Assembly: GCA_018882975.1 (NCBI GenBank)
Contig: VEQZ01000013.1
Coordinates: forward strand, 1-33,796
Direction: 5' to 3'
Source: Rhodocyclaceae bacterium
GTDB lineage: Bacteria; Pseudomonadota; Gammaproteobacteria; Burkholderiales; UBA3065
Length of the DNA: 33,796 nucleotides
The position numbers and the translations under genes are program-made. Below, piece by piece: positions 1-33,796 of the stretch. Under the pieces are notes generated by a model. It was not told the origin of the DNA. It saw only the letters and a list, made by a program, of their open reading frames with translations, and made no database searches. The first letter of the stretch is position 1. Every line of letters begins with the position of its first letter.

Positions 1-383
1 GCATGGCGCTGGTCGCCATCCGCAAGCAGTACCCCGGCCACGCGCGCCGCGTGATGTTCGGCATCTGGGGCTTTTTGCGGCAGTTCATGTACACCAAGTT
101 CATTGTCGTGCTCGACCACGACGTGGACATTCGCGACTGGAAAGAGGTGATTTGGGCCATCACCACCCGTGTCGACCCGGCGCGCGATACGCTGATGGCC
201 GAGAACACACCGATCGACTACCTCGACTTCGCCAGCCCGGTGTCGGGGCTCGGCAGTAAGATGGGCATCGACGCGACGAACAAATTGCCGGGCGAGACGC
301 AGCGCGAGTGGGGGACGCCGATCGTCATGGATGCGGCGGTAAGGCGCAGAGTGGACGAGTTGTTCAAGAATTTGCGGCTGTAG
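1..383 (+). CDS. ubiD: UbiD-family decarboxylase, 3' end (partial)
   Basis: This is the C-terminal 126 residues of a UbiD-type prenylated-FMN-dependent decarboxylase, which in ubiquinone synthesis decarboxylates 3-octaprenyl-4-hydroxybenzoate. The reading frame is open to the left edge, so the gene is cut by the window. The visible stretch has the UbiD C-terminal pattern: a '[14 protein letters not shown]' segment, then 'WAITTRVDP', then the '[11 protein letters not shown]' signature. The canonical form has about 490 residues, so three quarters lie outside. The stop codon lies inside an 11-base inverted repeat (374–384/408–418). UbiD itself is more likely than a phenolic-acid decarboxylase because this tail matches the ubiquinone enzyme closely, but the cut leaves room for a paralogue. 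Confidence 0.93.
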
Positions 384-418
384 AGGTCTGCTGTTTTGCA
401 TTGATGGTCTACAGCCGC
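374..418. repeat. 11-bp perfect inverted repeat across the ubiD stop codon
   Basis: GCGGCTGTAGA at 374–384 is repeated as its exact reverse complement TCTACAGCCGC at 408–418, with a 23-base spacer. The left arm contains the TAG stop of ubiD. No run of T follows on either strand, so it is not a standard intrinsic terminator. It could be a transcript-end hairpin or mark the junction where the lower-GC island begins. The remainder of 384–656 contains no convincing gene. Confidence 0.6.
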
Positions 419-656
419 TGGCCGATCTCATGCTGGTTGAAAAAGCAAGGCTCTTCGGTTCGAGCCAAACTGAGGTCCAGTTGTAAGAGCAGTGGATCAA
501 CTCTCGCCACGATGTCCCCGAATACCGGTTGGCGCGCATCTGATGTCCGAGTTGTTTGGTCGCCAAAATAAGCCACCGTGAGCATCAGGTCTTAAGATTT
601 GAGTCAACGCGGCTCTTGTCGGTTAGACTTCCACCGAGCAAAAATTATTCATCGAT

Positions 657-1550
657 ATGTTTGGGCCGGATATCCTTGCAAGAACGTTGTCAGTTCCCAC
701 CTATGGCAGTCTGGGAAGCCCATTTCAATACGGCAGGTCTTGGCAATACCACTCTCGCAGTGACCGGCACTCGAAAGTAGCCTGCTGGGGAGTGGTTCTG
801 GATTTGCTGATGGTCTGTCCTCTTTTGAGGGAGCATGCAGAGAAGGGTCGAGTTGGCTTGGGCATAAACCATGAGATGAGAGACTTTAGAAACAATAAGA
901 AGAAAAACCTCGACCTCGTTATTTGTCCTGCGGGTGGGGCCGCAGCAGGCCGTGGAGGATCACGCGGCGGATCGGCTAAGGCTCTTACCTTTGATGAACT
1001 AGTACCACAGTACGGCATTCGACTCTCAGCCGAAGAGCACGCAGCCCTACTCAAATTGCCCCAGTTTCCAATCGCCGGCGTAGGCAATGTGCTTCTGGCA
1101 CTAGAGGCGAAAGCGGCGATGACAGCGCATCAGAAGGCGCGGCCCCGTCTTAAGGACGAGTTAACCAGCAGCTTCCAGACCATTCATGGCGACAATGAAC
1201 GCGCCATTGCGGCAGGGTTGGTGATGGTGAATGCTGCGGACAACTTCATCTCTCCCGACATGAACAAACATCCACTCGGGAGCGCGGATGAAAAGTTAAA
1301 CATTCACAAGCAACCCCGCGATGCTCAGCAGGTTATTTCGTCACTTCGCGACTTGCAGCGCAGATCCAGAGTTGACGACGTTGGCTTTGATGCAATCGGA
1401 GTGATTTCAGTTGAGTGCAAAAACAACGGTGAACCGGTGAAGGTGGTCGCTAGTGGGGAAGCTGCCCCCATCCCGGAGGACGACTTTCATTACGCGCGGT
1501 TCGTCGATAGGATCGCGCACCTTTACTCCACTAGGTTCCAGTTGCTCTAG
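657..1550 (+). CDS. putative type II restriction endonuclease (PD-(D/E)XK-like)
   Basis: A 297-residue protein of no family I can name with certainty. It is probably the nuclease partner of the convergent methyltransferase. Support is a conserved-looking N-terminus ('YHSRSDRHSKVACW', residues 31–44), a charged segment 'NHEMRDF' (71–77), a candidate catalytic Asp87 in 'NLDLVI', and 'LALEAK' (147–152), which gives a D…E-x-K set (Asp87, Glu150, Lys152) typical of PD-(D/E)XK nucleases. The block 'RPRLKDELTSSFQTIHG' follows. Residues 93–107 are Gly/Arg-rich and may be a loop. ATG at 657 is the first usable start after an in-frame stop at 624–626; no strong ribosome-binding site is seen. GC is clearly lower than in the flanking genes (25 of 60 bases at 841–900). 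The last four bases overlap the methyltransferase stop. Nuclease function is an inference. Confidence 0.68.
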   Translation: MFGPDILARTLSVPTYGSLGSPFQYGRSWQYHSRSDRHSKVACWGVVLDLLMVCPLLREHAEKGRVGLGINHEMRDFRNNKKKNLDLVICPAGGAAAGRGGSRGGSAKALTFDELVPQYGIRLSAEEHAALLKLPQFPIAGVGNVLLALEAKAAMTAHQKARPRLKDELTSSFQTIHGDNERAIAAGLVMVNAADNFISPDMNKHPLGSADEKLNIHKQPRDAQQVISSLRDLQRRSRVDDVGFDAIGVISVECKNNGEPVKVVASGEAAPIPEDDFHYARFVDRIAHLYSTRFQLL

Positions 1551-2737
1551 GCGGCTAAGTCAAGTTTGCCTTGAACCACGTCTTGGTCCGGGTTGCCACC
1601 CATCGCACGAAGGTGATTCCGAACTGCTTCTATAAAGCCTGGTTCAAACCGCAGTTTGGCCCTTTTGGTACGGCTGTAAAAGCCGGCCGTTGCTCTCGCG
1701 GAGAGCGGTTGTAGTGGCCCCTGCAGAAAATTTTCGAGTGGCGGTGAGCGCAACCCGATTGGGTCGCTACTTACTGCGACTGCGAAGCGAGATTTCCCAT
1801 CGTAGGCGGCAGCGCGAGGGCATTTGCCGGTTTCTGGAAAATTAAGCTTTTGGTCAACACTGAGCTCTTGATGGCGCACGGGTGATACCAATCGGCTCCC
1901 GATCCACTTGGCTACGGGTACGCTGACTGCGCTCCCCACAAGTCCCCAACGGTAACCCGCTTTCGCTACTTTCTCGGCCGCTTTTGTCCAACCGCGCGGG
2001 AAGCCTTGAAGTGCTTCACCGTCTTCGATACTCGGCCGCACGATTTGGCCATTTGGCATGAGCACCGCCGGAGGAGATGCGATTCCCAAAGTCGACCCAT
2101 TTTTCAGAGTTGGAACCGCATCCACTGCCCAACCCAACCCCCCTAGGCCCTCAGTCCAATAGAACCCATGGGCAAGCGCGCCCAACGAAGTTTTCGGCCT
2201 AGGCATGAGGGCGTCGTCGGTGAGCAGCACAGTTGAGGGATCAAGTGCCACACTCGCCAATAGAAAAACGCGCTCTCGGCGCTGCGGGAGGCCAAATCCG
2301 AGGGTATCGACGACGCGGTACGCCCAGCGGTACCCGAGCCGTTCGAACTCTTCAACGATGGCGCGCATGGCGCGGCCGCCCCCCAATTGCAACATGAAGG
2401 GCACGTTCTCTATGACTACGATAGGTATCCGTTGTCGGTCCAAGAGCCGGAAAACCTCTGCGATGAGGCTCGACTTTGAACCATCGAGCCCTGCAGTTCT
2501 TCCCGCCTGGCTCAAGTCCTGACAAGGGAATCCGGCGGTCAGACAGTCAATACCGGCAGGCAGATCGCGCAGAGAGGTCACGTCGTCGTGGTAGTCAACC
2601 TCAGCAAACTTCTCGGTCAGCACTTCCTTGGCTTGAGGAAGAACGTCACAAAGCAACTTGGCTTCATAGCTCGCGTCGGCAAGTCTGAAGCCAAGTTCTA
2701 AGCCTCCGATGCCTGCGAAGAGCCCTGCAACGCGCAT
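1547..2737 (-). CDS. DNA (cytosine-5)-methyltransferase
   Basis: A 396-residue C5-cytosine methyltransferase that transfers a methyl group from S-adenosylmethionine to cytosine in a specific DNA site. Motifs appear in canonical order: I 'LFAGIGGLELGF' (6–17), IV 'GFPCQDLSQAG' with catalytic Cys72, VI 'ENVPF' (110–114), VIII 'QRRERVF' (152–158), IX around 'GEALQGFPRGW' (240–250) and X 'VGSAVSVPVAKWIG' (267–280). The recognition region between VIII and IX is about 80 residues, suggesting a single target. Unusually, some 115 residues follow motif X, where most relatives end. A GGGGT stretch lies just before the ATG. It is convergent with the putative endonuclease and shares the CTAG at its end. 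No Vsr or controller-protein gene is present. The recognition sequence cannot be deduced. Confidence 0.95.
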   Translation of the reverse strand: MRVAGLFAGIGGLELGFRLADASYEAKLLCDVLPQAKEVLTEKFAEVDYHDDVTSLRDLPAGIDCLTAGFPCQDLSQAGRTAGLDGSKSSLIAEVFRLLDRQRIPIVVIENVPFMLQLGGGRAMRAIVEEFERLGYRWAYRVVDTLGFGLPQRRERVFLLASVALDPSTVLLTDDALMPRPKTSLGALAHGFYWTEGLGGLGWAVDAVPTLKNGSTLGIASPPAVLMPNGQIVRPSIEDGEALQGFPRGWTKAAEKVAKAGYRWGLVGSAVSVPVAKWIGSRLVSPVRHQELSVDQKLNFPETGKCPRAAAYDGKSRFAVAVSSDPIGLRSPPLENFLQGPLQPLSARATAGFYSRTKRAKLRFEPGFIEAVRNHLRAMGGNPDQDVVQGKLDLAA

Positions 2738-2810
2738 GTCAACCCCACTGATATTTTTTACAGTGCAACCAGTCTGAATCCTACCCTACGCCGAGGCTGA
2801 GTGGGAATGA

Positions 2811-2858
2811 TCCGATGGCAGTGCATTGACGGCAACAGTACAAGAAATAGCCATCGGA
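2811..2858. repeat. 9-bp perfect inverted repeat at the right side of the R-M island
   Basis: TCCGATGGC at 2811–2819 pairs exactly with GCCATCGGA at 2850–2858 across 30 bases. It lies between the methyltransferase start (2737) and the psiE stop (2869), both on the minus strand. There is no T-run, so a simple psiE terminator is unlikely. A regulator site or the trace of an insertion are possible alternatives. The rest of 2738–2868 holds no gene. Confidence 0.5.
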
Positions 2859-2868
2859 GATGCCTCTT

Positions 2869-3345
2869 TTAGTCCGCATCCGTCCGCCCCACCGCCTTAC
2901 GGTCGGACGGGTAGTGGAAGGATGCGTAGCGCAGTGCTACCACCGACGCCGCAAGCACCAGCACCGAGCCGCTCCAGATCAGAATGGTCAGGGTGTCCGA
3001 CTTGACGTTGACGAGGTCGATCAGGTGCCGCGTCAGCGCGGTGATGCCGACGTAGATGAGGAAGCGCACCGGCATATGGTTGGTCTGGAAGTAGATACCG
3101 ACCATCGCGCCGACCTCGAGGTAGATGAACAGCAGCAGCAAGTCCTCGACCGTGGCACGCCCGACCGACACCATGTGGGCGATGGCCGCCAGCGCCGCCC
3201 ACACCGTGGCGGCACCGATGGCGAACAGCATGAGGTGGTGAAACGCCCCCACCAGTGCCGCGCCCACCGAGCGGCTGCGTGACTCCCACAGGCTGTGCTG
3301 GCGCGCGAGTTCGCGCAGTTCGGGCTGCTGCCGGGGGCTTGCCAT
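2869..3345 (-). CDS. psiE: PsiE-family phosphate-starvation-inducible membrane protein
   Basis: A 158-residue inner-membrane protein of the PsiE family, whose Escherichia coli member is induced by phosphate starvation; its biochemical role is unknown. About four hydrophobic segments are seen (roughly 32–58, 65–90, 92–112, 118–140). The family-typical core 'LLLFIYLEVGAMVGIYFQ' (69–86) is followed by 'HMPVRFLIYVGITALTRHLI'. Its ATG overlaps the TGA of the upstream PepSY gene by one base (TGATG), so the two are very likely translated together. Nothing resembling a Pho box was identified upstream, so phosphate control here is not supported by the sequence. Confidence 0.9.
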   Translation of the reverse strand: MASPRQQPELRELARQHSLWESRSRSVGAALVGAFHHLMLFAIGAATVWAALAAIAHMVSVGRATVEDLLLLFIYLEVGAMVGIYFQTNHMPVRFLIYVGITALTRHLIDLVNVKSDTLTILIWSGSVLVLAASVVALRYASFHYPSDRKAVGRTDAD

Positions 3346-3680
3346 CAGTCGTCGTGCTCCTCTTTCATGCGCACCAGTTCGCCGGTCTTGGCGTTGATCT
3401 CGACTTCCCAGAACACGCCCTGCGCGTCAAGGACGTCGACCTCGTAGGTGTAGCGGTCACCCTTGACCTCGAAGTCGGTCTCGATGATGCGGCCCGGCTT
3501 GGCCTCCAGCGCCTTGGCGTGGATCTGCTCGAGCGGCAGGATCTCGGCGGCCTTCTGCAGTTTGCGGGCGACGGCGCGTTCGCTATGCATCAGGCCAGTC
3601 TCGTGTGCAGCCCAGATGCCGCCCAGCGCGACGGCGGCGCCGACGACGAAAGCGATCAAGGTGCGAATGGTGGAAGGCAT
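3345..3680 (-). CDS. PepSY-domain membrane-anchored protein
   Basis: A 111-residue protein with an N-terminal hydrophobic segment (about 7–25), which may be an uncleaved anchor or signal peptide. One PepSY domain follows (about 35–108): helix 'ARKLQKAAEILPLEQIHAKA', then β-strands 'IIETDFEVKGDRYTYEVDVLDAQG' and 'FWEVEINAKTGEL'. PepSY domains occur in periplasmic or extracytoplasmic proteins and some inhibit proteases; the target here is unknown. The start is well supported by AAAGGAG seven bases before ATG. It is the first gene of a two-gene unit with psiE, so a periplasmic sensor or chaperone role for that membrane protein is conceivable but unproven. Confidence 0.85.
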   Translation of the reverse strand: MPSTIRTLIAFVVGAAVALGGIWAAHETGLMHSERAVARKLQKAAEILPLEQIHAKALEAKPGRIIETDFEVKGDRYTYEVDVLDAQGVFWEVEINAKTGELVRMKEEHDD

Positions 3681-3819
3681 GTCGATCTCCTTTGCTGTTG
3701 TTTTTCGTCCGCAATGGGGCGGAGTGCGCTTCAGACTGCCATGCTGGCGATTGATTCAACCGCGCCGCGATGCTCGCAAGACTGCCGGACGGTGTGCCTG
3801 ACGTTTGTCAGATGACGAC

Positions 3820-4614
3820 TCAATGGCCCTGCGCCGCCGCCTCGCTGCGGCGGAACACCCAGCGGTCGGCCTTGGAGGCGTCCGGGGCAAAGCGGTAGCC
3901 GGCGCTGTCGAAGCCCTTGAGCGCCTCGACGTCGGCGACGCGATTGACCACCGCCCAGCGCGCCATCAGACCGCGCGCCTTCTTGGCGTAAAAACTCACG
4001 ATCTTGTATTTGCCGGCCTTTTCGTCTTCGAAGACGGGCGTCACCACGCGCGCCTTGAGCACCTTGGGTGCGATCGCCTTGAAGTACTCCTCGCTGGCCA
4101 GATTGACCAGCACCGGCGCTGGGTCGGCGCCGAAGTCGGCATTCAAAGACTCGGCGATGCGCGGGCCCCAGAACGCGTAGAGGTCGCGCCCGCCCGGGTT
4201 GGGCAGCGCGGTGCCCATCTCCAGCCGGTAGGGCTGCATGCGGTCGAGCGGGCGCAGCACGCCGTAGAGCCCGGAGAGGATGCGCACATGGTCCTGCGCC
4301 CAGGCCAGGTCTTCGGCGCCCAAGGTCCGCGCCGACAGGCCGTCGTAGACATCGCCATCGAAGGCCAGCGCCGCCTGCTTGCTGTTGGCCGGCGTGAACT
4401 GCGGTGTCCAGGCCGAGTAGCGCTCGACATTGAGCAGGGCCAGCTTGTCCGAGAGGTCCATCAGCGTGGCGACATCCTGCGGGCTCTTCCGCCGCAGGAT
4501 GTCGATGAGTTGGCTGCTCTGCGGCACGAAGCGTGGCTCGCTGGCGGTATCGACGTGCGGCGGGGTGTCGTAATCGAGCGACTTGGCGGGGGAGAGGACG
4601 ATCAGCATCGGCAT
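3820..4614 (-). CDS. yaaA: YaaA/DUF328 peroxide-stress protein
   Basis: A 264-residue member of the YaaA (UPF0246) family. In E. coli the protein lowers free iron and limits DNA damage during hydrogen peroxide stress and belongs to the OxyR regulon. Family marks are '[13 protein letters not shown]' at the N-terminus, 'DLSDKLA', '[16 protein letters not shown]', '[22 protein letters not shown]' split over the middle, and '[17 protein letters not shown]' near the C-terminus. The ATG at 4614 gives M-P-M-L-I; the second ATG at 4608 aligns with the E. coli start and is an equal candidate. The longer in-frame extension to 4833 is Arg-rich and unlike the family, so it was not used. It is divergent from murB across 227 bases. 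Confidence 0.93.
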
Positions 4615-4841
4615 TGACCAGAGGACGATTGAGTGGGGCGTCGGGTCGGGGGCGCATAAGTCGGCATCGCGCGGCTCCGCCAAGGTGCGATGCGGCACGG
4701 CGCGCCCGGCACGGCGTGACCTGAGTTGGCGAGACGCGCCATGGTGCAGAATGCCCATATTGTAGGTCGCCGGAATCGCAGCAAGCCATCCGGCGCTGCC
4801 CCAACCCTCGACGCCACCCGTACGCGCCGCCACGGCGAAGC

Positions 4842-5852
4842 ATGCAGATCCAGCACAACGCCGACCTCCGGCGGCTCAACACCTTTGGCGTAGCGGCGCG
4901 TGCCGTCACCTTGGTGACGCTGCGCAGTGCCGGCGAGGCGCGCGACCTGTTGCGGCAGCGTGCGCTCATGGCAGCGCCGATGCTGATGCTCGGTGGCGGC
5001 AGCAATATTCTCTTTACCCGCGATTGGGACGGGGTGGTGGTGGTGCCGCGCTTGCTCGATCGCGAGGTCGACAGCAGTCAGGGCGACACCGTCACGGTGG
5101 TCGCCGGTGCCGGCGAGGATTGGGACGGCTTCGTGCGCTGGACACTGGGGCTGGGGCTCGCCGGCCTCGAGAACCTGTCGCTCATCCCCGGCAGCGTGGG
5201 CGCTGCGCCGATCCAGAACATCGGCGCCTATGGCGTCGAACTGCGCGACCGCCTGCTCTGGGTCGAGACCTTCGACTGGCAGAGCGGCCGCACCGACCGG
5301 CTCTACAACGCCGACTGCGGCTTCGGCTACCGCGACAGCGTGTTCAAGCACGAACTCGCCGGCCGGCTGGTGACGCGTGTCGCCTTCAGACTGAGCCGCA
5401 CCCCCGACCTCGAACTCGACTATGGCGACATCCGCCAGGAACTGGCAGACCGCCAGCTCACCCGCCCCACGCCGCTGCAGGTGGCCGAGGCGGTGTGCGC
5501 CATTCGCCGGCGCAAGCTGCCCGACCCGGCGCACATCGGCAACGCTGGCAGCTTCTTCCGCAACCCGGTCATCGCCGGGGCGCATGCGGCAGATTTGCGG
5601 GAGGCGCATCCGGCCATGCCGCAGTTTGCCGCCCTCGGCGGAGCCAAGGTCCCGGCGGGCTGGTTGATCGAGGCCTGCGGCTGGAAGGGCAGGCGCGAGG
5701 GCGACGCCGGGGTTCACGCCGACCACGCTTTGGTGCTGGTCAACCACGGCAAGGCCACCGGTGCGCAGATCCATGCGCTCGCCCTGCGCGTCGTCGACAG
5801 CGTCCGCGAACGGTTTGGCATCACGCTGGAGCCCGAGGTGAGAGTCGTCTGA
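4842..5852 (+). CDS. murB: UDP-N-acetylenolpyruvoylglucosamine reductase MurB
   Basis: A 336-residue cytosolic flavoenzyme that reduces UDP-GlcNAc-enolpyruvate to UDP-MurNAc with NADPH, the second committed step of peptidoglycan precursor synthesis. It has the type I (E. coli-like) architecture: an N-terminal 'LNTFGV' FAD-binding start (11–16), 'MLGGGSNIL' (49–57), '[22 protein letters not shown]' (the FAD loop, near 110–131), the 'YRDSVFK' loop with the catalytic-type serine, and the C-terminal '[11 protein letters not shown]' and '[12 protein letters not shown]' blocks. Length matches the family. ATG at 4842 begins '[16 protein letters not shown]', as expected. It is monocistronic by spacing, with yciB about 147 bases downstream. 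Confidence 0.97.
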
Positions 5853-5999
5853 CCAACGGTACCCGTTCAATTCAGAACCGGTAATTCAAAACCGGTTGTA
5901 AGCGGCCCACTCCCTCGTGTGTCCTTTCTCTCGCTTCTCAAAAGTCGCTTCGAAAAGGACACCCGACGGGGGCCGCCAGTGGCGGTTATCATCTGCGCC

Positions 6000-6617
6000 A
6001 TGCGATTCCTCTTTGATCTGCTACCGGTCATCCTGTTCTTTGCCGCCTACCGCTGGGCCGGGCACGACGCCGCTGTGGCCGCCCAGTGGCTGGCGCACAT
6101 CGGGCTCGCCGGCGTGGTCGAAAAGGTCGCGCCGATCCTGCTCGCCACCGGCGTGGCCGTCGTCGCTAGCGTGGTGCAGGTGGGCACGCTGCTGGCCCTG
6201 CGCCGCCGCGTCGACACCATGCTCTGGGTCAGTCTGGCGCTGATCGTCGGCATGGGCGGGCTCACGCTCTGGCTCCAGGATCCGGTCTTCATCATGTGGA
6301 AGCCGACCCTGCTCTACTGGACCTTCGCCATCACCCTCGGCGCTTCAGCCTGGCTGTTGCGGCGCAACCTGATGCGGACGCTGATGGGCGAGCAACTGCA
6401 ACTGCCGGCGCCGGTCTGGGCGCGCCTTAACCTGGCATGGGTGGGTTTTTTTACCTTCATGGGCGCGCTCAACCTGTTCGTGGCCTACCACTTCGACGAG
6501 TCGACCTGGGTGAGTTTCAAGCTCTACGGTGGCATCGGCCTGATGCTGCTGTTCGTCGCCGGCCAAGGCGTTTGGCTTGCACGCCACTTGCCCGATGCCC
6601 CCGATCGCGGCGCTTGA
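6000..6617 (+). CDS. yciB: YciB/IspZ-family inner-membrane septation protein
   Basis: A 205-residue polytopic protein of the YciB (septation protein A, IspZ) family, linked to envelope integrity and cell division in other bacteria. Five or six hydrophobic segments are visible, starting at 'LFDLLPVILFFAAY' (3–16). Family blocks include 'VQVGTLLALRRRVDTMLW', 'LTLWLQDPVFIMWKPT' and 'WARLNLAWVGFF'. I chose ATG 6000 because the family begins with M-[KR]-F-L-F-D; a GTG at 5919 would add 27 residues that do not resemble the family. It starts the yciB–yciI–bolA–ppiC order common in betaproteobacteria. Confidence 0.95.
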   Translation: MRFLFDLLPVILFFAAYRWAGHDAAVAAQWLAHIGLAGVVEKVAPILLATGVAVVASVVQVGTLLALRRRVDTMLWVSLALIVGMGGLTLWLQDPVFIMWKPTLLYWTFAITLGASAWLLRRNLMRTLMGEQLQLPAPVWARLNLAWVGFFTFMGALNLFVAYHFDESTWVSFKLYGGIGLMLLFVAGQGVWLARHLPDAPDRGA

Positions 6618-6779
6618 GCGCGCATCGAGCGTCCGGGCGACAGCGTCCCGCCACCGCCCCGACCACCGCATGCAGCGACAACCAAGGGACATGCACCACG
6701 ACCCTAGCCGCCCATGCCCGCGTTCACGGCGCACCCCATTCACAACACGCCCACCCCTCGATCCAAGGAGCCCCGCGCC

Positions 6780-7082
6780 ATGTTCTACGCCATCATCAGT
6801 GAGGACGTTCCCGATTCGCTGCCGCTGCGCCTGCCGGCGCGGCCGGCGCACCTCGAGCGCCTGAGCGCGCTGCAGGCCGAGGGGCGTCTGCTGCTGGCGG
6901 GCCCGCATCCGGCGATCGACAGCGAGGACCCGGGCCCGGCGGGTTTTTCGGGGAGCCTGGTGGTGGCGCAGTTCGATTCGCTGGCCGACGCGCAGGCTTG
7001 GGCCGACGCCGATCCCTATGTGGCTGCCGGCGCCTACGCCAAGGTCACGGTCAAGCCCTTCCGACGGGTGTTTCCGCAGTGA
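6780..7082 (+). CDS. yciI: YciI-like protein
   Basis: A 100-residue protein of the YciI family, with a ferredoxin-like fold and a conserved His/Asp pair in some members. The exact reaction is unknown for most members. Visible are 'FYAIISEDV' (2–10), '[24 protein letters not shown]' spread over 21–44 with the conserved His, and '[22 protein letters not shown]' near the end. An AAGGAG sits nine bases ahead of ATG 6780; the upstream in-frame ATG at 6714 is rejected because the added residues are not family-like. The stop codon overlaps the GTG of the bolA-like gene. Confidence 0.93.
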
Positions 7083-7462
7083 GCGCCGTACTGGCCGATG
7101 ACCGCGGCGCCGGTAACGATGGCAGCGCCGCCGCGCCCACGCTCCTCGAAGAGGTGCGCGCCCGCCTGCAAGTGCTCGGCCCGACCGCGCTCGACCTGCG
7201 CGACGACAGCGCGCGTCACGCCGGCCACGCCGGCAGCAACGGTGGTGGCCATCTGGTGCTGCGCATCGTCTCGCCACAGTTCGACGGGCTTGGCACGGTG
7301 GCGCGGCACCGCCGCATCTACGCCGAGGTGGGTGACCTCATGCCGGCGCGTCTGCACGCGCTCGCCATCACCGCGCTGACGCCACGCGAGGCCGCGGCGC
7401 TGGCGGCGCCAGAGCCAGAGCATGGCGTCCAGTCACGCGCGCCGACGCCGGATGCGCCATAG
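7079..7462 (+). CDS. bolA: BolA-family protein
   Basis: A 127-residue BolA-like protein. The family binds monothiol glutaredoxins and [2Fe–2S] clusters or acts as a stress and morphology regulator. The BolA core runs from about residue 18 to 105: 'LLEEVRARL', '[15 protein letters not shown]', '[14 protein letters not shown]', '[15 protein letters not shown]', '[11 protein letters not shown]'. The conserved 'RHR' and 'LHAL' elements are intact. The start is GTG 7079, which overlaps the yciI stop (GTGA), so translational coupling is likely. The last 20 residues (Ala/Pro/Glu-rich) extend beyond the domain and look disordered. Confidence 0.92.
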
Positions 7463-7654
7463 GGAACTTGGCGCCCGCCTTCTGGCCCTATACTCCGCCG
7501 CGCGTCAGAGTGGCCTGCCGCCACCATTCACGTTCCTGACCCGAATCCAGCCACAATCCTGCCCGTCCGCATCACACTTCTCCATTGCCGATCCGTTCAT
7601 CGCCATCACGGCGCCGTTCGCCGCCGGCACACCTGTACTCTGGAGCCGACACCC

Positions 7655-8458
7655 ATGAAGCGACACCCTTTCCTTGCCGCATGTCTCGCCGCCTTGTTCG
7701 CCACGGCGGCGACCGTACCGACCCTCGCCCGTGCCGACGACGATGTCGTGGCCAAGGTCAACGGCACCGCCATCCGGCAGTCGCAGATCGAGACCGCCGC
7801 GCGCAACCTCATTGCCCAAGGCCAGCAGGACACGCCCGATCTGCGCACCCGTCTCAAAGATGAGCTGATCGCCCGCGAACTGATCCTGCAGCAGGCCGCC
7901 GCCGAGGGCCTCGACCGGCGCGACGAGGTGCGCGAGCAGATCCAACTGGCGCGCAGCAACATCCTGATCAACAGCTACCTGCAGGTTTGGGCGAGGGAGC
8001 ACCCCATCTCCGAGGACGATCTCAAGGCCGAGTACGACAAGTTCCGGGCCAATCAGCCTCCCGCCGACGAATTCCTGGCGCGACACATTCTGATCAAGGA
8101 CGAGAAGGCGGCCAAGGCGGTACTGGCCAAACTCAAGAAGGGCGAGAAGTTCGACAAACTCGCCACCGCCCTGTCCGAGGACACCGGCACCAAGGCCAAA
8201 GGTGGCGAGCTCGGCTGGGTGCGCAGCGACGCCAATCTGGTGCAACCCTTCATGGAGGCCATGAAAAAGCTCAAGAAGGGCGAGACCAGCGAGCCGGTGA
8301 AGACCGATTTCGGGTTTCACGTGATCCGTGTCGACGATGTCCGCAAGGCCGAGCCGCCGTCTTTCGAGCAGGTGCGCGCTGAACTCAACCAGTTCATGCA
8401 ACGCCGCGGCATCGAGCAGATGGTGCGTGACCTGCGCGCCAAGGCCACGGTCGAGTGA
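7655..8458 (+). CDS. periplasmic parvulin-type peptidyl-prolyl isomerase
   Basis: A 267-residue exported foldase of the PpiC/PrsA/SurA type. An N-terminal signal peptide is clear: 'MKRH', a hydrophobic stretch to about 22, and a likely cleavage after 'ARA' (26). A SurA-like N-terminal helical region follows (30–125), then a single parvulin domain (about 130–225) with 'ARHILIKDEKAAKAVL', 'FDKLATALSEDTGTKAKGGELGW' in two parts, and 'TDFGFHVIRVDDV'. Its job is inferred to be outer-membrane or periplasmic protein folding. It follows bolA after about 190 bases, so it may have its own promoter, although none was recognised. Confidence 0.94.
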   Translation: MKRHPFLAACLAALFATAATVPTLARADDDVVAKVNGTAIRQSQIETAARNLIAQGQQDTPDLRTRLKDELIARELILQQAAAEGLDRRDEVREQIQLARSNILINSYLQVWAREHPISEDDLKAEYDKFRANQPPADEFLARHILIKDEKAAKAVLAKLKKGEKFDKLATALSEDTGTKAKGGELGWVRSDANLVQPFMEAMKKLKKGETSEPVKTDFGFHVIRVDDVRKAEPPSFEQVRAELNQFMQRRGIEQMVRDLRAKATVE

Positions 8459-8506
8459 CCGCGACCCCCTTCCGGATCTGAAACCCCTGGAGCAGGAACC
8501 CGTGCC

Positions 8507-9523
8507 ATGAGCCTCAAGACCATCGTCGTCCAAGCCGGCGGCGGTTTCGACCGCGTCGTCGTCTCCACCACCGAAGCCCGCGAGCCGGGCCCGGGCGAGG
8601 TCAGCGTGCGCCTGCACGCCAGCTCGCTCAACTACCACGACTACGCTGTGGTGAGCGGCGCTTGGGGCCCGGTCGAGCCGCGCATCCCGATGTCCGACGG
8701 CGCCGGTGTGGTCACCGCAGTGGGGCCGGGTGTGACCGACCTCCAGGTCGGCGACCCTGTGGTGAGCCTGTTTTTCCCCGAATGGCCGGACGGCGAGCCG
8801 GGCCTCGCGCAGGGCGATTTCTCGCGCGTGCCGGGTGACGGCATCGACGGCTACGCGCGGCAGGCGGTCACCGCCCCGGCCAGCGCCTTCACGCTCGCGC
8901 CCAAGGGCTGGAGCCACGCCGAGGCGGCCACCCTGACCTGCGCCGGCCTCACCGCCTGGTACGCGCTGTTCGAGAGCGGGCGCATCAAGCCGGGCGATAC
9001 GGTGCTTACGCAAGGCAGCGGCGGCGTCTCGGTGTTCGCGCTGCAGTTCGCCAAGGCCGCCGGCGCCACGGTGATCGCCACCACCTCGAGTGCGGCCAAG
9101 GCCGAGCGCCTGCGCGAACTCGGCGCCGACCACGTCATCAACTACCGCGACGACCCGGCTTGGGGCGAGACCGCGCGCAAGCTCACCGGCGGTGTCGGCG
9201 TCGATCACGTCATCGAACTCGGCGGCCCCGGCACGCTGGCGCAGTCCATGGCCGCGGCACGCATCGGCGGCCACGTCTCGATCATCGGCATCCTCACTGG
9301 CCTCGAGGGCGGCATGTCAGTGATCACCGCCATTGCCCGGCATCTGCGCTTGCAGGGTGTGCTGGTCGGCAACCGCAGGCATCAACTCAACATGATCCGC
9401 GCCGTCGAGGCCAACGGTATCCGCCCGGTCATCGATTCGTGCTACCCGCTCGAAGACATCGTCGAGGCCTTTCGCCACCAGGAAGCCAACCGCCACTTCG
9501 GCAAGATCTGCCTCGAGATGTAG
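8507..9523 (+). CDS. MDR-superfamily NAD(P)-dependent alcohol dehydrogenase/quinone oxidoreductase
   Basis: A 338-residue medium-chain dehydrogenase/reductase. The N-terminal GroES-like half (about 10–130) contains 'SSLNYHDY' (43–50) and 'PMSDGAGVVTAVGPGV'. The Rossmann half has 'TQGSGGVSVFALQFAKAAGA' as the dinucleotide loop (about 168–187) and 'AERLRELGADHVINY'. The structural-zinc cysteines and the catalytic 'GHE' motif of classical zinc alcohol dehydrogenases are not seen, so a zinc-free quinone-oxidoreductase-like enzyme is more likely. The substrate is unknown. An AGGA precedes ATG by about 12 bases. It sits 48 bases after the parvulin gene and could be cotranscribed. Confidence 0.9.
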   Translation: MSLKTIVVQAGGGFDRVVVSTTEAREPGPGEVSVRLHASSLNYHDYAVVSGAWGPVEPRIPMSDGAGVVTAVGPGVTDLQVGDPVVSLFFPEWPDGEPGLAQGDFSRVPGDGIDGYARQAVTAPASAFTLAPKGWSHAEAATLTCAGLTAWYALFESGRIKPGDTVLTQGSGGVSVFALQFAKAAGATVIATTSSAAKAERLRELGADHVINYRDDPAWGETARKLTGGVGVDHVIELGGPGTLAQSMAAARIGGHVSIIGILTGLEGGMSVITAIARHLRLQGVLVGNRRHQLNMIRAVEANGIRPVIDSCYPLEDIVEAFRHQEANRHFGKICLEM

Positions 9524-9634
9524 TCGTCGGCGACCGTCCCGGCATTGCCGACCGCACCGCATGCCGGGGTAACTGGATAAACTCGGTCAATCAAGCTACA
9601 TTCGGTTCTCGCGATACAGAACCGTTTGTGGTCA

Positions 9635-12535
9635 GTGAACGATCCGCAACCCAGACTTCCGCTCCAAAGCGGCGCCGAGCTGAGCGCGCTGCTCGACGCC
9701 ATCGACCGCGTGCAGGGGGTGGTGCGGCTCGACCTCTGCGGCAACATCGTCTCGGCCAATGCCAATTTCCTGTCCTGGCTAGGCTATACGGCCGACGAAC
9801 TGGTGGGCAAGCCGCACGCCTTGGTGTGCCCCGCCGACTACACTCGATCGGAGGCTTACAAGGCGTTCTGGGACAAGTTGCGCTCGGGGGATTTCCATCG
9901 GGGTGAGTTCCCGCGTGTCGCCAAGGGCGGCGCCATGGTGTGGATCAACGCCTCCTACAACCCGGTCTTCGATCAGGACGGCAAGGTGGCCGGGGTGGTC
10001 AAGTTCGCCACCAACATCACCGCCGAGAAGCTGCGCAATGCCGACTTCGAGGCCAAGATGCACGCGCTCGAACTGTCGCAGGCAGTGGTCGAGTTCGACC
10101 TCAACGGGCGTGTGCTGCACGCCAACGAGAACTTCCTGCGCATGTTCAACTACAGCCACGATCAGGTGCTCGGCCGGCATCACCTGATGTTCTGCGAGGA
10201 ATCCTACGTGCGCAGTCCGGCCTACGCCGAATTCTGGCGTGGCCTCGCCGAAGGGCGTTTCCGCTCCGGCCAGTTCAAGCGCATCGACAGCCTCGGCCGC
10301 GAGGTCTGGTTGCAGGCTACTTACAACCCGGTGTTCGATGCCGACGGGCGGGCGGTGAAGATCGTCAAGTTCGCCTCCGACATCACCGGGCAGAAGCGCC
10401 GCAACGCCGAGTTCGAGGGCGTGGTGTCGGCGATCAAGCGCTCGGTGGCGGTGATCGAGTTCGACCTCAAGGGCCGTGTTCTCGACATCAGCCCGAAGAT
10501 GGGGCTCATCCTCGAATACGCGCCCGAGGAGCTGATCGGCGAGCACCACACCCGCCTGCTCGACCCGGAATTCTTCGATCAGGAGAAGTACACCGCTTTC
10601 TGGGCTGCGCTGCGCCGCGGCGAGCCGCTGCGCGACGAGGTGGTGCGGGTCTCGCGCACCGGCCGCCGGATCCACATGGAGGCGTCGTACACGCCGGTGG
10701 CCGACCCCGAGGGTCGTATCTACAAGGTCATCAAGTTCGCCATCGACCTCACCGAGCGGCACGCGCTCAACGAGGCGCTGCGTCAGGCGGTGCGCAAGGC
10801 CGAGGCGGCGACCGAGGCCAAGAGCATGTTCCTTGCCAACATGAGTCACGAGATCCGCACGCCGATGAACTCGATCATCGGCTTTGCCGATCTGCTGGCG
10901 CAGGAATCGCTCACCAAGAAGCAGAGCCACTACACCGACGTCATCGGCACCTCGGCGCGCTCATTGCTGCGCCTGCTCAACGACATCCTCGATGCCTCCA
11001 AGCTTGAGCAGGCCGGCATCCAGTTCGAGCAGATCGACTTCTCACTGCACGCCGTGTGCGAGCACTGCATCGATGCCATGGGCGTGCTGGCCAACCGCAA
11101 GGGCATCGCGCTGGAATTCAGCTACCAGCCGGACATGAGCCCCTATTTCAGCGGCGACCCGGAGCGTATTCGGCAGATCCTCGTCAACCTGATCAGCAAC
11201 GCCGTCAAGTTCACCGAGCGCGGCGGCGTGACCGTCGACATTTCCAGCGATGCTGCGGGGCACGTGGTCATGGCGGTGCGGGACACCGGCATCGGCATTC
11301 CCGCCGACCGTCTGGAAAAGATCTTCGAGCCGTTCTCGCAGGCTGACGGCTCGATCACGCGCCGTTACGGCGGCACCGGCCTCGGCACCACCATCGTCCG
11401 GCAACTGGTGTCGCTGATGGGCGGGCGCGTCGAGGTGCAGAGCACGGTCGACGTCGGCAGCGAGTTCCGTGTGACGTTGCCGCTCAAACCCGGCAAGAAA
11501 CCGGCCGAGATCAAGCTGCGCGACATCGACGATGTGCGGCCCCTGCGCATCCTGGCCGTTGACGATTCGCCGCACAACATCGAGTTGCTGGTCAACGTGC
11601 TGGGTCGGCACGGCCACCAGCTCACCGCCGCCGAGAACGGCAAGGTGGCGCTGGACCTGTATTCCAGCCAGCCCTTCGATCTGATCCTGATGGATTGCCA
11701 CATGCCGGTGATGGACGGCATGCAGGCGGCCCGCGAGATCCGCCGCGTCGAGAACCAGCGCCGCGCCGACCGCGTGCCGATGATCGCGCTCACCGCCAGC
11801 GTCGAGGCCGAGCGTCGTCATCTTGCGATCGAGGCCGGGATGGACAGTTTTGTCATGAAGCCGCTCGATGTGGCCATCCTCAAGGCGGAGATCGCGCGCC
11901 TCACCAGCGGCAAGGTGGTCGCAGTCGGCCCGGTCACCGGCAATCCCGCGCCGGAATCCAGTGTCGAGCGCATGGAGCCGGTCGACTGGGTATCGGGGGT
12001 GGCGCGCTGGGGTGGCGAGGAGGTGCTGGTGCGCGCGATCCGCGCGTTCGCCAATGAGACCCGCACCAGCCTGAGCGCTCTGCAGGCCGAGACCACGCCG
12101 GACGCCTCGCGCATCAAGCAGATCATGCACCGCTTCAAGGGTGCTGCCGGCAATCTGTCCTTGCTGCGCGTGGCCGCCGTTGCCAAGGCGGCCGAGGCGG
12201 CGGCGCCGACCATGGATGCCGAAGCCTACGCCGCGACACTGGCCGACGTGGCGGCAGAGGTGGAGTCGGCGGCGGCGATGCTGGAGGTCCGGCAGTCCGC
12301 CGTCACCCGGGCGCACGCCCCGGCCAGCGATGTCGGTGCCGAGGCTTTTGCCGACTTGGTCGAGCGCGTCGCTGCAAGTTTTCGCCATTTCGAGATCGAC
12401 GAGGCGCTGCTCGTCGAACTCTCTATGGCAGCCGGAACCACGGCCTTCGAGCCGGTGCAACGCGCGGTCGATTCCTTCGATTTCGAGGCGGGGCTGCGCG
12501 CCCTTGAAACGCTCAAGCGGACCATGACCGCGTAG
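9635..12535 (+). CDS. triple-PAS hybrid histidine kinase with REC and HPt domains
   Basis: A cytosolic multidomain signalling kinase of about 966 residues with no membrane segment. Three PAS domains in tandem (about 15–132, 135–254, 257–376) share the pattern 'SYNPVFDQDG…VVKFATNIT' and look like duplicates. A HisKA domain follows with the H-box 'SHEIRTPMNS' (phospho-acceptor His405), then a HATPase with N-box 'NLISNAVKFT', G1 'DTGIGIP' and G2 'GGTGLG'. A receiver domain (637–755, Asp687 in 'LILMDCHMP') and an HPt domain (His832 in 'MHRFKGAAGN') complete a phosphorelay. About 90 residues after the HPt are unassigned. The start is uncertain: GTG 9635 or TTG 9626, neither with a good ribosome-binding site. 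The partner is the regulator nine bases downstream. PAS ligand or cofactor is unknown. Confidence 0.93.
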   Translation: MNDPQPRLPLQSGAELSALLDAIDRVQGVVRLDLCGNIVSANANFLSWLGYTADELVGKPHALVCPADYTRSEAYKAFWDKLRSGDFHRGEFPRVAKGGAMVWINASYNPVFDQDGKVAGVVKFATNITAEKLRNADFEAKMHALELSQAVVEFDLNGRVLHANENFLRMFNYSHDQVLGRHHLMFCEESYVRSPAYAEFWRGLAEGRFRSGQFKRIDSLGREVWLQATYNPVFDADGRAVKIVKFASDITGQKRRNAEFEGVVSAIKRSVAVIEFDLKGRVLDISPKMGLILEYAPEELIGEHHTRLLDPEFFDQEKYTAFWAALRRGEPLRDEVVRVSRTGRRIHMEASYTPVADPEGRIYKVIKFAIDLTERHALNEALRQAVRKAEAATEAKSMFLANMSHEIRTPMNSIIGFADLLAQESLTKKQSHYTDVIGTSARSLLRLLNDILDASKLEQAGIQFEQIDFSLHAVCEHCIDAMGVLANRKGIALEFSYQPDMSPYFSGDPERIRQILVNLISNAVKFTERGGVTVDISSDAAGHVVMAVRDTGIGIPADRLEKIFEPFSQADGSITRRYGGTGLGTTIVRQLVSLMGGRVEVQSTVDVGSEFRVTLPLKPGKKPAEIKLRDIDDVRPLRILAVDDSPHNIELLVNVLGRHGHQLTAAENGKVALDLYSSQPFDLILMDCHMPVMDGMQAAREIRRVENQRRADRVPMIALTASVEAERRHLAIEAGMDSFVMKPLDVAILKAEIARLTSGKVVAVGPVTGNPAPESSVERMEPVDWVSGVARWGGEEVLVRAIRAFANETRTSLSALQAETTPDASRIKQIMHRFKGAAGNLSLLRVAAVAKAAEAAAPTMDAEAYAATLADVAAEVESAAAMLEVRQSAVTRAHAPASDVGAEAFADLVERVAASFRHFEIDEALLVELSMAAGTTAFEPVQRAVDSFDFEAGLRALETLKRTMTA

Positions 12536-12544
12536 GAACGTCCA

Positions 12545-13825
12545 ATGTCTGTCAATTCCCTTCGCCCCACCCTGCTGCTGGTCGACGACGAGAGTTCCAA
12601 CCTCGCCATCCTGCGCGAGATCCTCAAGGACGAATACCGTTTGCTGTTCGCCAAGGATGGTTTGCAGGCGCTGGAGATCGCTGGCGAGCACCAGCCCGAC
12701 CTCATCCTGTGCGACGTCATGATGCCCAACCTCGATGGTTTCGGCACCTGCAAGCGGCTCAAGCGTCTGCCGCGGACTGCGGCGATTCCAGTGATTTTCG
12801 TCACCGCGCTTGCCGACGACGTCAACGAGGCCATCGGTTTCGAGGCTGGCGCGGTCGATTACATCTACAAGCCGGTCAGCCCGCCGGTGCTGGTCGCGCG
12901 GGTGCGTACCCACCTCAAGCTGGTCAGCGCCGAGCGCCTGGAGGAGGCCAATGCCAAACTCAACGCGGCCAACGGCGAGTTGGCGGTGGCGCTGCGGCGG
13001 ATGCGCGGCAGCTTCGAGTCGTCGATCCGCATGCTGTCGTCGATCCTTGAGCATCGCAATGGCCGGCTGGCCGGCTACTGTCACCGCGCGGCGCTGCTCA
13101 CCATGAAGGTGGCCGAGGAACTCGGCCTCGGCGAGCCAGAGCGCGACGACATCTACCACGCCGCCCTGCTCCACGAGATCGGCAAGATCGGTTTCCCCGA
13201 CGACATGCTGGACAAGCCGCAGACGGCGATGAACCAGAACGAGATCAAGGTCTTCAAGCAGCACCCGCTGAATGCCGAGTTGATCCTGATGCCGATCGAG
13301 GAGTTGTCCAACGCCTCGATGATCATCCGCCACCAGCACGAGCGCGTCGATGGCCAGGGTTTCCCCGATGGCCTGGCCGGCGAGGCCATCCCGATCGGCG
13401 TGAGCGTGCTTAGCGCTACCAAGTTCTACCTTGACCTGGTCATGGGACGCCGCGGCTCGGCCAAGCTCGGCGTGCAGGAGGCCCTGGTCGCCCTGCGCAA
13501 CCAGGTCGGCGGGCGCTTTCCCGGCGTGGTGGTGGATGCGCTGGTGCGCGTGGCGAGTGGCGAGCAGGACGAGCAGCCCAATGCCTTCGAATTCGACACC
13601 TCCGAGCTCAAGCCCGGCATGGTGCTCGCCGTCGATTGGCGCAACAGCAAAGACGTTCTGCTTTTGGCAGCGGGACTGGTGCTCAACGAGACCATGGTGC
13701 GGCAGCTGCAGAATGCCGCGCAGAAGCGCGGTTCACCGATCATGCTCGGCATCGCGCCTGTCGATGCCTACGGCAAGGCGGTGGAAAGGCCTGACCGCGG
13801 CGGGGCAAAGCGTCTGGCGCATTGA
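12545..13825 (+). CDS. response regulator with degenerate HD-GYP-type output domain
   Basis: A 426-residue two-domain regulator. Residues 9–128 form a receiver with 'LLVDDE' (11–16) and phospho-acceptor Asp57 in 'LILCDVMMP', and Lys109 in 'YIYKP'. A coiled linker (130–160) leads to an HD-GYP-like region (about 165–330). Active HD-GYP phosphodiesterases hydrolyse cyclic di-GMP and carry H-D-I-G-K, H-H-E and G-Y-P. Here these read 'HEIGK' (210–214), 'HQHERVDGQGFP' (263–274), and the later 'ADVYDA' element is 'SATKFYLD'. The metal-ligand Asp is replaced by Glu and a later Asp is lost, so activity is doubtful. A roughly 75-residue C-terminal domain ('ELKPGMVLA') follows. AGGA precedes the ATG; it is cotranscribed with the kinase gene. 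Confidence 0.9.
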   Translation: MSVNSLRPTLLLVDDESSNLAILREILKDEYRLLFAKDGLQALEIAGEHQPDLILCDVMMPNLDGFGTCKRLKRLPRTAAIPVIFVTALADDVNEAIGFEAGAVDYIYKPVSPPVLVARVRTHLKLVSAERLEEANAKLNAANGELAVALRRMRGSFESSIRMLSSILEHRNGRLAGYCHRAALLTMKVAEELGLGEPERDDIYHAALLHEIGKIGFPDDMLDKPQTAMNQNEIKVFKQHPLNAELILMPIEELSNASMIIRHQHERVDGQGFPDGLAGEAIPIGVSVLSATKFYLDLVMGRRGSAKLGVQEALVALRNQVGGRFPGVVVDALVRVASGEQDEQPNAFEFDTSELKPGMVLAVDWRNSKDVLLLAAGLVLNETMVRQLQNAAQKRGSPIMLGIAPVDAYGKAVERPDRGGAKRLAH

Positions 13826-13930
13826 GCCTGCTGGAGGGGGCGGCGGCGCAGCGGCCGGCTGCGGCAGCCTCGCTCAGCACGCAGGTGCCGAGCGCCCGCA
13901 CTGAGGTGGCCCGCGCCGATACCGTTTCGG

Positions 13931-13960
13931 GGCCTTGCACCCTTGCGAGGCCTTTTTGTT
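13931..13960 (+). terminator. intrinsic terminator after the kinase/regulator operon
   Basis: GGCCTTGC (13931–13938) pairs with GCGAGGCC (13945–13952), one T·G pair included, around the loop ACCCTT. TTTTTGTT follows directly on the plus strand. It lies about 105 bases after the regulator stop and ahead of the antitoxin gene, so it separates the two transcription units. Confidence 0.85.
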
Positions 13961-14001
13961 GACGGTTTGACGGGTGGCACAGCCCCCGGGAAACCACTAG
14001 G

Positions 14002-14526
14002 ATGTCGGATATATTAGACATTCTGGGGACCGTCTTGGACCTCTCCAAACTCGGCGCGATTGTTCGCAGGCGGCGGGAGGCACTCGGGCTGACACAGTCC
14101 CGGCTCGCCGTAATGAGTGGCCTGTCGCGGCAGACGCTGGTCGGCCTCGAGGCCGGCAGCTTGAGCGATCTCGGCTTCAACCGCGTGGGGCAGCTCCTGT
14201 CGGTGCTGGGCCTCGACCTCGAGGCGCCGAGCCGGTCCGCGTGCGTGCGCAAGGGCGGTCTGTGGATGGCCGCCAAAAATGCCAGCGTCAGTTACGCCAG
14301 GGAGGTGCCCCCCGACGCGCTCGGACACGTGCTTGTCAGCGGTAGCGTGCCCGAAGATTACGCCGCGCATCTGACCCACTTGCTCGATGAGGCGCCGCTA
14401 GCCTTGGTCGTGATGGCGGTCGAGGAAGCCGCTTCGAAAGAGGGCGTATCGCCCAGGTTGGTGTGGCGCAACCTGTCACGGCTGGCCCGAGCGCTCGGGG
14501 TGCATCGGCAGGAACTTTGGGCGTGA
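14002..14526 (+). CDS. Xre-type HTH protein, probable antitoxin
   Basis: A 174-residue protein with a helix-turn-helix of the Xre/Cro type (about 16–72: 'LGAIVRRRREALGLTQSRLA', then 'SGLSRQTLVGLEAG'). The C-terminal part (80–174) matches no family I recognise. Its stop overlaps the GTG of the nucleotidyltransferase gene by four bases, the layout of a toxin–antitoxin operon with the DNA-binding antitoxin first. The start is uncertain. ATG 14002 lies inside a near-palindrome with a TATATT box (14003–14020). TTG 14035 has GGGGA seven bases ahead and would free that site as an operator; it would give 163 residues beginning 'MDLSKLGAI'. The antitoxin role is inferred from context. Confidence 0.82.
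   Translation: MSDILDILGTVLDLSKLGAIVRRRREALGLTQSRLAVMSGLSRQTLVGLEAGSLSDLGFNRVGQLLSVLGLDLEAPSRSACVRKGGLWMAAKNASVSYAREVPPDALGHVLVSGSVPEDYAAHLTHLLDEAPLALVVMAVEEAASKEGVSPRLVWRNLSRLARALGVHRQELWA
14003..14020. promoter_or_regulatory. candidate autoregulatory operator / -10 box of the toxin–antitoxin pair
   Basis: The 18 bases form an imperfect palindrome: TGTC and GACA at the ends, ATATAT in the centre, with two mismatched pairs between. TATATT (14010–14015) resembles a sigma-70 -10 box, although no good -35 was found. If translation begins at TTG 14035, this would be a promoter overlapped by an operator for the HTH protein. Tentative. Confidence 0.35.
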
Positions 14527-15188
14527 CATCGTCCCTGCCGCCGGGGCCGTGGGAGGTGCTTTTCGATCGGGCCATGCGGCTCATCGACGGCATCCGCCAA
14601 CACGGCGGCCTCGCAGATCCCTTCTGGACGCTGGGTGGCGGCACCGTCCTGATGTTTCGTTATCAGCACCGCTTGAGCAAGGATATCGATATCTTTGTAC
14701 CGGACCCTCAGCACCTCGGTTTCGTCACGCCGCGGCTCAGCGATATCGCGGCGGAGATGACTGGGGCATACACCGAGATGCCGGGGTCTTTCGTCAAACT
14801 GCAATTCGACGAAGGCGAGATCGACTTCGTGGCTGCCCCCAACCTGACCGCCGAGGCGTGGGAAAGCTGGGAGATCCGCGGCGAGCTCGTCCGCGTCGAA
14901 ACGGCCGCCGAAGTGATTGCGAAGAAGATGTACCACCGCGGCGACTGCGCTACAGCGCGGGACCTGTTCGACCTCGCACTGGTGCTCGAACGGGAACCCG
15001 AGACCCTCACCGCAGCCGCCCCTTTCCTGCTGAAGCACCGCCAGCGGTTCCTCGACACGGTCCAGCGACCGGGGCCGGGCTTCATCGCATCTTTCGCAGC
15101 GATCGCTTCGACCGGCTACAGTCCAAGCCTCGCGCATTGCGTTGACGTCGCCAGCAGCTATCTCAGGGGGTTGGGAGGGGATGCCTGA
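14523..15188 (+). CDS. AbiEii/AbiGii-like nucleotidyltransferase, probable toxin
   Basis: A 221-residue protein with the DNA polymerase β-like nucleotidyltransferase pattern of AbiEii/MenT toxins. It has 'GGGTVLMF' (38–45), then 'SKDIDIF' with Asp54 and Asp56, a third acidic site in 'EGEIDFV' (Asp101), and the C-terminal motif 'VIAKKMYHRGDCATARDLFDL' shared between 131 and 151, including Lys134/135 and Asp147. Relatives in AbiE and MenAT systems transfer nucleotides to a cellular acceptor such as tRNA, and some give phage resistance. The start is GTG 14523, overlapping the antitoxin stop (GTGA). Here the partner is an Xre protein rather than the winged-helix AbiEi. All catalytic residues appear intact. 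Its target is unknown. Confidence 0.85.
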   Translation: MTSSLPPGPWEVLFDRAMRLIDGIRQHGGLADPFWTLGGGTVLMFRYQHRLSKDIDIFVPDPQHLGFVTPRLSDIAAEMTGAYTEMPGSFVKLQFDEGEIDFVAAPNLTAEAWESWEIRGELVRVETAAEVIAKKMYHRGDCATARDLFDLALVLEREPETLTAAAPFLLKHRQRFLDTVQRPGPGFIASFAAIASTGYSPSLAHCVDVASSYLRGLGGDA

Positions 15189-15234
15189 CCAAGGGGCGGC
15201 ACGTGGATCACACCAACTGAGTTGGACATGCCCG

Positions 15235-15268
15235 AAAAGAACAAAGCCCAACCTTATTTGGCTGGGCT
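15235..15268 (-). terminator. intrinsic terminator of tRNA-Asn
   Basis: On the minus strand AGCCCAGCC pairs with GGTTGGGCT (one G·T pair) around AAATAA, covering 15245–15268, followed by TTGTTCTTTT (15244 down to 15235). It lies 16 bases beyond the 3' end of the tRNA, in the right orientation. It may also slow transcription arriving from the toxin gene. Confidence 0.85.
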
Positions 15269-15284
15269 AAGCATTTGATTCTTT

Positions 15285-15360
15285 TGGCTCCCCGACCTGG
15301 GCTCGAACCAGGGACACACGGATTAACAGTCCGTTGCTCTACCGACTGAGCTATCGGGGA
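15285..15360 (-). tRNA. tRNA-Asn (anticodon GTT)
   Basis: A 76-base tRNA read on the minus strand. The acceptor stem is TCCCCGA/TCGGGGA with discriminator G and an encoded CCA at 15285–15287. The D arm contains TAGCTCAGTCGGTAGAGC, the anticodon loop reads CTGTTAA with GTT in the centre, and the T arm contains GGTTCGAGCC. All stems close. GTT decodes AAC/AAU asparagine. The toxin–antitoxin pair lies just beyond its 3' end, a usual place for insertions, but no duplicated 3' segment was found. Confidence 0.97.
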
Positions 15361-15433
15361 AGCGAGCCCAAAAGTATAAGCGGCGCATGTCCCGGGGTCA
15401 ACGACAACGGCGGCCTGCGCCGCCCGCGACCGA

Positions 15434-17152
15434 TCACTTGCTGGTGAGGATCCACACGCCGTCCCAAGTCGCCGGTGGGCGGCGGGTGAGCATCTCGCAG
15501 CGCCTCTTCATCACCTTGGACGGCGAATCGGCCGGGCACAGGCGCTCGCACTCGGCAAAGTGCTGTTGCGCCTGCGGCCAGTCGCCCGCCAGATAGGCGT
15601 CGAGCCCGGCGGCGTAGGCGGCGAGCAGGTCCTCGTCGAACGGCAGCGGGTCACCGGCCATGCCCAGCAGCTCGTATACCGACGACGGTTCCGACTTGCC
15701 CTTGACCGCGATGCGGTCGATGCCGCGCACGCGGATGGCATCGCCGGCCATGTCGCGCGTGTTCTGGTCGATCAGGATGTGCGTGCCGTAGACCTTGTTG
15801 GAGCCCTCCAGCCGGCTGCCGAGGTTCACCGTGTCGCCCATCACGGTGAAGCTGCGCGAGGCGCTGCCCCCCACGCTACCGACGATCGCTTCGCCGCTGG
15901 CCATGCCCACCCGCATGTCGATCAGCGGCAGGCCCTGGCGCAGGCCGATCAGGTCGGGCATGCGCCGGCGAAAGTCCTCGAGCAGGTGGAATTGCGTCAG
16001 CGCCGCGGCACAGGCCAGAGCGGCCTGCTCGGTGGGCGGCGCGAACGGCACCGTCCAGAACGCCATCACCGAGTCGCCGATGTACTTGTCGATGATGCCA
16101 TTGCGCTCGCGGATCGGCGCCGACATGGTGTCGAAGTAGTCGTTGATCAGCGTCACCAGCCCGCCCGGGCTCAGGCGTTCGGCCAGCGAGGTGAACGCCA
16201 CCAGATCGGAGAAATACACCGTCACGATCTGCTTCTCGCCGCCACTGGCCTGATCGGCGCGGCCTTCGATCAGGCTGTTGACGATGCGCGGGTCGACATA
16301 CTGGCCAAAGGTCTGCTTGATGCGTTCCTTGTCGCGCAGCTCGCCCACCATCTGGTTGAAGGCGATGGAGACATCCCCGATCTCGTCGCGGCTGGTCACC
16401 TGCAGCTCGCCGTCCAGATCGCCGCGTTGCACCGCGCGCGCGGCCTCGCGCAGGCGCCCGATGGGGCGTGTCAGGCCGCGTGACACCACCCACGCCAGCA
16501 GCAGGCCGACCAGTGCGGCGATGACGATCATTGCCGCGTTGGCGCGCAGCGCGGTGGCCTGATTGCCCTCCACGATGATCGCGCCAGCGCTGACAAAGGC
16601 GCTCATCTCGCTGCTGGCAGCGGCCACCAGCTCGTTGATGTCCTGCGCGTCGGCATGCACCAGCGCCAGTTGCGCGGCTTGGTCCGCGGCACGACCGTCG
16701 GCGGTCCCGGCCGCGCTGCACAGCGCCCGCACGTCGCGCAGATAGCGCGCGTGGCTGCGCCCGATGTTTTCCAGCATCGAGCTAAGCCGCGCGAACTGCA
16801 GCTTGTTGCGCTCCAGCACGGCGAGCGCCGCGCCGCGCTTCTGCAGCGCCGTGGCGTCGTCAAGCAGGCGGCGCACCGCCCGCTCGTGCTCGCCGAACCG
16901 CGCCGCGCAGTCGCGCTCGGCCAGCGTGCCGGCGGCCGCTTCGCGCAGCGAAAGCTCGCCGCGCAGGATTTCGTCGCTCACGTCTTCCAGCGCCAGCGCC
17001 AGCGGCAGCAGGGCTTCGGAGAGCGTGGCCAGCTGCCGGTTGACCTGCGCCGTGGTGTACATCGACCAACCGGACGCCAGCGCCATCAACACCAGCAGGC
17101 CAACCGCCACACCAAAGATCTTGAACGAGATGGAACGGAGGAGATGAGCCAT
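15434..17152 (-). CDS. membrane-bound class III adenylate cyclase with HAMP domain
   Basis: A 572-residue receptor-type cyclase. A transmembrane helix at about 11–30 and a second at 205–224 flank a mainly helical periplasmic sensor region (33–204). HAMP follows (225–278), then a catalytic domain (about 305–495). The metal-binding aspartates are Asp316 ('FSDLVAFT') and Asp360 ('KYIGDSVMAFW'). Lys356 and Asp440 fit ATP rather than GTP, and Asn443/Arg447 ('NLGSRLEG') are the transition-state residues, so it should be active and make cAMP. The C-terminus (505–545) is helical and TPR-like. ATG 17152 has AGGGA upstream; the in-frame extension to 17212 reaches into the preceding terminator and was rejected. 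The signal sensed is unknown. Confidence 0.93.
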   Translation of the reverse strand: MAHLLRSISFKIFGVAVGLLVLMALASGWSMYTTAQVNRQLATLSEALLPLALALEDVSDEILRGELSLREAAAGTLAERDCAARFGEHERAVRRLLDDATALQKRGAALAVLERNKLQFARLSSMLENIGRSHARYLRDVRALCSAAGTADGRAADQAAQLALVHADAQDINELVAAASSEMSAFVSAGAIIVEGNQATALRANAAMIVIAALVGLLLAWVVSRGLTRPIGRLREAARAVQRGDLDGELQVTSRDEIGDVSIAFNQMVGELRDKERIKQTFGQYVDPRIVNSLIEGRADQASGGEKQIVTVYFSDLVAFTSLAERLSPGGLVTLINDYFDTMSAPIRERNGIIDKYIGDSVMAFWTVPFAPPTEQAALACAAALTQFHLLEDFRRRMPDLIGLRQGLPLIDMRVGMASGEAIVGSVGGSASRSFTVMGDTVNLGSRLEGSNKVYGTHILIDQNTRDMAGDAIRVRGIDRIAVKGKSEPSSVYELLGMAGDPLPFDEDLLAAYAAGLDAYLAGDWPQAQQHFAECERLCPADSPSKVMKRRCEMLTRRPPATWDGVWILTSK

Positions 17153-17210
17153 GCGAGCGATTCCCTGAAGATCGCCGGTCTGCCGACAGACGCGGCTGAT
17201 GCGCCGCGCC

Positions 17211-17239
17211 ACAAAAAAAAGCGGACCCGACCGGTCCGC
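17211..17239 (-). terminator. intrinsic terminator after the exported unknown protein gene
   Basis: On the minus strand AGCGGACC pairs exactly with GGTCCGCT around the loop GGTCG (17219–17239), followed by eight T (17218 down to 17211). It lies 54 bases after the stop of the 17293–17940 gene and ahead of the cyclase gene, so the cyclase needs its own promoter or depends on read-through. Confidence 0.9.
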
Positions 17240-17292
17240 TCATGATGCCCCAGACGCGCCGCGCGGGCTCGCCCGGCCGGCTGGATGGTGGC

Positions 17293-17940
17293 TCAGGGCC
17301 GCATCAGCACGATGCAACCTTCCTGGCGGCCTTCCGGCCCCGGGCGCAGCATGGTCACGCCCACCGTCTGGCCGCTGTGGGTGACAAAGCGGATGGGTGC
17401 GTCGCCGGCGGCTTCCATCTTGCCGATCAGGCCTAGCCCCATGTCGGCCACCTCGCGGTCGGCAATGAACATGCTCTGGTAGCGCGCCACCACCGTGGCC
17501 GGCTTGTCGTCGGCGTCGGCCGCATCCTTGAAGTCGAGGTCGACGTTGCTGCCGACGCCACAGGGGATGCGCAGCGAGTCGCCCTTGGGGATGGCGACAT
17601 TGGCCACCAGCCGCGGCGGGTAGGTGGCGCCAGAGTTCTTGCGCAGGTCGTTGGCCAGCGCCAGCACGTCGAAGTTGGCGTACTGCCCGCTGTCCACCCG
17701 CGTTGGACCGACGTTGGCGTGGATGTCGCCCGGGTTGTCCGCCTGCTGGCCAAAGCTCGCAAGCGCCGGCTTGTAGGTCCCCGGCAGGCTGACCTCGAAC
17801 ACGGCGATGTCGTAGAAATACGCCATCTCGACCTTTTCGGCCGGTTCCACGGCAAGGGCGGTGGCGGGCAGGGCAGCGAGCATCAGCGCGCGCAGGATGT
17901 TTCGCGGGATGTTCCGCAGGATGTTCTGCAGAATATTCAT
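17293..17940 (-). CDS. exported protein of unknown function
   Basis: A 215-residue protein that I do not recognise. It has an N-terminal signal-like region: a long n-region made of four N-I-[LP]-[QR] units (2–17), a hydrophobic core 'ALMLAALPATALA', and a likely cleavage near residue 30. The mature part is mixed α/β, with 'YFYDIAVFEVSLPGTYKPAL', 'PPRLVANVAIPKGDSLRIPCG' (shared around one Cys), and 'IRFVTHSGQTVGV'; a second Cys near the end ('EGCIVLM') could form a disulphide. The start is ATG 17940 with ACGGAG upstream; a longer frame to 18060 lacks a signal sequence at its N-terminus. It is divergent from the acidic small protein. A periplasmic or surface location is inferred. Confidence 0.8.
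   Translation of the reverse strand: MNILQNILRNIPRNILRALMLAALPATALAVEPAEKVEMAYFYDIAVFEVSLPGTYKPALASFGQQADNPGDIHANVGPTRVDSGQYANFDVLALANDLRKNSGATYPPRLVANVAIPKGDSLRIPCGVGSNVDLDFKDAADADDKPATVVARYQSMFIADREVADMGLGLIGKMEAAGDAPIRFVTHSGQTVGVTMLRPGPEGRQEGCIVLMRP
17891..17938 (-). repeat. four tandem 12-base repeats in the signal peptide region
   Basis: Plus-strand units CGCAGGATGTTT, CGCGGGATGTTC, CGCAGGATGTTC and TGCAGAATATTC lie end to end. On the coding (minus) strand they encode N-I-L-Q, N-I-L-R, N-I-P-R and N-I-L-R directly after the start Met. Changes in copy number would keep the reading frame. Confidence 0.85.
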
Positions 17941-18082
17941 GGCGCAGCTCCGTAAGGGTTGGCGACCGGACGCGCGAGCCCGGCTTCGGGTCGCCGGCGG
18001 GCAGCATCTTGTACCGCCGACACTGAACTCTGAGCCCACCCCGGCGGTCAAGTTCCGCACGCCCGCACGGAGACCTCAACCC

Positions 18083-18388
18083 ATGGATTACGACCTGCTC
18101 ACCCGCCCCCTCACCGCAGCCAAGATCCGTCGCCAGATGGACGCCGACGGTCTGGTCGAAGGGGTGGTGCCAATCGAACTCGACGACATCATCGACAACG
18201 ACCGCGACCGCGTCATGGAGCTGCTCTCCGAGGCGCTGGTCGATAGCAACGGGCTCGAGGACATCGAGTACGAGCTGGTCGGCAATGATGGCGACATGCT
18301 GCACATCCTGGTGCGCGGTGATGCCAGCAGTCTGGTTGAGGACGAAGACGAGGAAGAGGACGAGGACGGCGACGAGGAAGACTACTGA
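18083..18388 (+). CDS. small protein with acidic C-terminal tail
   Basis: A 101-residue protein of unknown function. Residues 1–80 look folded and mixed α/β ('[20 protein letters not shown]', '[22 protein letters not shown]', then '[19 protein letters not shown]'). The last 18 or so residues are almost all Asp/Glu. Such tails occur in chaperones, inhibitors and proteins that bind basic partners. GGAG lies nine bases before ATG 18083, supporting this start over the longer frame from 17861. Its TGA overlaps the msrA ATG (TGATG), so the two are translationally coupled, which hints at a role linked to oxidative damage repair; this is inference only. Confidence 0.8.
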
Positions 18389-19029
18389 TGGGCCTCTCGC
18401 GCATGATCAGCGCGGCCGAATCGCTGCCCGGCCGCAGCACGCCGCTGCCGGTGCCGGCGCGGCATGCTGTCACCGGCAATCCGCTGCAATCGCCGTGGCC
18501 CGCCGGCCTGGAGGAGGCGGTATTCGGCATGGGTTGCTTCTGGGGCGCCGAGCGGCGCTTCTGGCAGCAGGCCGGGGTGTGGACTACGGCGGTCGGATAC
18601 GCTGGCGGCTACACGCCCAACGCCACTTACGCCGAGGTGTGCACCGGCCTGACCGGCCACACCGAAGTGGTGCGGGTGGTGTTCGACCCGGCGGTGGTGT
18701 CCTATGCCGACCTGCTGCGCGTGTTCTTTGAGGCGCACGACCCGACGCAGGGCATGCGCCAGGGCAACGACAGTGGCACGCAGTACCGTTCGGCGCTCTA
18801 TGCCACCACGCCGCGGCAGTTGGCGCAGGCACGGGCTGCAGCCGCAGCATACGGCGAGGCCTTGCGCGCTGCGGGCCACGGCGCCATCACCACCGAGATC
18901 CGCGAGGCGCCGCCGTTCTGGTACGCCGAGCCGGAGCACCAGCAGTATCTCGACAAGCACCCCAACGGCTACTGCGGACTGCGCGGCACCGGGGTGGCCT
19001 GCGCGCTGCCGCTGGCGCAGGAGGGGTGA
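18388..19029 (+). CDS. msrA: peptide methionine sulfoxide reductase MsrA
   Basis: A 213-residue reductase for the S-epimer of methionine sulfoxide in proteins, resetting oxidised methionine with electrons from thioredoxin. The catalytic motif '[11 protein letters not shown]' (about 49–59) is intact, followed by '[23 protein letters not shown]', '[10 protein letters not shown]' and '[14 protein letters not shown]'. A Cys near the C-terminus ('[12 protein letters not shown]') can serve as recycling cysteine. The N-terminal 45 residues extend ahead of the domain, as in the longer E. coli-type MsrA, and look cytosolic. Its start overlaps the stop of the acidic small protein by one base. Confidence 0.96.
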
Positions 19030-19098
19030 CCCGGGGCAGCGCGGCTGCGTCGCCTCCATCGCGTCAGCGCGGTTCGCGCCGATGACGGTCACACAAAC

Positions 19099-19126
19099 AA
19101 AAAGGCCCGGTCACCCGGGCCTTTTT
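19099..19126. terminator. bidirectional terminator between msrA and hppA
   Basis: GGCCCGG (19104–19110) pairs with CCGGGCC (19115–19121) around TCAC. It is flanked by AAAAA on the left and TTTTT on the right, so it can end transcription from msrA (plus) and from hppA (minus). Confidence 0.92.
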
Positions 19127-19153
19127 GCTGGGGGCGCCACACCCCGCGCGCAA

Positions 19154-21190
19154 TCAGCTATGGAACTTCACCACCAGCGGCACGATGAGCAGCGCCACGA
19201 TGTTGATGATCTTGATCAGCGGGTTGACAGCCGGGCCGGCGGTGTCCTTGTAGGGGTCGCCCACCGTGTCGCCGGTCACCGCGGCCTTGTGGGCGTCGGA
19301 GCCCTTGCCGCCGTGGTGGCCGTCTTCGATGTACTTCTTGGCGTTGTCCCAAGCGCCGCCACCGGTACACATGCTGATGGCGACGAACAGGCCGGTGATG
19401 ATGGTACCCATGAGCAGGCCGCCCAGCGCCATCGGGCCGAGGATCAGGCCGACCGCGATCGGCACCACCACCGGCAGCAGCGACGGCACGATCATCTCCT
19501 TGATCGCCGCGGCCGTGAGCATGTCCACCGCGCGGCCGTACTCCGGCTTGGCGGTGCCTTCCATGATGCCCTTGATCTCGCGGAACTGGCGGCGCACTTC
19601 TTCCACCACCGCGCCGGCGCAGCGACCCACCGCTTCCATGGCCATGGCGCCGAACAGGAAGGGAATCAGGCCGCCGATGAACAGCCCGATGATCACCATA
19701 TGGTTGGAGAGGTCGAACACCGTCTCTTGGCCAGCACCCTTGAGCGCATTGGTGTAGTCGGCGAACAGCACCAGCGCCGCCAGACCGGCCGAGCCGATGG
19801 CGTAGCCCTTGGTCACCGCCTTGGTGGTGTTGCCCACCGCGTCGAGCGGGTCGGTCACGTCGCGCACCGCCGACGGCAGACCGGCCATCTCGGCGATGCC
19901 GCCGGCGTTGTCGGTGATCGGGCCGTAGGCGTCGAGCGCGACAATGATGCCGGCCATGCTCAGCATGGCGGTGGCGGCGATGGCGATGCCGTACAGGCCA
20001 GCCAGCGCGAACGCCGCATAGATGGCGATGCACACGCTCAGCACCGGCCAGGCGGTGGAGCGCATCGACACCGCGATGCCGGCGATGATGTTGGTGGCAT
20101 GCCCCGTCTCGCAAGCCTTGGCGACGTGCTGCACTGGCGCGTATTCGGTCGCGGTGTAGTACTCGGTGATCACCACCATGGCGGCGGTGAGCAGGATGCC
20201 GACCAGCGAGGCGCCCCACAGATTGGCCACCGGGATGCCCGAGTCGCCCATCAGCCAGCCGGTGACGAACCAAAACGCCACCACGCTCAGCACGGCGGCC
20301 ACGATCAAGCCCTTGTAGAGGGCATTCATGATCTTGCCGCTGCCCGAATAGCTCACAAAGTAGGTGCCGATGATCGAGGCGATCACCGACACGCCGCCCA
20401 GTGCGAGCGGGTAGACCGCCGCATTGGTGCCGCCGCCGGAGAGCGTCAGCGCGCCGAGCAGCATGGTGGCGATCACCGTCACCGCGTAGGTCTCGAACAG
20501 GTCGGCGGCCATGCCGGCGCAGTCGCCGACGTTGTCGCCGACGTTGTCGGCGATCACCGCCGGGTTGCGCGGGTCGTCCTCGGGGATGCCGGCTTCGACC
20601 TTGCCGACCAGGTCGGCGCCCACATCGGCGCCCTTGGTGAAGATGCCGCCGCCCAGACGCGCGAAGATCGAGATCAGCGACGACCCAAACGCCAGACCGA
20701 CCAGCGGCTCGAGCGTTTGGTGGATGTCGCCGCCCTCGTTGCCGCTGATGAGGAAGGCGTAAAAGCCAGCCACGCCGATCAGGCCAAGGCCGATCACGAA
20801 CATGCCGGTGATGGCGCCGCCGCGGAAGGCCACGGCGAGTGCCGGGTTGATGCCTTTGCGGGCAGCTTCAGCCGTACGCACGTTGGCACGCACGTTGATG
20901 TTCATGCCGATGTAGCCGGCCGCGCCCGAAAGCACTGCGCCGATGGCAAAGCCGATGGCGGTAACCGGTTGCAGGAAGGCCCAGATGAGCACAAAGAGCA
21001 CCACGCCGACGATGGCGATGGTCCGGTACTGGCGGCCCAGATAGGCTGATGCGCCGGCCTGGATGGCGGCGGCGATCTCGCGCATGCGATCGTTGCCGGT
21101 CGGCTGCGCAATGATCCAACGGCTCGACAGCAGGCCGTAGAGGATGGCCGCTGCGCCGCAGAGCAGGGCGAGAAGGATGCCCTCGTGCAT
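19154..21190 (-). CDS. hppA: membrane-bound proton-translocating pyrophosphatase
   Basis: A 678-residue polytopic inner-membrane enzyme that couples PPi hydrolysis to ion pumping. About 16 membrane helices are expected. Substrate and Mg-binding motifs are present: '[20 protein letters not shown]', '[22 protein letters not shown]' (split here), and later Asp-rich blocks such as '[12 protein letters not shown]' and '[19 protein letters not shown]' near the C-terminus. The segment '[17 protein letters not shown]' has Lys after GNTT, where K+-dependent members have Ala, so this should be a K+-independent H+ pump. ATG 21190 has AAGGAG seven bases ahead; the in-frame extension to 21337 is not membrane-like and was rejected. 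It is divergent from the soluble pyrophosphatase gene. Confidence 0.97.
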
Positions 21191-21397
21191 AGTCAACTCC
21201 TTACAGACGTGGTTCTTGGTGAGGTGGTCGGGGGGTGCTTGCGGCCGGCGGGTGCCGCCCCCGGGCACGCGTGGCGCCGGGCCGGGCTGCGCGGCCGCTG
21301 CGAAGTATCGGCCCTCTGGAGCCCGTCTAGCAAACATTCCTCGCAGTTTTTTGCGCCGGTTCGATGCTGCATGGCGGCAAAAGCATGCCCCTTGCCG

Positions 21398-21419
21398 TAA
21401 AATCGCACTGGTTAACCAG
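21398..21419 (+). promoter_or_regulatory. candidate ppa promoter box and palindrome
   Basis: TAAAAT at 21398–21403 resembles a -10 box upstream of ppa, without a clear -35. Five bases on, CTGGTTAACCAG (21408–21419) is a perfect 12-base palindrome, in or near the expected transcription start and ahead of AAAGGAGG. It could bind a dimeric regulator. The 251-base hppA–ppa gap holds no gene. Confidence 0.35.
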
Positions 21420-21441
21420 CGATCGAAAAAGGAGGCCCTGC

Positions 21442-21972
21442 GTGGCCCTGTACAACGTCACCGCGGGCCCCAAGGCCCCGGACGAGTTCAACGTCATCAT
21501 CGAGATCCCGGCCCACTCCGACCCCATCAAGTACGAGGTGGACAAGGAAACCGGCGCCCTGTTCGTCGACCGTTTCATGATGACTTCGATGCACTACCCG
21601 TGCAATTACGGCTACATCCCGGGCACCATCTCCGACGATGGCGACCCGGTCGACGTGTTGGTGGTGACCCCCTTTCCGGTGCATGCCGGCGCCGTTGTGC
21701 AGTGCCGTGCGCTGGGCCTTCTGGAGATGGAGGACGAGGCCGGCGGCGACGCCAAGCTGCTCGCTGTGCCGGTCGACAAGATCCTGCCCATCTATAAGCA
21801 CTGGCAGAAGCCCGAGGACCTGCAGCCCGAACGTTTGTTGCAGATCAAGCACTTCTTCGAGCATTACAAGGACCTCGAGGCTGGCAAGTGGGTCAAGGTG
21901 AGGGGCTGGAAGGGTCCGGACGCCGCGCGCGAGGAGATCGTCACCGGCATCGCACGCGCCGCCAAGGCCTGA
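21442..21972 (+). CDS. ppa: soluble inorganic pyrophosphatase (family I)
   Basis: A 176-residue cytosolic Mg-dependent enzyme that hydrolyses PPi to phosphate and pulls biosynthetic reactions forward. The family I signature '[11 protein letters not shown]' (about 64–74) holds the metal-binding aspartates. Other family blocks are '[20 protein letters not shown]', '[12 protein letters not shown]' and '[13 protein letters not shown]'. Length fits bacterial family I hexamers. The start is GTG 21442 with AAAGGAGG seven bases before it; the frame is open further upstream, but that part is not conserved-looking. It stands back to back with the proton-pumping pyrophosphatase. Confidence 0.97.
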
Positions 21973-22020
21973 CCCGCTGAGGGCTGCGCGCACGGCGGGC
22001 TGCGACCGCGGCCGTCGCCC

Positions 22021-22881
22021 ATGACCTGGCTGCTCTGGGCCTCGGCCTGTGCGTTTGGCATGGCCATGGCCGACGCCAGCACCAAGCGCGGCTTGGGCAT
22101 GCTCACGCCGCGGCAACTGCTGCTGGCGCGTTGCATCCTGCCGCTCGTCGTGCTGGTGCCGCTCATGGGGGCCACCTGGCCAGCCGAGGTCCCCCCGGCC
22201 ACATGGGCGTGGCTGATTCCATCGGCCATCCTCGAGGTCATCGCGGTCGGCTTTTACCTGCGCTCGATCCAAGGCGCCGACCTCTCGCAGTCGCTGCCCT
22301 ACCACGCCTTCACACCGGTGCTGGTGGCCGGCATCGGCGGGCCGATCCTCGGCGAATCGGTGAGCGGCATCGGTCTGGCCGGCATCCTGCTGGTGTTCGC
22401 CGGCGCCTGGCTGCTCAACATCGGCGAGTTCCGCGACGGCTGGCACCGCCCGCTCACCGCGCCGCTGCGCCAGCGCTCGGCGCGGTTGATGCTGCTCGCC
22501 GCCAGCATCTACGCCTTTACCGGCCTGTTCAGCCGGGCGCCGCTGGCCTACCTGCCGCCGACCTTCCTCGGCGCCTTGTACTTCTCGCTGGTCGGCGTCA
22601 CCGCCTGGCTTAGCCTCGACCCGCGCGGCCGCACCCTGCGCACGCTGCCCTGGCGCAATGTCTGGCTGTGGGCCACGGTGGGCTGGATGACGCTGATGAT
22701 CGTCACCCACTTTGTCGCGCTGGTCGGCGTCAAGACCGCCTACATGCTGGCGGTCAAGCGCACCAGCCTGCTGTGGGGCATCGTGCTCGGCGCGCTCTGG
22801 CTGGGCGAGCCCAACCTGCGACGCAACCTGTTGGCCGGCGTGGTGATGGTGGCCGGGGTGGCGCTGATCGCGGCGGCGTGA
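22021..22881 (+). CDS. DMT/EamA-type transporter
   Basis: A 286-residue integral membrane protein with nine or ten hydrophobic segments arranged in two related halves, as in the drug/metabolite transporter (EamA) superfamily. The first half ends near residue 135 ('GILLVFAGAWLLNIG') and the second near 285 ('LLAGVVMVAGVALIAAA'), each closing with the typical G-x-x-x-[IV]-x-[AG]-G pattern. The conserved 'AYMLAVKRTSLLWGIVLGAL' helix lies before the end. Substrate and direction of transport cannot be told from the sequence. No clear ribosome-binding site precedes ATG 22021, which lies 48 bases after ppa. Confidence 0.88.
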   Translation: MTWLLWASACAFGMAMADASTKRGLGMLTPRQLLLARCILPLVVLVPLMGATWPAEVPPATWAWLIPSAILEVIAVGFYLRSIQGADLSQSLPYHAFTPVLVAGIGGPILGESVSGIGLAGILLVFAGAWLLNIGEFRDGWHRPLTAPLRQRSARLMLLAASIYAFTGLFSRAPLAYLPPTFLGALYFSLVGVTAWLSLDPRGRTLRTLPWRNVWLWATVGWMTLMIVTHFVALVGVKTAYMLAVKRTSLLWGIVLGALWLGEPNLRRNLLAGVVMVAGVALIAAA

Positions 22882-22959
22882 TCGCCCGCCGCGCTATCAT
22901 TCGCGCACCATGCGCCCTGTACACGCCCCAGCCCCGCCGCCGCGGGATTTCGTCGGACG

Positions 22960-23403
22960 ATGAAATGCCCCTTTTGTGGTGAATCCGACACGCAGGTGGT
23001 GGACTCGCGCGCCAGCGACGATGGCGCCAGCATCCGCCGCCGCCGTCGGTGCGCCGCTTGCGACCGCCGCTTCAGCACGGTCGAGAGCAGCGAACTGCGG
23101 CTGCCGCAAGTGGTCAAGGGCAACGGCCAGCGCCAGGACTTTGACCGCGACAAGCTGCGCACCGCGTTTGCCCGCGCCCTGCACAAGCGGCCGGTGCCGG
23201 CGGAGCAGGTCGACGTCGCCATCGCCGGCGTGGTGCAGGACCTGCTCGCCTCGGGCGAGCGCGAAGTCCTCTCGCGCGACATCGGCGAGCGGGTGATGGC
23301 GGCGCTGCACCGGCTCGACAAGGTGGCGTATGTGCGCTTTGCCTCGGTGTACCGCAGCTTCAAGGACGTCAACGATTTCCGTCAGGTCATCGACGACCTC
23401 TGA
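22960..23403 (+). CDS. nrdR: transcriptional repressor NrdR
   Basis: A 147-residue regulator that represses ribonucleotide reductase genes in response to nucleotide pools. The N-terminal zinc ribbon has Cys3, Cys6, Cys31 and Cys34 ('CPFC' and 'CAAC') with 'RRRRRC' between. An ATP-cone domain follows (about 49–139), starting '[19 protein letters not shown]' and ending '[19 protein letters not shown]'. Length matches the family (about 150). It is the first gene before ribD, the common nrdR–rib order in proteobacteria. No NrdR box was identified in this window. Confidence 0.98.
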
Positions 23404-23463
23404 CTTTTCCGCCGGCGCGTCCGGTCTGCCGCAGACAGCTTTTGCCGACACTGGAACCCTCTG

Positions 23464-24573
23464 ATGACCGAATGGACCCGCGATGATCACCGTTACATGG
23501 CGCGCGCGCTGCGCCTGGCGGCGCGCGGCCTCCACACCACCACGCCCAACCCGCGGGTCGGCTGCGTGCTGGTCAAGGCCGGCGCGGTGGTGGGCGAGGG
23601 CTGGCACGCGCGGGCCGGCGGTGACCACGCCGAGCTCGCCGCCATCGCTGCGTCCAACGTGCCGGTGCGCGGTGCCACCGCCTACATCACGCTGGAGCCC
23701 TGCCGGCATTACGGGCGCACGCCGCCCTGCACCGACGCGCTGATCGCCGCCGGCATCGCCGAGGTGGTGTATGCCATGCAGGACCCCAACCCCGAGGTGT
23801 CGGGCGCTGGTGCCGAGACCCTTGCGCAGGCCGGCATGCGCGTGCGCGCCGGACTGATGGCCGATGCCGCGGCGGCGCTCAACCCCGGCTTCATCTCGCG
23901 TATGGTGCGCGGACGGCCGTGGGTGCGGCTCAAGGTGGCCGCCACCCTCGACGGCCGCACCGCCTTGTCGAGTGGCGACAGCCGCTGGATCACTGGCAAG
24001 CCGGCGCGCACCGACGTGCACCGCCTGCGCGCCCGGTCCTGCGCGGTGATGACCGGCATCGGTACGCTGCTGGCCGACGACCCGCTGCTCACCGTGCGGC
24101 ACATCGAGACATCGCGCCAGCCGCTGCGCATCGTCGTCGACAACAACCTGGCGTTCCCGGCCAATGCCGCCACGCTCGGCGAGCCCGGCGGCGTGTTGGT
24201 GGTGACCGCCAGCAATGACGACGAGCGTATCGACGAACTCCGCGCGGTCGGTGCCAGCGTGCTGCAGCTCAACACCGCGCGCGGCCGGGTCGACCTTGCC
24301 CGGCTGCTGCAGGCGCTCGGCGAGCGCGGCATCAACGAGCTGCTGGTCGAGGCCGGTCAGAACCTCAACGGGGCCTTGCTGGCGGCTGGTCTGGTCGATG
24401 AGCTCGTCATCTATTTCAATGCGCGGGTGATGGGCGACAGTGGGCGCGGCATGTTCGCGCTGCCGGTGGCCGAGAGCATGGAGGCGGCCGCAGGCTTTGT
24501 CATCACCGACACCCGCTTGCTCGGCCCCGATCTGCGCGTCACCCTGCGCCCGCGCGAGGCGCCGCGTGTTTAG
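23464..24573 (+). CDS. ribD: bifunctional riboflavin deaminase/reductase RibD
   Basis: A 369-residue cytosolic enzyme that carries out two consecutive steps of riboflavin synthesis: deamination of the pyrimidine product of GTP cyclohydrolase II, then reduction of the ribosyl group. The N-terminal deaminase (1–145) has zinc ligands His55 and Cys80/Cys89 with the catalytic Glu57 ('HAE', 'PCRHYGRTPPC'). The reductase half (about 150–365) starts 'RPWVRLKVAATLDGRTAL' and includes 'GINELLVEAGQNLNGALL'. The end overlaps the ribE start by eight bases. Confidence 0.97.
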   Translation: MTEWTRDDHRYMARALRLAARGLHTTTPNPRVGCVLVKAGAVVGEGWHARAGGDHAELAAIAASNVPVRGATAYITLEPCRHYGRTPPCTDALIAAGIAEVVYAMQDPNPEVSGAGAETLAQAGMRVRAGLMADAAAALNPGFISRMVRGRPWVRLKVAATLDGRTALSSGDSRWITGKPARTDVHRLRARSCAVMTGIGTLLADDPLLTVRHIETSRQPLRIVVDNNLAFPANAATLGEPGGVLVVTASNDDERIDELRAVGASVLQLNTARGRVDLARLLQALGERGINELLVEAGQNLNGALLAAGLVDELVIYFNARVMGDSGRGMFALPVAESMEAAAGFVITDTRLLGPDLRVTLRPREAPRV

Positions 24574-25207
24574 CGGCATGGTGGCGGCGGTCGGCCGCAT
24601 CGAGGCGGTGACGCCGAGCGCCGGCGGCGCGCGCCTGCGTGTCGCCGCCGGGGCGCTGGAGCTGGCCGATGTGGCGCTGGGCGACAGCATCGCCGTGAAC
24701 GGCTGCTGCCTCACCGTGGTGGCGCGCGAGGGGGAGCACCTTGGCTTCGACGTCTCCGCCGAGACGCTGCGCTGCACCAGCGGCCTCGATGCGCCGGCGC
24801 CGGTGAATCTGGAAAAGTCGCTGCGCTTGGCCGACCGGCTCGGCGGGCATCTGGTCACCGGGCATGTCGATGGCACCGGCACCGTGCTCGGGTTCGAGCC
24901 GCTCGGCGACAACCGTCGGCTCACCGTGGCGCTGCCGCGTGCGCTGGCGCGCTTCGTCGCGCCCAAGGGCTCGGTCGCCGTGCAGGGCGTGAGCCTGACG
25001 GTCAACCGCGTTGCGGACGCGGCGGTGGCCGGCGATCCGGTGCTGGCGGCTTTGCCGCCCGGGCACAGCGCCTTCCAGGTCAACTTGATTCCGCACACGC
25101 TGGCGGTGACCACGCTCGGCGCGCTGGCCCCCGGTGCGCGCGTCAACCTCGAAGTAGACCTGCTGGCGCGCTACGCCGCGCGCTTCGACGAGGCCTCGGC
25201 GGCATGA
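24566..25207 (+). CDS. ribE: riboflavin synthase, alpha subunit
   Basis: A 213-residue enzyme that converts two molecules of 6,7-dimethyl-8-ribityllumazine into riboflavin plus the pyrimidine precursor. It has two lumazine-binding repeats: the first from the N-terminus '[15 protein letters not shown]' with '[12 protein letters not shown]' (about 47–58), the second from '[14 protein letters not shown]' (about 95–108) with '[14 protein letters not shown]'. The start is GTG 24566, giving the family-typical M-F-[ST]-G, inside the ribD 3' end. It is followed by ribBA with an ATGA overlap (25204–25207), so the three genes are tightly coupled. Confidence 0.96.
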
Positions 25208-26334
25208 TCCATGACCCGCAGATCCACCTCGCGCCGGTCGAGGACATCGTCGCCGACATCGCCGCCGGCCGTATGGTGATCCTGGTCGACGAAGCCGACC
25301 GCGAGAACGAGGGCGACCTCGTCATGGCCGCCGAGCACGTTACGCCCGAGGCGATCAATTTCATGGCGCGCTACGGCCGCGGCCTGATCTGCCTCACGCT
25401 CACGCCGCAGCGCTGCGAGCAGCTCGGCCTCAAGCCTATGGTGCGTGACAACCGCGCGCCGCTGCAGACCGCCTTCACCGTGAGCATCGAGGCGGCGCAG
25501 GGCGTGACCACCGGCATCTCGGCGCAGGACCGCGCCACCACCGTGCTGGCGGCGGTGCGCAAGGACGCTCGCCCCGAGGACCTGGTGCAGCCCGGGCACA
25601 TCTTTCCGCTCATCGCCAAGCCCGGCGGCGTGCTGGTGCGCGCCGGCCACACCGAGGCCGGCTGCGATCTGGCCATGCTCGCCGGTTGCGAGCCGGCTTC
25701 GGTCATCTGCGAGATCCTCAAGGACGACGGCACCATGGCGCGCCTGCCCGACCTGCTCGAGTTCGGCCGCGAGCATGGCCTCAGGATCGGCGCCATCGCC
25801 GACCTGATCCGCTACCGCGCGCACAACGAGCGCCTGGTCGAATGCGCGGCACGGCGCGAGGTGCAGACGCCGTGGGGGGCTTTTACGCTGCATGCCTTTC
25901 GCGAGACGCGCAGCGCCACCGTGCATCTGGCGCTGGTCGCGGGCGTCTGGGACGCCGGCGACGAGGTGCTGGTGCGCGTGCATGAACCGCTCTCGGTGGT
26001 CGACCTGCTGGACGCCGAGCCGGCCGGACACTCGTGGAGCCTGCCGCAGGCCTTGGCGCACATTGCCGCCGCTGGGCGTGGCGTGGCGGTGCTGCTGCGC
26101 CGCCCTGATGGCAGCGCCAGCCTGCTGCAGCGCGTGGAATCGCTGCTCGAGCCGGCCGAGCCGGCCAAGTTCGACCTGCGCAATTACGGCATCGGCGCGC
26201 AGATCCTCGCGGACTTGGGGGTATGTCGCATGCGCCTGATGGCGCAACGCCGCAAGATCCCGTCGATGGCCGGTTTCGGCCTCGAGGTGGCCGGATTTGT
26301 GGCACCCTCGGGCGAGCTGCTCGCCCCCCTGTGA
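25204..26334 (+). CDS. ribBA: RibB (DHBP synthase) fused to a degenerate GTP cyclohydrolase II domain
   Basis: A 376-residue two-domain protein. Residues 10–205 are 3,4-dihydroxy-2-butanone-4-phosphate synthase, which makes the four-carbon unit of riboflavin from ribulose 5-phosphate. The acidic loop '[11 protein letters not shown]' (29–39) and '[12 protein letters not shown]' are intact. The rest resembles RibA in fold ('[12 protein letters not shown]', '[20 protein letters not shown]'), but the zinc-binding 'ECLTGD…SLRCDC' segment of RibA is replaced by '[12 protein letters not shown]' with no cysteine, and the catalytic region is altered. The second domain should thus lack cyclohydrolase activity, and a separate ribA is expected elsewhere. 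The start overlaps the ribE stop. Confidence 0.93.
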
Positions 26335-26337
26335 ACC

Positions 26338-26415
26338 TTTGAACCCAGGCAAATCCTTGAGCCCCGTCGCTTTGAACCCTGCCCGTTCGAGCCCTGCCCA
26401 TTCGAGGCCACGCAA
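26338..26415 (+). repeat. degenerate 15-base tandem repeats between ribBA and ribH
   Basis: Five units start with TTTGAACCC or a close variant: 26338 (18 bases long), 26356, 26371, 26386 and 26401, the last four exactly 15 bases each. Two adjacent units are TTTGAACCCTGCCCG and TTCGAGCCCTGCCCA. They fill nearly the whole gap up to ATG 26419. GAGG within the last unit may act as a weak ribosome-binding site. Confidence 0.75.
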
Positions 26416-26418
26416 CGC

Positions 26419-26877
26419 ATGAGCATCGCCGCCCCCCGACTCGCTCCGGATGGCCACGGCCTGCGTGTTGGCATCGTCTGCAGCCGCTTCAACGATACCG
26501 TCTGCAGCGCCTTGCTGGCCGATTGCCGGCAGCGTCTGTTGGCGCTGGGGGTGGTCGCCGCCGACATCGCCGAGTTGCGCGTCCCCGGCGCGCTGGAGAT
26601 CCCGGTGGCGCTGCTGGCCATGGCGCGCAGCGGTCGGGTCGATGCGCTGGTGGCGCTCGGCGCGGTGATCCGCGGCGAGACCTATCACTTTGAGGTGGTA
26701 TCCGATGCCTCCGCCGCTGGCGTGCTGCAGGTGCAGTTGCAGACCGGCGTGCCGGTGGCCAACGGCATCCTCACCATCGACACCGACGCGCAGGCCGCGG
26801 CGCGCATGCGCAGCAAGGGCGGCGAGGCGGCCGAGGCGGCGGTGGAGATGGCCGTGCTGCTGCGGCCATGGCGCTGA
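26419..26877 (+). CDS. ribH: 6,7-dimethyl-8-ribityllumazine synthase
   Basis: A 152-residue lumazine synthase, which joins the RibB product with the RibD-derived pyrimidine to give the substrate of RibE. The N-terminal 'VGIVCSRFNDTV' (17–28) contains the aromatic/Asn substrate site, 'VPGALEIPVAL' (55–65) the phosphate loop region, and 'IRGETYHFEVV' (84–94) the catalytic His90. It ends with 'SKGGEAAEAAVEM', as usual. The family forms pentamers or 60-subunit shells. It follows ribBA after 84 bases filled by repeats and precedes nusB. Confidence 0.97.
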   Translation: MSIAAPRLAPDGHGLRVGIVCSRFNDTVCSALLADCRQRLLALGVVAADIAELRVPGALEIPVALLAMARSGRVDALVALGAVIRGETYHFEVVSDASAAGVLQVQLQTGVPVANGILTIDTDAQAAARMRSKGGEAAEAAVEMAVLLRPWR

Positions 26878-26919
26878 AGCCGTGATGCCGAACCCGCACC
26901 CCCGCGCAAGGCCCCGACC

Positions 26920-27438
26920 ATGACCTCGACCCGGACTCCGGCCACGCTGCCCGCCAGCCAAGCATCCACCGGTGGCAAGCCGCCGGCACGCCACCGCAAC
27001 CCGCGCCGTCGCGCCCGCGAGTACGCCGTGCAGGGCATCTACGAGCACCTGCTCAACCCGGGTCAGCGCGTCGAACTGATCCTCGCCCACCTGCGCGAGA
27101 ACGAGCACTTCTGCAAGGCCGATGGCCCGCTCTGCGATGCGCTGGTGCGCGGCGCCACGGCGGCGCAGGAGACGCTGGACGAGGTTCTGGCGCCGCACCT
27201 CGACCGCGCCGTGGCAGAACTCTCACCGGTGGAGCACGCGGTGCTGCTGCTCGGCGCGTGGGAGTTGCTGCGTGAGCCGGACACGCCGTTCCGCGTGGTC
27301 ATCAACGAGGGCATCGAACTCGCCAAGACCTTCGGCGGCACCGACGGCCACCGCTTTGTCAATGGCGTGCTCGACAAGCTGGCGCAGGCCGCGCGCCCTT
27401 TCGAGGCCACCGGCCAGTCGTCGTCGGGCGGCGCATGA
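26920..27438 (+). CDS. nusB: transcription antitermination factor NusB
   Basis: A 172-residue RNA-binding protein that, with NusE (S10), promotes antitermination on rRNA operons. The all-helical NusB domain runs from about 26 to 165: 'RRRAREYAVQGIYEHLL' (arginine-rich RNA-binding start), 'ELSPVEHAVLLLGAWELL', 'PFRVVINEGIELAKTFGGTD' and 'FVNGVLDKLA'. A 25-residue N-terminal extension rich in Pro, Thr and Ala precedes it. The ribH–nusB–thiL order is very common in proteobacteria. The thiL start lies 22 bases after its stop. Confidence 0.96.
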   Translation: MTSTRTPATLPASQASTGGKPPARHRNPRRRAREYAVQGIYEHLLNPGQRVELILAHLRENEHFCKADGPLCDALVRGATAAQETLDEVLAPHLDRAVAELSPVEHAVLLLGAWELLREPDTPFRVVINEGIELAKTFGGTDGHRFVNGVLDKLAQAARPFEATGQSSSGGA

Positions 27439-27460
27439 GCGCGCAAGGGGTGAACTCACC

Positions 27461-28570
27461 TTGGACGAGTTCGGCCTGATCGGCCGGTTCTTCACGCGGC
27501 CGGTCTCGCACACCGCGCTGGGTGTGGGTGACGACGCCGCGCTGGTCGACCCGACCCCCGGCTGCCAGACCGTGGCCGCCTGCGACATGCTGGTCGAGGG
27601 TGTGCACTTCTTCCCCGGTGCCGATCCGCGTGCCTTGGGTCACAAGGCGCTCGCCGTCAACCTTTCGGACCTTGCCGCCATGGGCGCCGCGCCGCGCCAA
27701 GCACTACTCGGCATCGCCCTGCCGGCGGCCGACGAAGCCTGGCTCGGTGCCTTCGCCGCGGGCTTCGCCGGGCTGGCGGCGCGCTTCAAAACGGACTGGG
27801 TGGGTGGCGACACCACCCGCGGCCCGCTCAACCTTTGTGTCACCGTGCTTGGCGAGGTGCCACGCGGCACCGCGCTGCTGCGCAGCGGCGCGGCGGCGGG
27901 CGACGACATCTGGATCTCCGGGGTGCCGGGCCTGGGTGCGCTCGGTCTGGCGCACCTGCGCGGCGAGTGCGCGCTGGAGGGTGCCGCGCGGGCTGCCGCC
28001 CTCACTCGGCTGCACACGCCGGAGCCGCGCGTCGGCCTTGGCGTGGCGCTGCGCGGTATCGCCAGCGCCTGTATCGACGTGTCGGATGGCGTGCTGGCCG
28101 ACCTCGGCCACGTGCTGCGGGCGAGCGGCGCGGCAGCCGGTGTGGGCGGCGCGTTCGCCGCCGAGCTCGACTGGGTGGCGCTGGCTGCGCCGGTGCGGGC
28201 GGCACTGGCGCCACCGCAGGGCGCGGCGGACGATGCGCTCGTCGGCTCGGCAACGGCGGGCGGGGTGGCCATCGACAGTCGCTGCGCTGCCGCTTCGCCC
28301 ATCCTGCCGATCGACGCCGCCCTGCTGCGCTGCGCCATGCTTGCCGGTGGCGACGACTACGAGCTGCTGTTCAGCGCGCCAGTGCTGCAGCGGGATGCCA
28401 TCGCCACGCTGGCCAGGTCCTGCGGCGTGGCGCTGACCCGCGTCGGCCGCATTCTGGCGCCGGCCGGCGGCGCTGATGCGGCGCACGGCCCGCGCGAGCC
28501 GCTGCTCACCCTGATCGAGGCCGACCGGCGCATCGCCTTGCCACCCAGCGGGTACCTGCACTTTGGCTGA
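27461..28570 (+). CDS. thiL: thiamine-monophosphate kinase ThiL
   Basis: A 369-residue kinase that phosphorylates thiamine monophosphate to thiamine diphosphate with ATP. Family motifs are 'GVGDDAALV' (near 20–28), 'DMLVEGVHF', 'HKALAVNLSDLAAMGA', 'VGGDTTRG' and 'CIDVSDGVLADLGH'. It has no in-frame ATG at the right place; TTG 27461 is chosen because AAGGGGTG lies about nine bases ahead and the protein then begins 'MDEFGLIGRFF', as the family does. It is some 40 residues longer than E. coli ThiL because of an Ala-rich insert (about 225–285). The stop overlaps the pgpA TTG start by eight bases. Confidence 0.95.
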   Translation: MDEFGLIGRFFTRPVSHTALGVGDDAALVDPTPGCQTVAACDMLVEGVHFFPGADPRALGHKALAVNLSDLAAMGAAPRQALLGIALPAADEAWLGAFAAGFAGLAARFKTDWVGGDTTRGPLNLCVTVLGEVPRGTALLRSGAAAGDDIWISGVPGLGALGLAHLRGECALEGAARAAALTRLHTPEPRVGLGVALRGIASACIDVSDGVLADLGHVLRASGAAAGVGGAFAAELDWVALAAPVRAALAPPQGAADDALVGSATAGGVAIDSRCAAASPILPIDAALLRCAMLAGGDDYELLFSAPVLQRDAIATLARSCGVALTRVGRILAPAGGADAAHGPREPLLTLIEADRRIALPPSGYLHFG

Positions 28571-29057
28571 GGCCAGCCTCGGATTCATGTTGCGCAACCC
28601 GCTGCATGTGGTGGCGCTGGGCGGCGGCGCGGGCCTGCTGCCGGCGCCCGGCACCTGGGGCACACTGGTCGCGCTGCCGCTCTACTGGGGCTGGCTGGCC
28701 GACCTGCCGGTGGCGTGGCAGGGCGCGGCCTGGCTGCTGGCGGCGCCGCTGTGCGTCGGCGTGGCCGGCTTCACCGCACGGCGCCTCGGCAGCGCCGACC
28801 CGGCGGCCGTGGTGATCGACGAGATCCACGCGTTTGTCGGGGTGCTGATCGTGCTGCCAGCGGAATTTCACTGGCAACTCTGGGCTTTCCTGCTGTTCCG
28901 CGCGTTCGACATCTTCAAGCCGCCGCCGGTGTCGTGGGCCGACCGCCGGGTTGGCGGAGGCCTTGGCATCATGCTCGACGACTGGCTGGCCAGCGCCATG
29001 ACCTTGCTGCTGCTGGCCTTGATCGCCCGCAGTATCGGACTTGCCAGCGCGGGCTAG
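28563..29057 (+). CDS. pgpA: phosphatidylglycerophosphatase A
   Basis: A 164-residue inner-membrane phosphatase that removes phosphate from phosphatidylglycerophosphate to give phosphatidylglycerol. Family marks are 'LGGGAGLLPAPGTWGTL' (20–36), 'VVIDEIHAF' with the acidic pair (about 84–92), 'FRAFDIFKPPPV' and 'GGLGIMLDDWLAS' with the C-terminal Asp pair. Three or four hydrophobic segments are seen. TTG 28563 overlaps the thiL stop; ATG 28587 is a possible shorter start with the first conserved block intact. It is followed by pncC after nine bases. Confidence 0.94.
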   Translation: MAEASLGFMLRNPLHVVALGGGAGLLPAPGTWGTLVALPLYWGWLADLPVAWQGAAWLLAAPLCVGVAGFTARRLGSADPAAVVIDEIHAFVGVLIVLPAEFHWQLWAFLLFRAFDIFKPPPVSWADRRVGGGLGIMLDDWLASAMTLLLLALIARSIGLASAG

Positions 29058-29065
29058 GGTGCGGC

Positions 29066-29560
29066 ATGGCTGACATCATCGACCCGCAGATGGTCTGGCT
29101 GGCCACCGAACTGGGCCATACCCTGCGCGAGCAGGGCCGCACCATCGCCACCGCCGAATCCTGCACCGGCGGGCTGCTGGCGGCCGCGCTCACCGAGGGG
29201 CCAGGCAGCTCGGCCTGGTTCATGGCCGGATGGGTGACCTACAGCAACGCCGCCAAGCAGCGCGACCTCGGCGTCGACGACGCGCTCATCCTTGAGCACG
29301 GCGCGGTGAGCGGCCCGGTGGTCGCGGCCATGGCGCAGGGCGCGCGACGACGTGCCGGCACCGACTGGGCGATCGCTGTGAGCGGCGTCGCCGGACCCGG
29401 CGGCGGCAGCGCTGCCAAACCGGTTGGCACCGTGTGGCTGGCGTGGGCTGGCGCCACCGCGGTGCGCAGCGAGTGCTGCCATTTCGACGGGCCACGGGCC
29501 TTGGTGCGTCACGCCGCCGTGTGCCATGCGCTCGCGACTTTGCTGGAGTGCCTGCGATAA
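29066..29560 (+). CDS. pncC: nicotinamide-nucleotide amidohydrolase (CinA C-terminal family)
   Basis: A 164-residue stand-alone CinA C-terminal domain, which deamidates nicotinamide mononucleotide to nicotinate mononucleotide in NAD recycling. It has the catalytic block 'TAESCTGGLLAAALT' (about 29–43), 'AGWVTYSNAAKQRDLGV' and 'AIAVSGVAGPGGGSAAKPVG' around 110–129. The N-terminal competence-damage domain of full CinA is absent, as in E. coli PncC. ATG 29066 gives the expected N-terminal length. It lies in the thiL–pgpA–pncC arrangement common in proteobacteria. Confidence 0.95.
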   Translation: MADIIDPQMVWLATELGHTLREQGRTIATAESCTGGLLAAALTEGPGSSAWFMAGWVTYSNAAKQRDLGVDDALILEHGAVSGPVVAAMAQGARRRAGTDWAIAVSGVAGPGGGSAAKPVGTVWLAWAGATAVRSECCHFDGPRALVRHAAVCHALATLLECLR

Positions 29561-29567
29561 TGACGCG

Positions 29568-30467
29568 ATGCACTTCACCGCCCTGCTGCTGACCCTGCTG
29601 CTCGATCGTCTGCGCCCGGTCGCGCCGGCCGAGGCTTTGCTGGCGAGCCTGCGCAACGGGCTGGCGGTTTTGGCGCGCGCCACCTGGGCCGGCGAGGCGC
29701 ACAACCCGTGGCTGGCCTTGGCCCTGGTCGGCGTACCGTTGATCGTGCTCGCCAGCTTTCTGCGCGGCTTGCTGGGTGGCTTCGGGCTGGTGCTGGACAT
29801 CGTCGTGCTGCTGCTGGTGGCACGTGTTGCCGAGGTGCTGCAGTGGGCCGACCGATTGGCCCGGGCGCTCGACGAAGGGCGCGACGGTGGCGCGGGCGAT
29901 CTGCTGCGCGAATCGCCCCTGCCGATCCCGTCGGTGCCGACCCAGCCCGCGGCGCGCGCGCGCGTGGCAATCGAGGTGCTGTTGCTGACCATGCATCGGC
30001 GCCTGTTCGCGCCGGTGCTCTGGTATGTCCTGCTGCCGGGCTGCATCGGCCCGCTCGCCTACCTGTTCGTCACCCTGGTGCACGAGGCTTGGACACGGCC
30101 GGACGCACCGCCGCCCTACGCCGAGGCGGCGCGCCGGCTATTGCGCTGGGTCGACTGGCTGCCGGCACGCGCCACCGCGTTGGCCATCGCGGTGGTCGGC
30201 AACTTCGAGGACGCGGTGTACGCATGGCGGCAACAGGCCGGCAATTGGACGGTGGAGGAGGAGGGCGCGATCCTCGCCAGCGCGGCGGGCGCGCTGGGCG
30301 TGCCACTCGGGGACCCGCGCCGCGCCACCCCGGAGTTCGCCGGCGAACCCTCCGGCGACGACACCGCAGCCACCACCGTGCGCAGCGCTGCCGGACTGGT
30401 CTGGCGCGCCATCGTGCTGGGCTTCGCCGCCTTGCTGCTGCTCGGGGTGGGGCGGGTGGTGGGCTAA
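29568..30467 (+). CDS. CobD/CbiB-family membrane protein
   Basis: A 299-residue membrane protein related to CobD/CbiB, the adenosylcobinamide-phosphate synthase family, and to AmpE-like proteins. Hydrophobic segments lie at about 46–66, 72–88, 145–170 and 275–297. The start 'MHFTALLLTLLLDRLRP' and the stretch 'RRLLRWVDWLPARATALAIAVVGNFEDAVYAWR', given here as overlapping blocks 'WVDWLPARATALA' and 'VGNFEDAVYAWR', fit that group. No other cobalamin gene is in the window, so a corrin role is doubtful. It starts seven bases after pncC and ends 24 bases before the convergent rsgA. Confidence 0.8.
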   Translation: MHFTALLLTLLLDRLRPVAPAEALLASLRNGLAVLARATWAGEAHNPWLALALVGVPLIVLASFLRGLLGGFGLVLDIVVLLLVARVAEVLQWADRLARALDEGRDGGAGDLLRESPLPIPSVPTQPAARARVAIEVLLLTMHRRLFAPVLWYVLLPGCIGPLAYLFVTLVHEAWTRPDAPPPYAEAARRLLRWVDWLPARATALAIAVVGNFEDAVYAWRQQAGNWTVEEEGAILASAAGALGVPLGDPRRATPEFAGEPSGDDTAATTVRSAAGLVWRAIVLGFAALLLLGVGRVVG

Positions 30468-30491
30468 GCGCCATCCCAGACGCCCGGCTCA

Positions 30492-31439
30492 TCAGCCGCC
30501 GAGCGAGCGCCGGATCGCCGTGTAGTGCGCCAGGCGCACGGCCGGGAACGCCCCTGCCGCGGCCGCCGCGCGCACTGCGCAGTCGGGCTCGTCGAGGTGC
30601 CGGCAGTCGCGGAAGCGACATCTCCCCAAATACGGACGAAACTCGGGGAACTGCGCATCCAGCGTCCCGCGCGGCACCGCATGCAGGCCGAACACCTGCA
30701 TGCCCGGCGAGTCGATCAGGGCCGATTGCGCATCGAGGTGGTACAGCCGCGCATGGGTGGTGGTGTGTCGACCGCTCTCGAGCGCGGCCGATACCGCCCC
30801 GGTGGCGGCATCGGCCCCGGCCACCAGCGCGTTGACCAGGCTCGATTTGCCCACGCCCGAGGGCCCCACTAGCACACTGACCTGTCCGCTCAGCAGCGGT
30901 CGCACCACCTCGGGCCCGTCCAGCGCGCTGAGTTCGGTCACGGGGCAGGCGCCCTCGAACACCGCCAGCGCACCACGCGCGCCGGCGTGGCGCTCGACCA
31001 GATCGATCTTGTTGAGCAGCAGTCGCACCTGCACGCCGGCGTGCTCGGCGGCCACCAGGCAGCGCACCAGCAGGTCCTCGTCCCAGCCCGGCCAGGTGGC
31101 GACCATCACCAGCGCCTGCGTCACATTGGCGGCGATGAGCTTTTCCTGCACCGCGTCGGCTCGGTAGAGCAGCGAGGTGCGCTCGAGCACGCGTTCGATC
31201 ACGCCGCCGTCGCCGGTCGGCGCGATGTCCACCCAGTCACCGCAGGCTACGCCGCCGCGTTTGCCGCGCGTCACGCAGTCGATGCGTTGGCCGGGCGAAC
31301 CGCCGTCCTCGTGCGTCTCGGCGGTGAAGCGCCGCCCGTAGGCGGCGACGATGCGTGCGCGGCGCGTGCCGGGCAGGGGCGGCGGCAGGGCGGCTGGCTT
31401 CAGGGGCGGACGCCCGGCGCTACGGCCACCCCGCGCCAA
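30492..31439 (-). CDS. rsgA: ribosome small subunit-dependent GTPase RsgA
   Basis: A 315-residue circularly permuted GTPase that helps late maturation of the 30S subunit. An N-terminal OB-fold (about 28–95: 'RIVAAYGRRFTAE', 'GDWVDIAPTGDGGVIERVL') precedes the G domain in permuted order: G4 'LLNKIDLV', then G1 'GPSGVGKSSLVNAL', then G3 'DSPGM'. The C-terminal zinc site reads 'CRFRDCRHLDEPDC' (Cys, Cys, His, Cys). The start is set at TTG 31439, the only usual start codon in frame near the family length, giving 'MARGGRSAGRPPL'; the ribosome-binding site is poor. The upstream frame to 31643 lies inside the M48 gene and was rejected. It probably follows that gene in one transcript. Confidence 0.93.
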   Translation of the reverse strand: MARGGRSAGRPPLKPAALPPPLPGTRRARIVAAYGRRFTAETHEDGGSPGQRIDCVTRGKRGGVACGDWVDIAPTGDGGVIERVLERTSLLYRADAVQEKLIAANVTQALVMVATWPGWDEDLLVRCLVAAEHAGVQVRLLLNKIDLVERHAGARGALAVFEGACPVTELSALDGPEVVRPLLSGQVSVLVGPSGVGKSSLVNALVAGADAATGAVSAALESGRHTTTHARLYHLDAQSALIDSPGMQVFGLHAVPRGTLDAQFPEFRPYLGRCRFRDCRHLDEPDCAVRAAAAAGAFPAVRLAHYTAIRRSLGG

Positions 31440-31497
31440 GCGGGTGGCCCGGCGCCCTCTACGGCCCGGGCACCGGCTGGTGGGGCGGATTGCCCGT

Positions 31498-32766
31498 TCA
31501 AGCGGCCGCCAGTATCGGTGCGCCGCCGCCCTGCAGTCGGGCGATGCGCTGCGCTGCCGGCGGGTGCGAGTCGTACACGGCCGAGTGCACCGGGTCGGGG
31601 GTGAGTGTCGACGCATTGTCCTTGTACAGTCGTACCAGCGCACTCACTAGCGCGTCGGCATCGGCGTGCTCGGCGGCATAGGCGTCGGCCTCGAACTCAT
31701 GGCGGCGCGAGTAGCTTGCCAGCAGCGGCCGCAGCACGAACAGCAGGTAGGGCGCCACCAGCATGATCAGCAGCAGGCTGCCGGCGGTGGTCGGCCGGTC
31801 CAAGCCCAGACCTTCGAATAGCGACGGGCTCTGCAGCAGCCAGCCCATCAGCGCGAACACCACGAAGCTCACCGAGAAAATCAGGACCAGCCGCCGGCTG
31901 ACATGCCGCCGTTTGTAGTGGCCCAACTCGTGCGCCAGCACCGCCTCGACTTCGGTCGGCGACAAGCGGCTGATCAGCGTGTCGAACAGCACGATGCGCT
32001 TGGCCGCGCCGAAACCGGAGAAGTACGCGTTGCCATGGCTCGAGCGGCGCGAGTTGTCCATCAGGTAGAGCCCGCCCGACGCAAAGCCGCAGCGCGCCAG
32101 CAGGGCCTCGATGCGCTGCTTGAGTTCGCCATCGGGCAACCGTGAAAACTTGTTGAACAAGGGCGCCACCACAGTGGGATACAGCGCCATGACCGCGACA
32201 TTGAAGCCGGCCCAGACCGCCCACGCCCAGATCCACCACGTCCCGCCGGCGCTGGCCATGATCCACAGTACCAGCGCCATGAGTGGCGCGCCGATAGCCA
32301 CGGTCATGACCACCTTGGTGAGCAGGTCACGCAGGAACAACCCCTTGGACATGCGGTTGAAGCCGAAGCCGGCCTCGAGCCCGAACACGCGCTGCCACGC
32401 CAGTGGGAGTTCCGCCGCGCCGCCGATCAGGCTCACTGCGCCGATCAGCAGCAGGCCGTGCAACAGGCCATCGCCGACGCGCGCAGCGATCTGCGCATCC
32501 AGCCACGCGATGCCGCCACCCAAAGTGAACACCAACAGCAGGCCAGTGCCGAGCAGCAGCTCGTGCATGGCGTGGCGGGTCTTGGCCACCGTGTAGTCGG
32601 CGGCGCGGGCGTGCGCCTCGTCGCCCACCGCCTGCGCAAAGGCCGCTGGCACACGGTCGCGGTGCGCAGCCACGTGCGCGATCTGCCGCCGCGCAAGCCA
32701 AAGGCGCGCCAGCGTCACGCTGGTGACAAGGAGGATAAAGGCCTGGGTGATGACTTGCGTGTCCAA
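31498..32766 (-). CDS. Ste24-like M48 family membrane metalloprotease
   Basis: A 422-residue polytopic zinc protease resembling CAAX prenyl protease 1 (Ste24) and HtpX. The zinc site is 'VLAHELGHYKRRH' with His, His and the catalytic Glu, and the third ligand is in 'RHEFEADAYAAEHAD'. Seven or so membrane helices frame it (first about 5–25, then 68–90, 100–118, 150–200, and two after the HELGH motif). Its bacterial substrate is unknown; prenylated proteins are absent from bacteria, so membrane protein quality control is a reasonable inference. ATG 32766 directly follows a spaced region with a hairpin. rsgA begins 58 bases after the stop. Confidence 0.93.
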   Translation of the reverse strand: MDTQVITQAFILLVTSVTLARLWLARRQIAHVAAHRDRVPAAFAQAVGDEAHARAADYTVAKTRHAMHELLLGTGLLLVFTLGGGIAWLDAQIAARVGDGLLHGLLLIGAVSLIGGAAELPLAWQRVFGLEAGFGFNRMSKGLFLRDLLTKVVMTVAIGAPLMALVLWIMASAGGTWWIWAWAVWAGFNVAVMALYPTVVAPLFNKFSRLPDGELKQRIEALLARCGFASGGLYLMDNSRRSSHGNAYFSGFGAAKRIVLFDTLISRLSPTEVEAVLAHELGHYKRRHVSRRLVLIFSVSFVVFALMGWLLQSPSLFEGLGLDRPTTAGSLLLIMLVAPYLLFVLRPLLASYSRRHEFEADAYAAEHADADALVSALVRLYKDNASTLTPDPVHSAVYDSHPPAAQRIARLQGGGAPILAAA

Positions 32767-32854
32767 GGTGTCAGATCCGGATCAGAAAGGGGTTTGCATG
32801 GGCTTGCGAAAGCGAACGGTGGGGCGAGAACACCCTTGCGCCGGGCGCGTGATC

Positions 32855-32881
32855 CGCACCCTCGCTGAGACAGAGGGTGCG
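32855..32881. promoter_or_regulatory. 9-bp hairpin in the M48 protease–orn intergenic region
   Basis: CGCACCCTC (32855–32863) pairs exactly with GAGGGTGCG (32873–32881) around GCTGAGACA. No T-run follows on either strand. It sits in the 288-base divergent gap 32767–33054, which has no gene and otherwise nothing I can identify. It may be a protein-binding site or leader structure for either gene. Confidence 0.45.
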
Positions 32882-33054
32882 CCATGCGGTTCGGCGGTGC
32901 CACCGGCGCATCCGCAATTTGGCCCGCCGAGCCTGTGCGACAATCCGCCACCGTTGTCGTTTGATGATGCTCTGCGCCGCGTCGCCGGCGTACCGCCCGG
33001 CCGCGTGGCCGACCCTGCGTAATTTACCGAATCCCCGCTGGATCTGCCTGCGCC

Positions 33055-33651
33055 ATGTCTACTCCCGCCGCTGTAACGGCCGCTGCCCGGCCAGCCCAAC
33101 CCGCCAGCGCCACCCGTTGGGTCTGGCTCGACCTCGAGATGACCGGACTCTCGCCCGAGCGTGACCGCATCCTCGAGGTGGCCATGGTGGTGACTGACGG
33201 CGAACTCAATGTGGTCGCCGAGGCGCCGGTCTGGGTGGTGCACCAGTCCGACGCGGCCTTGGCCGGCATGGACGCGTGGAATACCGGCACGCATGGCCGC
33301 AGCGGTCTGGTCCAGCGCGTGCGTGCTTCGACCACCGGCGAGGCCGAGGTGGAGGCGGCGGCGCTGGCCTGGCTGCGCCAGCATCTGCCGGCCAAGGCCT
33401 CGCCCATGTGCGGCAACAGCATCGGTCAGGACCGGCGCTTTCTGGCCCTGCACATGCCGCAGCTGGAGGCCTTTTTTCACTACCGCAATATCGATGTGAG
33501 CACGCTCAAAGAGCTGGCCAAGGCGTGGTACCCGGCCGAGTTCGCTGCCTTCAAGAAGAAGACGCGCCACGAGGCGCTGGCCGACGTCTACGAGTCGATC
33601 GACGAGGCGCGCTACTACCGCGACGCGGTGTTCAAGGCCGCTGCCAGCTGA
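33055..33651 (+). CDS. orn: oligoribonuclease
   Basis: A 198-residue DEDDh 3'–5' exonuclease that degrades two- to five-base RNA, including pGpG from cyclic di-GMP breakdown, and is essential in many proteobacteria. The catalytic motifs are 'WLDLEMTGL' (24–32, Asp and Glu), '[16 protein letters not shown]' and '[18 protein letters not shown]' with the terminal His/Asp. An N-terminal extension of about 20 Ala/Pro-rich residues precedes the domain. Its 3' end overlaps the minus-strand transferase gene by 37 bases. Confidence 0.97.
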
Positions 33652-33796
33652 GGCTGCGGCGGGGCCGGGACCTCGTCGGCCGGCTCGGCCTGTGCCACCG
33701 GCAGCCATTGGCCGGCCTGCAACGCTTCGAGCGGCCGGAAATCGGTCTTGTAGCGCATTTTCGCGCTCTCGCCGATCCAGTAGCCCAGGTAAAGGT
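33615..33796 (-). CDS. aminoacyl-tRNA–protein transferase (Ate1/Bpt family), C-terminal end (partial)
   Basis: A minus-strand frame open to the right edge, encoding the last 60 or so residues of an Ate/Bpt-type arginyl- or leucyl-tRNA–protein transferase, which adds an amino acid to proteins for N-end-rule degradation. The visible start '[20 protein letters not shown]' and then '[10 protein letters not shown]' are the conserved C-terminal block. A Pro/Ala-rich tail ends at TAG 33615–33617, inside orn. The gene has no start in the window, which is why it is easily missed. Whether it is the Bpt (leucyl, acidic N-termini) or Ate subtype cannot be seen from this end. Confidence 0.85.

Follow-up and report, generated by a model that had tools for sequence, protein, structure and literature searches.

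Does a reading frame that resembles no named restriction enzyme encode the cutting half of a restriction-modification system? The question is raised by a gene near the start of a 33,796-nt stretch of contig VEQZ01000013.1 from a Rhodocyclaceae bacterium, hereafter the window. This gene, R, has an ATG start and 297 codons and adjoins a methyltransferase gene, M (Table 1). The first-pass annotation, made from the letters alone, had proposed that R is an endonuclease with a PD-(D/E)XK-like site and had found no restriction enzyme by name that it matched. The latter holds for every collection we searched. R has no match in Pfam, NCBIfam or PADLOC up to an E-value of 10, neither the single protein nor a 49-row profile matches any PDB sequence, and PHROGs returns one weak match, to phrog_12449 (E 4.5e-4, residues 221-271, function unknown). 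Searches with the 49 aligned family members gave scattered, weak Pfam, NCBIfam and PADLOC matches of one to five members each (e.g., IFRD, ArsS and Cas8g), which we set aside because they follow no consistent pattern. A search of titles and the beginnings of abstracts, which left aside most subscription papers and REBASE, returned no paper on the family, and both annotated plasmid records examined label their member of the family a hypothetical protein.

Table 1. Features of the R and M genes, numbered from the first base of the window
Feature	Position	Strand	Remarks
R, predicted Type II restriction endonuclease	657..1550	+	297 aa, PD-(D/E)XK fold; open reading frame, 52 homologous loci, AlphaFold2 and structural matches
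R residues 15-32	699..752	+	length 17-19 in the window, L034 and L008, against 13-16 for the 43 remaining rows
Asp49 codon, candidate fourth active-site acid	801..803	+	49/49 rows; helix 37-53; role inferred
Asp86 codon, predicted first catalytic acid	912..914	+	49/49 rows; directly before strand 87-91
Gly/Arg-rich loop, residues 93-107	933..977	+	mostly an insert special to the window's R; low model confidence
Glu150-Ala151-Lys152 codons, (D/E)XK element	1104..1112	+	in strand 147-154; Lys in 49/49
M, C5 cytosine DNA methyltransferase	1547..2737	-	396 aa; PF00145 E 6.5e-40; PADLOC MTase_II PDLC03324, 446 bits
M target-recognition stretch with TL motif, residues 191-214	2096..2167	-	Gly199, 11 residues before TL, at the Arg position

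Distribution of R and its linkage to M

Relatives of R are encoded in 52 loci of other genomes, which were found by scanning GTDB species genomes with six exact peptides as seeds and do not amount to a census. Given these relatives, the frame is a real coding sequence. All but one of the 52 are 46-56% identical to R, the remaining one being 65% identical over 95 residues; most align over nearly the full length and start at the same codon position as the window's R or within a few codons of it. The hosts are Alpha-, Beta- and Gammaproteobacteria, Planctomycetota, Verrucomicrobiota and Myxococcota. Plasmid records add relatives from Rhizobium phaseoli, Sinorhizobium mexicanum and a Haloferacaceae archaeon (25% identity), and the R-M pair is also present on one viral contig. 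R thus belongs to a widespread enzyme family that is nameless in the databases searched.

Its occurrence is patchy. R is found in 2 of 369 genomes of the window's class and in 3 of 398 genomes of a phylum sample (the window's own genome counted in both), one of the latter at E 9.5e-4 with two internal stops. In the genus of the carrier of locus L012, 3 of 79 genomes have it, two of which were already known carriers. Each of the 10 carrier genomes examined has a single copy.

The main alignment, A1, comprises 49 rows: the window, 47 other bacterial sequences and one archaeal sequence. It omits seven copies that are broken, cut short or gapped (L042, L045 and L049-L053) and L054, which encodes the same protein as L035; alignments A2 and A3 further omit L055-L057. 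The archaeal row is L057 (positions 5929-6708), on a haloarchaeal plasmid, a distant relative of R (25%) that reads A-D-A-K where the window has L-E-A-K. The frames flanking it look ParB-like to us.

On the other strand from R, M matches TIGR00675 of NCBIfam in addition to the models in Table 1, and contains GFPCQDL and IENV, which we take to be its methyltransferase motifs. R and M are separate, linked genes that converge and share four bases at their ends (1547-1550). Linkage is typical of the family: of 59 loci with R, 53 have an M homologue no more than 3 kb away (L035 and L054, with their identical R protein, both being counted), as do 38 of the 39 whose sequence extends 3 kb or more to both sides. 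In five of the six loci lacking M (L021, L036 and L051-L053), the sequence stops within 213 bases downstream of the R match, and it is there, downstream of R, that most loci have their M. The remaining one, the archaeal L057, has no such methyltransferase in the 6 kb on either side. The gene orders are convergent (36 loci), M-then-R in tandem (15) and R-then-M (2); M stays near R in all three, so the linkage outlives rearrangement. Moreover, pairwise identities among R proteins follow those among M proteins across 45 loci (Mantel r = 0.91; maximum of 2000 permutations, 0.37). Such persistent linkage and joint inheritance are expected of a restriction enzyme and its protecting methylase.

In L049, R is out of frame and the adjoining M is matched over residues 1-379; in other rows, R is broken or cut by the contig end. 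These broken copies fit the view that R is the dispensable half of the pair, with assembly errors as another possible source of the breaks.

R had been described as paired only with the methyltransferase. This is true of the window, in which no vsr gene was found, but does not extend to the relatives, where a gene for Vsr is often also present: 35 of the 59 loci, and 28 of the 39 with 3 kb on both sides, have a Vsr homologue no farther than 3 kb from R. In 28 of those 35 it is encoded downstream of R and on the opposite strand, in most cases in the interval from R to M.

The viral contig (L061:1470-6801, from IMG/VR) carries R at 3669-4514 and M at 4558-5730 between genes that PHROGs identifies as encoding a major head protein and a head-tail adaptor, i.e., in a phage head module; this is a restriction system within a phage or gene-transfer-agent-like morphogenesis cluster. 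A Nocardia farcinica locus (L063:3989-5604) encodes an M of the same methyltransferase subfamily (52.9% identity) with no R match in the locus, and the reading frame after this M is, by our reading, Vsr-like.

In the window, the pair is preceded by the 3′ end of a ubiD-like gene (UbiD_C) and followed by psiE, a gene for a PepSY protein and yaaA, so that it is flanked by ordinary chromosomal genes. The GC content of R (54%) and M (58%) is well under the 68% of positions 2860-33796, suggesting that the pair was acquired from outside.

Active-site residues and predicted fold

Across the 49 rows of A1, Asp86 and Lys152 are invariant, and position 150 is Glu in 48 rows and Asp in one. The first-pass annotation had placed the catalytic aspartate at residue 87, which is a leucine; the conserved candidate is Asp86. 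Its other two site residues, Glu150 and Lys152, are borne out by the alignment. It had also stressed an unusually long gap of 62 residues that takes in a Gly/Arg-rich loop. Counted from Asp86, the gap in the window's R is 63 residues, and it is 52-60 residues in the 47 other bacterial rows and 30 in the archaeal L057. The bacterial spacing of 52-63 exceeds the 10-30 residues that the available text of PMC4652773 gives as usual, though not defining, for PD-(D/E)XK enzymes, and L057 lies at 30. As the relatives share a gap of this order, it is no hallmark. The loop does exist, at residues 93-107, but mostly as a disordered insert of one protein (pLDDT below 50 at residues 97-105) and not as a trait of the family. 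Of the suggestion that R represents a new subfamily, what stands is that no Pfam, NCBIfam or PADLOC model covers it; the gap and the loop are no sign of novelty.

We predicted structures with AlphaFold2, using 46 rows, for the window's R (pLDDT 88.1, pTM 0.89) and for the R of L003, which does not have the loop (pLDDT 91.6, pTM 0.91). The window model has a helix at 37-53, strands at 66-70, 74-76, 87-91 and 147-154, a helix at 158-176, a strand at 184-192, a helix at 221-231 and a strand at 246-253, and the corresponding elements are found in the second model. The predicted order of helix, antiparallel site strands, helix and further strand is that of the PD-(D/E)XK core, with the aspartate placed at a core strand and (D/E)XK inside the strand that follows.

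None of three Foldseek searches gave a match that reached E ≤0.001; for the L003 model, the first row was a contractile-injection sheath (E 0.026), and in a search of viral folds, where matches were only weak, the second row was annotated "Restriction endonuclease" (probability 0.63, E 0.048). We then considered VIA-align, which re-aligns Foldseek's own candidates. Among its best 50 rows, the first 30 for the window model and the first 24 for the L003 model are restriction or CRISPR-linked nucleases. NucC reaches Z 8.1 (rmsd 4.1, 178 aligned residues) against the window model and Z 8.3 (rmsd 4.2, 177 aligned) against the L003 model; NgoMIV reaches Z 8.3 (rmsd 5.7, 179 aligned) against the L003 model only; BbvCI, PspGI, EcoRI, BstEII, AgeI and others are further leading matches. 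Unrelated chains appear from row 31 (window model) and row 25 (L003 model) on, the latter starting with mitochondrial ribosome proteins at Z 6.2, above SgrAI. Values of about 7 to 8 are often reached by models with no clear match, and no single Z is decisive here. The case is made jointly by the likeness of the top-ranked matches, the residues of the site and the partner gene.

On this basis, R is very probably a PD-(D/E)XK-type endonuclease paired with M, and the central proposal of the first-pass annotation is supported by the alignment, the gene context and both predicted structures. It had named a fold without this core, or high similarity to a non-nuclease family, as grounds for giving the proposal up; the core is predicted, and the leading matches are nucleases, with Foldseek by itself yielding no significant match.

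The same alignment speaks to the state of the window's copy. Suppose that R were inactive or unexpressed in this genome and that M acted alone. The lack of a vsr gene in the window and the broken copies elsewhere, such as that of L049, would agree with this, as would the departures of the window's R from its family: at one of the 52 columns that never vary among the other 47 bacterial rows (K229, here Ser) and at five of 24 further columns with at least 95% conservation. The protein nonetheless keeps 51 of the 52 invariant columns, among them the site residues, and 19 of the 24 others. With its frame open and its site residues intact, the window's R is, as judged from sequence, most likely an active though diverged copy, and we hold its inactivity to be improbable.

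Comparison with known nucleases

The closest parallel by organization is a Type IIP restriction-modification system with a C5 methyltransferase, in which R and M are likewise separate, adjoining genes and in which, as in many of the relatives here, a vsr gene may sit beside or between them. The present case differs in that its endonuclease matches no Pfam, NCBIfam or PADLOC family and in that the window has no Vsr.

Among the structural matches, the CCGG-family endonucleases (NgoMIV, SgrAI, Bse634I, AgeI, BsaWI and PspGI) resemble R in their PD-(D/E)XK fold, similar size and long distance between the Asp and the Lys, with Z values of about 5 to 8 against the R models. We therefore weighed whether R is itself a member of that family. 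Several of its structural matches come from this group, NgoMIV tying for first with the L003 model. The active site of the family is described in the available text of PMC4652773 as PDX21-53KX12-13E, with an R-(D/E)R recognition motif after the catalytic lysine. Relative to the 21-53 residues given there, the D-to-K distance of 65 in the window and 54-62 in the bacterial relatives is long but near the known values. PfoI, according to PMC6344858, is a member by structure with no significant sequence similarity to other members.

By these sequence motifs, R does not qualify as a member. R reads D86-X65-K152 with its Glu two residues before the Lys, a canonical E-A-K and not K-X12-13-E; the acids that follow Lys152 come at X14 and X15 (D167 and E168). 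The bacterial members continue as K152-A-x-M-T-x-(H/F)-x-(K/R)-A-x-P-R-L-x-D-E, with no R-(D/E)R after Lys152 in the bacterial rows shown. In addition, NucC, BbvCI and EcoRI match about equally well, CCGG and CCNGG are both missing from the 15 listed patterns that best separate genomes with R from those without, and the M motif differs from the ERN that the text of PMC2413257 gives for CCGG methyltransferases. We consider it quite unlikely that R is a CCGG-family endonuclease.

NucC is an effector nuclease of CBASS and type III CRISPR systems, where it forms part of a cyclic-nucleotide signaling system. Its position as best or tied-best structural match to R, at only 11% identity, and the frequency of Vsr as a neighbor raise the prospect that R is an M-linked nuclease of another kind, such as a Vsr-like repair enzyme or a NucC-like signal-activated nuclease. 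The surroundings of R count against this reading. R differs from NucC in its methyltransferase neighbor, which is present in 38 of the 38 bacterial loci whose sequence extends 3 kb or more each way, and in a clustering of neighboring genes, which used no models for cyclases, M and Vsr were the sole neighbor families in more than five R loci. Vsr, for its part, also belongs to the PD-(D/E)XK superfamily and is tied to C5 methylation, according to the accessible text of PMC4081073. It is encoded by a separate neighboring gene (PF03852); R is twice as long and has no Vsr match in the Pfam scan, and where Vsr is present, the repair role is already filled. A nuclease of this other kind appears very improbable to us.

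In five loci (L056:8496-12821, L013, L015, L018 and L025), one helicase gene family adjoins M; the helicase of L056 is DruE3-like (1302.7 bits). A component of Druantia type III thus stands next to R, Vsr and M, and the L056 cluster lies near nif and nod genes on a Sinorhizobium plasmid. We rejected the idea that R is part of Druantia, as the DruE-like helicase family is present in these five loci only and is absent from the first 14 kb of the window.

It is highly likely, in our judgment, that R and M together are a Type II restriction-modification system of probably external origin, in which M protects the host and R cuts the unmodified target. By analogy with their families, the two proteins would share one target: M would methylate cytosine at C5 within a short sequence, leaving the host protected, and R would use Mg2+ to cut unmodified copies of that sequence in incoming DNA. 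R would most likely act as a homodimer, each subunit contributing a PD-(D/E)XK site formed by Asp86, Glu150, Lys152 and perhaps Asp49.

Target specificity and a possible subgroup

We looked for avoidance of a target in the carriers of the system. Palindrome counts over 57 sequences (640 kb), made without a control, were low for CTAG, CTCGAG, CGATCG and others. For a within-genus control, we compared three genomes of the L012 genus with R (245-400 kb each) over 285 patterns with genomes without R, namely three of 440 kb each and a 220-kb mix of four more. No pattern clearly separated the two sets; the best, AAGCTT, did so by 0.04 log2, compared to 0.07 in the reverse direction, and the search yielded no target.

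The recognition region of M offers another approach. As described in the text of PMC2413257, Neely and Roberts define trimers that flank the TL motif ('NNN'x10-TL-x3-'CCC') and discuss an Arg, conserved at eleven residues ahead of TL, that touches the outermost G in M.HaeIII. The trimers listed there are SRN/GRQ for GGCC, QGE/RHG for GCGC, QG(N/Q)/HHG for CGCG and ERN for CCGG. The relatives of the window's M carry G-x-R and mostly S-T-V or S-T-I, and the window's M has G-L-G and S-T-L. These are unlike the published trimers for GGCC, GCGC, CGCG and CCGG, a comparison with that paper's text only, which excludes little.

Among the 46 systems with an R in A1 as well as the M motif, 43 keep the Arg before TL. 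The three exceptions, with Gly in its place, are the window, L034 and L008, and these same three have the longest insert near the N-terminus of R (residues 15-32); in the other 43 systems, this stretch is 13 residues long in 37, 14 in five and 16 in one. The last of these, L022, keeps the Arg in its M, so the border of the subgroup is not sharp. The L008 stretch (6001-7928, Stagnimonas), which has both the long R insert and the missing M Arg, ends inside M.

We asked how often this paired change arose. The four M proteins lacking the Arg (those of the window, L034, L008 and L062) form one clade with support of 100/99. In a free R tree, the three insert-bearing rows do not form one clade, the window grouping with L022 and L030 under a long-branch warning; in a test that omits L022 and L030 because of that warning, a topology with one R clade is not rejected (p-AU 0.265). 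With one clade in M and one not rejected in R, the change was probably a single event, and we set aside repeated, independent co-variation of R and M as evidence. The L062 locus (9-5830), on a Burkholderia multivorans replicon, holds the closest relative of the window's M in the plasmid collection (62.8% identity), flanked by a DruE2-like helicase gene on one side and a vsr gene on the other; the locus has no R match.

The window, L034 and L008 are, as a hypothesis, best taken for one subgroup in which both partners have changed, and perhaps the target as well. That this is a new restriction lineage with a specificity not yet in REBASE, in which loss of a target-contacting Arg in M and gain of the R insert mark a joint shift to a second specificity, is a tentative reading, possible but on the unlikely side.

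By kind, the system is an ordinary Type II restriction-modification pair whose endonuclease family is nameless in the libraries searched. Endonucleases are the hard-to-recognize half of such systems, and the R family is missed by the PADLOC defense-gene models, so that systems of this type may be taken for orphan methyltransferases; a model made from the present alignment would mend this. If the paired change in M and R does mark a new target, the subgroup would be a natural case of two proteins with unrelated ways of reading DNA that shift their specificity together.
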